DNA from: Polycladomyces abyssicola
Lineage (GTDB): Bacteria; Bacillota; Bacilli; Thermoactinomycetales; JIR-001
NCBI RefSeq assembly: GCF_018326425.1
Contig: NZ_AP024601.1
Span: forward strand, 1,786,001-1,850,000
DNA length: 64,000 bases
Direction: 5' to 3'
In this document: positions 1-64,000 of the stretch, piece after piece
Layout: the number at the start of each line of letters is the position of its first letter
How positions within the stretch are numbered: the first letter of the stretch is position 1
Notes under the pieces: model-generated
Told to the model about the DNA's origin: nothing
What the model saw: only the letters and a program-made list of their open reading frames with translations
The model's database searches: none
Made by a program: the position numbers and the translations under genes

Positions 1-89
1 AGCATCCCCAGCAACGAAGCGATATCTCCCAGCAATCCTGGTCTGTTTTTATGTATTTGATACTCGAGATACCAGTCGTGGTCACTCAT
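1..89 (-). CDS. ymfK: YmfK-like DUF3388 protein, N-terminal fragment
   Basis: Only the first 29 codons are in the window; the gene runs off the left edge. The translation opens MSDHDWYLEYQIHKNRPG and continues LLGDIASLLGML, which I recognise as the conserved N-terminus of the YmfK/DUF3388 family, whose start resembles an ACT-like regulatory domain. An AAAGGTG ribosome site lies 7 nt before the ATG. It follows ymfJ, as in B. subtilis. The function of the family is not known to me. Confidence 0.8.
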   Translation of the reverse strand, partial: MSDHDWYLEYQIHKNRPGLLGDIASLLGM

Positions 90-272
90 CGCGGCACACC
101 TTTCATGAAATCTTCACGCATCTGTACACAAACAGATGAGTCTACCAAATTTGTTTAATAGTATATCACATGTTTCACCGTTCGCGTATCCTTTTTAACA
201 AAGAAATCCTTTTGTAACATAAATGAAACGCCCGATTAAATCTGGGCGTTTCATTTATTTAAGTCTTTTATT
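90..272. other. ymfJ-ymfK intergenic region
   Basis: Noncoding stretch of 183 nt on the minus-strand path from ymfJ to ymfK. It holds the strong hairpin listed at 219-258, so ymfK probably has its own promoter here. I see no convincing -35/-10 pair and no other structure. Confidence 0.5.
219..258 (-). terminator. ymfJ terminator hairpin
   Basis: A perfect 15-bp stem (ATAAATGAAACGCCC with its complement) closes a 10-nt loop just downstream of the ymfJ stop codon. A-rich and T-rich flanks make it potentially active in both directions. It separates ymfJ from ymfK. Confidence 0.85.
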
Positions 273-527
273 TTACTTTTTTCCATCATTCACCATTTTT
301 ACCATCAATCCGGCAATGGTGCGCTGTTCCTCTTCGTTGGCTACACTCCACAACTCCTTGAGCAATTTCTCCTGCTGATTTTCGGGATTTACCCCTTGGG
401 CCAAATAATCGCCGATCTGATAAGCCAACTCATTGATTGTTTCCTGGTTCATGCCCATGCCTTCCGCCTGGTTGACACGTTGGGACAGGAAATTTTTCCA
501 TTCCTGAAAATCACTCAAAATGGACAC
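273..527 (-). CDS. ymfJ: YmfJ-like DUF3243 protein
   Basis: A small acidic protein of about 84 residues beginning VSILSDFQEWKNFL. It matches the YmfJ/DUF3243 family, whose members begin similarly and sit beside ymfK in Bacillus. The GTG at 527 is chosen because an AAAGGAGG site lies 8 nt upstream. The ATG at 548 would place this site inside the gene and has no good site of its own. No membrane segment or catalytic motif is visible. Function unknown. Confidence 0.85.
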   Translation of the reverse strand: MSILSDFQEWKNFLSQRVNQAEGMGMNQETINELAYQIGDYLAQGVNPENQQEKLLKELWSVANEEEQRTIAGLMVKMVNDGKK

Positions 528-672
528 CGGGATTCCCTCCTTTGTCATCCCTCTCGGGTTTACGCATAATATGAGCGTTCCCGGTGTTTTTTATGCAACA
601 GTGAATAAGAAGGTGGCGAATGGCGCAGGATAAAATAGGAAAACAAACAGTTGAAATGGGGATGTGATCAAC

Positions 673-1005
673 GTGCCAATCGATTTGAAACGACGATTTC
701 CCCTTTCCCTGCACCTTCAGCCGCACGAAATTCTGCTCCTTTACCCTGCCAAGTTATCTCACGATAGCCGGAATGCCTACAAGACATTGACTCAACGTTA
801 TGCCATTACCGTCATGTCCTTGGATGAGACTCTCCCCAGGGATATGTGGGCATCTGTACGATTCGTATTGACATTGGAACAATTGTCGGTTGCCGACATT
901 CCACATATTTCTAGATGCCGCTGTCTTCGTTTGGTGAACGCCGGTCCTGTCGAAGTGGAAGAAACCGTCCGTTATCTGCTGGGACTGCGTCCATTGCCGG
1001 ATTAA
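673..1005 (+). CDS. Unrecognised 110-residue protein
   Basis: Plus-strand reading frame divergent from ymfJ and converging on ymfI, whose stop lies only 6 nt away. I do not recognise the family. The product begins MPIDLKRRFPLSL, is mixed alpha/beta in appearance, has one Cys pair (SRCRCL) near residue 85 and no signal peptide or membrane helix. The GTG at 673 is preferred over the in-frame GTG at 664 because a GGGG site lies at normal distance from 673. No minus-strand gene occupies this stretch, so it is not an obvious shadow. It could still be non-functional. Confidence 0.55.
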   Translation: MPIDLKRRFPLSLHLQPHEILLLYPAKLSHDSRNAYKTLTQRYAITVMSLDETLPRDMWASVRFVLTLEQLSVADIPHISRCRCLRLVNAGPVEVEETVRYLLGLRPLPD

Positions 1006-1011
1006 ATCATA

Positions 1012-1767
1012 TTACGGATACCATCCCCCGTTGACATGCAGAACCTGTCCGGTGAGATAACCGGCTTCCTCCCTGCAAAGAAAAGCGGTCAAAGCAGCGA
1101 CGTCGGCAGGCCGTCCCAAACGCCCCACCGGAATTTCCCCGACCAGGGCCGAACGTTCCTCCTCTGCCAGTTGCGCCCTAAGCATATCTGTCTCAATGGC
1201 GCCGGGGGCCACCGCATTCACCGTGATACCGGAAGGTCCCAACTCTTTGGCCAACGCGCGAGCCATCCCGTTGACCGCGCCTTTGGCGGCCGAGTACAAT
1301 GCTTCCCCCGCACCGCCGGACTCACCCCAAATCGAGGAAAGCAACACGATTCGACCGAAATTTCGAGACAACATGTTGGGCAGACAAGCTTGAATGAGAT
1401 GAATCGCTCCCTTGATATGTGTATCAAACACGGTGGCGTATTGATCATCCGTCACATCCTGAATCAATCCGATCCCGGCCACCCCTGCATTGTGTACCAG
1501 AATCAACGGTGGACCCAATTCGCGTTTGACCCGTCGCACCATCTCCTCCACGTCAGATCGGGAGCGCACATCAGCCCGATACGCATATGCGTATACCCCA
1601 TGGCGCCGACACCGTTCCACGACCTCCTGCGCTTTGGTTTCCTCTGTCCGATAACCGACCGCCACGAATGCACCTTCTTGAGCCAAACGTTCAGCGATGG
1701 CAGCTCCGATCCCCCGACTGGCCCCCGTCACAACAGCCACTCGATCTTTCAACGGCGTTGCGCACAT
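1012..1767 (-). CDS. ymfI: Short-chain dehydrogenase/reductase YmfI
   Basis: An NAD(P)-dependent SDR-family oxidoreductase of 251 residues. Visible features are the dinucleotide-binding TGASRGIG near the N-terminus, NNAG-equivalent HNAG, the catalytic Ser (LLSS), YSAAK with the catalytic Tyr and Lys, and the VNAVAPGAIETDM loop. It resembles 3-oxoacyl-ACP reductases. In B. subtilis the protein at this locus, YmfI, is reported to complete the 5-aminopentanol modification of elongation factor P, so that is the likely role; a fatty-acid role is the alternative. The ATG at 1767 has GGAGG 7 nt upstream. A terminator separates it from ymfH. Confidence 0.87.
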   Translation of the reverse strand: MCATPLKDRVAVVTGASRGIGAAIAERLAQEGAFVAVGYRTEETKAQEVVERCRRHGVYAYAYRADVRSRSDVEEMVRRVKRELGPPLILVHNAGVAGIGLIQDVTDDQYATVFDTHIKGAIHLIQACLPNMLSRNFGRIVLLSSIWGESGGAGEALYSAAKGAVNGMARALAKELGPSGITVNAVAPGAIETDMLRAQLAEEERSALVGEIPVGRLGRPADVAALTAFLCREEAGYLTGQVLHVNGGWYP

Positions 1768-1784
1768 CCTACATCCTCCCATGC

Positions 1785-1805
1785 AAAAAGCGCCCGATCG
1801 GGCGC
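1785..1805 (-). terminator. ymfH terminator
   Basis: Self-complementary GCGCCCGATCGGGCGC followed on the minus strand by TTTTT, between the ymfH stop and the ymfI start. A classic intrinsic terminator, so ymfI is probably not simply the tail of the ymfF-ymfH transcript. Confidence 0.85.
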
Positions 1806-1827
1806 GTAATCGATGGAGTGAAACGGA

Positions 1828-3105
1828 TTACGACCGAACTATCGATACCGCAAACCGGTCCCAATTGACATGCTCGCGCATCCGTTCATTTACTTCCTCC
1901 GGTGTCAACGATTCCAGAAGCGGAATGAGGCGGAACAAATCCGCGCCGTTAAAACGATACCGGGTGAACTGATTGGCGATCCACTCAGGTGAGTTGAGAT
2001 AGCGAAGATATTGGCCAATTTTTTTCTTGCGGATTCGTTCAAAGGTATCCGCTTGAATCCCGGTTTGCACGCGTTGGGGCAACTCATTTTCTACTCGTTG
2101 CGTCAGTTTGTCCGGATCCGGCGTATCGCCGCCGACAATGGAAAAGCCGTAACCCTGTTCCAACGTATAGTCGAATCCGAAATTGTCGTCAATTAAGCCA
2201 TCGTCATACAGCGATTGATACAGATCGGAACCAGGGCCGAACAGCGCTTCGAGAACCAATTGCGTCGCCAACTCCTGTTTGAGGAAATCATCCCCCGTCA
2301 AACCGAGCCGGTGTTCCTTGAAACCGAACAAGCATTTGGGAATCCCAACCGTCAACCGGATCTCCTTCCGCTTTTCAGCCACCGTCTCCGGCTCCTCGGG
2401 ATAGAAACGCTTGATTTCAGCTTGCTTGCCGAACGGTTTGGCGGCTTGATTTTCCCGAATCCACTGCATGGTGGTCTCGGGGTCAATCGAACCGACCACA
2501 AACAACACCATGTTGCTGGGATGGTAAAACGTCTCGTAACACTTGTACAACGTCTCTTTGTCGATTTTGGCGATCGACTCGACCGTTCCCGCGATGTCGA
2601 TCCGTACCGGATGACGATGGTACATCGCCTCGATCAGACCAAAGTACGACCGCCATTCGGGATTATCATCATACATACGGATTTCCTGTCCGATGATCCC
2701 TTTTTCCTTCTCCACATTCTCATCAGTGAAATACGGCCGTTGTACAAAATCGATCAGGGTCATCAAATTTTCCTTGATCTGATCGGTCGCCGAAAACAGA
2801 TAAGCTGTTCGGTCGAAGCTGGTAAATGCGTTGGCCGAAGCCCCCTGCTTGGAAAACCGGGTAAAGACGTCCCCGTCCTCTTCCTCAAACATCTTGTGCT
2901 CCAAAAAGTGAGCGATCCCGTCCGGAACCTGGATCTCCTCTTCACCCGGAGGTTGAAAATGATTGTCGATCGACCCATAGCGGGTGGTAAAAGTGGCATA
3001 CGTTTTGAAAAAGCCCTGCTTCGGCAGGAGATACACTTCCAAGCCGTTGGGCAGCTGTTCATAATAGAGCGTCTCTTTCAATTGGGGATGTTCAATTTGC
3101 TGCAT
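1828..3105 (-). CDS. ymfH: M16-family zinc peptidase YmfH
   Basis: A 425-residue insulinase/pitrilysin-like (M16) peptidase. The inverted zinc motif HFLEH lies near residue 68, and the downstream glutamate region (EKGIIGQEIRMYDD) is present, so the metal site looks intact. Its partner YmfF, encoded just upstream with a 14-bp overlap, lacks the zinc motif; such catalytic/non-catalytic pairs are typical of two-chain M16B proteases. A GGAGGT site lies 8 nt before the ATG at 3105 and inside ymfF, implying translational coupling. The substrate is unknown. Confidence 0.9.
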   Translation of the reverse strand: MQQIEHPQLKETLYYEQLPNGLEVYLLPKQGFFKTYATFTTRYGSIDNHFQPPGEEEIQVPDGIAHFLEHKMFEEEDGDVFTRFSKQGASANAFTSFDRTAYLFSATDQIKENLMTLIDFVQRPYFTDENVEKEKGIIGQEIRMYDDNPEWRSYFGLIEAMYHRHPVRIDIAGTVESIAKIDKETLYKCYETFYHPSNMVLFVVGSIDPETTMQWIRENQAAKPFGKQAEIKRFYPEEPETVAEKRKEIRLTVGIPKCLFGFKEHRLGLTGDDFLKQELATQLVLEALFGPGSDLYQSLYDDGLIDDNFGFDYTLEQGYGFSIVGGDTPDPDKLTQRVENELPQRVQTGIQADTFERIRKKKIGQYLRYLNSPEWIANQFTRYRFNGADLFRLIPLLESLTPEEVNERMREHVNWDRFAVSIVRS

Positions 3106-4390
3106 CTGCCGTTACCTCCCCTTTATCGCGCAGGAAATAGATGGTGTCCAACTGTACTTTTTCCGCCACGCGTTGCACATCCGCCTTGGTGACTTGTTTC
3201 AGGTCTTCCACCAATTGTTCCAACGGGCGTGGCTTGCCGCTCAAGATCGAATGGTATTCCGCGTCGATCAAGTCATAAGAGCGATCCTGCCGCTCCCGCA
3301 ATTGGTTGATCAACGTGGCTCTGGTTTGCTCCAATTCCACATCATTGATGTCGCCTTGCCGCATCGCGTCCAATTGCTTGCGGATGATGTCGACCGCCTG
3401 TTGGTAGTTGGCGATTTCGATCCCCGACTGAATCGTCATAATACCCTTGTGACTCTCCAGCCGTGAGGATGCGTAATAAGCCAAGCTCGCTTTTTCACGC
3501 ACATTTACAAACAGCTTGGAATGCGGAAATCCTCCCAGAATTCCGTTGTACATCATCAGCGCGACGTAATCTTCGTCGTGGATGGAAACCTGCGTGCGGC
3601 AACCCAAGTTCAGCTTGCCCTGCTTGACATCCAAACGGTCCACCACTTCTTTGACCTCACGCACAGTATGCCGCACTTCACCCGTTTCCACGGGTACACG
3701 CTCCGTCTGATCGGTCGGAAAATGTCGCTCGACCAGCCGAACCACCTCATCGACCGACACATTGCCGACAAAGAATAGATCAATGGGACGATGGCGGATC
3801 AGATCACGATAATATGTATACAACGATTGGGCATCGATGTGATCCAGATCCTCCGACCTGCCGTAGGTAAACAAACTGTACGGCTCGCCCGCGCACATTT
3901 CTTCGATGCATCGTTGGGCGGCATAGCGAATTTTGTCGTCCTTCAGACTCTCGATTTTTTGTTTGAGGTTCTTTTTCTCCGCTGCCACGTAAGATTCCTT
4001 AAATCCGCCGTTTTCCGTAACGGGACGCAACAGTACCTCGCTCAGAAACGCGACGCCCTCTTCCAACAGAGAAGCTGAAGCACGTAAATATTGTTCGTTG
4101 GCGATCTCCAATCCCACTTGCAGCACATGACGCTCCCCGCGTTTGTATACATCGGCGAACAGATTGGCACCGTACAGTTCTTCCAATCGTTGTTTCAACT
4201 GCAACGTCGTGGGGTAGGTTTCCGTTCCTCGTTGCAACACTTGGGGCAACAGCGCCGTTTTTGTGACGTTTTGCGGTGACAGTTCCTGTTGGATCATCGC
4301 GGATAGGGTGTTGGTTTTAAATTTATCCGTCGCACATACATGAACGCGCAAATTGCCGACCGGAATTGATTGAAATTGAGCGTAGCTCAC
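3092..4390 (-). CDS. ymfF: M16-like peptidase subunit YmfF (no zinc motif)
   Basis: A 432-residue M16-fold protein with features of the YmfF family. No HxxEH motif is visible in the first 100 residues, where the equivalent stretch reads LKQRLEELYGANLFAD, so it is likely the non-catalytic half of a heterodimer with YmfH. The start is GTG at 4390 with an AGGAGAGG site. Its last codons overlap the ymfH start. The substrate is unknown. Confidence 0.85.
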   Translation of the reverse strand: MSYAQFQSIPVGNLRVHVCATDKFKTNTLSAMIQQELSPQNVTKTALLPQVLQRGTETYPTTLQLKQRLEELYGANLFADVYKRGERHVLQVGLEIANEQYLRASASLLEEGVAFLSEVLLRPVTENGGFKESYVAAEKKNLKQKIESLKDDKIRYAAQRCIEEMCAGEPYSLFTYGRSEDLDHIDAQSLYTYYRDLIRHRPIDLFFVGNVSVDEVVRLVERHFPTDQTERVPVETGEVRHTVREVKEVVDRLDVKQGKLNLGCRTQVSIHDEDYVALMMYNGILGGFPHSKLFVNVREKASLAYYASSRLESHKGIMTIQSGIEIANYQQAVDIIRKQLDAMRQGDINDVELEQTRATLINQLRERQDRSYDLIDAEYHSILSGKPRPLEQLVEDLKQVTKADVQRVAEKVQLDTIYFLRDKGEVTADAAN

Positions 4391-4482
4391 ACGTACACCT
4401 CTCCTTCTGTTGATTCAAACAATCACTTTTTTCATTATAGCGTAACAAACATTCGTTCCTCTAGGTGTTGCTATCTTTATTA

Positions 4483-4494
4483 TGACCGTGGTCA
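4483..4494. promoter_or_regulatory. Short palindrome in the divergent intergenic region
   Basis: TGACCGTGGTCA is an almost perfect 12-bp palindrome lying between the divergent starts of ymfF and the phosphodiesterase-like gene. Its position would suit a repressor shared by both promoters, but a 12-bp palindrome can arise by chance and I cannot assign a regulator. Confidence 0.25.
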
Positions 4495-4583
4495 AGAAAT
4501 TCCATCCTTTACACAGATGAACGAATCCACTCGATTGGGGCCATACTATGACGGACCAACATGTTGAAGAGAGGATGGGGGAA

Positions 4584-6134
4584 ATGAGCAAACGAGCGCT
4601 TTTGCTACTCGTCATGCTAATGATCGTCGCCATTGTGGTTCCGGCGGTGATCCCGAAACCGGCACCCTCGCCCGAACGGTCATCACATCCGAAACGAACC
4701 GTCGTGGTTTTGTTGGCGGATTCGCTCACAGCACACGCGATTGATGAAGGGATTCGTCTCAAACGCCTTCCGACCCTGTCGCGTTTGATCCGTCAAGGGC
4801 AATACAAAAAAGATATGGTCAGCGTGTTTCCCACGATGAGCGTGGTAATTGACCAATCCCTGATCACCGGTACCTATCCCGACCAGCACCGCGTTCCGGC
4901 TTTGCAATGGTACGATCCTCAGGAAGGACGGGTCATCAACTACGGCGATACGTTTTCCCACATGCGTCAGCAAGGGATCTTGCGTACCGCACGTTGGTTT
5001 CTGGACTACAATCGACGCCACCTCAATCCCCAGACAGAGACTGTTCATGAAGCGCTTCTACGTAAAGGATACCTTTCCGGTACCATCAACATGACCGCGT
5101 ATCGTGGACCATTTGTTCACCCCATCCCGTTCACCGGACAAACCACCCAGGGACCCGCTTGGTTGGCACTGGGACCTTATGTTTCCCGTACGCGTCCTGA
5201 CGGGGATGAAATGACGACCTTGTCACCGACACTATATCGAAACAAAGATGGACTGCGATTGCTGTCCCGCTGGCTGCGGGATCCCAACCATCCCGACCTG
5301 ATTATGGTGTATCTGCCGGACACGGACAAAACGGCACATAAAATGGGTCCAAACGGATGGAAACAGGTGGCGACATTGGACAGGGAACTACAGGCGTTCA
5401 TCACGTCCTTGGGTTCTTGGGATTCGGTTCTGCGTGATCATGTTTTCGTCCTGATGGGGGATAGCGGAGTCATTGCCGGAAAACAGAATGCCAAGTACCT
5501 AATAACCTTAAACAAACTGGCATCACCCTACCGGTTACTGCCGTATGGTGTCTCGACACGTGAGCGGAACGCCGATGTGGCCATCGCCTCCAACGAGCGG
5601 ATGGCCGTTGTTCACCCCTTGCGGGCGGGTGTTTCGTTGGACCGTTTGATCGAGAAATACCGGCACATGCCTGGAATTGATTGGGTGATCAGGCGAAAAG
5701 GACGGGATATCCTGGTGTGGCACGGGGCTCACCAACTGCGTTTCCGTTCGAAGGGGCCATGGAGGGATTCCTACGGGCAAACTTGGCACTTGGAAGGGGA
5801 TCCCCGCGTGCTGGATCTTCGATTGGACCCTCGGCGCCATCTGGTTCAATTCGGTCGATATCCCGATGCCCTGCGGCTAGTGAAAGGGGGCATTGGTGCC
5901 CAACGTGGACCATGTGTCATGTTGACCTCCCTTCCGGGATACGAATTTGAATGGGGCACTTCATCCCTGCCCAACCGCGGCAGCCACGGCGGTGCCAGCA
6001 GCCAGGAATTGCTTGCCCCTATTCTGGTGAGCGACACTTCTTTGCCCCTGCCGCGTACGCTAAGGGTGGTGGATTTGAAACAGTGGCTGATCCGGTTAGT
6101 GGAAGTGCAACACCGTCCTGACGGCTCACGCTGA
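4584..6134 (+). CDS. Secreted/anchored alkaline-phosphatase-superfamily phosphodiesterase-like protein
   Basis: A 516-residue protein with one N-terminal hydrophobic segment (RALLLLVMLMIVAIV), so it is exported or membrane-anchored. It matches the type I phosphodiesterase/nucleotide pyrophosphatase family: first metal aspartate in VVVLLADSLT, nucleophile threonine in VFPTMS, a TGTYPDQH motif, a D..H pair in PDTDKTAHKMG, and GSHGG near the C-terminus. The usual DHG reads GDSGV here, so one metal-binding histidine may be missing or supplied elsewhere. The ATG at 4584 has AGAGAGG about 9 nt upstream; an ATG at 4548 is in frame but has no site. It is the only sizeable plus-strand gene in the left half. 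The substrate is unknown. Confidence 0.75.
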   Translation: MSKRALLLLVMLMIVAIVVPAVIPKPAPSPERSSHPKRTVVVLLADSLTAHAIDEGIRLKRLPTLSRLIRQGQYKKDMVSVFPTMSVVIDQSLITGTYPDQHRVPALQWYDPQEGRVINYGDTFSHMRQQGILRTARWFLDYNRRHLNPQTETVHEALLRKGYLSGTINMTAYRGPFVHPIPFTGQTTQGPAWLALGPYVSRTRPDGDEMTTLSPTLYRNKDGLRLLSRWLRDPNHPDLIMVYLPDTDKTAHKMGPNGWKQVATLDRELQAFITSLGSWDSVLRDHVFVLMGDSGVIAGKQNAKYLITLNKLASPYRLLPYGVSTRERNADVAIASNERMAVVHPLRAGVSLDRLIEKYRHMPGIDWVIRRKGRDILVWHGAHQLRFRSKGPWRDSYGQTWHLEGDPRVLDLRLDPRRHLVQFGRYPDALRLVKGGIGAQRGPCVMLTSLPGYEFEWGTSSLPNRGSHGGASSQELLAPILVSDTSLPLPRTLRVVDLKQWLIRLVEVQHRPDGSR

Positions 6135-6165
6135 CGAACAAACCCGTCCTTTATCCATCTCTTTG

Positions 6166-6275
6166 GAGGCGTGTCTGGTGGTGACTTTCCCCGCTCGGTC
6201 CACCTGCGCCCTGCAAGGAAGCAGTTCATGGCTCCTACCCGGAGCAAAGGACGCAGGCATTCGCTTAGAGGAGGT
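6166..6275 (-). repeat. Dispersed repeat, copy 1 (inverted)
   Basis: Read on the minus strand, this begins CTCTAAGCGAATGC, continues through CTGCTTCCTTGCAGGGCGCA, and ends CACCACCAGACACGCC. The middle block of about 39 nt matches the copy at 41205-41245 with only a few differences, and the ends also correspond. It lies between convergent genes and has no coding potential. Confidence 0.65.
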
Positions 6276-6293
6276 TGTACAGCCGAGCAAGTC

Positions 6294-6326
6294 AACAAAC
6301 CCCGTCCATTGAGGACGGGGTTTGTT
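6294..6326. terminator. Bidirectional terminator for the nup operon and the convergent gene
   Basis: A 14-bp stem (AACAAACCCCGTCC and complement) with a 5-nt loop, 3 nt from the nupQ stop. It can serve both the minus-strand nup operon and the plus-strand phosphodiesterase-like gene. Confidence 0.8.
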
Positions 6327-6329
6327 GTG

Positions 6330-7265
6330 TTACCGGCTGTCTTTTTCATATGGTTTCCCGATCGCAGCCGGGGCTTCCGCTCTTCCGACGAAACCGGCCA
6401 ATGCGAGAATCGTCAGCACGTAAGGCAGCATATTGAGCACTTCGCTCGGTACATACTGTGTCCATCCGAACAATTGACCTATCAAAGCCAATGAGACTGC
6501 GAATCCGAAGAAAAGTGCGGCGAAAAAGGCGCCAAGCGGATGCCATTTGCCGAAGATCAACGCGGCTAATGCGATGAACCCTTGTCCAGCCACAGTGGAT
6601 TGGTTGAACTCACTGCCGATAGCGATAGACAACCCCGCACCGCCCAGACCGGCGAGCGCACCACTGATCATTACCGCCACATAACGCATCCGGATCACGG
6701 AAACACCAGCCGTTTCCGCCGCTTTGGGATGTTCCCCCACCGCACGCAGGCGCATCCCGAATGGCGTGTAATACAGGATAAAGTAGGAAGCAGCCACGAT
6801 GACAAAAGCCAGATACGTCGTGGGAAACGCGTTAAACAACGCGGGACCAATCACCGGAATGCTGTTCAGCCCCGGAATCGGCATACGGGACAACGTTTCC
6901 TGCACCACGGGCGTTTGTGCCTCCCCGTTGTACAGGTGTTTCACCAGGTAAACAGACAAACCGAATGCCAGAAAGTTGATTGCCACACCGCTGACCACCT
7001 GATCCGCTTTAAACGTGATTGAGGCCACAGCATGCGGCAGAGCAAATAATATGCCGGCCACCATCGCTGCCAATAACCCCAGCCACGGATTGCCGGTAAA
7101 GATCGTCGTCACCGCGGCGGCGAACGCTCCGATCGTCATTAAGCCTTCCAACGCGATGTTGACCACACCGGAGCGCTCCGAATACAGCCCACCCATAGCA
7201 GCCAAGATAAGTGGGGTCGAATACAATACAGTTGTTTGCAAGACGTTGGTCAATGTGTTAAGCAT
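6330..7265 (-). CDS. nupQ: Nucleoside ABC transporter permease NupQ
   Basis: A 311-residue, highly hydrophobic permease with the LYSERSGVVNIALEG motif characteristic of the second permease of BMP-type (nucleoside/simple sugar) ABC importers. Together with NupP it should form the membrane channel, energised by NupO and fed by lipoprotein NupN. Known B. subtilis NupNOPQ imports guanosine and other nucleosides; substrate here is inferred. The ATG lies 1 nt after the nupP stop, with its GGGAGGGG site in the nupP 3' end. Confidence 0.88.
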   Translation of the reverse strand: MLNTLTNVLQTTVLYSTPLILAAMGGLYSERSGVVNIALEGLMTIGAFAAAVTTIFTGNPWLGLLAAMVAGILFALPHAVASITFKADQVVSGVAINFLAFGLSVYLVKHLYNGEAQTPVVQETLSRMPIPGLNSIPVIGPALFNAFPTTYLAFVIVAASYFILYYTPFGMRLRAVGEHPKAAETAGVSVIRMRYVAVMISGALAGLGGAGLSIAIGSEFNQSTVAGQGFIALAALIFGKWHPLGAFFAALFFGFAVSLALIGQLFGWTQYVPSEVLNMLPYVLTILALAGFVGRAEAPAAIGKPYEKDSR

Positions 7266-7266
7266 G

Positions 7267-8334
7267 CTATGCTCCCCTCCCTTTTTTCAGCGACCGAAAC
7301 CAACCCAGTATCCACCCGGACACATTGGCCGCCACGAAGAGGATGATCGCCGCAAACACGATCCGAATCACTTCAAATGGAACCTGCGCGGCAAACTGCA
7401 TGTTGGTTCCTCCGTACGTCAATACCCCGAACAATACTGCCGACAAAACGACACCGATCGGCGTGTTGCCTCCCAAGAGTGCCACGGCGATGCCGTCAAA
7501 ACCGATGCCGGTGAATCCCCCTTGAATGGCCAAATATCCTTGCGTGCCCAACAGCTCGCTTGCCCCCGCCAAACCAGCGAAAAATCCACTGATCATCATA
7601 GAGAGGATGATGTTACGATCCACACGCATGCCTGCATATTCGGATGCGTGCGGGTTGTAACCGACAGCGCGGAGTTCGAAGCCCAGCTTGGTCCGCCAAA
7701 GCAGGTAGTACATTACAAAGGCCATCAAAAGAGCGATGATGATGCCAAAATGAATGCGCGCTCCCCCGAACATAGCGGACAACACACTCCATTGCAGGGA
7801 GGCCGTATCGGCAATCCGGTCCGTGGAGTCGGCACCAGACGTCAGCCACGTTCGCACCAGCACATTGGACAAATACAACGCGATAAAGTTCAGCATGATT
7901 GTGGTGATTACTTCATGCACGCCGCGCTTGGCCTTCAACAGCCCAGGCAAGTATGCCCAGATCGCACCCGCCAATCCACCAGCGATCACAGCAACCAACG
8001 CGTGCACGATCGGCGGGAGATGCAGTTTCAATCCCACAATCACCGCCGCCAATTGACCCATAATGAATTGACCTTCCACTCCGATGTTGAACAAGCCGGT
8101 ACGGAACGCCAGCGCTACGGCTAATCCGGTCAAAATCAGCGGAGAGATGGTTCGGATTGTCTCTCCCAAATCATACGGTTGGAACAACGCGTTTTGAAAC
8201 AACGCACCGTAGGCCAGGATCGGACTGTATCCGGCGGCGATCATGGCGATGGCACCGACCAACAAGCCCAGCACCACGGAGATCAGCGATACCCAGAAGG
8301 ACGATCGTCGATTGATTTTGGACATCACTTGCAT
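7267..8334 (-). CDS. nupP: Nucleoside ABC transporter permease NupP
   Basis: A 355-residue permease with about eight or nine hydrophobic segments. It carries the FRTGLFNIGVEGQFIMGQL motif found in the first permease of BMP-type nucleoside importers. The ATG at 8334 overlaps the nupO stop (TGATG) and a GGAGGTG site lies 8 nt upstream. Upstream in-frame starts, as far as 8418, would lie inside nupO and lack sites. It probably pairs with NupQ. Confidence 0.88.
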   Translation of the reverse strand: MQVMSKINRRSSFWVSLISVVLGLLVGAIAMIAAGYSPILAYGALFQNALFQPYDLGETIRTISPLILTGLAVALAFRTGLFNIGVEGQFIMGQLAAVIVGLKLHLPPIVHALVAVIAGGLAGAIWAYLPGLLKAKRGVHEVITTIMLNFIALYLSNVLVRTWLTSGADSTDRIADTASLQWSVLSAMFGGARIHFGIIIALLMAFVMYYLLWRTKLGFELRAVGYNPHASEYAGMRVDRNIILSMMISGFFAGLAGASELLGTQGYLAIQGGFTGIGFDGIAVALLGGNTPIGVVLSAVLFGVLTYGGTNMQFAAQVPFEVIRIVFAAIILFVAANVSGWILGWFRSLKKGRGA

Positions 8335-9857
8335 CAGGCCAACACCTCCGCTTCCGTGGTACTTCCCGCCATCAGAAGTCCCAACTGTTCCTCGGTGGCC
8401 GTTTTCGGGTCCACCCATCCTACGATTTTTCCTTCATAGATCACCGCGATGCGATCGCTTAACTTCAACACTTCATCCAACTCCAACGAAATCAATAAAA
8501 CAGCTTTCCCCTTGTCCCGCTGTTCCACCAATTTGCGGTGAATGAATTCAATCGCTCCGACATCCAGCCCCCGTGTGGGTTGCGCGGCGATCAACAGATC
8601 CGGGTCGCGATCCACTTCCCTGGCGATGATCGCCTTTTGTTGGTTCCCACCGGACAATGCCCGAGCTGGTGTGTACACGTCAGGAGTCCGCACATCGAAT
8701 TCCTCGATCAGTCGGTTGGCGTATTGGTAAATCTCCGGATATTGCAAAGCCAATCCTTTGGAAAACGGAGATTGGTAATAAGTCTGCAACACGATGTTTT
8801 CTCCCATATCGAAGTCCAGCACCAAACCGCGTTTGTGACGGTCTTCGGGAATGTGACCCACACCCGATTCCGTAATTTTTCGCGGCCGCTCGTTGGTGAT
8901 GTTTTGCCCCTTTAGCTTGATCGTGCCTGATTGAGCCCGACGCAATCCAGTAATCGCTTCGATCAGTTCGGTTTGACCATTCCCATCCACACCGGCAATC
9001 CCGATGATTTCGCCCGCGTGCACCGTCAGGTCCAACCCGTGAACCACTTCCACACCTCGCGCGTCCTTCACTGTTAGGTTTTCGATTTCCAGCACCGGTT
9101 CTTTTGCTTGGGCAGGTTTTTTGTCAATGTCAAACGAAACTTCGCGCCCCACCATGAGTGCGGCCAATTCCTTTTCGTTCGTTTCTTTCACCGGAAGGGT
9201 CCGGATTACTTTGCCGCGGCGAATTACCGTGACTGTATCGCAAATGCGCATGATTTCTTTGAGTTTGTGCGTGATGAAAATGATTGTTTTTCCTTCACGC
9301 ACCAGATGATGCATGATCTCGATCAGCTCGTCGATTTCCTGGGGTGCCAACACAGCTGTCGGTTCGTCAAAAATCAGGATGTCTGCACCACGGTACAATG
9401 TTTTCAAAATCTCCACGCGTTGTTGCATCCCTACCGAGATATCGCGGATCTTCGCTTTGGGATCGACGCGAAGTCCATATCGATCGGATAGCTCCTTTAC
9501 TTTTTGTTCCGCCTGACGTCGTTGAACCACGCCGCCCTTGGTCGGCTCAGCTCCGAGAATAATGTTATCCGTTACAGTGAACGGTTCCACCAGCATGAAA
9601 TGTTGGTGCACCATGCCGATCCCAAGTTCGTTGGCTACTGTCGGACTGGTAATGCGAACGGGCTTTCCTTTGATAAGAATCTCGCCTTCGTCGGGCTGAT
9701 ACAGCCCGAATAAAATATTCATCAGCGTCGACTTGCCTGCCCCGTTTTCTCCCAACAGAGCATGAATCTCTCCCTGCTTGATGGTCAAATCGACGTGATC
9801 GTTGGCCACAATTCCCGGAAAGCGCTTCGTGATTCCGCGCATTTCCACGACATTCAT
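8334..9857 (-). CDS. nupO: Nucleoside ABC transporter ATPase NupO (double-domain)
   Basis: A 507-residue cytoplasmic ATPase made of two ABC domains in tandem. The first has Walker A GENGAGKST near residue 40, a DISVGMQQRV signature and Walker B ILIFDEPT. The second has the degenerate Walker A GVDGNGQTE, an ALSGGNQQKA signature and a LLIAAQPTRGLD Walker B region in which the usual glutamate is replaced. One active and one degenerate site is the rule in this subfamily. The ATG at 9857 follows an AAGGAAGGGGGA site. Confidence 0.9.
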   Translation of the reverse strand: MNVVEMRGITKRFPGIVANDHVDLTIKQGEIHALLGENGAGKSTLMNILFGLYQPDEGEILIKGKPVRITSPTVANELGIGMVHQHFMLVEPFTVTDNIILGAEPTKGGVVQRRQAEQKVKELSDRYGLRVDPKAKIRDISVGMQQRVEILKTLYRGADILIFDEPTAVLAPQEIDELIEIMHHLVREGKTIIFITHKLKEIMRICDTVTVIRRGKVIRTLPVKETNEKELAALMVGREVSFDIDKKPAQAKEPVLEIENLTVKDARGVEVVHGLDLTVHAGEIIGIAGVDGNGQTELIEAITGLRRAQSGTIKLKGQNITNERPRKITESGVGHIPEDRHKRGLVLDFDMGENIVLQTYYQSPFSKGLALQYPEIYQYANRLIEEFDVRTPDVYTPARALSGGNQQKAIIAREVDRDPDLLIAAQPTRGLDVGAIEFIHRKLVEQRDKGKAVLLISLELDEVLKLSDRIAVIYEGKIVGWVDPKTATEEQLGLLMAGSTTEAEVLA

Positions 9858-9887
9858 GACGCTTCCCCCTTCCTTCGGCATAAGGGT

Positions 9888-9912
9888 AAAAAGGGCTAGC
9901 GGTCGCTAGCCC
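9888..9912 (-). terminator. Attenuator/terminator between nupN and nupO
   Basis: A perfect 8-bp stem (GGGCTAGC) with a 4-nt loop, followed on the minus strand by TTTTT. Lying inside the operon, it probably lets some transcripts stop after nupN, giving more binding protein than membrane components. This arrangement is common for ABC importers. Confidence 0.75.
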
Positions 9913-9949
9913 CGGATTGTTGATATCCCTTCGTACCCGATTGGTTGTA

Positions 9950-10954
9950 TTACTGGGTGGGAACCTTAATTTCGCCTTTGATGATTTTTTGTTTGAACTC
10001 CTCAACCTTGTCCAGCACTTGTTTTGGAACGTTCTTGCTGGTGGTCGGCGCGATACCCACACCGTTTTCCTTTAGGCCTAGCTGCACTTCCTTACCACCG
10101 TCAAACTTGTTTTCTTTGATGTTTTTAATCTCGTTGAACACTGCTACATCGACGCGTTTTACCATCGAACTCAGCGTATGATCTGGTGCGAGTCGGGATT
10201 GATCCATATCGACGCCGATCGCCCAGAATTTCCCTTTCGGACGGGTTTTTACCTCATCGAACAAGCCTTTTCCTGTCGCACCGGCCGCATGGTAGATAAC
10301 ATCCACCCCGCCGTCAAACATGTTAGCTGCCAAGGAGCGTCCTTTTGCCGCATCCGCGAAGGTTTCCGCGTAAGCCACCTGCACGGTTGCTTTTGGATTG
10401 ACGGCTTTGACGCCTGCACGATAACCGGCTTCAAATTTCTTGATCAACGGCGAAGAGATGCCGCCGATGAATCCGACCTTATTGGTTTTGGTCATCAATC
10501 CGGCGATCACGCCCATCAGGAACGATCCCTCATTTTCTTTGAAGGTGACGGCCACTACATTTTTTGGGATTTTTCCGTTCAGGTTGTGGTCGACAATGCC
10601 AAACTTTTGATTGGGAAATTGGTTGGCCACTTGCGGAATCGCCTTGTCAAACTTGAACCCGATTCCCCACGTGATGCTGCGTCCCTCCCGGGCGAACTTG
10701 GTCAGGTTGGGAACATAATCATCATCCCGCTTGGATTCCACGTAACGGATATCAGCGCCCAATTCCTTTTTGGCTTTTTCCATCCCAGCCCAAGCGGTCT
10801 GGTTGAAGGATTCGTCGTTGATACCGCCGGTGTCTGTTACCAGTCCGGCAGACAAGCCACCTTTGCCGCCCGGAGCTTTACCCGGTGCGCAGCCTACGGA
10901 TGTCAACACCAATGCTGCACAGAGCAAAAGAGAGATCCACACTTTCTTTTTCAT
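9950..10954 (-). CDS. nupN: BMP-family nucleoside-binding lipoprotein NupN
   Basis: A 334-residue substrate-binding lipoprotein. It has a KKK N-terminus, a hydrophobic core and a lipobox ending SVGC, with the Cys at residue 22. The mature part shows the Bmp/PnrA family signatures TDTGGINDESFNQ and a KVGFIGG segment. It should deliver nucleosides to NupPQ at the outer face of the membrane. First gene of the nupNOPQ operon; an AAGGAGGAGC site precedes the ATG at normal distance. Confidence 0.9.
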   Translation of the reverse strand: MKKKVWISLLLCAALVLTSVGCAPGKAPGGKGGLSAGLVTDTGGINDESFNQTAWAGMEKAKKELGADIRYVESKRDDDYVPNLTKFAREGRSITWGIGFKFDKAIPQVANQFPNQKFGIVDHNLNGKIPKNVVAVTFKENEGSFLMGVIAGLMTKTNKVGFIGGISSPLIKKFEAGYRAGVKAVNPKATVQVAYAETFADAAKGRSLAANMFDGGVDVIYHAAGATGKGLFDEVKTRPKGKFWAIGVDMDQSRLAPDHTLSSMVKRVDVAVFNEIKNIKENKFDGGKEVQLGLKENGVGIAPTTSKNVPKQVLDKVEEFKQKIIKGEIKVPTQ

Positions 10955-11204
10955 TCTTGCTCCTCCTTATTTCCATGATCGGGCTTGTAACTTACAACCA
11001 ACCAAGCAGTGCGATTTCGTCCCTATTAGTACTGACCCATCACCACTTCAAACATGCGCCCCCTTGAGCTAAACCACCCGGATGGTTGAAACCGTTTACA
11101 AGCCATCCTGGATGAGCGGGGAAGGGCATATCGCCGAAAAAAAAGAAGAAGTCGGCTTATGTATCCGAAACGAGAACTTCCGTCAGGCGATACGACCTTC
11201 CCTT
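10955..11204. other. nupN upstream region
   Basis: About 250 nt before nupN on the minus strand. It holds one weak promoter-like pair (listed) and nested complementarity (ATCGCC with GGCGAT around 11132-11193, enclosing GCCGA with TCGGC) that might form an RNA leader structure. I do not recognise a known purine riboswitch. The 71-codon frame over 11026-11241 has no ribosome site or family resemblance and is left out. Confidence 0.35.
11023..11051 (-). promoter_or_regulatory. Possible nupN promoter
   Basis: TTGAAG and TAATAG are spaced by 17 nt on the minus strand, about 70 nt upstream of nupN. The match to a sigma-A promoter is weak, particularly at -10. Confidence 0.25.
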
Positions 11205-11234
11205 GAAAACCACCCGTATTGCCGCCGGGTGGTT
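11205..11234 (-). terminator. spoIIIE terminator
   Basis: A 9-bp stem (AACCACCCG and complement) with a 9-nt loop, followed on the minus strand by TTTTC, about 75 nt past the spoIIIE stop. Confidence 0.75.
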
Positions 11235-11308
11235 CCTTCATTGTTATACCATGTGTGTATCCAATTTTCTACTCTTTTGTTTTCTGCCACTTTTAGACAA
11301 TCCCGGTA

Positions 11309-13609
11309 TCAACCTGAACGATTTTGCGCTTTCCACTGTTCCGGAGTCATCTTTACCTCTCGCGGTTTGCTCCCTTCATACGGCCCGACGATACCGTGAC
11401 TTTCCATCATGTCGATCAAACGGGCAGCCCGTGTATAGCCGATGCGCAAGCGGCGCTGAAGAAGAGAAACTGAAGCGGTCTTGGCTTCCACCACCACTTG
11501 AACCGCTTGCGGATACAGCTCGTCGTCCACTTCTTCCTGTTCCGTCACCTCATGATCTTTCGGAATCATCGCCTCATGGTACCGTGCCTGCTGTTGTCCT
11601 TTGACGAACTGAACCACCGCTTCCACTTCCCGATCTGTCACCAATGCACCTTGCACGCGGATCGGTTTGTTGGCGCCCATCGGAAGATAAAGCATGTCCC
11701 CACGACCCAACAACTTTTCCGCTCCCCCCATGTCCAGGATCGTGCGGGAATCGGCTTGGGAGGAAACACCGAAGGCGATCCGGGAGGGAATATTGGCTTT
11801 GATGACACCGGTAATGACATCGACGGACGGACGCTGCGTGGCCAAAATCAGATGAATGCCTGCGGCTCTCGCCATCTGCGCCAGACGGCAGATCGCATCC
11901 TCCACATCGGCGGGCGCCACCATCATCAAATCAGCCAATTCGTCCACGATGACGACGATGTAGGGCAATGGAGCGGCATCTCCCAACTTTTCGTCCATTA
12001 CCATCTGATTGAACCGCACGATATCCCGTGCCCCCGATTTGGCGAATAGCTCGTAACGCTTTTCCATCTCCGCGACCACTTTTTTCAGTGCAATCGCCGC
12101 CTTACGGGGATCGGTCACCACAGGAGCCAACAGATGAGGGATCCCGTTGTATACATTCAGTTCCACCATTTTGGGATCAATCATCATCAGTTTGACTTCG
12201 CTCGGTTTGGCTTTGTACAACAGACTGGTGATCATCCCGTTGATGCATACACTTTTACCCGACCCGGTCGCACCAGCCACCAACAAATGCGGCATCTTGG
12301 CCAAATCACCGACAATCGGCTCACCGGAAATGTCCCTTCCCAGGGCAATGCTCAGTTTGGAGGTCGATTCGTGATATTGCGCGCTTTCCAATACTTCACG
12401 CAGGCTGACGATCGCCACTTTCTGGTTGGGAACCTCGATCCCGACTGCCGATTTTCCCGGGATGGGCGCCTCGATCCGAATATCCTTGGCCGCAAGTGCC
12501 AATGCCAAATCGTCCGCCAAATTGACGATACGGCTCACTTTGACACCGATGTCCGGCTGGACCTCATACCGTGTCACTGACGGTCCTCGATGGATTTGCA
12601 TCACTTTGGCCTTGACTCCGAAACTTTCCAATGTCGCTTCCAGCTTTTTGGCGTTGGCGGTCATATCCTGTCGTTCCCGCGCTTTCCCCGTCTTTTTTGG
12701 CTTGTCCAACAACGAATAGGCGGGCAATTGGTACGATTCAGGCGAAATCACCGGTTCTGTTTTCAACTGGACAACGATGGACTCGTTTTTGTCGGTTGTC
12801 TTGCGTGTGGAAGTTGTTCCTTGTTTCTTGGGTACAGGAGGGATTTCCGCTTCTGCTTCCGGTCCGTCCGAGTCGGCCATTGTGGTTTCCTGGGCTTTCT
12901 CGGTAAAATCATGAATCACCGGAATCTCTTCGCTCTCCTTTATGACTGCTTCAGGCTCGGTCCCTTTGACTTTTTTGTTCACTCTCTCCGTTTTCCCCAA
13001 CCTCCAAACGCTGTTCAACCACTGTTTCCACATCGCCCATTTTTGCATCCATCGTGATTTGCCCAGTCGCAGCAATTGGATAAAGGAAAATCCTGTCATC
13101 AAAATCAAACCGGCCGCCGCCATCGCCACAGTAGCTAATGGTGTTCCCGAATCATCAAATAAATAATGAAATAATGCGTAGAACAGGGCGCCCACCATGC
13201 CACCCCCGATATCCGTCGGCAAGCGGGAATTCCGCTCATTCAAAATCGCTTGCCAGGTGGTGAGCAAAATTGGCCCCTCTTTTCCATGTTCGCGCAGTTG
13301 ATCAAACATGCTCATATGGTTAAATACCAGGAACGCGACCAAAAACAAAACGGTTCCCGTCCACCGCGGTGTCCATTCCGACGGCCAGCGGCGCTTGATC
13401 ATCACATAGACGCCCAACACGGCTGTAGCGGTCGGAATCAAGAAGTTCCAGTTACCGATCAACATCCGGCAAATGTACGTGAGCGAACGTCCCACCGCTC
13501 CAAGTCCGGCGATCGTCACCACCGACAGTGTCAGAATGAGAATCCCATAGAGTTCAAACTGAATCGCCCGCTGAATCTGTTCATTGCGTTTGGTTTTGCC
13601 TTTGGCCAT
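11309..13609 (-). CDS. spoIIIE: DNA translocase SpoIIIE/FtsK
   Basis: A 766-residue membrane-anchored DNA pump that moves the chromosome into the forespore and clears septal DNA. The N-terminal quarter has four or so hydrophobic segments, followed by a polar Pro/Glu/Lys linker. The motor has Walker [11 protein letters not shown] and Walker [15 protein letters not shown]. The C-terminal gamma winged helix ([20 protein letters not shown]) recognises orienting sequences. The ATG at 13609 follows an AAAAGGGG site; an upstream ATG at 13669 lacks one. It sits next to ylzJ and tepA as in B. subtilis. Confidence 0.93.
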
Positions 13610-13679
13610 GCAGATCCCCTTTTCATCTGTACGCTTAGGCTTATTCGTTCCGATGGAACTGAAATTCAAGTCGGAAAGG

Positions 13680-13746
13680 GCGCAAAATTACGCCTTTTCC
13701 GGGCATCCTGAGTCGGGTGATCCTTTTCCCCGGAAAAGGTCACCCT
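13680..13746. other. Paired hairpins between ylzJ and spoIIIE
   Basis: Two hairpins lie on the minus-strand path from ylzJ to spoIIIE. One (GGGCG with CGCCTTTTCC, about 13678-13700) and one longer (GGGTGATCCTTTTCC with its near-complement, 13715-13745). Neither has a clear T-run in the minus direction, so they may be terminator-like or mRNA-processing structures. Confidence 0.4.
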
Positions 13747-13784
13747 TCTCTTGCTTCGACAAATGAACGGACACTCCTTCGGAA

Positions 13785-14003
13785 TCAGTCACCCCATTTC
13801 AGGGGAATCTGATTTCCCGGTTGAAACTTGGGATTCAAATAATCTTGGGGATTGGGGGAAAGCAGGCGTACGATACGTGCCTTGGACGGTCCGGTCCACT
13901 CGATTAGCATATGAACCCCGTTGACCTTCGTTTCTTGGTATTTTGGTTGATTTGCAGGGTCCTCAAAAACCAGTTCCAATGGCATGACAGAGTAGTGGAT
14001 CAT
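13785..14003 (-). CDS. ylzJ: YlzJ-like small protein
   Basis: A 72-residue protein beginning [15 protein letters not shown], the hallmark start of the YlzJ family. Its ATG overlaps the tepA stop (ATGA), so the two are translationally coupled. It has no membrane segment. Function unknown; found between tepA and spoIIIE in spore-forming Bacillales. Confidence 0.85.
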
Positions 14004-14725
14004 TGGAGGGGTTGCTCCTTTCGCGCACGGATCATCCGGTTCAACTCGGCCATGGCATCACCCAACCCGCCCAGCCGGTCGATCAAACCGAATTTCACTG
14101 CGTCGGTACCGACTACATTGGTACCGATATCCCTGGCCAACTCACCGGTTCGGAACATCAAATCCCGGAACAGTTCCTCGGATATATTGGAATGACGCGC
14201 AACGAACCGGATTACCCGCTCCTGCATTTTTTCCAGGTACTCAAACGTCTGGGGCACTCCGATGACTAAACCCGTCAACCTCACGGGATGAATCGTCATC
14301 GTGGCCGTCTCCGCGATGAAGCTGACATCGGCCGACACCGCGATCGGGACACCGATACTGTGACCGCCCCCCAGCACCAACGACACGGTCGGTTTGCTCA
14401 TGGTGGAAATCATCTCGGCGATCGCCAATCCTGCTTCCACATCGCCCCCCACCGTATTCAATACGATGATGATACCTTCAATTTGCGGATTTTGCTCGGC
14501 TGCCACGAGTTGTGGGATGATATGTTCGTACTTGGTCGTCTTGTTTTGCGAGGGCAGTACCAAATGCCCCTCGATTTGGCCGATCACGGACAAACAATAA
14601 ATGTTGGACTCCATTTGCGGCACATTGGATTGCCCCAATTGTTGAATCGCATTCATCACATTTCGCCGTTTCATTTCCTCCGCCCGTTCCGCTTCCGGTG
14701 TCGTTTGTTCCCGGTCCTGTTCCAT
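14000..14725 (-). CDS. tepA: ClpP-like translocation-enhancing protease TepA
   Basis: A 241-residue member of the ClpP/crotonase-fold serine protease family, known in B. subtilis as TepA/YmfB, where it is linked to secretion and to sporulation-associated proteolysis. Visible features are [18 protein letters not shown], the nucleophile serine in GGGHSIGV, and the histidine region TATMTIHPV. The ATG at 14725 is preceded by GAGGAGG; the in-frame start at 14818 would add 31 residues without a ribosome site. Confidence 0.88.
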
Positions 14726-14791
14726 CACGCATCCTCCTCGACAGTTTTCGTTAGTATGCGCAATGGCCACATGGGTTATCGGGTCGGAAAG

Positions 14792-14812
14792 AAAAAAAGG
14801 AGTAACCTCCAA
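14792..14812 (-). terminator. Terminator-like hairpin after the yneR-like gene
   Basis: A short GGAG/CTCC stem followed on the minus strand by a seven-T run, just downstream of the yneR-like gene. The stem is short but the U-tract is strong. Confidence 0.5.
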
Positions 14813-14825
14813 CTGCAATGTGGAG

Positions 14826-14846
14826 AGTATTCACCAAACACGCCCT
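14826..14846 (+). repeat. Dispersed repeat, terminal fragment (copy 5)
   Basis: AGTATTCACCAAACACGCCC matches the end of the copy at 41258-41276 at about 16 of 19 positions. It touches the last codon of the yneR-like gene. Only this terminal block is recognisable here. Confidence 0.45.
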
Positions 14847-15144
14847 AGTCCATCTGATAGACAATCCTGTCCTCTCCACGGTCATACCGGATCACCAGTT
14901 GGTCAAAATCAGGATAGTACAACAGTTCGTCATCATCGATGAAAAACATGATACCCTCTACCTCGGCAATGACACCGATCTTCCTTGGTTTCTCCAATGA
15001 AAACCGCATCGAAAAACCCGTACCCGCAAAACAATTCGACTCTTGTTCCTGATAGTGTATCAGCAATCGAACCGTATCCCCTTCTTTCAGCGACAGTTCT
15101 CGACGAAACCAATCCAGTGCCTGTGGGGTAATCTCCAATTTCAT
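14845..15144 (-). CDS. yneR: HesB/IscA-like family protein (YneR type)
   Basis: A 99-residue protein beginning MKLEITPQALDWFRREL, matching the HesB/YadR/YneR group of the Fe-S biosynthesis (A-type carrier) fold. Only one cysteine is visible (NCFAGTGFS), and the C-terminal CxC of true IscA carriers is absent, so a cluster-carrier role is doubtful. The ATG at 15144 has AGGTGA 5 nt upstream. It is monocistronic, flanked by terminators. Other HesB-fold paralogues are possible. Confidence 0.75.
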   Translation of the reverse strand: MKLEITPQALDWFRRELSLKEGDTVRLLIHYQEQESNCFAGTGFSMRFSLEKPRKIGVIAEVEGIMFFIDDDELLYYPDFDQLVIRYDRGEDRIVYQMD

Positions 15145-15176
15145 CTTTCTCACCTGCAATGCTTCAAATTCCCGAC

Positions 15177-15212
15177 GCCGCCTACAACATAAGAGGGCGG
15201 CCTGATTTTTTT
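15177..15212. other. Hairpin upstream of the yneR-like gene
   Basis: GCCGCC and GGCGGC pair across a 13-nt loop and are followed on the plus strand by TTTTTTT. It looks like a plus-strand intrinsic terminator although no plus-strand gene ends here. In the minus direction it would sit in the 5' leader of the yneR-like gene. Confidence 0.4.
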
Positions 15213-15318
15213 ATAAATCGCTACTCGGGTGCCTTCTCCATCTTACAGTGAAACCAGGAACCTTTCCACTCTACTGGGAGGGATTCAACTCGAAGGATTG
15301 TTGCCGCCAAAAAGGATG

Positions 15319-15357
15319 AGAGCCGAGAGCCCTTTTCTAACAAGGGTTCTCGGCTCT
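15319..15357 (-). terminator. Terminator of the RNase J gene
   Basis: A 16-bp stem (AGAGCCGAGAGCCCTT paired with AAGGGTTCTCGGCTCT, one G-T pair) a few nt after the stop codon of the RNase J gene. Confidence 0.75.
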
Positions 15358-15360
15358 AGA

Positions 15361-17040
15361 TCACACTTCCATGATAATCGGCAAAATCATCGGCCGACGC
15401 CGCGTCCGTTCGTACAGGAATCGACTCAGGCTATCCCGGATGCTGGTTTTCAGAGAAGCCCATTCACTGACGCGGTCTTTGACACACTTTTCCATCGTCT
15501 GCGTGACGATGCGGTTGGCTTCTTCCATTAGTTGTTCCGATTCGCGCACGTAGACAAAACCGCGCGAGATGATATCGGGCCCGGACAAGATGGCCCCATT
15601 GGTTTTGCTAAGGGTGACTACAACCACTAAAATTCCATCTTGTGACAACAGTTTGCGGTCTCTTAAAACGATATTACCGACGTCTCCGACCCCCAAGCCG
15701 TCAATCAGTATATTGCCGGTGGGAATCTTCGGGCCGTAACGAGCTTTTCCATTGGATATTTCAACAGTGTCGCCATTATCGCAAATAAAGATGTTTTCCG
15801 GTTTCACTCCAACGGATTCGGCGAGTTGGGCGTGAGCCCGCAACATGCGGTACTCACCATGAATCGGGATGAAGTACTTGGGACGAATCAGATTGAGCAT
15901 CAGTTTCAGATCTTCTTGGTGACCATGACCGGACACGTGAACCCCTTTTGGCGTATTGGCGTTGTACACCACATCTGCTCCGATTCGGAACAATTGGTCT
16001 ACCGTACGTGCGACGAATTTCTCGTTTCCCGGAATCGGTGTGGCTGCGATGATGACGGTATCGCCTGGAAGCACTTCCACCTTCCTGTGGGAAGCGTGCG
16101 CCATGCGTGTCAGAGCGGACATCGGTTCACCCTGGCTTCCGGTGGAGATTACCGCCACCCGGTTGGCGGGCAACCGACCGATATCATCCGGATCGATCAA
16201 CAAATCGGACGGAACCCGCAGATATCCGAGTTCCATACCGATATTGACGACGTTGACCATGCTCCGACCCACGACAGCCAGCTTGCGACCGTTGTTGTAG
16301 CACGCATCCACAACTTGCTGGATACGGTGGATATTGGAAGCGAATGTAGCGACGATAATCCGTTGCTTCGCTTTTCGAAACACTTCCTCGATTGATTCGC
16401 CCACGCTTTTTTCCGATCCGGTGAATCCCGGACGTTCAGCATTGGTACTGTCCGACAGCAGACACAACACACCTCTTTTTCCGATCTCCGCCATTTTGTG
16501 CAAGTCTGCCGTCTGGCCGTTTACCGGCGTCATGTCGAACTTGAAATCACCGGTGTGTACCACGATCCCCTCCGGTGTTTCCAAGCAGACGCCGACCGAG
16601 TCCGGAATGCTGTGATTGGTCCGGAAAAACGTCGCTTTCATCGAACCAAGCTTGATCTCCGAGCGGTTGTTGATCAATACTCGTTTCGTCTCGTTCAATA
16701 GATGCGCTTCCCGCAATTTGTGTTCGATCAGGCCCAAAGTCAACTTGGTTCCGAAAACCGGTACGTTCAGATAGCGTAGAATGTAAGGCAATGCGCCAAT
16801 ATGATCCTCGTGTCCGTGTGTAATGATTATCCCGCGTACTTTCTCACGATTTTCCAACAGATACGTGATATCCGGAATCACCACATCGATGCCGAGCATG
16901 TCTTCTTCAGGAAACATCAGTCCGGCATCGATGACGACGATATCGTCCCCGTACTGTACCACGTACATGTTTTTCCCGATTTCATCCAACCCACCGAGTG
17001 CAAAAATGGTCAATTTGCCTCGTAGGTTGTGCTTAGTCAA
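15361..17040 (-). CDS. rnjB: Ribonuclease J
   Basis: A 559-residue metallo-beta-lactamase/beta-CASP ribonuclease with endo- and 5'-3' exonuclease activity in mRNA decay and rRNA processing. The zinc motif HGHEDHIG near residue 74 is complete, GDFKFD supplies a further ligand, and HVSGHGHQEDLK is the beta-CASP motif. The locus (between dapA and tepA) and the C-terminus ending PIIMEV match B. subtilis RNase J2, but J2 there has HGHDENIG. The start is TTG at 17040, 8 nt after AGGAGG. The J1/J2 assignment is therefore positional only. Confidence 0.88.
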   Translation of the reverse strand: MTKHNLRGKLTIFALGGLDEIGKNMYVVQYGDDIVVIDAGLMFPEEDMLGIDVVIPDITYLLENREKVRGIIITHGHEDHIGALPYILRYLNVPVFGTKLTLGLIEHKLREAHLLNETKRVLINNRSEIKLGSMKATFFRTNHSIPDSVGVCLETPEGIVVHTGDFKFDMTPVNGQTADLHKMAEIGKRGVLCLLSDSTNAERPGFTGSEKSVGESIEEVFRKAKQRIIVATFASNIHRIQQVVDACYNNGRKLAVVGRSMVNVVNIGMELGYLRVPSDLLIDPDDIGRLPANRVAVISTGSQGEPMSALTRMAHASHRKVEVLPGDTVIIAATPIPGNEKFVARTVDQLFRIGADVVYNANTPKGVHVSGHGHQEDLKLMLNLIRPKYFIPIHGEYRMLRAHAQLAESVGVKPENIFICDNGDTVEISNGKARYGPKIPTGNILIDGLGVGDVGNIVLRDRKLLSQDGILVVVVTLSKTNGAILSGPDIISRGFVYVRESEQLMEEANRIVTQTMEKCVKDRVSEWASLKTSIRDSLSRFLYERTRRRPMILPIIMEV

Positions 17041-17171
17041 AAACGTAACCTCCTGTATTCAGTTGTAGCTCACCCGAAACCGCACAAGTCACTTAATGTT
17101 ATTATACACGAATGGAAAACCCTCTGGCAAGAAAGGGAAGAAAAATTTGAGTCGACTTTTTGCAAACAGAC

Positions 17172-17192
17172 AAAAGCCCCCCGAAATCGGGG
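17172..17192 (-). terminator. Second dapA-proximal terminator
   Basis: CCCCGA/TCGGGG stem followed on the minus strand by GGCTTTTG. It lies between dapA and the RNase J gene and backs up the first hairpin. Confidence 0.6.
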
Positions 17193-17276
17193 ACATCCCT
17201 GTTACGAACCACGTTTTTTAAGAGAGAAGGATGTTCGAGATGAAGTTATCCGGCTTTCCTCGTATTACAACAGACA

Positions 17277-17296
17277 GGGGCCCGTAACCGGGCCCC
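17277..17296 (-). terminator. dapA terminator hairpin
   Basis: GGGGCCCG paired with CGGGCCCC around a 4-nt loop, 24 nt after the dapA stop. It has a very stable stem but a poor U-tract, so termination may rely on the second hairpin. Confidence 0.6.
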
Positions 17297-17319
17297 CCTC
17301 AACACAACATTACCGAGGC

Positions 17320-18189
17320 TTACAATGCCTCAACTAATGCCTTCACTTTTTCTTTTTGTTCTTCATCCAGCTCAACCAGCGGCAGCCGAACGTACGGTTC
17401 GCACAATCCTTTTAGCGACAGGGCATATTTAACCGGCACCGGATTGGGGGCCATGAACAGACCCTCAAACAGCGGCAGATACCGCGCATGCAGTTTGGCC
17501 GCGGTCTGCACATCACCCGCAAAATACGATTGCATCATTTTCTGCATACCGGAGCCGACCAAATGACTGGCTACACTGACGATCCCGTGGCCACCCACAG
17601 CCAACGTCGGCAAGGTGAGTGCGTCATCACCACTGTATACCGCTACCCCTTCAGGTACGCGGTCAGCCAATTTTCCGGCCTGGATGACACTGCCGCTTGC
17701 CTCCTTGAAAGCGACAATATTATCGATCTCGGCCAAGCGGGCCATGGTTTCCACAGTTAAATTTACTCCGGTGCGGCCCGGAATGTTGTACACCATCACC
17801 GGAAGGGATGTGGACTCAGCCACCGTCCGGAAATGCCGATACAGTCCTTCCTGGGACGGTTTGTTGTAGTACGGTGCCACCAACATGACACCGTCGACGC
17901 CCATTTGTTCGGCTTCTCGCGTCAATGCAACGGAAGCCGCCGTGTTGTTGCTGCCCGTACTGGCCATCACTTTGACTCTGCCGGCCGCATGTTGAACCGT
18001 ACGGCGGAAAAGCTCCAATTTCTCGTCGTGGGAGAGGGTGGGCGATTCTCCCGTCGTTCCCGCGACGACGATCGTCTCCGTTCCTGTAGCGATCAAATGA
18101 TCGATCAACGCCGACACCTTCGGCCAATCAATGGTTCCTTCCGAGGTGAACGGCGTGATCATGGCTGTCAGCAATCGACCGAATTTCAC
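17320..18189 (-). CDS. dapA: 4-hydroxy-tetrahydrodipicolinate synthase
   Basis: A 289-residue class I aldolase that condenses pyruvate with aspartate semialdehyde, the first committed step to lysine, diaminopimelate and dipicolinate. Visible features are GTTGESPTL near residue 45, the catalytic tyrosine in MVYNIPGRTG and the Schiff-base lysine in IVAFKEASGS. The GTG start at 18189 follows GGGGAGGG. Last gene of the dpaA-dpaB-asd-dapG-dapA cluster. Confidence 0.95.
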   Translation of the reverse strand: MKFGRLLTAMITPFTSEGTIDWPKVSALIDHLIATGTETIVVAGTTGESPTLSHDEKLELFRRTVQHAAGRVKVMASTGSNNTAASVALTREAEQMGVDGVMLVAPYYNKPSQEGLYRHFRTVAESTSLPVMVYNIPGRTGVNLTVETMARLAEIDNIVAFKEASGSVIQAGKLADRVPEGVAVYSGDDALTLPTLAVGGHGIVSVASHLVGSGMQKMMQSYFAGDVQTAAKLHARYLPLFEGLFMAPNPVPVKYALSLKGLCEPYVRLPLVELDEEQKEKVKALVEAL

Positions 18190-18205
18190 GATCTTCCCTC
18201 CCCGT

Positions 18206-19444
18206 TCACTCCGCCGTCTGATAGTGGATGTTGTGCAGCTCGAATTTGCGGTGCAATGCCCGAACAGCCTTCACCATATCCTCCCCGCGCACCAACACCC
18301 ACAAAGTAGTATGCGAATCGGCGGACTGCAAAATTTGAATATCTTCTTCCGTCAACGCCTCCACCATCTTGGCCATCGCACCCGGCACACCGGCGATGCC
18401 AGCTCCAACCGCAGAGACCTTGGCACAATGACGGTGCAACTCCGGTTCGAAGCCGAGGGATCGGAGAATTTCTTCGGCCCGATCCGCCAATTCATCAAAA
18501 ACGGTGTAGGCAACGCCGCTCGGATTGACGTTGATGAAATCGACGCTGATGCCGTTTTCGGCCATCGCCTTGAACACCTTGAGCTGAAAATCGTATTGCC
18601 CTTCCTTGGCTTTCACTTTGATCTGCGTGACATTGGGCACTTGTGTAATGCCGGTGATCAGACGATCCTGCACTTCCCCGGCCAGACGTGTCACTTCCGA
18701 GGTACTGGTGACAAGTGTCCCCGGATTGTCCGTCATCGTCGAGCGGACACGAATCGGTACGTTGGTCTGCATGGCGATTTCCACCGCACGGGGGTGAATC
18801 ACCTTGGCTCCCTGGAACGCCAGATTGCACATTTCCGTATAGGTGACGGTTTCCAACGGAACCGCATCTTCCACGATCCGCGGATCAGCCGTCATGATTC
18901 CGTCCACGTCGGTGAAGATATCCACCATTTCCGCTCCCAGTGCAACACCCAGGGCGGTGGCCGTCGTATCGCTCCCGCCGCGTCCTAGCGTGGTGATTTC
19001 ACCGTCTGTGGTTTTTCCTTGAAAACCGGCGACGATGACCACTTTCCCCTTCTTCAGTTCTTGGTGGATACGGCTGGGATTGATCGTGATGATTTGTGCG
19101 TTGTTATGTTGATGATTGGTAATGATTCCTGCTTGCCCACCGGTCAGTACTGTATTATCGATCCCTTCCCGGTGCAACATGCTCGACAAAGTGGTTGCGG
19201 AGATGATTTCTCCGCAACTCAGCAATAAATCGCGTTCTCTCGGTTGGAGAGAACGCCCGTTTTGGTTGATCAGATCCAACAAGGTGTCGGTCGCGTAGGG
19301 ATCCCCCTTGCGTCCCATCGCCGACACGACCACGACCAGTTGATATCCTTCGTTTAACCCGTTTCGAATATGGTGAATCACCCGTTGGCGCAACTCATAG
19401 GTGGCCAACGAAGTGCCGCCAAACTTTTGTACTAAAATCTTCAT
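18206..19444 (-). CDS. dapG: Aspartate kinase (DapG type)
   Basis: A 412-residue aspartokinase phosphorylating aspartate at the entry of the lysine/DAP/methionine pathway. The KFGGTSL motif opens the kinase domain, GRGGSDTTA lies near residue 155 and the C-terminal third contains the two ACT repeats used for feedback control. Position beside asd and dapA points to DapG, the isozyme that in B. subtilis responds to diaminopimelate; effector specificity here is inferred. Confidence 0.92.
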   Translation of the reverse strand: MKILVQKFGGTSLATYELRQRVIHHIRNGLNEGYQLVVVVSAMGRKGDPYATDTLLDLINQNGRSLQPRERDLLLSCGEIISATTLSSMLHREGIDNTVLTGGQAGIITNHQHNNAQIITINPSRIHQELKKGKVVIVAGFQGKTTDGEITTLGRGGSDTTATALGVALGAEMVDIFTDVDGIMTADPRIVEDAVPLETVTYTEMCNLAFQGAKVIHPRAVEIAMQTNVPIRVRSTMTDNPGTLVTSTSEVTRLAGEVQDRLITGITQVPNVTQIKVKAKEGQYDFQLKVFKAMAENGISVDFINVNPSGVAYTVFDELADRAEEILRSLGFEPELHRHCAKVSAVGAGIAGVPGAMAKMVEALTEEDIQILQSADSHTTLWVLVRGEDMVKAVRALHRKFELHNIHYQTAE

Positions 19445-19459
19445 GGACCGATCCCTTCT

Positions 19460-20497
19460 TCATGCCTTGAATGAGATCCATTTTTCCGCGATCTGTACTG
19501 CGTTGGTTGCCGCGCCCTTCAACAAGTTGTCCGCCACAACCCACAGGTTGAGCCCGCGGGGATTGGTCAAATCCCGACGAATACGGCCGACAAACACTTC
19601 CGTGCGACCCGCCACGTTGGCCGGCATCGGATAGATCTGTTGGAAAATGTCGTCTTGGACAATCACACCCGGTGCGTTCTGTAACAGCTCCCGCACTTCG
19701 TCCAGATCGTAATCGGATTTCAACTCTACGTAGACAGATTCACTATGGCCACTCAATACCGGCACGCGCACGCATGTGGCGGATACCCCGATCGTCTCAT
19801 CCCCGAAAATCTTGCGGGTTTCGTTGACCATTTTCATTTCCTCAAACGTGTACCCGTTCTCCTGCGCCACGTCGCATTGCGGAATCACGTTGAACGCAAT
19901 CGGATAATGCTTATCCAATTTGGCGACCGGCATCACGTTCAGCGGCATGTCGTCCCCGTTCATATAAGCGCGCGTTTGTGCCTCCAGCTCAGCCATCGCT
20001 TTGGCACCGGAGCCGGAAACGGCTTGATAGGTGGAAACGATGATCCGTTCGATTCCGTAACGGTCGTACAACGGCTTCAGCGCCACCACCATCTGTATCG
20101 TGGAACAGTTCGGGTTGGCAATAATCCCTTTGTGTTTTTTGATTTCTTCCGGGTTGACTTCCGGCACCACCAACGGTACATCCGGCTCCATGCGGAAGGC
20201 GCTCGAATTGTCCACCACCACTGCCCCGCGCTTGGCCGCCTCAGGTGCCAATTCTTTGCTGACACCGCCGCCTGCGCTGAACAAAGCAATATCCACTCCT
20301 TCAAACGCTTCCGGAGTGGCTTCCTGAACGACGATCTCCTGACCGCGGAAACGAACGGTGGTCCCGGCCGACCGCGCGGATGCCAACGGTTTCAGTTCCC
20401 CGACCGGAAAGTTTCTCTCCTCCAGGGTTTTAATCATTTGTTCTCCAACCGCACCCGTTGCGCCGACCACGGCCACCGTATACGTTTGTGCGGACAT
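19460..20497 (-). CDS. asd: Aspartate-semialdehyde dehydrogenase
   Basis: A 345-residue NADPH-dependent reductase giving aspartate semialdehyde. The nucleotide-binding GATGAVGEQ opens the protein, the active-site cysteine is in ANPNCST, and the catalytic histidine is in LSGHSESVYVEL. The ATG at 20497 has GGGGAGG 8 nt upstream; the ATG two codons earlier overlaps that site. Sits between dpaB and dapG as in Bacillus. Confidence 0.94.
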   Translation of the reverse strand: MSAQTYTVAVVGATGAVGEQMIKTLEERNFPVGELKPLASARSAGTTVRFRGQEIVVQEATPEAFEGVDIALFSAGGGVSKELAPEAAKRGAVVVDNSSAFRMEPDVPLVVPEVNPEEIKKHKGIIANPNCSTIQMVVALKPLYDRYGIERIIVSTYQAVSGSGAKAMAELEAQTRAYMNGDDMPLNVMPVAKLDKHYPIAFNVIPQCDVAQENGYTFEEMKMVNETRKIFGDETIGVSATCVRVPVLSGHSESVYVELKSDYDLDEVRELLQNAPGVIVQDDIFQQIYPMPANVAGRTEVFVGRIRRDLTNPRGLNLWVVADNLLKGAATNAVQIAEKWISFKA

Positions 20498-20616
20498 CGG
20501 CATCTCCTCCCCTGTTTCCTGTTTCGCCTCGATGCGGTTCCACAAGCAGCGAACCCTTGTATATGCTGGCGTCGCAAACCAGAAACATTCGTTTGCTTCA
20601 CAAGCCTCTTGTACTA

Positions 20617-21219
20617 TTATGAAGTCAAGTAGCGATACTTTTCAACTATTAAGGGTTGTAATTGCCGACCCTGAATCGCGGCTGCGCAGGTTTCGGGGAT
20701 CAGCTCCATTCGGGCCACCATCGAGTTGGGTTTTTTTTCAGGTGCGTCCTGTCCGAATGGGACGAAATATATATTTTTGGCAGCCAACAACTTTGCCAAG
20801 TTGGCGGCATTCAAGCCCAACGCATCATTGGTGGAGATGGCGATCACCACGGGGCGTTGATTGCGCATCTGGGCTTTGGCCGCCATCAAAACGGGGCCAT
20901 CCGTCAATGCATTGGCCAATCTCGCCAGCGAGTTGCCCGTACAGGGTGCGATGACGAGACAATCCAAGATTTTCTTCGGCCCGATCGGCTCCGCTTCCGG
21001 TACGGTGGATATGATCGGTTCCGGCGTGATCTCCTTGATCTGATGCAACCATTCCTCCGCTGTTCCGAACCGGCTATCCACCGTAGCCACCGTATGGGAG
21101 ATGATCGGGATGACACGCGCCCCCAGTTGGACGAGTCGTCTCATCTGTGGCAACACTTCGTCATGGGTGCAGTGAGAACCGGTCAACGCAAATCCAATCG
21201 TTGTATCGTGCAGGTTCAT
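20617..21219 (-). CDS. dpaB: Dipicolinate synthase subunit B
   Basis: A 200-residue flavoprotein-fold subunit (SpoVFB). The APCTGNSLARLANALTDG segment matches the phosphate/flavin loop of this family. With DpaA it oxidises dihydrodipicolinate to dipicolinic acid in the mother cell for export into the spore core. Its ATG overlaps the dpaA stop by 4 nt (ATGA), so the subunits are translationally coupled. Its presence strongly supports endospore formation. Confidence 0.92.
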   Translation of the reverse strand: MNLHDTTIGFALTGSHCTHDEVLPQMRRLVQLGARVIPIISHTVATVDSRFGTAEEWLHQIKEITPEPIISTVPEAEPIGPKKILDCLVIAPCTGNSLARLANALTDGPVLMAAKAQMRNQRPVVIAISTNDALGLNAANLAKLLAAKNIYFVPFGQDAPEKKPNSMVARMELIPETCAAAIQGRQLQPLIVEKYRYLTS

Positions 21220-22115
21220 ATTTCCACCTCTTCCGTCCCTATGTCCTCCATCATCAGTCGGGTCATTGTTCGCGCCAGTATCCGCCCTGCCGTCTTGGGC
21301 GCCACGATGCCGGGAAGACTGGGTGCCAGCATTGCTTTGATTCCCCTCTTATCCGCGTACCCGAAATCAACGCCGCCGGGTTTGGACGCCAGGTCGATGA
21401 TGACGGCGTGATGCGGCATCCGCGCAATCACTTGCGCCGTCACGACCAAGGAGGGAATGGTATTAAACAATAAGTCCACATCATGCACCTGCCGCGCCAA
21501 ATCATATAAGTAAAAAGGCTGCAATCCCATCTCTGTTGCACGGGCCACATGCTCCGACCGTCGAACACCCACCCGAGTGTTCGCACCAAGCGCGCTCAAC
21601 GTTCGTGCCAGCGTCAACCCGACGCGTCCCAGCCCCAACACCATTGACTTGGAACCGTGAATAGTGAAGTCGGTGTTTTGGATGGCCATCATCAGTGCAC
21701 CTTCCACTGTCGGAATAGAGTTGTAGATGGCCACATCGTCCCGGTTCAGCAGTTCGATCAAACGGATCCCATGAGCCGCACAGAGATTCTGCAGGTACGG
21801 TTTGGCCATGCCGGCGTAGATGATAGCGTTACGGTGCAGGGATTGTATGTGCTCTTCCGTCAGGACCAATTTTTTGGAGGTGAAAACACTGTCCACCTGT
21901 CCGTGCTCATCCGTTCCCACAATCGGCAATACCAATATGTCCACCGTTTCCAGCAATTCATGGGTCAACTCGCGGTGGTTCGCTTCACTAAACGGCTTTT
22001 GCAGGTTGTCGAACCCGATCAAACTCACTGTGGCATTCAGTTCAATACAACTTTTGATCACTTCCAACTGACGGGCATCCCCGCCGAGGAACGCGACATG
22101 TTTCCCTGTCAGCAT
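21216..22115 (-). CDS. dpaA: Dipicolinate synthase subunit A
   Basis: A 299-residue NAD(P)-binding subunit (SpoVFA) of dipicolinate synthase. It opens MLTGKHVAFLGGDARQLEV, which is diagnostic for the family, and the Rossmann GLGRVGLTLA lies near residue 160. The ATG at 22115 has AAAGGGG 9 nt upstream; the long in-frame extension to 22253 is unsupported. Expression is expected in the mother cell (sigma-K in Bacillus), but I cannot confidently point to that promoter. Confidence 0.92.
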   Translation of the reverse strand: MLTGKHVAFLGGDARQLEVIKSCIELNATVSLIGFDNLQKPFSEANHRELTHELLETVDILVLPIVGTDEHGQVDSVFTSKKLVLTEEHIQSLHRNAIIYAGMAKPYLQNLCAAHGIRLIELLNRDDVAIYNSIPTVEGALMMAIQNTDFTIHGSKSMVLGLGRVGLTLARTLSALGANTRVGVRRSEHVARATEMGLQPFYLYDLARQVHDVDLLFNTIPSLVVTAQVIARMPHHAVIIDLASKPGGVDFGYADKRGIKAMLAPSLPGIVAPKTAGRILARTMTRLMMEDIGTEEVEI

Positions 22116-22225
22116 CCTCCAAGACCCCTTTCCCTTGGAGCGTTCACGAGACGTCCCCAGACGAACCCTTCCAATAGGAAATCGCCGCTGTATGATGCCA
22201 TCATATGACAGGGTAAATGAATCGG

Positions 22226-22495
22226 TTACCGCCCTCTCTCGCCGGGATACCAACTGTTTCGTTCCCCAACGGAATCGACGATCACCATATCCGGCCCGAT
22301 CTTACGAATCCTGCTCCAGGAAATGGTCAACATGTCCTGCCTTCGTTGAAACCACGAATGACCCACCGGAAACAGCAGTGATCCGATTTCTCCGGTCTGC
22401 GGGTCGATGAGCAGATCCGCCCGCCCCAATTCACCCAACCGTTGCCCGTTTTGCAAATCGATCAGCTCTTTTCCCGCCAGCTCGCTCCATCGCAT
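22226..22495 (-). CDS. ymxH: YlmC/YmxH-family PRC-barrel sporulation protein
   Basis: An 89-residue protein beginning MRWSELAGKELIDLQNG, matching the YlmC/YmxH family with a PRC-barrel-like beta domain. The B. subtilis counterpart lies between mlpA and dpaA (spoVFA), as here. Molecular function unknown. Confidence 0.88.
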   Translation of the reverse strand: MRWSELAGKELIDLQNGQRLGELGRADLLIDPQTGEIGSLLFPVGHSWFQRRQDMLTISWSRIRKIGPDMVIVDSVGERNSWYPGERGR

Positions 22496-22554
22496 CGCAC
22501 TTCCTCCTTTTTCTTCATTCTGTTAACAGTGTATCGCCTCGTCCGAGCGGGTAT

Positions 22555-22580
22555 GAAAAAAGCACCCTTTTCAGGGTGCC
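22555..22580 (-). terminator. Terminator of the Spo0E-like gene
   Basis: GCACCCT/AGGGTGC stem with a 4-nt loop and a six-T run on the minus strand, 6 nt past the stop of the Spo0E-like gene. Confidence 0.9.
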
Positions 22581-22585
22581 TTCTC

Positions 22586-22759
22586 TCACATTTGTTTCTT
22601 CTTTTCCTTGTAGTACTCAACAATCAGTGCGTCCAGTTTCTTGCTGATGGGCAGTAGGGTCGCTTCAGACAAATGCCGCGGATCGGTATCCGTTTGGTAC
22701 AATTCCCCCCGCAACCGCTCCATTTCCTGTTCCAACACGGTCAAACGCGTCGGTTCCAT
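22586..22759 (-). CDS. Spo0E-like aspartyl phosphatase (57 residues)
   Basis: A short gene encoding 57 residues, MEPTRLTVLEQEMERLR... ending KEKKKQM. The stretch SKKLDALIVEYY fits the Spo0E signature SxxLDxLIxxY that inserts into Spo0A~P to dephosphorylate it. Two predicted helices match the fold. GGGGGG lies 7 nt before the ATG and a strong terminator follows immediately, so the gene is complete. It sits between dut and ymxH. By family it should delay sporulation by removing phosphate from Spo0A; a different response regulator target is possible. Confidence 0.8.
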   Translation of the reverse strand: MEPTRLTVLEQEMERLRGELYQTDTDPRHLSEATLLPISKKLDALIVEYYKEKKKQM

Positions 22760-22782
22760 CGTTTGTCCCCCCGCATTTTTCT

Positions 22783-23226
22783 TCAGATTCCGGTATGGCC
22801 GAAACCACCGCTGCCCCGGACGGTTTCGCTTAACTCCCTCGTCGGCATCAACCGAACTTGCGGCACTTGCTGAAAGACCAGCTGGGCAATCCGGTCACCG
22901 CGTTCAATGGTGAAGATTTCTTCCCCCAGGTTGATCAAGATGATTCTCAGCTCTCCCCGGTAATCGGCGTCGATCGTCCCCGGAGCATTCAGCACCGTGA
23001 TTCCTTTTTTGAATGCCAAGCCGCTGCGTGGCCGAACCTGTGCCTCCAACCCGGGCGGCATTTCCAACGCAATCCCGGTAGGAATCAGTTTCCACTTCCC
23101 CGGCTCAATCAACAGCGGTTCCGTTACCGCCGCCCTGAGGTCGAAACCGCTGGCTTGTTCCGACATTTTTTCCGGCAGCGGCAAATCTTCGCAACCGGGA
23201 AGTTGGCGGATTCGCACTTCAAACAA
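22783..23226 (-). CDS. dut: dUTP diphosphatase
   Basis: A 147-residue trimeric dUTPase with all five motifs in order: GFDLRAA, RPRSGLA, GTIDADYRGEL, GDRIAQLVF and RGSGGFGHTG. It hydrolyses dUTP to dUMP. The TTG at 23226 is chosen because GGGAGGG lies 6 nt upstream; it would overlap the end of mlpA by 8 nt. A GTG at 23217 or the ATG at 23241 are less well placed. Followed by the Spo0E-like gene. Confidence 0.9.
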   Translation of the reverse strand: MFEVRIRQLPGCEDLPLPEKMSEQASGFDLRAAVTEPLLIEPGKWKLIPTGIALEMPPGLEAQVRPRSGLAFKKGITVLNAPGTIDADYRGELRIILINLGEEIFTIERGDRIAQLVFQQVPQVRLMPTRELSETVRGSGGFGHTGI

Positions 23227-24472
23227 GTCGATCCCTCCCATACGATGCGGGAATGTTTCCGGACGGGGAAATCAGGGCCATCGACAGCGGCTGAGAGAAA
23301 ATCTCGCGGGCAATGGTGCGGACGTCCTCCAAGGTGATATCTTCCACGCGCGCCACCATCTCATCTAATGTAAGATGCCGACCGAGAAGCAACTCATTTT
23401 TACCCAACCGGCTCATCCGGTTGCTGGTGCTCTCCAGACCCAACATCATGCTTCCCTTCATCTGTTCCTTGGCCTTTTTCAACTCCGATTCTGTCACACC
23501 GTTTTCCCGAACATCCTCCAGTATACGAAGAATCAGATCGGTCACTTCTTCTTCCTGCCCGTGGGCCGTTCCCGCATATACAGCGAACAAGCCGCAATCG
23601 CGATACGCGGAATGATATGAGTAAACCGAATAGGCCAGCCCGCGCTCTTCCCGTATTTCCTGGAATAGCCGGGAGCTCATGTTGCCCCCGAGGATATTGT
23701 TGAGAAGGATAAAAGGATAAATGCGCTCATCAGCCAATGAGACACCGGGCAATCCCAAACAGAGATGGGTTTGTTCCGTCTGTTTTTGCCGGGTGATCAC
23801 CTCATGAGAAAACGAGGGTGTCTGTTTCACTTCCACCGGCTGTTCACTTGTAAACGACGCAAAATAAGATTCCACCAATGACATGAAATCATCCGGCAGA
23901 TGTCCTGCAAGGGCGATAACCAAATTGTCCGGCCGATAGTAACGATCACGATAGGACAACAGACGTCCGCGATCAAAAGAACGAACGTTGCTTTCACTGC
24001 CCAGAATGGGATAACCCAGCGGATGGTTTTTCAGAGCAACCGATGACAAAAGATCATGGATCAGATCATCCGGGGTGTCCTCCACCATCCGAATCTCTTC
24101 GACGATCACCTTTTGTTCTTTGGCGATTTCCCCTTCGGCAAACGTTGATTCAAAAAACATATCAGCCAAAATATCCAACGCGATCGGAAAATGCTGATCC
24201 AACACTTTGGCGTAATAGCACGTCATCTCCTTGGATGTAAAGGCATTCACCTGTCCGCCGATCTCATCAAACGCCTCGGCCAATTGACGCGCTGTCCGTT
24301 TCCGGGTTCCCTTAAACAGCATGTGCTCGATAAAGTGGGATATTCCGTTATCTTCTTCGGATTCGTGACGGGAACCGGCGCCGACCCACAACCCCAACGC
24401 CACAGAACGTACGTACGGAATTTGTTCGGCCACGACACGAACCCCGTTGGGCAATGTATGTTGAACGATCAC
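23219..24472 (-). CDS. mlpA: M16 zinc protease MlpA/YmxG
   Basis: A 417-residue processing-peptidase-like M16 protease. HFIEH, near residue 49, is the inverted zinc motif, and VIVEEIRMVED supplies the third ligand. The order between ylxY and ymxH matches B. subtilis mlpA (ymxG), reported to affect extracellular protease and peptide regulation; physiological substrate here is unknown. The start is GTG at 24472, 6 nt after AAGGGGG. Confidence 0.9.
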   Translation of the reverse strand: MIVQHTLPNGVRVVAEQIPYVRSVALGLWVGAGSRHESEEDNGISHFIEHMLFKGTRKRTARQLAEAFDEIGGQVNAFTSKEMTCYYAKVLDQHFPIALDILADMFFESTFAEGEIAKEQKVIVEEIRMVEDTPDDLIHDLLSSVALKNHPLGYPILGSESNVRSFDRGRLLSYRDRYYRPDNLVIALAGHLPDDFMSLVESYFASFTSEQPVEVKQTPSFSHEVITRQKQTEQTHLCLGLPGVSLADERIYPFILLNNILGGNMSSRLFQEIREERGLAYSVYSYHSAYRDCGLFAVYAGTAHGQEEEVTDLILRILEDVRENGVTESELKKAKEQMKGSMMLGLESTSNRMSRLGKNELLLGRHLTLDEMVARVEDITLEDVRTIAREIFSQPLSMALISPSGNIPASYGRDRLV

Positions 24473-24549
24473 GTTGATCCCCCTTATGGACTGCATCTGC
24501 TGTTGATTGGAAGAAAACGTCTTTTGGAGAGAGAAGTATCCCTACTATA

Positions 24550-25530
24550 TCAAAACGGTGGAGCGGGCTCAACCGATTCCACCCTGCTGGAAGACAAAAC
24601 TTCACTGACTGTTCCCAGTTTTATTCCATTATGCTTCATTACGCTTATGATTTGAGGCAGTGCTGTAACGGTTCGGTCGGTGGGATGCATCAGCACCAGC
24701 ACACCGTTGGAGGCCCCCGCCTTCACACGCGCCGTCATCCATTCGGGTGTGGAAGTGGGACGCCAATCTACCGTGTCCACCGTCCACAACACCGTTTTCA
24801 TATGCAAGCGAGCGGCTTCTTCCACGACCGCCTGATTGTAATCGCCGGCGGGCGGTGCGAACCATTGCGACCGAACCCCCAACGTCTGACGGATCAACTG
24901 CTCCGTCTTTTTCATCTCGAATCGCATCCGCTCCCGCGAGAGACGGCTCATCATCGGATGAGAATAGGCATGATTCCCGATCTCATGTCCGGCCTCCTTC
25001 AACCGTTTTGCATTGGACGGATGACGTTTCAACCACGATCCATCAAGGAAAAACGTCGCCTTGACCCGCTCTTTCCGAAGGATATTCAACATGGCGGGCA
25101 GATGTTCCGTCCCCCATGCCACATTGATCATCAACGCGGCCATGGGCTTTCGTTCATTGCCGCGATAGATCGGGTGGGGCCCCAGATCGTCCAGCGTCAC
25201 TCGGGCGGGCACAACCCGGTAGATCCACTGTTTCGGCTCCGTCCATCCTTTACGCTTGGCCAAACGGTAGGTGGCTTCCACATCCACTTGAAGCCCGTCA
25301 TAGCCCGGAATGGCTTTCCATACCCGATCGATCCGGGCATCGATCGGCGATTCCCCCCGTTTTTGCGCTTCCTGCCGGATCCGGGCATACAGGTCGTCGA
25401 AACTCCAAACCGGCTCGGCCTTTTCCTTGATCTGGCTCACATAAGAATCCACGGGTTCCGCTGAAACCAACCCCCACAACACCGGCAGACAGATCAACAA
25501 AAAAGCTCCTTTGGCCGTCCATCGCCTCAC
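24550..25530 (-). CDS. ylxY: Polysaccharide-deacetylase-like protein YlxY
   Basis: A 326-residue exported protein with an N-terminal signal/anchor (GAFLLICLPVLWGLVSA) and a C-terminal NodB domain. The TFFLDGSW, NHAYSHPMM and VDTVDWRPT segments mark the deacetylase core, but the catalytic TFDDG motif is replaced by NVAWGTE, so the usual aspartates are missing. YlxY proteins share this, suggesting non-canonical or no deacetylase activity. The GTG at 25530 follows GGGAGGTG. It lies between pnp and mlpA as in B. subtilis, where it is a sporulation-associated gene. Confidence 0.85.
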   Translation of the reverse strand: MRRWTAKGAFLLICLPVLWGLVSAEPVDSYVSQIKEKAEPVWSFDDLYARIRQEAQKRGESPIDARIDRVWKAIPGYDGLQVDVEATYRLAKRKGWTEPKQWIYRVVPARVTLDDLGPHPIYRGNERKPMAALMINVAWGTEHLPAMLNILRKERVKATFFLDGSWLKRHPSNAKRLKEAGHEIGNHAYSHPMMSRLSRERMRFEMKKTEQLIRQTLGVRSQWFAPPAGDYNQAVVEEAARLHMKTVLWTVDTVDWRPTSTPEWMTARVKAGASNGVLVLMHPTDRTVTALPQIISVMKHNGIKLGTVSEVLSSSRVESVEPAPPF

Positions 25531-25609
25531 CGTTAGCCACCTCCCATCCGGGCTGGTACTAACGTATGCAGGCGATCCGTTCCCTATGCGGAGCTTGTAC
25601 TCGAACAAA

Positions 25610-25646
25610 TAAAAAAGAGGCAGATCGGCTCTGACTCTTTTTTGAA
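25610..25646 (-). terminator. Second pnp terminator
   Basis: AAAAAAGAG with CTCTTTTTT and an inner CAGA/TCTG extension, ending in TTTTTTATTTG on the minus strand. It separates pnp from ylxY. Confidence 0.75.
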
Positions 25647-25648
25647 AA

Positions 25649-25685
25649 ATTCCGGGTCCGCCCCGTCGGGCGGGGAAACGGGACC
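25649..25685 (-). terminator. First pnp terminator
   Basis: A GC-rich hairpin (CCCCGCCC with its complement inside GGGTCC/GGGACCC) just after the pnp stop, followed by ATTTTTC on the minus strand. Confidence 0.75.
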
Positions 25686-25689
25686 CTGT

Positions 25690-27792
25690 TCAGTTCTTGA
25701 TCTTGATGTTGGGTTTCTCCTTCAATACCGCTTTGCGCGACAGATTGATCCGTCCCTGGTCGTCGATCTCCGTTACCTTGACCAGAATCGTGTCTCCCAC
25801 TTTCACGACATCCGACACTTTGGCCACTCGATTTTCAGCCAGTTGCGAGATATGGACCAACCCTTCCTTGCCCGGCAGGACCTCGACAAAGGCGCCGTAC
25901 TTCTCCACTCGCTTCACCGTGCCGAGATACGTTTCGCCCACTTCCACCTCGCGCACCAGGTCTTCGATGATTTTCTTGGCCGCTTCGTTTTGTTTTGGAT
26001 CGGTGGAAGCGATGTAGATACGGCCGTCCTGCTCGATGTCGATTTTGACGCCCGTTTCGTCGATGATGCGGTTGATCACACGACCGCTCGGTCCGATCAC
26101 GTCGCGGATCTTGTCCGGATGGATGCGCATCGTCAAGATTTTCGGAGCGTAAGGCGACAACTCCTGACGTGGTTCTGCGATCGCTTGTGCCATGTTGTCC
26201 AGAATCGTCATCCGCGCTTTACGTGCCTGTTCCAATGCTGCTTTCAAGATGTCACGGTCGATGCCTTTGATTTTAATATCCATCTGCAGGGCGGTGACCC
26301 CTTTGCGCGTGCCGGCCACTTTGAAGTCCATGTCACCCAAGTGGTCTTCCATACCCTGAATGTCGGTCAGCACCGCTACCCGGTCACCCTCTTTGACCAA
26401 TCCCATCGCGATACCGGCCACCGGAGCCTTGATCGGCACACCCGCATCCATCAGCGCCAACGTGGACGCACAAATGCTGGCTTGGGAGGTGGAACCGTTG
26501 GACTCCAGTACTTCCGATACCAGCCGGATGGTGTACGGGAATTCGTCCTCAGACGGAATGACAGGTTCCAATGCGCGTTCACCCAACGCACCGTGACCGA
26601 TTTCCCTCCGTCCCGGCGCCCGGATCGGTCGTGCCTCGCCGACACTGAAAGGCGGGAAATTGTAATGGTGCATGAACCGCTTGGACTCCTCCAGATCCAA
26701 ACCGTCCAAAATCTGCACATCTCCCAGTGCACCCAGGGTACACACACTGAGCACTTGCGTCTGACCCCGCCGGAACAGACCAGAACCGTGCGTGCGCGGC
26801 AAAATGTGAACCTCACTGGATAGCGGCCGGATCTCTTCAGCGGTCCGTCCATCGGGCCGTTTGCCTTCCTCGAGAATCATGCGGCGCACTTCTTCTTTGA
26901 GGATGTCATGCAGCACATTCAGAATATCGGCTTCTTGCTCCGGATATTCCTCCGCAAGCGCCTCCAGCACTTCCTGATTGATCGCGTCGATCGCGTTTTG
27001 CCGTTCCTGTTTTTCCACGATTTGTGCCGCCTGGATCAGACGGTCCGTCGCCATCTCGCGGACACGGCGCTCCAGCTCTTCCGGCACCTCGTACAGCTCG
27101 GGCACCATTTTTTCCTTGCCGATTGCCCGCACGATTTCCTCCTGAAACTCGACCAATCGACGTACCGTCTCATGACCGTAGAGAATCGCTTCCAGGATAT
27201 CTTCCTCCGGCACCTCGTTGGACCCGGCTTCCACCATGTTGATGGCGTCTTTCGTACCGGCCACCACGAGATGCATGTCACTTTTTTCCATCTGCTCCAC
27301 CGTCGGGTTGATCACCAGTTTTCCATCCACCCGTCCGACGATCACGCCAGCGATCGGGCCGTCAAACGGGATGTCGGAAACAGACAGTGCGGCGGATGCT
27401 CCGATCATCGCGGCAATCTCGGAAGAACAATCCTGATCGACCGACAGGACCAAACAAACCACTTGCACCTCATTCCTGAAACCGTCAGGGAACAGCGGAC
27501 GAATCGGACGGTCGATCAACCGGCTGGCCAACACCGCTTTTTCGCTCGGCCGCCCTTCACGTTTGATGAATCCGCCGGGTATCTTACCAACCGCGTACAA
27601 ACGCTCTTCGTAGTTGACCGTCAGCGGGAAAAAGTCCGTATCCCTTGGTTCTTTGGAGGCTACTGCCGTCGCCAGGACCACTGTATCTCCATATCGCACC
27701 AGGACCGAACCATTGGCCTGATTGGCGTAACTGCCAAATTCCAGGACAAGTCGCCTGCCGGCCAATTCTGTCTCAAATTTTGCAGGTTCCAT
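25690..27792 (-). CDS. pnp: Polynucleotide phosphorylase
   Basis: A 700-residue 3'-5' phosphorolytic exoribonuclease acting in mRNA decay. Two RNase PH-like domains are separated by an alpha-helical linker, followed by a KH domain ([10 protein letters not shown], residues about 565-620) and a C-terminal S1 domain ([18 protein letters not shown]). Length fits the family. ATG at 27792 gives the typical start [13 protein letters not shown], although the GGAGGAT site is about 12 nt away. It follows rpsO, as in most Firmicutes. Confidence 0.95.
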
Positions 27793-27887
27793 AACGAGTA
27801 AATATCCTCCTCTCAAACAGCACATTGCTAAATTTCTTCATTTAACCAGTATTTCCTGCCCCCGGTGGTTTTAGAGGGCATCTACTG

Positions 27888-27915
27888 AAAAAAGCGGGGA
27901 ATACCCCGCTTTTTG
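27888..27915 (-). terminator. rpsO terminator/attenuator
   Basis: AAAGCGGGG paired with CCCCGCTTT, a short loop and T-runs on both sides, directly after the rpsO stop. Partial readthrough into pnp is likely. Confidence 0.85.
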
Positions 27916-28185
27916 TCACCGACGCAATCCCAGTTTTTCAATCAGTTGACGGTACCGCGTAATGTCTTTCTTTTTCAGGTAGTTGAGCAAGTTCCGGCGA
28001 TGCCCCACCATTTTCAAGAGTCCGCGACGGGAATGGTGGTCTTTTTTGTGCTTTTTCAGGTGCTCGTTGAGTTCGTTGATCCGCTTCGTCAAAATGGCGA
28101 TTTGCACTTCCGGGGATCCGGTGTCGTTCTCGTGCGTTTTGAACTCGTTGATGATTTCGCGCTTCCGTTCTTGGCTCAAGCTCAT
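27916..28185 (-). CDS. rpsO: 30S ribosomal protein S15
   Basis: An 89-residue primary 16S-binding protein of the ribosomal platform. It begins [15 protein letters not shown] and contains the [19 protein letters not shown] region conserved in S15. An AAGGAGGTG site precedes the ATG. Upstream lies a structured leader (see 28186-28310). Confidence 0.97.
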
Positions 28186-28310
28186 CGCCGTTTCACCTCC
28201 TTGTGATTGCGTATGCCCATAGCCCAGGTCATCGCCGAGGTGACTCGATCACCCGCGCCAGGGTCTGTCGTCACATCGAACCCATTCGTTCGAAGTGCCG
28301 AATAACAGTA
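28186..28310 (-). promoter_or_regulatory. Possible S15 autoregulatory leader
   Basis: The rpsO 5' region contains a hairpin of CAC-TCGAAC with GTTCGA-GTG (about 28277-28302) and a second GGTGA/TCACC hairpin (about 28240-28255). S15 represses its own mRNA in several bacteria, including Geobacillus, through such leaders. Fit to that known fold was judged by eye only. Confidence 0.4.
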
Positions 28311-28382
28311 TAACATAAGTTCTATGCAAAATGGTACTCCTGAGATGAATTTTTGCCTCAGTTTCCCGGATCACTTCACACC

Positions 28383-29342
28383 TTAGCCCATCTGTTGGCC
28401 GATCCATCCGTGTGTTGTCAACCAGTTGCGCGCCTGTTCGACGTCCGCCTGAATCTGTTTGACCAATGCATCCACGGAATCGAATCGTTTTTCTTCCCGC
28501 AGAAAATGGAGGAATGCCACTTCCAGCGTTTGACCGTACAGGTCTTCGTTCACATCGAACAGATGCACTTCCAAAGTGTGCCGCGGAACGGGATCGTCAA
28601 AGGTCGGACGGGTCCCGATGTTCATCACGCCTGTATCGATCCGGCCATTCCGACGCACTTGCACCACATAAACCCCGTTTTTGGGGATCAGATACGGTCC
28701 CTCCGGTTGCACATTGGCCGTCGGAAAGCCGATGGTTCGCCCACGCCGGTCACCTTGGACCACTGTTCCCTTCAAAGTATAGGGACGTCCCAGAATGCGA
28801 TGGGCCAGCTCCATTTCCCCATCGTCCAGTGCACGGCGCAACCGCGTACTGCTGACGGTTACGCCTTCATCCACTACCGGCATGACCACTTCGGCGACAA
28901 ATCGGTCCTTTGCCAATACGCCCAGATCTTGCGCGCACCCTTGTGCACGATGGCCAAACCGAAAATTGAACCCGACGGCCACAGCCTGAACGCGAAGAGG
29001 AATCAACACATCTTCCACGAATGATTCTTTGGAAAGGCCAGCAAAATCCCGGTCGAACCTCATCACATATGTCCGGTCCACTCCCAGTTGCGCAAACTGC
29101 TCCAACTTTTCCGGAAGGGGGGTGAGGTATCGGGACATCTTGACCAGGCCCAACACTTCCCTGGGATGGGGATGGAACGTCATCACCGCTGTTTGGATCC
29201 CCCGCTCTTTTGCCATCCGTCGGGCTTGCCGAATCACTGCTTGATGTCCCAAATGGACACCGTCAAAATAGCCGATCGCCAACGCCACCGGAGGCACGGG
29301 CTCATTGGATTGTAACGGAAATCGCAGATGAATCGTCTCCAT
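28383..29342 (-). CDS. ribF: Bifunctional riboflavin kinase/FAD synthetase
   Basis: A 319-residue enzyme converting riboflavin to FMN and FMN to FAD. The N-terminal adenylyltransferase shows GYFDGVHLGH; the C-terminal flavokinase shows GFPTANV and NIGTRPTFDD. Called ribC in B. subtilis. It lies 6 nt after truB and before rpsO, the usual Firmicute order. Confidence 0.95.
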   Translation of the reverse strand: METIHLRFPLQSNEPVPPVALAIGYFDGVHLGHQAVIRQARRMAKERGIQTAVMTFHPHPREVLGLVKMSRYLTPLPEKLEQFAQLGVDRTYVMRFDRDFAGLSKESFVEDVLIPLRVQAVAVGFNFRFGHRAQGCAQDLGVLAKDRFVAEVVMPVVDEGVTVSSTRLRRALDDGEMELAHRILGRPYTLKGTVVQGDRRGRTIGFPTANVQPEGPYLIPKNGVYVVQVRRNGRIDTGVMNIGTRPTFDDPVPRHTLEVHLFDVNEDLYGQTLEVAFLHFLREEKRFDSVDALVKQIQADVEQARNWLTTHGWIGQQMG

Positions 29343-29348
29343 GTCGCT

Positions 29349-30260
29349 TCACCCATTCCGGAACACTTTTTCTGCCAAAGCGACACCGTCGTCATTTAAG
29401 CGGTAAATGCCGCAAAAACCGTGAGTGTCACCGTAGACCCGGATCAGACGCCCTTCCCAATCGCATCCGTCGACCGGGTCGCATTCAAGGGGCTGTCCGT
29501 TCAACACACCGGATTCGGCCCGCCCGGACACCACGACAGCCGGAAGATGACCCAGTACCGCATCGATCGGGTGAAGTACTTCGTCCCATCTTCCGTCTGC
29601 CGCCACTTCTGCCAATTCTTCCAATGTCACCGCATCTTCCAAGACAAAAGGGCCACTCTTTACCCGAATCAAGCGGGCCATGTGAGCGGGATAACCCAAC
29701 GCTTTGCCGATGTCGACACACAGCGTCCGCACATAGGTGCCTCGGGAGCAGGTGACATCAAAGTCCACTTCGGGATAGGGTCCCTCCGGTTGAATCCGGG
29801 TAGCGCGCAAACGGTAAATGGTCACCTGTCTGGACGGGCGCTTGACTTCTTTCCCTTCGCGCGCCAACTCATATAACCGTTTTCCCTTTACCCTCACTGC
29901 CGAAAACATCGGTGGTACCTGTGTGATTGTACCATGGAAACGCTGGAACACCTCGTTTACAATAGCGGGATCGATGCGATCGACGGGACGATCCTCCAAC
30001 ACTTCCCCCGAGGCGTCCTCCGTATCGGTGGAACGGCCCAACACCATGGTACCGAGATACTGTTTGGGCAATTCCTGAATGTATTCTACAATTCTCGTGG
30101 CTTGTCCCAAACACACGGGAAGAACACCTTCCACGTCGGGGTCCAGCGTTCCGGTGTGGCCGACTCGCCTTTGTCCCGTCAGCTTGCGGATGCGGGCCAC
30201 CACATCATGGGAAGTCATGCCGGGGGCTTTACGCACGGGGATGATACCGTGAATCGTCAT
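29349..30260 (-). CDS. truB: tRNA pseudouridine-55 synthase
   Basis: A 303-residue enzyme forming pseudouridine 55 in the tRNA T-loop. The catalytic aspartate lies in HTGTLDPDVEGVLP, and KAPGMTSHDVV is the N-terminal motif. A C-terminal PUA-like domain follows residue 240. ATG overlaps the nrnA stop by 4 nt (ATGA). Confidence 0.95.
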   Translation of the reverse strand: MTIHGIIPVRKAPGMTSHDVVARIRKLTGQRRVGHTGTLDPDVEGVLPVCLGQATRIVEYIQELPKQYLGTMVLGRSTDTEDASGEVLEDRPVDRIDPAIVNEVFQRFHGTITQVPPMFSAVRVKGKRLYELAREGKEVKRPSRQVTIYRLRATRIQPEGPYPEVDFDVTCSRGTYVRTLCVDIGKALGYPAHMARLIRVKSGPFVLEDAVTLEELAEVAADGRWDEVLHPIDAVLGHLPAVVVSGRAESGVLNGQPLECDPVDGCDWEGRLIRVYGDTHGFCGIYRLNDDGVALAEKVFRNG

Positions 30261-31252
30261 GACACCACGCGCCGCAGGGCGCTGGCCACCTTTTGCAACA
30301 CTTGCCGTTCCACTTCCCCGGCGCTTCCCATGATCGTGCAGCCGGCCGCCCGTGCATGACCGCCACCGCCCAATGTCTGGGCCAATGCGCCGACATCCAC
30401 GATTCTGCGCGATCGAAAACTGACGCGGATTGTTTTCTCATTGACTTCACGGAACAGAATGCCCACATCAACGCCCATGACATTTCGGGCGTAATTGACG
30501 ATGCCGTCCCAATCCTCTTCCTTGGCTCCCGTCGCTTCGATGTCTCGCCGGCGAATCCACATCCAAGCGATCTGCCCATCTTTGGACAGGCGCAGCGTTT
30601 CCAACGCTTTACGTAACAGTTGCAAATGCGCCAACGTAGTGGTTTCCAACACTTCCTCCGCAATCCGGTGTGCTTCCACCTTCCGATCGATCAGGTGGGC
30701 CGCTTGGTTCATCACCCGAGGGGTGGTGTTGGCATAGCGAAAACCGCCCGTGTCAGTCAATAACCCGGTGTAAATGCAGGTGGCCAATTCCTGGGTCCAC
30801 TCCAATCCCATCGATTCGACCCAATCGTACAGCACTTGCGCCGTCGCCGCCGCATCCGGGATGACCACGTTGACAGTGCCGAAGCGATCATTGGTGGCGT
30901 GATGGTCGATGTTGAGAATGTGCACATCCCGGGCGAACACCTTCCGACACTCCCCCATGCGATCAGCATCCGCCGCATCCACCGCGATCACATGGGAAAA
31001 CGGCGCCTCGGTACGAAGATCTTCCGGAGATCGGATTTGATTACAATCCGGAAGAAATTGATATTTCTGCGGGATGGCGGATTCATTGATCATCACATAG
31101 CGTTTTCCCAATTGTTTCAGGATTTGCCCAACCGCCAGGGTCGAACCGATCGCGTCGCCGTCGGGATTGACATGGGAAACCACGAGGAACCGGTCAGCGT
31201 CCTGAACGAAACGGGTGGCCGCCTCCAATTGATTATTGGTCTCCCGCATCAT
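30257..31252 (-). CDS. nrnA: DHH-family oligoribonuclease/pAp phosphatase
   Basis: A 331-residue DHH/DHHA1 phosphoesterase. Metal motifs are [17 protein letters not shown] and NIDHHATND; the C-terminal DHHA1 domain has [10 protein letters not shown]. NrnA degrades short RNA oligomers and 3'-phosphoadenosine 5'-phosphate. Its start overlaps rbfA by 20 nt. In B. subtilis nrnA lies elsewhere; placement between rbfA and truB occurs in other Firmicutes and fits a role in RNA turnover. Confidence 0.9.
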
Positions 31253-31592
31253 TCGTTTTCACTTCTCTCAACAATTGGTTGATGTATTGACCGTGTTCGA
31301 TGGATTCATCCACCTTGAAGACCAGCTCGGGTGTATGACGCAAGGTAATGCGGCGCCCGATCTCAGATCGGATGAAACCTTTGGCTTTGTTCAATGCCGC
31401 CAAGGTATTTTTCTTTTGCTCTTCGTCACCCATGACGCTGACATACACTTTGGCGTGCTGGAGATCCCCACTCATTTCCACCGAGGTGATCGTAACAAAT
31501 CCGATGCGGGGGTCTTTCAGTTCCTGCTGCAAAATCTGGCTCAACTCTTTTTTGATCTGTTCGCCGACGCGACTCACGCGGATGCGAGCCAT
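31233..31592 (-). CDS. rbfA: 30S ribosome-binding factor A
   Basis: A 119-residue KH-like factor for late 30S maturation. [17 protein letters not shown] and [12 protein letters not shown] are family hallmarks. It lies between ylxP and nrnA in the rimP-to-pnp cluster. Confidence 0.96.
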
Positions 31593-31615
31593 CGCCGATA
31601 CCTCCTCCTGGTGAT

Positions 31616-31903
31616 CTACACGAATGATAGTTCCGCGTGCAATATTTCCAATCCATCCAGCTCCTCCAGCAGACGCAAAGCCTGCCGAAGCTCCTGTTCC
31701 ACCACTTTTTTGCTGGAGCCGACTCCAGCCATGGCCAAGCGGGTGCGTTGGCGGTCGTCTTGAAACCCGACTTCCGCCACCGACAGGTTAAACCGGTGTT
31801 GAATCCGGCTGATCCCGCTCTTGATCACCCGACGCTTCTCTTTGAGCGAGGTGGAACCGATAATCCGTCCCTCACATTCCTGAATGCCGACGTACACGTT
31901 CAC
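31616..31903 (-). CDS. ylxP: YlxP-like DUF503 protein
   Basis: A 95-residue protein with [20 protein letters not shown] and VSVAEV-like VAEVGFQD, diagnostic of DUF503. Its ATG overlaps the infB stop by 4 nt (ATGA). The family is linked by position to ribosome assembly; biochemical function unknown. Confidence 0.9.
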
Positions 31904-34137
31904 CGCTCCACTTCTTGGATGACGTACACTTCGACTACATCGCCCTCTTTAATGTCGTTAAAGTTTTTCAAGGTTAAACCGCACTCATATCCTTGAGCTA
32001 CTTCACGCACATCGTCTTTGAAGCGTTTCAGCGTATCGATCTCCCCTTCGTGTACCACGATGCCGTCGCGGATCAAGCGCACTTTTCCGTCGCGAACGAT
32101 TTTGCCTTCCGTGACGTAGCAACCGGCAATCGTTCCGATCCGGGAGACTTTGAAGATCTGGCGCACTTCTGCCGAACCGACCACTTTTTCTTCGTATTCG
32201 GGGTCCAGCATTCCCTTCATCGCCGCTTCAATTTCTTCGATCACATCGTAGATCACGCGGTGCAGTCGAATATCCACTTTTTCCTGTTCCGCCGCGGCCC
32301 GGGCATTCGTTTCCGGCCGAACGTTGAAACCGATGATGATCGCATTGGAAGCGGATGCCAGAATAATGTCGGATTCGGTGATCGCACCCACAGCGGAGTG
32401 GATGATCTTTACCCGAACCCCTTCGACATCGATCTTCTCCAAGGCGCCGCGCAGTGCTTCCACCGAACCCTGCACGTCGGCCTTGATGATGATATTGAGC
32501 TCCTTCACTTCGCCTTCCTGAATCTGCTTGTACAGATCATCCAACGTGACGCGACTTTGCGCACGCAGCTCCTGTTGCCGCTGTTTCTCAGCCCGCTTTT
32601 CGGCGATGGCCCGTGCTTTTTTCTCGTCTTCAAAGACCATGAACGCATCCCCGGCATTCGGCACGTCCTGCAATCCCAAAATTTCCACCGGTGTGGACGG
32701 CGGGGCCGCTTTGACCCGGCGTCCGCGGTCGTTGACCATCGCCCGTACTTTACCGAAGTAGTTGCCGGCCACAATGCTGTCGCCGACTCGCAACGTCCCG
32801 TTCTGCACCAACACGGTGGCTACGGGGCCGCGTCCCTTGTCCAGCTCGGCTTCGATGACGACGCCGCGGGCACGTTTATTGGAGTTGGCTTTCAATTCCT
32901 GCACTTCCGCCACAAGCAGAATCATTTCCAGAAGCTCGTCGATCCCTTCACCTTTGAGTGCGGACACAGGGACAAAAATGGTGTCACCGCCCCATTCTTC
33001 CGGCACCAAACCGTGTTCCATCAATTGTTGTTTGACGCGGTCCGGGTTGGCATCCGGTTTGTCCATTTTATTCACCGCCACGATGATCGGCACGTCCGCC
33101 GCCTTGGCGTGGTTGATCGCCTCCACGGTCTGTGGCATCACACCGTCATCCGCAGCGACGACCAGTACGGTGATGTCCGTCACCTTGGCTCCGCGCGCCC
33201 GCATCGTCGTGAACGCAGCATGACCCGGGGTGTCGAGGAACGTAATTTTCTTGCCGTTGGCTTCCACTTGATATGCTCCGATGTGCTGGGTAATGCCACC
33301 GGCTTCTCCCGCCGTGATGTTGGAGTGGCGAATCGTGTCCAACAGCGTGGTTTTTCCGTGGTCCACGTGCCCCATGATGGTGACCACGGGCGGACGCTCT
33401 TGCAAATCTTCGGGCGCATCGATTTCTTCGATTTCTTCAAAGGCCGATTCGTCGATCTCCTCTTTTACTTTTACCTTGATGCCGTATTCCTCCGCTACCA
33501 GGGTAATCGTATCCGTATCGATTTCCTGGTTAATGGTGGCCATTACACCGAGCCCCATCAACTTGCGGATCACATCGGCAGCTTCCCGACGCATCAGTTT
33601 GGCTGCTTCACCGACGGTCATCGGTCCCGAAATCTCAATTTCCGACGGCAGTTTTGGCGCCGGTTTCTCCCACTGCTGAGGACGGCGATTCCGATCTTTT
33701 TGTTTTTTGCCCCGTCCTTTTTTTCCGCCGTTCTCGCGGTTGTCAAACGTACCTTTCCGTGAAGGTTTTCCTTTGACACCGACTGTTTCCCCATTGTCGT
33801 TTGCTGCTTTGTTCCGTTGTTTCTTCATGTTCACCTCTTTGTTCTTCCCACCCATGTTTTTTTGCTCCGTCACTTTCGCTTGTCCTTTGATTTCCCCTTG
33901 TGATTTGGACGATCCGTTCGGTCGCTTATTGCCGGACGTACCGGCCGGTTTCGCTTTGCCTGGAGTGTTTTGCTCCTTCACTTTTTTGATGAACTGTTCC
34001 ACCTTTTGCACCATTTGATCGTCCATCACACTCATATGGTTATTCACATTGATGTTCATCCGTTGCAGGATGGTTAATACTTCTTTACTGCTCATATTCA
34101 TCTGTTTCGCATATTCGTATACACGAAGTTTGGTCAA
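31900..34137 (-). CDS. infB: Translation initiation factor IF-2
   Basis: A 745-residue GTPase that brings initiator tRNA to the 30S subunit. It has an N-terminal [10 protein letters not shown] domain, a long basic low-complexity linker (residues about 55-160), the G domain with [24 protein letters not shown] and SALKGEG, and beta-barrel domains II-IV. TTG at 34137 is chosen because it gives the conserved [11 protein letters not shown] start with GGGGGTG about 6 nt upstream; GTG at 34146 lies inside that site. Confidence 0.95.
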
Positions 34138-34155
34138 ACTCGTCACCCCCGTCTG

Positions 34156-34452
34156 TTACTCTGCCTTCTGCCTCATCGCACGGGCAAAACCGGGGTCAGT
34201 GAGCGCAATCACCACCCGTTCCGGCTTCCCGATCGCTCTTCCCAGTTCAGTCCGTGTCCCCATATGCCAGAGGGGAACATCATAGTAGGAACATTTATCA
34301 GTAAACCGCTTCCGCGTGTTGTCGGAAGCATCTTCCGCCAAGATCACCGCGGCGGCTTGACCCGACCGGATCGCCCGCAGCACCGCTTCCTCTCCGGTCA
34401 CGACTTTCCCCGCACGCTGCGCCAAGCCGAGCAGTTGTAACCGTTTATCCAT
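34156..34452 (-). CDS. ylxQ: L7Ae-family RNA-binding protein YlxQ
   Basis: A 98-residue protein with the L7Ae/L30e fold (LLGLAQRAGKVVTGEEAVL and AAVILAEDASDNT). It overlaps ylxR by 8 nt. The family binds kink-turn RNAs; the target here is unknown. Confidence 0.9.
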   Translation of the reverse strand: MDKRLQLLGLAQRAGKVVTGEEAVLRAIRSGQAAAVILAEDASDNTRKRFTDKCSYYDVPLWHMGTRTELGRAIGKPERVVIALTDPGFARAMRQKAE

Positions 34453-34723
34453 GCAAATTCACCCGTGACAACTCTTCTTGTAACCGATCGTAGATCGAAT
34501 CGTCCACCTGCACTTTGAGTGCCCGGTCCAGCGCCTTTTTCTTTTTGGCCAGCCGGAAGCACTCCTCCTTTCCGCACAGATAAGCGCCTCGACCCGATTT
34601 TTTCCCGGTGGGGTCAATCAGGATCTCTTGCTCAGGTGTCCGAACCACTCGAATCAGTTCCTTTTTCGGCATCATTTCTTGACACGCGACACATTTGCGC
34701 ATCGGTACCTTTCTGGTCCGCAT
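34445..34723 (-). CDS. ylxR: YlxR/RnpM family RNA-binding protein
   Basis: A 92-residue protein with the YlxR fingerprints RKCVACQEM and GRGAYLCG. In B. subtilis the protein (RnpM) binds the RNase P RNA and modulates it. ATG at 34723 has AAGGAGGTG 9 nt upstream; the GTG at 34735 is part of that site. Confidence 0.92.
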   Translation of the reverse strand: MRTRKVPMRKCVACQEMMPKKELIRVVRTPEQEILIDPTGKKSGRGAYLCGKEECFRLAKKKKALDRALKVQVDDSIYDRLQEELSRVNLHG

Positions 34724-34771
34724 CGCTCCGTCCACCTCCTTCAGATGGATGGAAGTTGTTACGATGAAGGC

Positions 34772-35878
34772 TTATGCGTTCTCTTCTTCCGTCGTTTCCA
34801 CATCCGATTCCAAGGTGTCGTTTACTTCATCAACATTTGCTTCTTCCTGCGCTTCCGATTCGCTCTTGATGTCGATCTTCCAACCAGTCAATTTGGCCGC
34901 CAGCCGGGCATTCTGACCTTCTTTGCCGATGGCTAACGACAGTTGATGGTCCGGCACAACCACACGAGCTACTTTTTCATCCTCCTGGATGTCCACACTG
35001 ATCACCTTGGATGGACTGAGCGCGTTGGCCACGAATTCCTGCGGATCATCGGAGTAGCGGACGATGTCAATTTTCTCGCCGCGCAGCTCATTCACCACAG
35101 TCTGCACACGCATGCCGCGGTGTCCCACGCAAGCGCCTACCGGGTCCACCTGTTCATCCCGGGACGACACTGCGATTTTGGAACGGAAGCCGGCTTCTCT
35201 CGCCACCGACTTGATTTCGACAATCCCTTCGTAGATTTCCGGCACTTCCAGTTCAAATAACCGTTTCAAAAGACCAGGATGCGTACGGGAAACATAGATC
35301 ATCGGTCCTTTGGTCGATTTCTCGACGCGGGTGATGTACGTTTTCACCCGTTCACCCTGTTTGAAGCGCTCACCCGGCATCGTTTCGTTGTACGGCAGGA
35401 GCGCCTCCACCTTGCCCAGATCGATATAGTACTGTCGATGATCGGCCCGCTGCACCACGCCGGTGACGATATCCTCCTCGCGATCTACGAACTCGTCATA
35501 GATGATATTGCGTTCTGCTTCGCGAATGCGTTGGGTGACCACTTGTTTGGCGGTCTGGGCGGCAATCCGTCCGAAATCTTTCGGTGTCACTTCAATTTCG
35601 ACGATGTCATCGAGCTGATAGGCAGGATTGATCTCCCTGGCAGCCTCCAGCGATATCTCCAACCGCGGATCCGTCACCTCATCAACGACTGTTTTCCGAG
35701 CAAATACGCGCACCACGCCGGTTTCACGGTCGATGTCCACCCGCACGTTCTGTGCGGAGTGGAAATTGCGTTTGTAACCGGAGATCAGTGCGGCTTCCAA
35801 TGCCTCGATCAACACGTCCTTACTGATGCCTTTCTCTTTTTCCAGCTGATTGAGGGCCTCGATGAACTCTGCATTCAT
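34772..35878 (-). CDS. nusA: Transcription elongation/termination factor NusA
   Basis: A 368-residue RNA-polymerase-associated factor with N-terminal domain, S1 (residues about 135-200) and two KH domains (GACVGHRGMRVQ and AIGKEGQNARLAAKLTGW), ending in an acidic tail. Like other Firmicute NusA it lacks the extra C-terminal AR repeats of E. coli. It lies between rimP and ylxR. Confidence 0.96.
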   Translation of the reverse strand: MNAEFIEALNQLEKEKGISKDVLIEALEAALISGYKRNFHSAQNVRVDIDRETGVVRVFARKTVVDEVTDPRLEISLEAAREINPAYQLDDIVEIEVTPKDFGRIAAQTAKQVVTQRIREAERNIIYDEFVDREEDIVTGVVQRADHRQYYIDLGKVEALLPYNETMPGERFKQGERVKTYITRVEKSTKGPMIYVSRTHPGLLKRLFELEVPEIYEGIVEIKSVAREAGFRSKIAVSSRDEQVDPVGACVGHRGMRVQTVVNELRGEKIDIVRYSDDPQEFVANALSPSKVISVDIQEDEKVARVVVPDHQLSLAIGKEGQNARLAAKLTGWKIDIKSESEAQEEANVDEVNDTLESDVETTEEENA

Positions 35879-35901
35879 CGGAATCGTTCTCCTCCCTTCA
35901 A

Positions 35902-36363
35902 TTAAAAAACAATGGCCAACCGTGCTTTCGACACTTTGTCAAACGGAATTTCCACCGGTTTGCCTTCGACCTCGACCGTGAGCACATCCGGCGCGTATGC
36001 GGTCAGCGTTCCCTCAAACTTGTTACGCCCGGCGACCGGCTCCAACGTGGTGATATGGACGAATTTTCCCACGGCCCGCTCAAAATCCCGCGGTTTTTTC
36101 AGCGGCCGTTCCGCCCCAGGTGAAGAGACCTCCAGGAAATAGGCCCCGGGAATGGGGTCGACACGGTCCAGTTCTTCGCTCAGTTTTTCACTGACGCGGC
36201 TGATGTCGTCCAAGTCGACGCGTCCCTCGATTTTATCGATGAACAAACGCAAATACCAGTTCTTTCCTTCTTTTTGAAACGTGATGTCGACCAGTTCCAG
36301 CCCTTCCGCTGCCAAAATGGGGGCCGCCAACTGTTCCACCGTTTCCACTACCTGCTGGCTCAA
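35902..36363 (-). CDS. rimP: Ribosome maturation factor RimP
   Basis: A 153-residue 30S assembly factor. [14 protein letters not shown] and [14 protein letters not shown] are characteristic. The start is TTG at 36363, 6 nt after GGAGGG; the longer in-frame start at 36438 lacks a site and passes through the hairpin region. First gene of the rimP-nusA-ylxR-ylxQ-infB operon. Confidence 0.93.
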
Positions 36364-36417
36364 CCCGCACCCTCCTTCATGTGTGCCTTTCTTGTCCGGA
36401 ACCCATGCGACAAAGCG

Positions 36418-36443
36418 AAAGAGTGGGTTGTAACCCACTCTTT
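36418..36443 (-). terminator. Terminator-like hairpin between polC and rimP
   Basis: AAAGAGTGGG paired with CCCACTCTTT around TTGTAA. It lies 55 nt before rimP on the minus strand with a weak U-tract; it may end polC transcripts or structure the rimP leader. Confidence 0.55.
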
Positions 36444-36611
36444 TCGGCCGGACGTTATCTACGCTACAGTTTAGCCAAAATCATTATATCACAATCATTT
36501 CGTCGGATGCAATGAAACTGGAACGGTGTGGCAAAAAGGCGGGGAAACTTGACACGCGTTCGATGAAGGCGTCTGGACCTGCTTGAGTCACTACGTTTTC
36601 CCGAACGAACG

Positions 36612-36686
36612 GAGAACCGGAAGACGGGAATATAATCGCGAGCAATTCTCCCTCAAATGAAGCGAACATTGCCCGCGCCCCGTGCT
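36612..36686 (+). repeat. Dispersed repeat, copy 3 (left part only)
   Basis: This stretch aligns by eye with 41105-41180 at roughly two thirds identity, with a stronger block GAAGCGAACATTGCCCGC against GAAGCGTACTTTGCCCGC (16 of 18). The right half of the element is not recognisable here. No coding potential. Confidence 0.45.
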
Positions 36687-36705
36687 TCCGGTTCGGATCA
36701 GGGAT

Positions 36706-39700
36706 TTAAAACAGTGTCAACTGGTTGCTCTCCGGCAATCCCTCGAGACAGCCCAGTTTTTTGAGCACTTCCACCACCGCACTGGATATGCGGCTCCGCT
36801 TTTGCAAGTCTTCAATGGAGAGAAACTCACCCTGCTCTCGTGCCTGTACGATATTGCGTGCCGCGTTTTCCCCGATACCGGAAACGGAGGAGAACGGCGG
36901 CAGCAAGCGGTCGCCGTCCACCTGGAACCGGGTGGCGTCGGAGCGATACAGATCGATGTTGCCGAACTTGAGGCCGCGGGCCAACATCTCCTGCGCCGAT
37001 TCCAACACGGTGAGCAAGCCCTTTTCCTTGGCCGTGGCGGCGTTGCCCTTTTCCAGGATCTCCTCGATCTGGAGACGAATTGCATCTTTGCCCTTGAGCA
37101 CCAGCTCCAGGTCAAAATCGTCGGCACGAACCGAGAAATAGGTCGCGTAATACTCCGCCGGATAGTACACTTTGAACCAGGCGATCCGCACCGCCATCAT
37201 CACGTAAGCCACCGCGTGTGCTTTGGGGAACATGTATTTGATCTTGCGGCAGGATTCGATGTACCATTCCGGCACATTATGTTGCCGCATGAAATCGGCC
37301 TCTTCGTCGGTCAGACCTTTCCCTTTCCGCACCTTCTCCATGATCTTAAACGCTTTGGAGGGTGGTAGTCCCTTATAGATCAGATAAACCATGATGTCGT
37401 CCCGGGTAGAGATCACCTCGGACAGCTTCGCCGTACCGCTGCGGATCAAGTCTTGGGCGTTGTTGAGCCACACATCGGTCCCGTGGGACAAACCGGAGAT
37501 ACGGACCAGTTCGCCAAACGTGGTCGGCTTGGTGTCCTCCAGCATCTGACGGACAAAACGGGTGCCGAACTCGGGAATGCCCAGGGTGCCCATCGTATTG
37601 CCGCCCAAGTCCTCCGGTGTCACCCCGAGTGACTCGGTTCCACTGAACAACTTCAGCACCTCGGGATCATCGGTCGGGATCGTTTTAGGATCCACACCGG
37701 TCAAATCCTGCAACATGCGAATCACCGTTGGATCATCGTGTCCCAGGATATCCAGTTTCAACAGGCGGCCGCTGATCGCATGGTAATCGAAGTGCGTCGT
37801 GATCGTCTCCGATTTGGGATCGTCCGCCGGACGCTGAATGGGTGTAAAATCGTACACTTCCCGGTTGTTGGGAATAACCATCAGCCCGCCGGGATGCTGC
37901 CCGGTTGTCCGCTTCACCCCGCTGCATCCACGTACCATGCGCTCGATTTCTGCATTGCGCCAATTGAGCTGGCGTTCTTCCTGGTACTTTTTCACGAATC
38001 CGTATGCCGTCTTTTCAGCCACTGTCGAAATCGTTCCGGCACGATACACGTAATCCTTGCCGAACAATTCCTCGGTGTATTTATGAGCACGGGGCTGGTA
38101 CTCCCCGGAGAAGTTCAAATCGATATCGGGCACCTTGTCCCCCTCGAATCCGAGAAACGTCTCAAACGGAATATCGTGCCCATCTTTTTTCAACGGCGTT
38201 CCACACTCTGGACAATCCTTGCGTGGCAAGTCGAAACCGGACGCCACCGAACCGTCGGTGATGAATTCATTGTATTTGCAGTTGGGACAGATGTAGTGCG
38301 GCGGCAAGGGATTTACCTCGGTAATCGAACTCATCGTCGCCACAAAAGACGATCCGACCGACCCCCGCGATCCAACCAGGTATCCGTCGGACAGCGATTT
38401 GGTCACCAATTTATGAGCGATGAGATAAATAACGGCAAAACCGTGCTTGATAATGCTGCCCAGTTCCTTTTCCAACCGCTCGCGCACGATATCCGGAAGC
38501 GGATCACCGTACGTGTTTTTCGCCGTCTCATAACAGATGCGCCGCAGTTCCTCGTCCGCGCCTTCGATGATCGGCGTGTGCAATTCATCGGGGAAAGGCT
38601 TCAGCTCTTCCACCATGTCAGCGATCTTGCGCGGATTGGCCACCACCACCTCAAATGCCTTGTCTTCGCCGAGATACGAAAACTCCTCCAACATTTCGTC
38701 GGTGGTGCGGAAATAGACTTTGGGCAACGGATCGGTTTGACGGAAACGATTGTCGTTGGCCACCAAAATCTCACGGTATATCGCATCCCACTCGTCAAGG
38801 TAGTGGGCATTGGACGTGGCCACCACCGGTTTGCCCAGCTTCTCTCCGATCTCCACCAACAGGCGGTTAGCCTCGCGCAGACGCTCCTCACTTTCGACGA
38901 TTCCTTTTTCGATCAGGTGGCGGTTCACTTCCACCGGTTGGATTTCCAGGTAATCGTAGAACTGCGCAATCTCTTCCACTTCCTGCGGTGACTTTTGCAA
39001 TGCCGCCTCGTACAGCTCCCCTTTCTCACAACCGGACCCGATGATCAACCCTTCCCGGTGTTTGATCAGTTCACTGCGCGGAATGCGCGGTGTTTTGTTA
39101 CCGAAGTATTTCAAATGGGAAAGCGAAATCAGTTTGTACAGGTTTTTCAAGCCGGTCTCATTTTGGACGAGTATAATCGCATGAAACGGCCGCAACCGGC
39201 TGATATCCCGGTCACCGGTGAAATCGTTCAGCTGATCGAGATACCGGATATTCCGTTCGACGCAGTCGACGATCATCTTCCACGTGAGGTATCCGGTCGC
39301 TTCCGCGTCATAGATGGCCCGGTGGTGTTGTTCCAGATGGATGTCAAACTGTTTACAGAGAGTGTTCAGTCGGTAGTTTTTCATCCCCGGATAGAGAAAG
39401 CGGGCCAATTCCAATGTGTCGATGACGGGGTTGGTCACCGGCTGCCGCCCCATCCTTTTTACTCCCATCTGCAAGAAGCCCATATCGAAACGGGCGTTGT
39501 GAGCCACCAGGACGCTGTCACCGACAAACTCCAGAAAACGGGACAGCACGTCCTCCACTTCCGGTGCACCTTCCAACATGTCGTCTGTGATCCCGGTCAG
39601 TTCCGTAATCTGAGCCGTCAGTGGACGGTGCGGGTTGGCAAACGACTCGAAACGGTCGATGATTTCACCGTTTTTCACCTTGACCGCAGCCAGCTCGATA

Positions 39701-40998
39701 ATCGTGTCGTGCACCGCAGACAAGCCAGTCGTCTCCACGTCGAACACCACATACGTATCCTCTTTCAGCTCACGGTGGGCGGCGTTCATCACAATCGGTA
39801 CCCCATCGTCCACCACATACGCCTCGACACCCAGAATCACCTTGATGCCGTGCTTTTTCCCCGCACTGTAGGCTTCGGGAAATGCCTGCACAACACCGTG
39901 ATCAGTGACCGCCACCGCCGGGTGACCCCATTCGGCCGCCCGTTTGATCATGTCACCGGCATCGTATACACCGTCCATCGCACTCATCGACGTGTGCAGA
40001 TGCAACTCCACCCGCTTTTCTTCAGCTGTGTCCACCCTGCGTACCGGGTCCGTCTCACGCAAGTCATTTGCGATCAACACCAGCTCACGGGCAAAGGTAT
40101 CAAACTGGACGGAGCCGCGCGCCTTCACCCACATACCGTCTTTGACGCGGGACAACATAGCCGCGTCTTCCTTATCGCGGGCAAACACCTTGACTTGAAT
40201 CGAATCCGTAAAATCGGTGAGGTTAAACGTCAACAGCGTCCGTCCGCTCCGCAGTTCGCGCACCTCGGAGTTGAAAACTTCCCCCTTGATGGCGACGCGT
40301 CTCTCTTCTTCCTGAATCTGTCTGATCGGAATTGGTTCATCCTGAAAGTCGTATCCGATCGCCAGCTCTTCCGGTTCGTGGACCGGTGGTTCCGTCGACC
40401 CTGACTTCGCTTCCTCGCGCTTAACCAACGCTTCCTCCACCAATGCGCGCATCGCTTCTTCCTGTTGTTCGCGGAACCGCTCCTCCGCCGTTTCGGCTTG
40501 TTCACTCGACAGGATCACCGAAATGCGTCCACCGGAAAGATCCTGCAAATAGGAGGCGATTGCATCGTCCACCCGTTTTTGACGCGCCATATTCAACATC
40601 ATCGGATTGGGAAACACGATGGTGAGCCGATCCCGTTCCCAGTTCCAAGTTGCTTTGCCCAACCAACCAGCCGCGGCGGTGGATACGTTCTCGGCCACGT
40701 GATGCCGGATCACCTGCCAGTAGACCTCCAGCAGCTGGTTCATTTCCACATGATCAAAGCGGACCTTGAGCGAAACGCGGGCATACTCCTGAAATGCCCG
40801 GGAAATCCGCTCTTGCGCCTCCTGTACGATATGCGGAGGTACCAACCGGGGCAAGCGAAGAAGGATCGTCCATGACTGCCTCTTGCGACTGACCCGAACC
40901 TTTTCTATGTACGCACCCGAAAAATGCTCGTTCCACCACTCTGGTGACAGATTGCCATGTGCCAACAACTTCTCCAGTTTGAGAGCCGCAGAAGACAT
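36706..40998 (-). CDS. polC: DNA polymerase III alpha subunit, PolC type
   Basis: A 1430-residue replicative polymerase with built-in proofreading. Domains in order: N-terminal domains, OB fold (VAIKGEVFNSEVRELRSG, about 235-320), PHP domain (VELHLHTSMSAMDGV, from about 333), DEDD exonuclease (VVFDVETTGLSA, from about 420), the rest of PHP, then the polymerase with a zinc module (CPNCKYNEF ... CPECG), the catalytic DIDLNFSGEYQ, and HhH/C-terminal domains ending NQLTLF. ATG at 40998 has GGAGGTGA 8 nt upstream. Normally adjacent to proS, here separated by the arsenic block. Confidence 0.96.
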   Translation of the reverse strand: MSSAALKLEKLLAHGNLSPEWWNEHFSGAYIEKVRVSRKRQSWTILLRLPRLVPPHIVQEAQERISRAFQEYARVSLKVRFDHVEMNQLLEVYWQVIRHHVAENVSTAAAGWLGKATWNWERDRLTIVFPNPMMLNMARQKRVDDAIASYLQDLSGGRISVILSSEQAETAEERFREQQEEAMRALVEEALVKREEAKSGSTEPPVHEPEELAIGYDFQDEPIPIRQIQEEERRVAIKGEVFNSEVRELRSGRTLLTFNLTDFTDSIQVKVFARDKEDAAMLSRVKDGMWVKARGSVQFDTFARELVLIANDLRETDPVRRVDTAEEKRVELHLHTSMSAMDGVYDAGDMIKRAAEWGHPAVAVTDHGVVQAFPEAYSAGKKHGIKVILGVEAYVVDDGVPIVMNAAHRELKEDTYVVFDVETTGLSAVHDTIIELAAVKVKNGEIIDRFESFANPHRPLTAQITELTGITDDMLEGAPEVEDVLSRFLEFVGDSVLVAHNARFDMGFLQMGVKRMGRQPVTNPVIDTLELARFLYPGMKNYRLNTLCKQFDIHLEQHHRAIYDAEATGYLTWKMIVDCVERNIRYLDQLNDFTGDRDISRLRPFHAIILVQNETGLKNLYKLISLSHLKYFGNKTPRIPRSELIKHREGLIIGSGCEKGELYEAALQKSPQEVEEIAQFYDYLEIQPVEVNRHLIEKGIVESEERLREANRLLVEIGEKLGKPVVATSNAHYLDEWDAIYREILVANDNRFRQTDPLPKVYFRTTDEMLEEFSYLGEDKAFEVVVANPRKIADMVEELKPFPDELHTPIIEGADEELRRICYETAKNTYGDPLPDIVRERLEKELGSIIKHGFAVIYLIAHKLVTKSLSDGYLVGSRGSVGSSFVATMSSITEVNPLPPHYICPNCKYNEFITDGSVASGFDLPRKDCPECGTPLKKDGHDIPFETFLGFEGDKVPDIDLNFSGEYQPRAHKYTEELFGKDYVYRAGTISTVAEKTAYGFVKKYQEERQLNWRNAEIERMVRGCSGVKRTTGQHPGGLMVIPNNREVYDFTPIQRPADDPKSETITTHFDYHAISGRLLKLDILGHDDPTVIRMLQDLTGVDPKTIPTDDPEVLKLFSGTESLGVTPEDLGGNTMGTLGIPEFGTRFVRQMLEDTKPTTFGELVRISGLSHGTDVWLNNAQDLIRSGTAKLSEVISTRDDIMVYLIYKGLPPSKAFKIMEKVRKGKGLTDEEADFMRQHNVPEWYIESCRKIKYMFPKAHAVAYVMMAVRIAWFKVYYPAEYYATYFSVRADDFDLELVLKGKDAIRLQIEEILEKGNAATAKEKGLLTVLESAQEMLARGLKFGNIDLYRSDATRFQVDGDRLLPPFSSVSGIGENAARNIVQAREQGEFLSIEDLQKRSRISSAVVEVLKKLGCLEGLPESNQLTLF

Positions 40999-41103
40999 CG
41001 TCCGGTTCACCTCCCTACCATTTCGTCTCTTAAGAGTGTATCAGAAAGAGAAATAGGCGACTAGGCATCTCTGGTAAATCCGTAAGGTAGCAAATACTTT
41101 CCA

Positions 41104-41280
41104 TGGTGAGCGAAGACCCGGAAAGCGCAGGAATGAATTCGCGGGAAACTTCCCCTAAGCGAAGCGTACTTTGCCCGCATTTTGTGCCCCGGGGCGTAGC
41201 GGCCAGACCTGCTTCCCTGCAGGGCGCAGGTGGAACAAGCCGGGAAAACAATTGGTCAGTATTCACCTAACACGCTCAAG
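41104..41280 (+). repeat. Dispersed repeat, copy 2 (longest)
   Basis: The most complete copy, about 175 nt. The left block matches 36612-36686, the middle block (CTGCTTCCCTGCAGGGCGCA and following) matches the inverted copy at 6166-6275, and the right end (AGTATTCACCTAACACGCT) matches 14826-14846. It marks the polC side of the arsenic block. Confidence 0.65.
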
Positions 41281-41319
41281 GAGGTCGTTCGCTTCAGGTG
41301 CGGACATTTCGAAAATGAT

Positions 41320-41354
41320 CAAAGCCCCAACGGGAACCGACAATCAGGGCTTTG
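41320..41354. other. Orphan terminator-like hairpin
   Basis: CAAAGCCC and GGGCTTTG pair across a 19-nt loop. No gene ends beside it on either strand, so it may be left from a lost gene. Confidence 0.4.
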
Positions 41355-41395
41355 CAAAATGAAACCCCCGAAGGAAATATTTTAGCGCATGTTCA

Positions 41396-41552
41396 ATCAG
41401 TGCCACAAACGCTTAGAACCACAAGAAGCTAGCCTATGAAGTAGTACTTCGTAAACATGCGCTGACAGTACCTGTAACTGACCTTCTACGGGGACTAAGT
41501 AGGTACAAAAGGAACAGGATGCTCCATTGAGTATCCCGTTTGTCACATTTAA
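41396..41552. mobile_element. Possible miniature-element or IS remnant
   Basis: About 155 nt bounded by imperfect inverted ends: CAGTGCCACAAACG at 41398-41411 and CGTTTGTCACAT at 41537-41548, sharing ACAAACG plus GTG. The interior includes the palindrome GAAGTAGTACTTC. It lies at the boundary of the arsenic block and has no transposase. No duplicated target site is clear. Confidence 0.3.
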
Positions 41553-41556
41553 ATAA

Positions 41557-41573
41557 AGGCCCGGAAGGGGCCT
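41557..41573 (-). terminator. Orphan terminator-like hairpin
   Basis: AGGCCC/GGGCCT with loop GGAAG, followed on the minus strand by TTTATTT. No minus-strand gene ends here, which suggests a remnant of a deleted gene. Confidence 0.4.
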
Positions 41574-41655
41574 ATTTCTATGTCTTCTTGTGAGCATGGG
41601 ACCTCATCAGCAGAATTTTCTACTATGAATTTTCTTCTAAGTAATCGAATCATGC

Positions 41656-41683
41656 TTGACACATCAAAAATAATTGATATAAA
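41656..41683 (+). promoter_or_regulatory. Promoter of the arsI operon
   Basis: TTGACA at 41656-41661 and TATAAA at 41678-41683, spaced by 16 nt. It is the clearest sigma-A-type promoter in the window and lies entirely within the operator array described at 41663-41704. Confidence 0.75.
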
Positions 41684-41704
41684 CTCATATCAACAAAAAT
41701 TGAT
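41663..41704. promoter_or_regulatory. Tandem ArsR operators over the arsI promoter
   Basis: Two copies of ATCAA-N6-TTGAT at 41663-41678 and 41689-41704, 26 bp apart. Their inner arms also make a perfect TTGATAT-N6-ATATCAA inverted repeat (41674-41693). The first sits in the -35/-10 spacer, the second just after -10. This layout fits ArsR/SmtB-type repressors, presumably the ArsR encoded by the second gene of this operon. Confidence 0.7.
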
Positions 41705-41924
41705 TTGATGTGCAACCCCATGATGAACGATTTGGAGCATTGCAGGATTCGGACCGAAGAAATCCGTCAGGTAGGGAAAAGGCCAGACAAAGTCCGTTTA
41801 GACTTGGTAAATGGTTGGAGTGGTTCAAAACTCTTCCCCATAATCCTCGATGCCAACAGTACCTGCAAAAACAATTGGCTTGCTGTTCCCAACCGTTTTA
41901 ATTCCCATGAAAAGGATGATGACC

Positions 41925-42359
41925 ATGATTCTCAAACCCCATGTCGCTATCAACGTCCGAAACCTGGAGCAATCCATTGAATTTTACCGGCACCTATTTG
42001 GAGAAGAACCTGTCAAAGTACGTCCGGGTTACGCTAAATTTGACTTGGATGAACCCGCCTTAAACTTCACGTTGAATGAGGGAGGCGAAGTCAACGGCGG
42101 GATCAATCATCTTGGGATCCAAGTGGGCTCGACGGAAGAAGTGCTGGCCGCCAAGGAACGACTCAAAAGTGCCGGGTTGGCAACCTTCGACGAGATGGAC
42201 ACCACATGCTGTTACGCACGTCAGGATAAAATCTGGGTGACTAGTCCCGACGGACATCGTTGGGAAGTGTTTGTGGTAAAAGCAGACGCAGATCAATACG
42301 GAAAATCCTCCGTTAATTTTGAATCTGGTAGCGCCTGCTGTACCACCAACAACGGTTAA
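41925..42359 (+). CDS. arsI: ArsI-like C-As lyase (VOC superfamily dioxygenase)
   Basis: A 144-residue vicinal-oxygen-chelate protein. H6, H62 and E114 match the Fe(II) ligands of ArsI, and the vicinal pair C95-C96 in DTTCCYARQDK matches its trivalent organoarsenical site. ArsI removes methyl or aryl groups from compounds such as methylarsenite, giving arsenite. A second Cys pair (SACCTTNNG) lies near the C-terminus. ATG at 41925 is chosen for the family-like start MILKPHVAINV, with AAAAGG about 9 nt upstream; earlier ATGs are possible. CadI-like metal-induced proteins are the nearest alternative. Confidence 0.85.
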   Translation: MILKPHVAINVRNLEQSIEFYRHLFGEEPVKVRPGYAKFDLDEPALNFTLNEGGEVNGGINHLGIQVGSTEEVLAAKERLKSAGLATFDEMDTTCCYARQDKIWVTSPDGHRWEVFVVKADADQYGKSSVNFESGSACCTTNNG

Positions 42360-42365
42360 CCTTTC

Positions 42366-42396
42366 GTAAAACCTGGGCAGAGTGCCCGGGTTTTAC
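42366..42396 (+). terminator. Intra-operon attenuator after arsI
   Basis: A 14-bp stem, GTAAAACCTGGGCA with TGCCCGGGTTTTAC (one G-T pair), closes a 3-nt loop between arsI and arsR. No long U-tract follows, so it may reduce rather than stop downstream transcription, or stabilise the arsI message. Confidence 0.6.
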
Positions 42397-42424
42397 CTCT
42401 GTCCGAAGTAAGGGGTGAATACCT

Positions 42425-42772
42425 ATGGTTTGCACGAATGAACAATTATCCTTAATCGCTAAGGCTCTATCAGATCCGATTCGGTTGCAGATCATGGACC
42501 TGGTAGCCAAAGGGAGCCTTAATGAAACGCCGATCCAAAAATGTTGCACGAAAGGAATGTGCGTCTGTGATATCCAAGAAGCGTTGGATATGAAGCAGTC
42601 AAAAGTGTCCTATCACCTGAAAGAATTGAAAAACGCCGGCCTTCTTTATGAGCGGAAAGAAGGAAAGTGGCATTATTACGCCGTAAATCAAGATACCCTA
42701 GAACGCTTTTGTCGGGAGTTGAATGATCGTTTTTTCTTAAATCTCCTTCATACTGAAGCGAAGGTGGAATAA
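42425..42772 (+). CDS. arsR: ArsR-family arsenic-responsive repressor (first copy)
   Basis: A 115-residue winged-helix repressor. ALSDPIRLQIMDLV and the recognition helix MKQSKVSYHLKELKNAGLL are typical of ArsR/SmtB. The sensing motif is unusually cysteine-rich: KCCTKGMCVCDIQ contains the CVCD of canonical ArsR plus an extra CC pair. It likely represses its own operon at 41663-41704 and releases on trivalent arsenicals. AAGGGGTG lies 7 nt before the ATG. Confidence 0.9.
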   Translation: MVCTNEQLSLIAKALSDPIRLQIMDLVAKGSLNETPIQKCCTKGMCVCDIQEALDMKQSKVSYHLKELKNAGLLYERKEGKWHYYAVNQDTLERFCRELNDRFFLNLLHTEAKVE

Positions 42773-43261
42773 ATGAGCTATGATTGGGTCGTCCGGAAAG
42801 CGGAAGAAAAAGATATCCCCCGGATCCGAGACATCTACAACCAAGGGATTGAGGATCGGATTGCCACATTGGAGGAGCAGCCCAAAACCATGGAAGAGAT
42901 GAACCAGTGGTTTCACCAAAGATCCCCTCGGTACGCTGTGCTGGTCGCAGAGCTCAACGGTAAAATCCATGGGTGGGCTTCACTCAATCCGTATTCTCAT
43001 CGGTGTGCTTATGCAGGGGTGGCAGATGTTTCCGTCTATATCGATCGAAAGTGGCGGGGAAAAGGTCTTGGCACTAAGCTGCTACGGTCATTAGAAGAAA
43101 AAGCGAGAGAAAACGGGTTTTTTAAAATGGTGCTGTCCTTTAACCATCTCGGCCAAGGTTTATATCGGAAAATGGGCTTCAGGGAAGTAGGAGTGTTTCA
43201 AAACCAAGGAAAGCTCGACGGCCAATTCGTTGATGTGATGGCAATGGAAAAATTACTATAG
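42773..43261 (+). CDS. arsN: ArsN1-like GNAT N-acetyltransferase A
   Basis: A 162-residue GNAT acetyltransferase of the phosphinothricin acetyltransferase group. DIYNQGIEDRIAT near residue 25, the WASLNPY strand, and the acetyl-CoA loop RGKGLGTKLL near residue 105 are visible. Within ars operons this family (ArsN1) acetylates the organoarsenical antibiotic arsinothricin, which mimics phosphinothricin, so that is the likely function. The ATG directly abuts the arsR stop (TAAATG). Phosphinothricin or methionine sulfoximine acetylation is an alternative. Confidence 0.8.
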   Translation: MSYDWVVRKAEEKDIPRIRDIYNQGIEDRIATLEEQPKTMEEMNQWFHQRSPRYAVLVAELNGKIHGWASLNPYSHRCAYAGVADVSVYIDRKWRGKGLGTKLLRSLEEKARENGFFKMVLSFNHLGQGLYRKMGFREVGVFQNQGKLDGQFVDVMAMEKLL

Positions 43262-43297
43262 TTATTTTCAAACTAAATGAAATTTGGTGAGGAACCA

Positions 43298-43801
43298 ATG
43301 ATCATGATTCGTCCAGCACTTCTTTTGGATGCCGCGGCAATAACGGAAATTTATAACGAGGGAATTCAATCGCGCCAAGCCACTTTTGAAACCTCTTTAT
43401 ATACGGTGGAAGATCGACGAAAATGGATCAAGAATCACGAAGATCATTATCCCATATTAGTGGCAGTGAAGGATGAACTGGTTGTTGGTTGGGCTTGTGT
43501 TCATCCTTACCGATCCCGTAATTGTTATCGTGGTGTCGGCGAGTTTTCGATTTATATCCGGGAAGGTTATAAAGGAATGGGAATTGGAAAACATCTGCTT
43601 AATTCACTAGTGAATACATGTGCTGAACTGGGTTACTGGAAACTGGTTTCTCGAATCTTTGATTTTAACCACGCTAGCCGCGCGTTATGTCGAGCCTGTG
43701 GGTTTAGGGAAGTAGGGGTTTACGAAAAGCACGGGAAATTAGATGGAAAATGGGTAGACTGTATTATTGTAGAAAAGCTCATTGATGACAACCTTGATTA
43801 A
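43298..43801 (+). CDS. arsN: ArsN1-like GNAT N-acetyltransferase B
   Basis: A 167-residue homologue of the preceding gene, sharing EIYNEGIQSRQATFE, the WACVHPYRSR strand and the GMGIGKHLL acetyl-CoA loop, but clearly diverged from it over most of its length. It ends DNLD. ATG at 43298 has GGTGAGG 5 nt upstream. Two diverged ArsN-type enzymes in one operon suggests different substrates or kinetic ranges. Codon use looks AT-rich compared with flanking housekeeping genes. Confidence 0.78.
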   Translation: MIMIRPALLLDAAAITEIYNEGIQSRQATFETSLYTVEDRRKWIKNHEDHYPILVAVKDELVVGWACVHPYRSRNCYRGVGEFSIYIREGYKGMGIGKHLLNSLVNTCAELGYWKLVSRIFDFNHASRALCRACGFREVGVYEKHGKLDGKWVDCIIVEKLIDDNLD

Positions 43802-43807
43802 TATGAG

Positions 43808-43842
43808 AAAGCCACATCCCACAACGAGGATGTGGCTATTAT
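43808..43842. terminator. Shared terminator of the two convergent ars operons
   Basis: AGCCACATCC paired with GGATGTGGCT around an 8-nt loop, followed on the plus strand by ATTATTTATTTC. It lies 8 nt after arsN B and a few nt before the arsC stop, serving both operons. Confidence 0.8.
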
Positions 43843-44268
43843 TTATTTCCCTTCTTTTGCAAACTGAATAATCCTGGCTTCAATTTGATCTCTAACCCGT
43901 CGAAAAACTTCCCATACTTCCTCTTCGGTCCCTTGTGCCTTAGCTGGATCATCAAATCCCCAATGTTGTCGGTTGACATGAGGCGGGGTCATCGGACATT
44001 TGTTATTTGCATCACCACACAAAGTGATAACGTAATCGGCCTTGTTCAAGATTTCAGGGTCGATGACATCCGACGTCTGCTGCGAGATGTCGATCCCTTT
44101 TTCGGCCATGACCTTTACTGCCTTAGGATTCAGACCATGAGCCTCGATTCCAGCACTATATACTTCAAAACGGTCACCCAAATACTTTTTACCGAAGCCC
44201 TCCGCCATTTGACTGCGGCAAGAGTTGCCGGTACACAAGAAATAGATGATTTTCTTATTGTCCTTCAT
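43843..44268 (-). CDS. arsC: Thioredoxin-coupled arsenate reductase
   Basis: A 141-residue low-molecular-weight phosphatase-fold reductase. The P-loop CTGNSCRS (C12, C17) and the redox pair C84 and C91 in [11 protein letters not shown] match the three catalytic cysteines of the staphylococcal pI258/B. subtilis ArsC class. It reduces arsenate to arsenite. ATG at 44268 has GGAGG 8 nt upstream, inside the end of the aquaporin gene, which it overlaps by 14 nt. The long upstream extension to 44388 is unsupported. Confidence 0.94.
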
Positions 44269-44917
44269 CTTCAGATCCTCCTTCATGAATAAGACGATAA
44301 ACCAAAGCAGCTCCGATTGCTCCCAAGCTGGTAGCAACGACATAAATCCATACGTGGTCCAATGTACCGGATACAACGGCAGGAGCAAGGGATCGGGCGG
44401 GGTTCATGGAAGCACCACTGATTGGTCCGGCAAACATGGCTTCCAGTCCTATTGTCGCGCCGATGGCGATACCGGCAAACGACTTCACTGCTTTACCATG
44501 AACAGCCGAGCCGAAAATCACCATCATCAGAGTAAAAGTCAAGATAAATTCCAACACAAAGGACTGCTGCCATGAATATCGCGGCAATGTGGCACCCAAG
44601 TGAGCTACGTTTCCAAAAAGTATACGCAACGTTCCACTCGCCGCCATTGCTCCTAGGATTTGAACAAGGACGTACCAACCAGCTTCACGTAACGATACAT
44701 CCCGGTTAACGAGAAAACCCAAGGTAACCGCGGGATTGAAGTGAGCTCCTGACACGTGCCCGAATGCATAAATCAGCGCCATCACAACCATCCCAAACGT
44801 CAATGCAATCCCGACATGAGTGATGCTTCTCGTAAGCTCATCGATGACAACGGCCCCTGTACCAGCAAACACAAGAAAATAAGTACCGATAAATTCTGCG
44901 ATCCATTTTCTTTTCAT
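44255..44917 (-). CDS. aqpS: Aquaporin/aquaglyceroporin (AqpS-like)
   Basis: A 220-residue MIP-family channel with six hydrophobic segments and two half-helix motifs, [10 protein letters not shown] and [10 protein letters not shown]. Hand alignment to AqpZ places F, A, A and R at the four selectivity-filter positions instead of F-H-T-R, implying a wider, less water-selective pore (inference). Located between arsR and arsC, it resembles the Sinorhizobium meliloti arsR-aqpS-arsC arrangement, where arsenite made by ArsC leaves through AqpS. ATG at 44917 follows TAGGAG by 7 nt. It could also admit trivalent arsenicals. Confidence 0.85.
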
Positions 44918-44927
44918 CAATCCACTC

Positions 44928-45251
44928 CTACCCACAATGAACCTTTAAGCCTTTTTCTTTTAATGCTTCGATTTCGCTGCTCATATCTGGCAAGCAATTC
45001 AAAACGCTTGCCATGAAAGGAAACTCCGACCCATCCAAGGAATAAAAAACCCACTGTCCTTGACGGCGCTCCTTCACCAACTTAGCATTTTTCAACCTAC
45101 GCATATGTTGGGAAACGGCAGGTTGGCTGATATTCAATATCTCCACCAGTTCACAGACACACAACTCCTCTTCCTTCAACAGCGCAAGAATCTGTAAACG
45201 CGTTTTGTCGCCAAGCGCCTTATGACATTCCGCGAGAAGATGAACGTCCAT
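44928..45251 (-). CDS. arsR: ArsR-family arsenic-responsive repressor (second copy)
   Basis: A 107-residue winged-helix repressor with the canonical sensing motif ELCVCELV (C31, C33), the recognition helix ISQPAVSQHMRRLKNAKLV and a C-terminal HCG. It heads the arsR-aqpS-arsC operon. ATG at 45251 follows GAGGTGA; two in-frame ATGs lie slightly upstream. It differs markedly from the first ArsR, so the operons probably have separate regulators and possibly separate inducers. Confidence 0.9.
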   Translation of the reverse strand: MDVHLLAECHKALGDKTRLQILALLKEEELCVCELVEILNISQPAVSQHMRRLKNAKLVKERRQGQWVFYSLDGSEFPFMASVLNCLPDMSSEIEALKEKGLKVHCG

Positions 45252-45270
45252 CACCATCACCTCATGCATA

Positions 45271-45299
45271 TATAAACATATACTTATTTATAGTGTCAA
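45271..45299 (-). promoter_or_regulatory. Promoter and operator of the arsR-aqpS-arsC operon
   Basis: On the minus strand, TTGACA (45294-45299) is followed after 17 nt by TTTATA (45271-45276). Between and over them lies the near-perfect inverted repeat TATAAATA-N6-TGTTTATA (45271-45292), the shape of an ArsR operator. The sequence is unlike the ATCAA/TTGAT operator of the other operon. Confidence 0.55.
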
Positions 45300-45403
45300 A
45301 GAGAAATCTACAGGAAATTGATTACATATGGTACTTTTCTTTGCCCCTGATGACCACCTTCCAGGACATTCAACAATAATCGCGCGCTCCCTGTTACAGA
45401 CAC

Positions 45404-45456
45404 AAAAAAGCCAATGAAATCTATGAAGGAGCACTTCATAGACTCATTGGCTTTTT
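45404..45456 (-). terminator. proS terminator, long hairpin
   Basis: A long interrupted stem: AAAAAAGCCAATGA with TCATTGGCTTTTT, then TCTATGAAG with CTTCATAGA around a 5-nt loop. It has A and T flanks and can act in both directions. It lies about 70 nt past the proS stop and bounds the arsenic block on that side. Confidence 0.85.
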
Positions 45457-45524
45457 GCTTGACCTTACTGGAGTTTACGGTAAAGGTCGGTTACGGAAAC
45501 TGCAGTGGTTTTCTTTATCGATCC

Positions 45525-47249
45525 TTACGACGCGGGTTGATCCACGCGTTTGAGCAACTCCGGCAGTTGCTCCAACACTTCCTGCACCGCCAACTCGCCA
45601 CTTTCCCCGGACCGGCGGAATTTGTATTCTACCAATCCCTCCGAGACTTTGGCACCCACCGTGATCCGGAGAGGAATACCGATCAGGTCGGCGTCTTTGA
45701 ACTTCACGCCGGCTCGTTCCTCCCGGTCGTCAAACAATACCTCGTATCCGGCTTGGGTCAGCGCTTCGTACAATTGTTCGGCCGTACGCGCCTGATCCTC
45801 GTTTTTCATATTGACAGCGATCAGGTGAATTTGGAACGGGGCGATGCTGGAAGGCCAGATGATCCCGTTTTCGTCGTGGTGTTGCTCGACGACAGCCGCC
45901 ACCGTCCGGGAGATGCCGATGCCGTAACAACCCATAATATACGGTTGCTCCCGACCTTGCTTGTCCAGGAACGTCCCGCGCATCACTTCGCTGTAGCGGG
46001 TGCCCAGCTTAAACACGTGCCCCACTTCGATGCCACGGGCGAACCGGATGGAGCCGCCGCAACGCGGGCAGACATCGCCCTCCTGGATGTTGCGCAAGTC
46101 GGCATACAGATCCACCTGGAAATCCCGATCCGGCACCACATGAATCAAGTGCGCGTCGGCTTCGTTGGCACCGACCACTGCTTCCGGCATCACTTTGACA
46201 GCCCGGTCGGCAAGGATTTTCACTTTTTCCTTCAAGCCGACCGGCCCGGCAAAACCGACCGGTGCCCCCGTCACGCGACGAACGGTCGCCTCGTCAGCCA
46301 ACTCGCAGATCGAGGCATTCAACACGTTCTTCACCTTGACTTCGTTCACTTCATGGTCGCCGCGAACCAAAACCAGCACCGGCTCCTTGTCCGCGACAAA
46401 CAAGATGCTTTTGATCACCTGATCCGGTTTGACGCCCAATACTTTCGTCACTTCTTCAATGGTGGACGCTTTTGGTGTGGCCACCTTCTCCGGCTGCTGC
46501 TCTCCGCGCGTCACTTCCGCCGGTTCGTTGAACACCACCTCGGCCATTTCGATGTTGGCCGCATAGTCGCATTCATTGCAGAGCGCAATCGTATCCTCAC
46601 CGGAGTCGGCCAACACCATAAACTCGTGCGTCCCCTTTCCTCCGATGGCACCGGCGTCCGCTTCCACCGCTCGGAAATCCAATCCGCAACGGGTGAATAC
46701 ATTGACATAGGCATCGTACATCGCCTGGTAGGTCTCGTCCAGACTCTCCCGGTCCGTGTGGAAAGAGTAGGCATCTTTCATGATAAATTCCCGACCGCGC
46801 AACAAACCGGAACGCGGCCGGCGCTCGTCGCGGAATTTGGTCTGGATCTGATACAGCGTCATCGGCAGCCGTTTATAGGAGTTGATGAAGTGACGGACCA
46901 AATCGGTGATCACTTCTTCATGGGTCGGTCCCAAGACGAACTCCCGCTCGTGACGGTCTTTCAGCTTGACGAGTTCCGGTCCGTAGGTTTCGTACCGACC
47001 GGTTTCCTGCCAAAGTTCGGCCGGATGCATTGCTGGCAACAACAACTCCTGCGCACCCGTCCGATCCATCTCTTCGCGCACGATCTGTTCCACTTTTCTC
47101 AGCACGCGATACGCCAGCGGCATGTAGGTGTAAACCCCCGCCGCAAGTTGGCGGATCAGACCAGCCCGGAGCATCAGACGATGGCTGACCATCTCCGCCG
47201 CTTCGGAAACTTCACGCAAGGTAGGTATCAAAGCTGTTTTTTGCCTCAT
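45525..47249 (-). CDS. proS: Prolyl-tRNA synthetase
   Basis: A 574-residue class II synthetase of the bacterial type. It has the N-terminal [15 protein letters not shown] region, motif 2 around [21 protein letters not shown], the inserted YbaK-like editing domain (about 225-410) and a C-terminal anticodon-binding domain. It charges tRNA-Pro. It lies downstream of rseP; its usual neighbour polC is displaced by about 4.5 kb. Confidence 0.96.
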
Positions 47250-47271
47250 CGATCTCTCCTCATTTCACCCT

Positions 47272-48531
47272 TCAACGTTGACTGAAAAACACTTTCATGA
47301 TGTCGTTGTACGTCACTGCCAACATCAGTACCATCAGCAAAGCGAATCCGACAAAGTGAACCATGCTCTCCTTGTTCGGATCCACCGGCCGTCCACGCAA
47401 AGCCTCCAAGCCGATAAACACCAGTCGGCTTCCGTCCAAAGCCGGAATGGGCAACAGATTAAACACGCCGAGATACAGGCTGAGCAAAGCCGTCCACCTG
47501 ATCAAGGCGAGGAAACCCGCTTCGGCAGCCTGTCCGGTGATGGAGGCAATCTGCACCGGACCTCCCAGGGCCTGGATGCCAATTTTGCCTGTGATCAATT
47601 GGCCGAACCCTTCAAAGATCCGGTTCGTCCACATGACGGTCTCCTTTGCCCCCTTCACCACCACTTCTGTGGCGGTGGCCGGTTGCTGCTTCAAGCGTAC
47701 ATTCATGAGATACTGTTTGATTTGCGGGTTCCAAATCGGTTTCACCTTGGTTTGAAAAACCTGGTCCCCACGCTGTACCGTGATCAACATCGGTTGCCCC
47801 TGTGATTGCTGCACCTTTTCCCGTAAGTCGTCACCGTCACGGATCGTTTGACCGTCCACGGCACGAATCACATCTCCTGATTTTAACCCAGCCTCGGCTG
47901 CAGGTGAACCGGGTACCACATCTTGAATCACCTTGGATTCAACACCGGTCAGTTTAACCAAGACCATGAACAACACAGTGGCCAATACGATGTTGAAAAC
48001 GGGTCCTGCCAAAATCGTCAGCGCACGCTGCCCCAGTGTTTTGGAACTGAATTGCCGGTCCAAAGGAGCGATCTGTGTTTTATCCTTTTGATCGCGGTAC
48101 AGAAAGGCTTGCGGATGAACGTCATATCGTAAGGCACGACCATCTTCCGTCTCCAGACGGACGAACAAGTCCTTCTCCAAATCCATTCCCGTTACTTTCC
48201 CTTTAACGGGCAGGGACTGGTACTTCGGATGTTTTGGGAAAAAGAATCCCGTCACACGATTCTGATCATCCAATTCCACCGCCACTTCGGATCCCGTCTG
48301 CATCTCGACGATTTCCGGGTCTTCCCCCGCCATCCGTACAAAGCCACCCAACGGTAATGCGCGGATCGAATACTGGGTTTCCCCTTTCCAACGAGAGAAA
48401 ATCTTGGGACCGAACCCGATGGCGAACTCCCTTACCAAGATTCCCGCCCGTTTGGCAAAGAGGAAATGTCCCAATTCATGAATGAACACCAAAACGCTCA
48501 ACACGATGACAAATGACAAGATGGTTTGCAT
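47272..48531 (-). CDS. rseP: Site-2 zinc metalloprotease RseP/RasP
   Basis: A 419-residue intramembrane protease. HELGH lies in the first transmembrane segment, a PDZ domain occupies the middle (GSPAAEAGLKSGDVIRAVDG), and LLPIPALDGSRL in a late segment supplies the third metal ligand. In Bacillus RasP cleaves anti-sigma factors and clears signal peptides. ATG at 48531 has an AAGGCGGTG site; a start at 48561 would add 10 residues without one. Confidence 0.93.
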   Translation of the reverse strand: MQTILSFVIVLSVLVFIHELGHFLFAKRAGILVREFAIGFGPKIFSRWKGETQYSIRALPLGGFVRMAGEDPEIVEMQTGSEVAVELDDQNRVTGFFFPKHPKYQSLPVKGKVTGMDLEKDLFVRLETEDGRALRYDVHPQAFLYRDQKDKTQIAPLDRQFSSKTLGQRALTILAGPVFNIVLATVLFMVLVKLTGVESKVIQDVVPGSPAAEAGLKSGDVIRAVDGQTIRDGDDLREKVQQSQGQPMLITVQRGDQVFQTKVKPIWNPQIKQYLMNVRLKQQPATATEVVVKGAKETVMWTNRIFEGFGQLITGKIGIQALGGPVQIASITGQAAEAGFLALIRWTALLSLYLGVFNLLPIPALDGSRLVFIGLEALRGRPVDPNKESMVHFVGFALLMVLMLAVTYNDIMKVFFSQR

Positions 48532-48560
48532 CCCGATCACCGCCTTGTTTTTCAATGGCA

Positions 48561-48580
48561 AGGGCGTGTCTGGTGGTTGT
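48561..48580 (-). repeat. Dispersed repeat, terminal fragment (copy 4, inverted)
   Basis: Minus-strand reading ACAACCACCAGACACGCCCT matches the end of copy 1 (CACCACCAGACACGCC). It lies in the 72-nt gap between dxr and rseP. Confidence 0.45.
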
Positions 48581-48603
48581 CCACACCGGACATCCCTTGT
48601 CTT

Positions 48604-49755
48604 TTACACGCATACCCGGTCATCGTAGGCGACGCTTCTCGCCCATCGGTCTGCCTCATCGATCGCTTCCAACGAAGGTTCAGTGATGGGTTGGTGCCGT
48701 TCCATCACCCGCTCGATGACCTTCTCCATTTCCAGGAAGGATATCTCCCTCGCCAAAAAGCGTTCGACAGCCACTTCGTTGGCGGCATTGAGAACGGTGG
48801 GCATTGTACCGCCGATTCGTCCCGCCTCATATGCCATTCTCAAACAAGGATACCGGTCAAAATCCGCCCGGCGGAAATGAAGACTGCCCAACTCGATCCA
48901 ATCCAATCGTTTCGTGCTGAGCGAAAGTCGTTTCGGGTACGTGAGCGCGTATTGAATGGGTACGCGCATATCCGGCGTTCCCAATTGTGCCATCACGGCA
49001 CCGTCGACAAACTCCACCATCGAGTGGATGATACTCTCCGGGTGAATGACCACTTCGATCCGGTCATACGGAAGATCGAACAGCCAATGCGCCTCAATCA
49101 CTTCCAACCCTTTGTTCATCATGGTGGCGGAATCGATGGTGACCTTGGCTCCCATTGACCAATTGGGGTGTTTCAGTGCTGCCTCCGGAGTCGCTTCGGC
49201 CAATTGCTCGCGTGTCCAATCCCGAAACGCCCCGCCGGAAGCCGTCAAGATGATTCGGTGAACATCCTTGTGACGTTCCCCATTCAAACATTGGAATATG
49301 GCCGAGTGTTCGCTGTCGATCGGATAGATGGTGACACCTGCGCGTTCTGCCGCCTTTTTGACGATATGCCCCGCCGTCACCAGCGTTTCCTTGTTGGCCA
49401 GCCCGATGGCCTTACCCGCTTCGATCGCCGCCAATGTCGGGCGCAAACCGCGACTGCCGACCAAAGCGGACACAACATAATCGGCATCGGGATGGGTGGC
49501 CACCGACAACACACCTTCATCTCCCCACATCACTTTCACCCCGGCGTCCACCCGGCTCCGCACCGCCTCAGCCGCTTCTTTCGTCGCCATGGACACCAGG
49601 CGGGGGCGAAAACGGTTCACTTGTCGCACCATCTCTTCCACATTGGTTCCGGCCGCCAGCGCCACGACTTCAAATTGATCAGGGTGCTCCGCCGCCACAG
49701 CCAGCGTATTGGTGCCGATGGAACCTGTGGAACCGAGAATGGCCAGATGTCTCAT
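48604..49755 (-). CDS. dxr: 1-deoxy-D-xylulose 5-phosphate reductoisomerase
   Basis: A 383-residue NADPH-dependent enzyme of the MEP isoprenoid pathway. [11 protein letters not shown] opens the nucleotide fold, [12 protein letters not shown] and [11 protein letters not shown] mark the catalytic domain, and [13 protein letters not shown] the metal region. It lies between cdsA and rseP, the usual order. Confidence 0.96.
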
Positions 49756-49767
49756 GAAACTTCCTCC

Positions 49768-50568
49768 TCAAATCAGGTGACATACTTTGAGCACAATCAA
49801 ACTGAACAGCAAGCTGTCGAATCGGTCCAATACGCCGCCGTGCCCCGGTAGCAACATACCGGAATCCTTTACCCCTGTTGTACGTTTCCACGCCGATTCG
49901 ACCAAATCACCCAACTGGCCCGTCACTGCGACGAGCAGGCTGATGCCCAACAGCGCCAGTGGTTTGGCATCGATGGGCAAAATCCATCCGGCGGCCACAC
50001 CCATCAAAACCGAGAAAATGATGCCGCCGATGGAGCCTTCTACGGTTTTGTTGGGACTGATGGCCGGCCACAGTCTGCGCCGGCCATACTGTTTCCCGAC
50101 AAAATAGGCACCCGAGTCATTGGTCCATGTAATCAACAGAACCAACAGCGTCCATGCCCACCCATCAGGTCGCCAAATAAACTGCATCATAAACGTAAAA
50201 CCAAAACCTATGTATAGCGCACCAACCAGCAGATAGGCGGTCTCATGAATGTTGACGCGGTTTTTGGTCCACACGGTCAGCAGAAAATAGAGTATGAGAC
50301 CGATCAATATGTTTTCGGGTGAATGGAAAACACCCGCGTACGGGTGGGCCACAGCCGAGAACAATCCGGACAAAAACAGGAGCCAGACGACCATAAAGCC
50401 TATGGCCGCTTGCAGGCTGTTCCACTTTACACGGTTCATCCGGCAGTATTCCGCATATCCCACCGTGGCCAGCAGGCCGACCAGTCCGGTGTACCACCAA
50501 CCGCCCATCCACAGAAGGAAAAGAAATCCCGCGGCGCCCAACACCCCCGTGATCACACGTTGCTTCAT
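49768..50568 (-). CDS. cdsA: Phosphatidate cytidylyltransferase
   Basis: A 266-residue polytopic membrane enzyme making CDP-diacylglycerol. The signature KRTTGVKDSGMLLPGHGG lies near the C-terminus and SPNKTVEGSIGG before it. About seven hydrophobic segments are visible. It follows uppS by 21 nt. Confidence 0.95.
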   Translation of the reverse strand: MKQRVITGVLGAAGFLFLLWMGGWWYTGLVGLLATVGYAEYCRMNRVKWNSLQAAIGFMVVWLLFLSGLFSAVAHPYAGVFHSPENILIGLILYFLLTVWTKNRVNIHETAYLLVGALYIGFGFTFMMQFIWRPDGWAWTLLVLLITWTNDSGAYFVGKQYGRRRLWPAISPNKTVEGSIGGIIFSVLMGVAAGWILPIDAKPLALLGISLLVAVTGQLGDLVESAWKRTTGVKDSGMLLPGHGGVLDRFDSLLFSLIVLKVCHLI

Positions 50569-50589
50569 CCTTGGACTCTCCTGTCTTCA

Positions 50590-51375
50590 TCATACCGCCC
50601 CGTAACGACGCGAGCGCTGTTGATAATCCATGATCGCTTGATAAAACAGTTCGCGGTTGAAATCAGGCCACGCCACTTCGGTGAACCACAGTTCGCTGTA
50701 AGCCAGCTGCCACAACATGAAGTTGCTGATCCGAATCTCCCCGCTGGTACGGATGATCAAATCCGGGTCCGGTTGCCCGGCCGTGTACAAATATCGATCC
50801 ACCGTTTGTTCGTCGACCTCGTCTTTATCCATCTTTCCCGTTTCCACGTCTTCTATAATCCGTTTCAATGCCATCACGATTTCCGTTCGTGAACCGTAGT
50901 TGAGCGCCAGATTGAGTGTAAGACCCGTGTTCTCTTTCGTCTCCTCCTGAAACGTACGCATCGCCCGCTGCGTATGCGGCGGCAAGTCCTCCTCCTGGCC
51001 CAGCATCTTCACACGGACGTTTCGCCTTTTCAAATCTTCCAGATCGGTTTTCAGAAACTCTTCGGGCAGTTTCATCAGGTATTCCACTTCTTCTTTGGGT
51101 CGTTTCCAGTTCTCCGTTGAAAAGGAGTAAAGCGTCAGAGACTGGATGCCCAAGTCGTCCGCCGCACGGACAATTTCACGTACAGTTTTCATCCCTTCGC
51201 GGTGACCGGCGATGCGGGGAAGTCCCCTCTTTTTGGCCCAACGACCGTTCCCATCCATGATCACGGCCACATGCCGGGGAATAGGCCCCTTTTTCAAAGC
51301 ATGCAACCGATCTTCATCCTTGGGTTTTGTATCTTCCGTATAACCGGTCAACCATTGCTTCAGCGTTTGGATCAT
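50590..51375 (-). CDS. uppS: Undecaprenyl diphosphate synthase
   Basis: A 261-residue cis-prenyltransferase supplying the lipid carrier for cell-wall synthesis. Motifs are IMDGNGRWAKKRG with the catalytic Asp, GHREGMKTVREI, LYSFSTENWKRP, and RTSGEIRISNFMLWQ. ATG at 51375 has CGGAGGA 7 nt upstream. Confidence 0.96.
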   Translation of the reverse strand: MIQTLKQWLTGYTEDTKPKDEDRLHALKKGPIPRHVAVIMDGNGRWAKKRGLPRIAGHREGMKTVREIVRAADDLGIQSLTLYSFSTENWKRPKEEVEYLMKLPEEFLKTDLEDLKRRNVRVKMLGQEEDLPPHTQRAMRTFQEETKENTGLTLNLALNYGSRTEIVMALKRIIEDVETGKMDKDEVDEQTVDRYLYTAGQPDPDLIIRTSGEIRISNFMLWQLAYSELWFTEVAWPDFNRELFYQAIMDYQQRSRRYGAV

Positions 51376-51450
51376 GATCATTCCTCCGCACATTACCTGT
51401 CGCAATACAACTCTAGTATAATACAAACCGTTGACCCAAGAAATGATTTG

Positions 51451-51482
51451 AAAAAAACCCCCTCATCCGTGAAGAAGAGGGG
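51451..51482 (-). terminator. frr terminator
   Basis: CCCCTC/GAGGGG stem with a 12-nt loop followed on the minus strand by seven T residues, between frr and uppS. Transcription therefore seems to stop after frr and restart for uppS. Confidence 0.85.
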
Positions 51483-51560
51483 CTCCCGAAAAACGCCACG
51501 CTTTTCGCTGCGAAAACGCCTTGGGAACATGGTTCCTCAAGCCGTTTTGGCACGCAGCTG

Positions 51561-52117
51561 TCAGATTTCCATGATCTCTTTTTCTTTGGCCGCTACAACC
51601 TTGTCCGCTTCCTGAATGAATTTGTCGGTCAGTTTTTGAATCTCATCCTGCCCGCGGCGGGATTCATCCTCGGAGATGTCGCCGTTTTTCTCCAATTTCT
51701 TGATTTCATCGTTGGCGTCACGTCGAATGTTTCGGATAGCCACTTTGGCTTCTTCGCCCGTCTTCTTGACCACCTTGACCAGCTCGGCACGCCGTTCCTG
51801 GGTCAAAGCCGGCAAGTTGATGCGAATGACATTGCCGTCATTCGACGGGGTCAGCCCCAGATCTGATTTCATGATGGCACGCTCAATTTCAGCCAGAGCG
51901 GATTTATCCCACGGCTGAATCACCAACGTGCGCGGATCCGGCGTTGAGATGTTGGCCAATTGGTTCACAGGCATTTCACTGCCGTAGTACTCGACCACCA
52001 CTTTATCGAGCAGTGCCGGTGTCGCGCGGCCGGCACGCAAAGCGGCCAAATCTTTCTTCAACACTTGAATCGCTTTCTCCATCTTATCGGATGCTTGTTT
52101 TTTCACCGGCTCCAGCA

Positions 52118-52118
<1 letters not shown>
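51561..52118 (-). CDS. frr: Ribosome recycling factor
   Basis: A 185-residue factor that splits post-termination ribosomes with [35 protein letters not shown] and [14 protein letters not shown] are conserved motifs. The ATG overlaps the pyrH stop (TGATG). Confidence 0.97.
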
Positions 52119-52906
<788 letters not shown>

Positions 52907-52908
52907 TC

Positions 52909-52949
52909 ATCGTCAAAAAAGGGAACACCGGGTGTTCCCTTTTTGACGC
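52909..52949 (-). terminator. tsf terminator
   Basis: CGTCAAAAAAGGGAACACC pairs almost completely with GGTGTTCCCTTTTTGACG, a bidirectional intrinsic terminator between tsf and pyrH. Confidence 0.88.
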
Positions 52950-52954
52950 GAAAC

Positions 52955-53605
52955 TCACTTCTTCATTTGAGCCATGACTTCTTCAACGAAGTTGTCTTCG
53001 CGTTTTTCCAGCCCTTCACCCAGCTCGTAACGTACAAAACGACGAATGGAGATGTTTTCCCCGATCCGGGCGATTTGCTCTTTCACCAACTGATCGATCG
53101 TTTTGTCGCCGTCTTTGATGAACGGCTGTTCCAACAAACATACTTGTTGGAAGTATTTCTCCAGTCGACCCGCCACCATTTTGTCCACGATGTGTTCGGG
53201 CTTGCCTTCGTTCAAAGCTTGAGTACGCAGGATTTCGCGCTCCTTTTCCACCTCTTCGGCGGGCACTTCCTCACGACGCACGTACTTCGGCGCCATCGCA
53301 GCGATCTGCATCGCGATGTCCTTCACAAACGCTTGGAATTCGGCGTTTTTCGCCACGAAGTCGGTTTCGCAGTTCACTTCTACCAACACGCCGATTCGTC
53401 CGCCTGCGTGTATGTAGGATTCCACAAGCCCTTCGGCAGCGATTCGGCCTGCTTTTTTCTCGGCAGCAGCCAGTCCTTTCTCGCGCAGGATTTCTACTGC
53501 TTTGTCCATGTCACCGTTCGCTTCTTGCAGGGCCTTTTTGCAATCCATCATGCCGGCGCCCGTTTTTTCCCGCAATTCTTTTACTTGAGCCGCGCTAATG
53601 GCCAT
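52955..53605 (-). CDS. tsf: Translation elongation factor Ts
   Basis: A 216-residue nucleotide-exchange factor for EF-Tu. It begins [20 protein letters not shown] with the [15 protein letters not shown] motif, and [11 protein letters not shown] lies near residue 80. It is the short single-core form typical of thermophile-like and many Firmicute Ts proteins; B. subtilis Ts is longer (293 residues). Confidence 0.96.
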
Positions 53606-53761
53606 GAAGAGATTCCTCCTTCAACAGTCTTGTTCTTCCATTCGCCCAGGGAATTGGGTGCACTTTTTTCCTTTCCGCCCCTGTGTTTCCATGCTTCTCA
53701 GGTCGCTCACTGAAAAGAAAAAAGGCACTTTCCTTTCCTCCAGGGGATCATAACGCAGGAA

Positions 53762-53800
53762 AAGGGTGGGCAGGAATCCCTTCCCACAGCCACCCTTTGC
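53762..53800 (-). terminator. rpsB terminator-like hairpin
   Basis: AAAGGGTGG and CCACCCTTT pair across about 20 nt just past the rpsB stop codon. It may attenuate rather than separate rpsB and tsf. Confidence 0.6.
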
Positions 53801-53810
53801 TTTCGATCAA

Positions 53811-54509
53811 TTACGAAGCACTTTGCTCGCCTTGTTTCCCTTCCAACACGGCATCGGCCATTTTGGAGGTGAACAACCGCACAGCGCGGATGGCATCATC
53901 GTTACCCGGAATCACGTAATCCACTTCGTCCGGATCGCAGTTGGTATCCACGATCGCCACGATCGGGATGTTCAGCTTGCGCGCTTCAGCCACAGCGATC
54001 CGTTCTTTGCGCGGATCGATGATGAATACCGCATCCGGCAGTTTTTTCATCTGCTTGATGCCGCCCAGGAATTTTTCCAGGCGTGCCTTTTCTTTGCGCA
54101 GCAACACCACTTCTTTTTTCGGCAGGACGTCAAAGGTGCCGTCTTGCTCCATTTCCTCCAGCTGGTGCAGACGCTCGATCCGTTTGCGGATCGTTTGGAA
54201 GTTGGTCAGGGTACCGCCCAGCCAACGATGGTTGACATAGAACATGCCGCAGCGTTCCGCTTCTTCCCGCACTGCGTCCTGCGCTTGCTTCTTGGTCCCC
54301 ACAAACAAGAGGTTGCCGCCTTGTGCGGCCAGCTCGCGGACGAAGTTGTAGGCTTCTTCCATCATCTTCACGGTTTTTTGCAGATCGATGATGTAGATCC
54401 CGTTCCGTTCCGTGAAGATGTATTTCGCCATTTTCGGGTTCCAACGACGCGTTTGGTGTCCGAAGTGAACACCGGCTTCCAGCAATTGTTTCATCGAAAC
54501 GACAGCCAC
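53811..54509 (-). CDS. rpsB: 30S ribosomal protein S2
   Basis: A 232-residue ribosomal protein. [42 protein letters not shown] and PDAVFIIDP are invariant S2 segments. The start is GTG at 54509, 6 nt after AAGGAGGA. It is directly followed upstream by codY's 3' end, without intervening flagellar genes. Confidence 0.97.
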
Positions 54510-54626
54510 GAAAATTCCTCCTTCTTTGTTCTTCCTCCGCCGGATTCATCCGCGAACGGGACCGCACACCACAGCGGCGGCACATCCGTCCGCTTCCTCC
54601 AACGTGTGTGTTTCACACCGCTCTAT

Positions 54627-54656
54627 AATATAACACAATCGTCTCGCCGGTGGCAA
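54627..54656 (-). promoter_or_regulatory. Likely rpsB promoter
   Basis: TTGCCA (54651-54656) and TATATT (54627-54632) are spaced by 18 nt on the minus strand, leaving a leader of about 110 nt before rpsB. The leader contains GTGTG/CACAC complementarity and may be regulatory, as S2 is often autoregulated; I could not fit a known structure. Confidence 0.5.
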
Positions 54657-54755
54657 GAACTTCGGCAGTGTCCATAAGTTTACAGTCAGCGGGGTGTCGG
54701 ATCATTTCATCAAGGGGCAAGTCCTGACACAACCGCGTTCAACAACCTGGTTACC

Positions 54756-55535
54756 TCATACTTCCTTCAGTTTTGCCAATTCAACCAACAATCTTTCATT
54801 CAATACCTTGATATATGTTCCTTTCATCCCCAACGACCGTGATTCGACCACACCGGCGCTCTCCAGTTTGCGCAAGGCGTTGACGATGACAGAACGGGTG
54901 ATGCCGACACGGTCGGCCACTTTGCTGGCCACCAACAGACCCTCCGTCCCGTCCAGCTCCTCGAAAATGTGTTCCACTGCTTCCAACTCGCTATACGAAA
55001 GCGAGTGGATCGCCAATTGGACCACCGCGCGGGAGCGGGCTTCCTCTTCTGCCTGTTCCGCCTTTTCGCGCAAAATTTCCATCCCGACCACTGTCGCACC
55101 GTATTCCGCCAGAACGAGATCATCGTCGACAAACGGCGCGTCAAACCGGGTGAGCAAAAGCGTTCCCAACCGATCACCGCCTCCGATGATCGGCACCACC
55201 GTCGTATAGCGGTGTTCAAACATCCCACCCAGTTGTTTCGTGAAACTGTATTCACTCGTTTCGTCCAAGTTGGGGGACGTCTCCTTCACCTGCTTCAACA
55301 GCCGGTTATATTCCTCCGGCAGGCGCCGATCACGCAACACGACATGATTCATTTCATCCACCGCATATTCCTGAGCAATGCCGTAGCCCAAAATTTTTCC
55401 CTTGCGACTGACCACGTACACGTTGGCCACGATGACGTCCCGCAATACTTCGGCCATCTCCATGAAACTCACAGCCTGCCCGCCCGTACGCTGTAACAGT
55501 CGGTTGATCTGGCGGGCTTTGGTCAGCAAATCCAT
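54756..55535 (-). CDS. codY: GTP- and branched-chain-amino-acid-sensing regulator CodY
   Basis: A 259-residue global repressor of stationary-phase and amino-acid genes. The N-terminal GAF-type domain starts [15 protein letters not shown], and the C-terminal winged helix contains [19 protein letters not shown]. It lies after hslU as in B. subtilis. Its own targets in this window cannot be assigned by eye. Confidence 0.97.
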
Positions 55536-55556
55536 CTCCGATTCCTCCCTTCCTCA

Positions 55557-56972
55557 CTACAAAATGTATTGACTCAAATCCCTGTTTTGAACGATCTTCG
55601 CCAGGCGATCCTGCACATATTTCGGTGTGATCACGATTTCTTTCAAATGGATGTCCGGAGCCTCAAACGAGAGTTCTTCCAACAAACACTCCAACACGGT
55701 GTGCAGCCGGCGAGCCCCGATGTTTTCCGTCTCTTTATTTACTTTGGCGGCCAACTCGGCAATCTCGCGAATCGCTGCATCGGTGAACTTCACCTTGATC
55801 CCCTCAGTTTCCAGCAGGGCGGCGTATTGTTTGAGAAGCGCATTTTTGGGCTCGGTCAAGATCCGAACGAAATCGTCCGCCGTCAAATCGTTCAGCTCCA
55901 CGCGAATGGGAAAACGCCCCTGCAATTCCGGGATGAGATCGGACGGTTTGGCCGTGTGAAACGCACCCGCGGCGATGAACAATATATGGTCCGTCTTGAC
56001 CGGTCCGTATTTGGTCATCACCGTGGAACCCTCGACAATCGGCAATATGTCCCGCTGCACTCCCTCGCGGGAGACATCCGGCCCTGTGCCACGATCCTTT
56101 CCGGCGATTTTGTCCACCTCGTCGATGAAGATGATCCCGGATTGTTCTACCCGTTCCAGGGATTCCTGTATCACCTGATCCATGTCGATCAGTTTTTGCC
56201 CTTCCTCTTGGATCAACACCTTTCGCGCCTCACGTATGGGTAAACGCCGCTTCTTCGTTCGTTTGGGCAAAAACTGTCCCAGCATCTCCTGCATGTTGAT
56301 CCCCATCTGCTCCACGCCCGAGCCGGCAAACATATCCATCATCGGCAAGGAGCTATCTTCCACTTCAATCTCGATCACTTGGTCTTCCAACTCGCCGCGG
56401 ATCAATTTTTCCCGCACTTGACGACGCTTTTCCGCGATGCGGCCACGTTCGGCATCATCCACGTCATCCATCCGGGGGGAAGTGGCGGATTGGAACAACG
56501 CTTCCAATGGATTTTTGAATCCCGCTCCCGGTTTGCGTGACGGCACCAGGATTTCGACGATGCGATCCTCGGCCAGCTCTTCGGCGCGTTCCTTCACTTC
56601 TTCGATTTTTTCCGCCTTCACCATACGAATGGCCGTTTCCACCAAGTCGCGCACCATCGACTCAACGTCCCGACCTACATATCCCACTTCGGTGAATTTG
56701 GTCGCCTCCACCTTGACGAACGGTGCACCCACCAATTTTGCCAGACGACGAGCGATTTCCGTTTTTCCGACGCCGGTGGGTCCGATCATCAAGATGTTTT
56801 TCGGCACCACCTCGTCTTTCATCTCATCCGGCAACAAGCTGCGGCGATAACGGTTGCGCAGGGCAATCGCCACCGCTCGTTTGGCCTCTTTCTGACCGAC
56901 GATGTGTTTATCCAGTTCCTCCACGATTTGGCGCGGCGTCAGCTGTTCCCGTTTGCGATTGGCTTGCGGCAT
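55557..56972 (-). CDS. hslU: HslU/ClpY ATPase subunit of the HslUV protease
   Basis: A 471-residue AAA+ unfoldase. Walker [10 protein letters not shown], Walker [13 protein letters not shown], an intermediate domain with a long charged insertion (about 110-240), and the conserved C-terminus LSQYIL that docks into HslV. ATG at 56972 is preferred; an ATG at 56981 abuts the GGAGGAGGT site. It follows hslV with the stop and start only a few nt apart. Confidence 0.94.
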
Positions 56973-56977
56973 GAGGC

Positions 56978-57517
56978 TCATACCTCCTCCACGACAATTT
57001 GGTCATTGGTGAAAACACAGATTTCACCGGCGATCTTCAACGCGGCCTCAGCGATTTCGCGTGCGGACATCTCCGGTGCATGCCGTTTCAGCGCCCGGGC
57101 CGCCGATAATGCAAAACCGCCGCCTGAACCGATCGCGACGATGTCATCGTCCGGTTCAATTACTTCGCCCGTACCCGCGATCAGCAGGAGGTGTTCGTTG
57201 TCCATGACGATCATCATCGCTTCCAACCGACGCAAAACCTTATCCGATCGCCATTCCTTCGCCAGCTCCACCGCGGCTCGCGGCAGATTGCCGTTGAATT
57301 CCTCCAGTTTGCTTTCAAACTTTTCGAACAAGGTGATGGCATCGGCCACGGAACCGGCAAAACCGGCAACCACTTTACCCTTGTATAAACGACGCACTTT
57401 TTTGGCCCGATGTTTCATCACCATTTGGTTACCAAACGTCACCTGACCGTCACCCGCCATCGCAGCTGCTCCCTGGTGACGTACAGCACAAATCGTGGTT
57501 GCGTGAAATGCGGACAT
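56978..57517 (-). CDS. hslV: HslV/ClpQ peptidase subunit
   Basis: A 179-residue N-terminal-nucleophile peptidase with [14 protein letters not shown], giving Thr after processing, and GDGQVTFG. As in B. subtilis CodW there are a few residues before the TT pair, so the mature N-terminus needs confirmation. ATG at 57517 follows GGAGGAGGG; the extension to 57616 is unsupported. No xerC gene precedes it. Confidence 0.94.
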
Positions 57518-57795
57518 GAATTTCCCTCCTCCATCATTAATCAACCTCACAAAGCTCCTCGCCGTTTCTGCTAAAGTTTGCGCATCAGTGAACAAAAAGG
57601 GGCAAAAATGTGGCAAACCAAGGAAAGGCGAGACAACCCATTCGCAAAAGACAATCCTCTCTCCGCTGATGCAGTGGCGGGTGTGATTGATCCATAAAGA
57701 AACAGCAGTTTTACACTGCTGTTTCTCAGCTACCGAATCTTTTCAGAAAAAGCAGAACGTTCCTACACAATCGTATCACACCAACGGTTGATGAA
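57518..57795. other. trmFO-hslV intergenic region
   Basis: Noncoding, with the trmFO terminator at 57698-57727. In B. subtilis the xerC (codV) gene lies here; neither frame of this stretch resembles a tyrosine recombinase. The hslV promoter must lie between 57518 and 57697, but no clear pair is seen. Confidence 0.6.
57698..57727 (-). terminator. trmFO terminator
   Basis: AGAAACAGCAGT pairs with ACTGCTGTTTCT around TTTAC-type loop; T-rich flank on the minus strand. It ends the topA-trmFO unit. Confidence 0.85.
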
Positions 57796-59115
57796 TCAAG
57801 AGAAGGCATACAACTCGTCGGAAAACGCCTGTAACCGCTCCAATGCACGTTCGGCGATTTTCAGATTGCGCTCCTTTTTGGCGCGGATTCTTTGGGGAAG
57901 CGGCGGCAACAACCCGAAGTTGGCATTCATCGGCTGGAAATTGTCCGGGTCGGCCGTGGTAATATAGCGGGCGAGACTGCCGATCACTGTCTCATGCGGA
58001 AACACAACCGGTTCTTGACCCATGGCCAACCTTGCCGCATTGATCCCGGCGATCAAACCGGAGGCGGCCGACTCGACATATCCCTCCACTCCGGTCATCT
58101 GTCCGGCAAAGAACAAATCATCCCGATCTCGGAATTGATACGTGGGCTTGAGCACCTTGGGCGAATTGATGAATGTATTGCGGTGCATCACACCGTAACG
58201 TACGATTTCGGCGTTTTCCAAACCTGGGATCATGCGGAATATCCGCTTTTGTTCCCCCCATTTCAGATGGGTTTGGAAACCGACCAAGTTGTACAGCGTT
58301 CCTGCACTGTTATCCTGCCGCAATTGGACCACTGCAAACGGTTGTTTTCCGGTGCGGGGATCGACCAGCCCGACAGGCTTCATCGGACCGAACAACAAGG
58401 TTTTTTTGCCCCGTTTGGCCATCACTTCGATCGGCATGCATCCCTCAAAGTAAATTTCTTTCTCAAACTCCTTGAGCGGGGCCGTCTCCGCCGTGACCAG
58501 TGCTTCATAGAACCGGTCGAATTCTTCTTCGGTCATCGGACAGTTGAGGTAGGCAGCTTCCCCCTTGCCGTAGCGGGAAGCGACAAAAACCTTGTCCATG
58601 TCGATGCTCTCTTTTTCCACGATCGGCGCCGCCGCGTCGTAGAAATACAAATACTCCTCACCGGTCAATGCTTTCAGTTTCTCCGACAGGGCGGCGGAAG
58701 TAAGCGGTCCCGTCGCGACCACGGTGATCCCTTCGGGAATCTCTGTCACTTCTTCATGGATGATCTCCACGTGGGGGATATTGTGCAATGCCGCCGTCAC
58801 CGCGGCGGAGAACGCCTCACGATCTACGGCCAACGCACCGCCGGCGGGAACGGCGTGTTGGTCGGCACACCGCATGATCAGCGAGTCCAACCGACGCATT
58901 TCTTCTTTTAATATACCCACGGCATTGGTCAATTCATTGGAACGGAGCGAGTTGCTGCATACCAGCTCGGCGAAATCGCCTCCCCTGTGCGCCGGTGTCC
59001 GTTTGACCGGCCGCATCTCGTACAAACGAACCGGCACATTGCGTTGAGCGATCTGCCACGCTGCTTCGCTCCCCGCCAGCCCGGCGCCGATCACATTTAC
59101 CGGTTGTTTCGGCAT
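57796..59115 (-). CDS. trmFO: tRNA (uracil-54-C5) methyltransferase TrmFO
   Basis: A 439-residue FAD- and methylenetetrahydrofolate-dependent enzyme making ribothymidine 54. The N-terminal [16 protein letters not shown] binds FAD, and [17 protein letters not shown] and [16 protein letters not shown] are family motifs. Called gid in older literature. It lies 18 nt after topA. Confidence 0.95.
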
Positions 59116-59133
59116 ATCAAGGCTCCCCTTTCG

Positions 59134-61206
59134 TCAACGCTCAGTTGTCTGATAGTCACACTCAGTACAGTGAATTGTGGATTCGTTCTTTTTCTTTTTG
59201 ATCACCATCAAGTTTTCGCAACGGGGGCATGGACGCGATGCCGGCTGATCCCATGAAACGAAATCGCATTCCGGGTACCGGCTGCAACCGTAAAACGTTC
59301 GACGGCGTTTGGTTTTACGTTCCACGATTTCACCCTGCTTGCATTTGGGGCAGGTTACCCCCGTCGATTTGAGAATCGGCTTGGTGTTGCGGCAATCCGG
59401 AAAACCGGAGCAGGCCAGGAACTTGCCGTAACGGCCGAATTTGTATACCATCGGACGGCCGCACTTTTCACATGTTTCGTCTGACACTTCGTCCTGGATC
59501 TCGACCGTTTCCATTTCTTTTTCCGCTACACTCAACCGTTCACGGAACTGACTGTAAAACGCATCCAGCACCTTGACCCAGTCTACCTTGCCTTCTTCTA
59601 TGTGGTCCAATTCCTCTTCCATATTGGCTGTAAACTCTACGTTCAGAATCTCGGGGAAAAATTCCTCCATCAGTTCGATGACGATTTCTCCCAATTCGGT
59701 GGGAATGAACCGTTTGTCCTCCAACGTGACATACCCACGCTTTTGAATGGTTTCCAGTGTCGGCGCGTAGGTGCTGGGGCGACCGATCCCCAATTCTTCC
59801 AGCGTTCGCACCAGTCTCGCCTCCGTATAGCGCGGAGGGGGCTGGGTGAAATGCTGTTTGGGTTCGATCGATTTCTTTTTCAGGACTTGCCCTTCCTCCA
59901 ACGGAGGCAGGAGTTTGTCCTCCTCTTTTTGGTTGTCATCGTTGCCCTCTACGTACACCTTCATAAAACCGGGAAATTTCACCTTGGAACCGGTCGCACG
60001 GAACACTGCGTCTCCGGCGTGCACCTCGCAAGAGATGACATCCAACACAGCCGGTGCCATTTGGCTGGCCACGAACCGCTCCCAAATCAGTTTGTACAAG
60101 CGGTATTGGTCGCGGCTCAGATATGGCTTGACCTGGCTCGGTGTACGCATAACCGAGGTGGGCCGGATCGCTTCGTGAGCATCCTGCGCACCGGCGTTTT
60201 TTTTATGCGACCGGGGTTGAGACGGGACAAAGTTCTCCCCGAATTGTTCCGCGATGTATTGCCGTGCCTCCGATTGCGCCACTTCCGACACCCGTGTCGA
60301 GTCCGTCCGCATGTAGGTGATCAATCCGACGGAACCCTCTTTGCCCAACTCCACCCCTTCGTACAGCTGTTGTGCCACCGACATCGTCTTGGCCGCACGG
60401 AAATTGAGCTTACGGGCCGCTTCCTGCTGCAGTGAACTGGTGATAAACGGCGGAGCCGGGTTGCGTCTGCGTTCACTCTTTTTGATCTCCCCGACGACGA
60501 ACCGCTTTCCTTTTATCTTCTCCAGTAGTTGCTTCACGTCATCTTCAGATTTCAACTCCGCCTTGTCCTTGCCGTAGCCGTAAAATTTCGCCTCAAACGG
60601 TTCATCGCCGGCCAACAGCACGGCAGTGACCGTCCAGTACTCTTCGGGCTGGAAGTTTCGGATCTCCTTTTCCCGGTCGATGATCAGCTTGACGGCCACC
60701 GACTGGACCCGACCGGCACTCAGTCCTTTTTTCACCTTTTTCCACAGCAGGGGACTGATGCCGTACCCCACGAGCCGATCCAAAATTCGGCGCGCCTGCT
60801 GGGCGTTGACCAAATCCATGTCTATTTTTCGCGGATGCTTAAACGCTTCCCGAACAGCCTGCTTGGTAATCTCGTTGAACACCACCCGGCAGGGCTTATC
60901 CAACTCTAGATCCAAACTGTGCGCCAAATGCCACGCGATCGCTTCCCCCTCACGATCGGGGTCTGCGGCAAGATACACGCGTTTCACTTTTTTGCTCGCT
61001 TCGCGCAGTTCTTTCAGCACACTTCCCTTTCCCCGGATGGTGATGTATTTCGGTTTATAACGGTGTTCGATATCTACGCCCAACTGGCTTTTGGGCAAAT
61101 CCCGCACGTGTCCCATCGATGCTTTGACGATATAATTCTTTCCCAAGTATTTCCCGATGGTCTTGGCTTTGGCGGGCGATTCGACAATTACCAGCGAATC
61201 GGCCAT
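59134..61206 (-). CDS. topA: DNA topoisomerase I
   Basis: A 690-residue type IA topoisomerase. It has a Toprim domain ([16 protein letters not shown] and [14 protein letters not shown]), the active-site tyrosine in [14 protein letters not shown], and three C-terminal zinc ribbons of which the last ends CTECDYQ. It relaxes negative supercoils. ATG at 61206 has GGGGAGGG upstream. Confidence 0.96.
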
Positions 61207-61414
61207 CCCGTGCCCTCCCCTCATATAAAACCGTTCCTATTATTTCGGATGTCAACCGCCGATGTCAAATGAGTACCCTGGCGGTTGTTCGTAACATATA
61301 CAACACCGAGCAACACAAATCCTACAAGTCTCCCCATCCACGGATCAGTTCTTTCCCAATCCTTACCCAACTATCAACATCTCATACACCCATTTGGGGA
61401 TATGTATATGCCGT

Positions 61415-62503
61415 TCACATCCGAACAAACTGCATTCCCGGCAATTGTCGGATGCGTTCTTTCAACTGCAGGGACAATAAAACAGAATGAACTGCTTCAG
61501 CCGGAAGCGGACATCGATTCATCACTGTTTCCAATGAAACGGGGTCGATCCCGATCAGCGAGAACACCCGCTCTTCCTCCACCGTGAGGGGAAGATTGGC
61601 TCCGCCAGAAGATTCGTGAGAAGGCGACGGCATCAGATGAGCGAATTCTTCCCAAATGTCTTCCACCCGACGCACACATTTCGCCCCTTCCTGGATGAGG
61701 CGGTGTGTTCCTGCGCTTTGTGTCGAGGTGATCGGCCCCGGTACCGCGAACACTTCCCGTCCTTGTTCCATGCTGCAGTCAGCGGTGATAAGCGACCCGC
61801 TCCGCTCCGCGGCCTCCACCACCACCGTGCCGTATGACAATCCGCTGATGATGCGATTGCGTTGAGGAAATAGACCGGGATGCGGTTCCGTCCCCGGCGG
61901 CATCTCCGAGCAGACCGCACCGTGTCGGATCAATTCGTGATACAACGATCGGTTGTTTCTGGGATATACCACATCGACGCCCGTCCCCAATACAGCCACT
62001 GTCGCCCCGTTTTTCCGCAATGCACCACGATGAGCCTCACTGTCGATCCCCGTCGCCATCCCGCTGACCACTACCCAACCTGCACCAGCCAACTGTTCGG
62101 ACAACATGCGTGCCGCCTGGCGACCGTACGGTGTCGGCTTTCGAGTCCCCACCACGGCGATGCCCGGGCCGTCAAGAAACGATACATCCCCTTTGACATA
62201 TAACACCCAAGGAGGTTGCGGGATTTCCCGCAGCAAGGATGGGTAATCGTCATCCCACACTGTAACCGCACAGATCTCCCTTCTTTGCAATTCCACCTTT
62301 ACTTCACGAACAAACGCCGGGGTACATTTTTCCCTGATCCGATCCAATCGCTGTTGCGTCACACCCATCGCCCGGGCTGCCTCCATCACGGCCGGAGACA
62401 TTGGATGGGGCGGGACCCAACCGGCCCGATGCAACCGATCAATGGTATGCCAACCCACCCCCTTCACCTGATGCAATGCGATCCATGCATCCCGCTCCTT
62501 CAC
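61415..62503 (-). CDS. dprA: DNA-processing protein DprA
   Basis: A 362-residue RecA loader for transformation. The Rossmann-like core has GIAVVGTRKPTPYGRQ, GMATGIDSEAHRGAL and LPPGTEPHPGLFPQRNRI-like EMPPGTEPHPGLFPQ; a C-terminal winged helix follows residue 300. It lies between sucD and topA as in B. subtilis (smf/dprA). Natural competence of the host is not shown by this alone. Confidence 0.93.
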   Translation of the reverse strand: MKERDAWIALHQVKGVGWHTIDRLHRAGWVPPHPMSPAVMEAARAMGVTQQRLDRIREKCTPAFVREVKVELQRREICAVTVWDDDYPSLLREIPQPPWVLYVKGDVSFLDGPGIAVVGTRKPTPYGRQAARMLSEQLAGAGWVVVSGMATGIDSEAHRGALRKNGATVAVLGTGVDVVYPRNNRSLYHELIRHGAVCSEMPPGTEPHPGLFPQRNRIISGLSYGTVVVEAAERSGSLITADCSMEQGREVFAVPGPITSTQSAGTHRLIQEGAKCVRRVEDIWEEFAHLMPSPSHESSGGANLPLTVEEERVFSLIGIDPVSLETVMNRCPLPAEAVHSVLLSLQLKERIRQLPGMQFVRM

Positions 62504-62528
62504 GGTTCCACCCCGCTTACCGTTGAAT

Positions 62529-62566
62529 AAAAAAGGGGACCATGCCGTGCAGGTCCCCTGAAAAAA
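62529..62566 (-). terminator. sucCD terminator
   Basis: GGGGACC/GGTCCCC stem with a 10-nt loop and A and T hexamers on either side, just after the sucD stop. One of the strongest terminators in the window. Confidence 0.92.
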
Positions 62567-62575
62567 GCGATGATG

Positions 62576-63481
62576 TCATTTCTTCGTGATGCAGGCTTCC
62601 AGCAAGCCGTTCTCTTTCAGAACCTCGACCAGCGTCTCGCCGATAGCGGCCGGAGTGGGTGCCACTTTGACCCCGCACTCCTCCAACTTTGCGATTTTTT
62701 CCGCTGCGGTACCTTTACCGCCGGAGATGATGGCACCAGCATGTCCCATCCGTTTACCCGGAGGCGCCGTTTGTCCACCGATGAACCCGACCACCGGTTT
62801 GTCCATGTTCTCCCGAATCCACTCGGCCGCTTCTTCTTCGGCCGTACCGCCGATTTCACCGATCAAGATGACGGCTTTGGTGTCCGGGTCTTCCTGGAAC
62901 GCCTTCAGGCAGTCAATAAAGTTGGTGCCGTTTACCGGGTCACCGCCGATCCCTACCGCAGTGGACTGTCCGATGCCGCGGGTGGTCAATTGATGTACCG
63001 CTTCATAGGTGAGCGTGCCGCTGCGGGACACGATCCCGATGTGACCCGGGGTGTGAATGTATCCGGGCATGATTCCGATTTTGCATTCACCCGGTGTGAT
63101 GACGCCCGGACAGTTGGGTCCGATCAGACGCGTCTTTTTGCCTTCCATATACCGTTTCACTTTCACCATGTCCAATACCGGGATGCCTTCGGTGATGCAG
63201 ACGACCAGATCCAGTTCCGCATCCACCGCTTCCATGATCGCGTCCGCGGCGAACGCCGGCGGCACGTAGATCACCGACGCATTGGCTCCCGTTTTTTCCA
63301 CCGCTTCAGCCACGGTGTTGAACACCGGCACGCCTTCCACCTCAGTGCCCCCTTTACCGGGGGTGACACCGGCCACAATCTGGGTGCCGTATTCAATCAT
63401 TTGCTTGGTGTGGAACAAGCCGTTGGAACCAGTGATGCCCTGCACGATGACTTTGGTGTCTTTATTGACGAAAATACTCAA
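62576..63481 (-). CDS. sucD: Succinyl-CoA synthetase alpha subunit
   Basis: A 301-residue TCA-cycle enzyme. [14 protein letters not shown] binds Co[17 protein letters not shown] is conserved, and the phosphorylated histidine lies in [10 protein letters not shown]. It pairs with SucC to make ATP or GTP from succinyl-CoA. Confidence 0.96.
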
Positions 63482-63517
63482 CTTCGAACCCGCCTTTCCA
63501 GATGATCTCGTTTTGCG

Positions 63518-64000
63518 TCACTTCACCAGCGAAACGATTTTTTGCGCCGCGTCGGCCATCGAATCAGCAGCCACGATTTTCAAGCCGGATTCGTTCAGGA
63601 TTTGTTTTCCTTTTTCCACGTTGGTTCCTTCCAGCCGCACAACCAGGGGGCGATCCAATCCCACCTGTTTGGCCGCTTCCACGACGCCGGTGGCGATCAC
63701 GTCGCATTTCATGATTCCGCCGAAAATGTTGACCAAAATCCCCTTGACATTGGGATCAGCCAAAATGATCTTGAAGGCTTCGGTCACTTTTTCGGTCGTC
63801 GCGCCGCCGCCCACATCCAGGAAGTTGGCAGGTTCGCCGCCATAATGTTTGATGATGTCCATCGTCGCCATGGCCAGGCCGGCCCCGTTCACCATGCAGC
63901 CGATGTTGCCGTCCAAGGCGATGTAGTTGAGGTCGTATTTGGAAGCTTCCACTTCTTTCGGATCTTCTTCATCCAGATCGCGCAACTCCACGATGTCAGG
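63518..64000 (-). CDS. sucC: Succinyl-CoA synthetase beta subunit, C-terminal part
   Basis: The last 160 codons; the gene continues beyond the right edge. [20 protein letters not shown] and [30 protein letters not shown] and [14 protein letters not shown] are typical of the SucC C-terminal domain. It is followed by sucD after 36 nt. Confidence 0.95.

Follow-up and report, generated by a model that had tools for sequence, protein, structure and literature searches.

The window, a 64,000-nucleotide stretch of the Polycladomyces abyssicola genome, contains a near-complete MITE copy at positions 41061–41280 on the + strand, delineated by alignment to 45 genomic copies and to their 242-nt consensus, relative to which about 22 internal nucleotides are deleted. 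The copy is bounded by decayed terminal inverted repeats: on the left, CTAGGCATCTCTGGT (41061–41075, + strand), to be compared with CTAGGGYGTGTCTGGT in the consensus, and on the right, in the − orientation, ACCTAACACGCTCAAG as read on the + strand (41265–41280), which fits the end pattern with 4 mismatches. Between the repeats lies a structured core (41097–41247, + strand) with conserved stems, putative tandem G.A internal loops, and the CGGAGCGG.CA and CTTCCYTGCAGG loops. A preliminary description of this sequence gave 41104–41280 as the longest copy of a repeat; its right end, at about 41280, stands, whereas the real left end is at about 41061.

The covariance model R1, trained on the host genus and on G035, a genome from another family of the same order, was run across the window with filters off and with no window copy in its training set. 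It matches 41077–41247 (+ strand, E 1e-34, 126 bits), 36611–36697 (+ strand, E 2e-14, model positions 38–124), and 6186–6299 (− strand, E 1e-10), with no further match below E 0.1 in the rest of the window. The second of these is a core-only fragment (36607–36697, + strand), and the third belongs to a 5'-truncated copy (6164–6276, − strand) that consists of the right half of the core and the right end. In place of the left half of this copy, an unrelated terminator-like hairpin, AAACCCCGTCCTC..ACGGGGTTT, is found at 6290–6345. Two terminal fragments listed in the preliminary description are solitary element ends, each with 1 mismatch to CTAGGGYGTGTCTGGT: a right end, AGTATTCACCAAACACGCCCTAG, at 14826–14848 (+ strand; positions 1800833–1800845 of the host genome, G000), and a left end, CAAGGGCGTGTCTGGT, at 48559–48574 (+ strand; G000 1834562–1834574). 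The sites that had been proposed to share an element are, accordingly, pieces of one family.

A 211-bp query (41090–41300) finds at least 40 matches in the 3,197,230-bp host genome (E 1e-106 to 4e-16; the best 40 of 99 candidates were scored), with E-values down to 1e-45 for non-self copies, and the covariance model finds at least 65 copies (65 matches among 66 candidates scored); copy numbers are lower bounds throughout. The end motif GGGYGTGTCTGGT, with at most 1 mismatch, occurs 86 times, compared with 10 times for its reverse. Therefore, further copies do exist and exceed the control, the two points on which the proposal of a repeat family depended. Its other particulars also hold: the family is dispersed and diverged (about 72–92% identity), its genome-wide matches lie in both orientations and, by crude ORF calls, mostly between genes. 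Most of the copies are diverged and many are truncated, with no clear orientation bias relative to neighbouring genes. In 5 of 23 host copies (L021, L039, L009, L011, and L014), the upstream ORF stops exactly on the TAG of the element end, that is, the insertion is at or near the stop codon.

Terminal repeats, empty sites, and a matching insertion sequence

The 242-nt consensus starts with TAGGGTGTGTCTGGT and ends with ACCAGACACGCCCTA, such that the element has terminal inverted repeats of 15–16 bp, (C)TAGGGYGTGTCTGGT; the 15-bp repeats are perfect when TAGGGCGTGTCTGGT, the other common form, is used. The whole consensus folds as one long interrupted hairpin. Among 72 distinct ends, the three bases preceding GGGYGTGTC are C or T in 86%, T in 68%, and A in 72%, and YTA in this position is what a YTAR target with a junctional TA would leave.

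Two congeneric genomes, G001 and G002, carry copies and ends in numbers comparable to those in the host. When the joined flanks of five host copies were compared with these genomes, two empty sites were identified. The copy at G000 2910574–2910795 is absent from G001, where the flanks form a contiguous 89% match, and present in G002; the copy at 965426–965669 is absent from G002 and present in G001, the flanks at this second site (L018/G002) being contiguous with a junction that is not cleanly alignable. At the first site, G001 has TTTGAC-CA-ATATGTC vs TTTAAC-TA-[element]-TC-TTATGTC in the host (alignment by eye, MAFFT having placed the junction wrongly), a configuration consistent with a duplicated dinucleotide that has since mutated. 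As far as target duplication in the host genus can be read from short, decayed flanks, YTA at the ends and this one dinucleotide fit TA.

One congener also contains an autonomous insertion sequence (IS) with the same ends, and the other a matching multi-copy IS end. In G002, a 957-bp IS with the ends CTAGGGCGTGTCTGGT / ATTAGACACGCCCTAG encodes two ORFs in frames offset by −1 near AAAAAAGGGG (near A6G4), both of which match NF033580 (IS5 family) above the cut-off, as well as PF13340/PF01609. This is an IS5-family (putatively IS427-like) element with an IS5-type DDE transposase that is possibly produced by −1 frameshifting. In G001, several contigs break within a repeated IS; its end, ATTCACCAGACACGCCCTAG, and the 3' end of the MITE share an identical 20-bp stretch, and the bases preceding ATTCACCAGACACGCCCTAG encode an IS-like C-terminus. 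The match between the MITE and either IS is limited to the outer ~12–20 bp, the body being unmatched. Another IS5-type element in G002 (C31) was rejected as a source given that its ends differ. A search of the host genome for a full-length parent IS or such a transposase found none, so that the host family looks stranded and decaying. From the similarity of the ends, the repeat was probably moved by an IS-encoded transposase that is coded elsewhere than the element itself.

The host element is a MITE: short and non-coding, with terminal inverted repeats, at least 65 dispersed copies, and two polymorphic sites, and with ends matching those of the IS5-family element in G002 and the multi-copy IS end in G001. 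Similarly to IS5-family (IS427-like) MITEs, it is intergenic, with polymorphic sites and a probable YTAR/TA target, and its terminal inverted repeats are also those of an IS5-family element whose two ORFs are in −1 frame. It departs from those MITEs in its inner module, which did not arise from the IS by internal deletion and is found again, between other ends, in other genera.

The folded core and its strand bias

The inner ~175 nt of the element form a folded core common to the covariance matches. The core CTGCTTCCTTGCAGGGCGCA that had been singled out in the preliminary description is part of this structured family, which is represented in several families of the class. When 20 copies taken from different genomes are aligned by sequence alone (mean identity 48%), the blocks AGCGGAG, TTTTGC, CGGAGCGG.CA, and CTTCCTTGCA are conserved, and RNAalifold recovers the same central stems, with both-sided compensatory changes in 12 of 14 pairs. 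The model-fitted alignment contains 202 double-change cells, vs 60 in shuffled and 27–48 in slid controls. The covariance modelling suggested in the preliminary description has thus revealed compensatory base-pair changes in a folded core. Two stems contain facing GA/AG steps as read from the sequences (GCGAC/GGAGC and GCGAAGAC/GTCGGAGC), which would be typical of tandem sheared G.A pairs. In the copies from L213 to L223, two loops, one following GCAAC and the other following CGGACAGT, differ in length and sequence from copy to copy and may be either neutral or guide-like; the stems and motifs beside these two loops stay fixed.

If the stems evolved neutrally or as double-stranded DNA, one-sided changes would be expected to produce G-U and A-C in equal numbers. 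In set A2, which was aligned by sequence, the ratio is 56 G-U to 5 A-C, vs 107:131 for the equivalent transitions at unpaired columns, and in a larger, model-fitted set, 181:75 in stems vs 326:290 at unpaired columns. The effect size is uncertain, the cells being non-independent and G-U having been permitted when the structure was predicted. In addition, A2 served to predict its own structure, a procedure favourable to G-U, and alignment A6 was fitted to the model. As there is a G-U excess in stems and none at unpaired sites, one strand seems to have been selected to fold, as RNA or as single-stranded DNA (ssDNA). Among the shared one-sided changes in A2, 12 are G-U and none are A-C, compared with 11:5 among the private changes, a difference that points to selection acting while copies were amplified and not on each copy once inserted. 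Folding energies do not help to tell the two strands apart, since the bias between them is equally present in shuffled controls.

One alternative, which we regard as unlikely although it is the strongest of the competitors, is that this is an ordinary dead MITE with a functionless core, in which the hairpin is kept by template-switching correction of imperfect palindromes during replication, and the spread reflects common descent with occasional transfer. Stem-loops are indeed common in MITEs (PMC10969869), most host copies are diverged and many truncated, and in the larger set, private stem changes are near 1:1 for G-U vs A-C. Template correction does not predict, however, that the non-helical motifs AGCGGAG, CGGAGCGG, and CTTCCTTGCA are as conserved between genera as the stems are, and both the 12:0 ratio of shared changes and the persistence of the core while the ends change speak against this explanation.

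Somewhat less likely again, in our estimate, is that the core acts as a ssDNA hairpin, for example, as the substrate of a hairpin-recognising transposase or integrase, and not as RNA. Folding of one DNA strand would create the same strand-specific pairing constraint, and the mobile copies bear ends of several kinds. G-T is more stable than A-C in DNA hairpins as well, so the strand signal is no proof of RNA. On the other side, the DDE transposases that own these ends act on double-stranded terminal repeats, and no HUH or tyrosine transposase was noticed beside the element in an incidental view of its surroundings. We prefer RNA over ssDNA because the internal loops are RNA-like. Neither a transcript nor a promoter nor a partner gene for the core was found, and in the host-genus element, only ~36 nt lie upstream of the core.

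Different ends around one core and its distribution

The ends around the core are INTERCHANGED, and they differ by genus. G035 contains the same body (positions 36–210, 71–79% identity) within different outer sequence. In G023, CAGGGCTGTTGATTA and TAATCAACACGCCTG enclose the core, and these ends match those of an element in G017 (CAGGCGTGTTGATTAGCCAA / CAGGTCTGTTGATTATCCAA) encoding an IS4-family transposase (NF033592, 207 bits vs a cut-off of 115), and direct repeats of 7–10 nt are located exactly at the ends of 4 of 10 copies with G023-type ends. The core copies in G017 itself have another end, CTAGAAGCGTTGTGA. Given the IS5-type ends in the host genus and the IS4-type ends in G023, one core is linked to no fewer than two clearly distinct DDE transposase families. 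A weaker case, resting on end similarity, is that of the G035 copies, the ATTTCAAAA-type ends of which resemble a resident IS5-like element.

Duplications of 20–29 nt, vs a cross-pair maximum of 12, flank 5 of 7 copies in the G262/G230 group, and the duplicated sequences are intrinsic-terminator-like hairpins; the ends of these copies are of the CAG..TGTAGACAAAG kind. The IS behind the terminator-targeting copies was searched for in G262 and not found; the PF01609 elements of G262 were rejected as the transposase source for its MITEs because their ends are not those of the MITEs. In L233, L235, L237, L210, and L214, the whole terminator hairpin is duplicated, with the element between two terminators.

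Comparison with related genomes, also suggested at the outset, places the element in the two congeners and the core in the wider class. R1 matches 21 of 42 genomes of the order, with 0 to at least 65 matches per genome and several genomes with none. A second model, R2, matches 64 of 399 genomes of the class, whereas among 398 genomes drawn from the phylum, five besides the host match, all weakly and mostly in part. One Planctomycetia match in a DNA-motif scan of the species collection was taken as chance. In the plasmid and phage collections, there was no match for the host consensus or for a larger unit from genus g48. In g48, the genomes of which presumably resemble Brevibacillus, and in G016, the core is within this ~520-nt unit (seen in L223, L213, L242, and L243), which also includes, upstream (−295 to −70), a second module that looks palindromic. 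L223 contains three units in tandem (1501–1678, 2020–2196, and 2538–2714; period ~518 bp). Separately, in G025 (L196), a core copy and its flank occur twice in tandem, nearly unchanged (1501–1679 and 1727–1905).

The preliminary description recognised no known repeat here, and in Rfam 15, at gathering and at permissive thresholds, no family matches at the element. The core resembles Rfam families in its covarying secondary structure and conserved loops and differs from them in having no counterpart in that release. We did not find the family described in a literature search that mostly covered papers outside subscription. A comparable repeat, bcr1, which the title of its description presents as specific to the Bacillus cereus group (Okstad 2004; listed in PMC2267715), is likewise a structured, mobile-looking intergenic repeat of Bacilli, of ~150 nt, but is reportedly confined to that group; the distinction is drawn from that title. 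REP/BIME, ERIC, and QMITE-type repeats are also dispersed, palindromic, and intergenic. Unlike these, the host element combines its stem with conserved internal loops and non-helical motifs, and, in distinction from REP/RAYT as well, which is associated with a tyrosine (HUH) transposase, its ends belong to identifiable DDE insertion sequences.

This distribution bears on the remaining alternatives. That the core is a functional host RNA, regulatory or insulating, which was duplicated by chance through transposition, appears improbable: the deep conservation of stems and loops and the mainly intergenic location of copies would suit such an RNA, but the range from none to at least 65 matches per genome within one order, including several genomes with none, and the unclear orientation preference would not. 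Chance similarity among intergenic sequences, for which nothing speaks except that the smallest fragments in the window carry little information, is refuted for practical purposes by the non-self E-values, the 86 vs 10 ends, and the nearly empty phylum control.

A structured module that probably travels in MITEs

The best reading would be a folded module that travels in MITEs of changing type, with a fold of one strand selected during spread. For the host, we consider it likely that the element is a trans-mobilised IS5-type MITE carrying an old structured module, one strand of which folded during proliferation. An IS5-family transposase supplied in trans would have recognised the CTAGGGYGTGTCTGGT ends and inserted the element at YTAR sites, duplicating TA; the transposase gene has apparently been lost from the host, and the copies would now be decaying. 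The ~175-nt module between the ends appears to be old, structured, and not IS-derived, to occur in one part of the class Bacilli, and to have been joined to ends from two or more IS types that are clearly distinct. Folding of one module strand would be required during proliferation, and the active form would be RNA, most likely a transcript with a stable fold. As to the molecular role of the fold, our guess is that, under read-through from flanking transcription, it renders the element tolerable or helps it to spread.

More tentatively, and with somewhat less than an even chance in our judgement, the module may be a selfish structured RNA or single-strand unit that is not itself a transposon and repeatedly takes the ends of unrelated IS (IS5-type, IS4-type, and terminator-targeting), such that the fold is what is conserved, with one transposition machinery exchangeable for another.

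In bacteria, a MITE is usually regarded as the remnant of a single insertion sequence. In the present case, several families of Bacilli share a folded core that has conserved loops, with ends that switch IS family. If this reading is true, the core would be a mobile RNA-like unit defined by its fold and would constitute a new high-copy family for Rfam, and it would become testable whether MITEs spread better for having a structured core.
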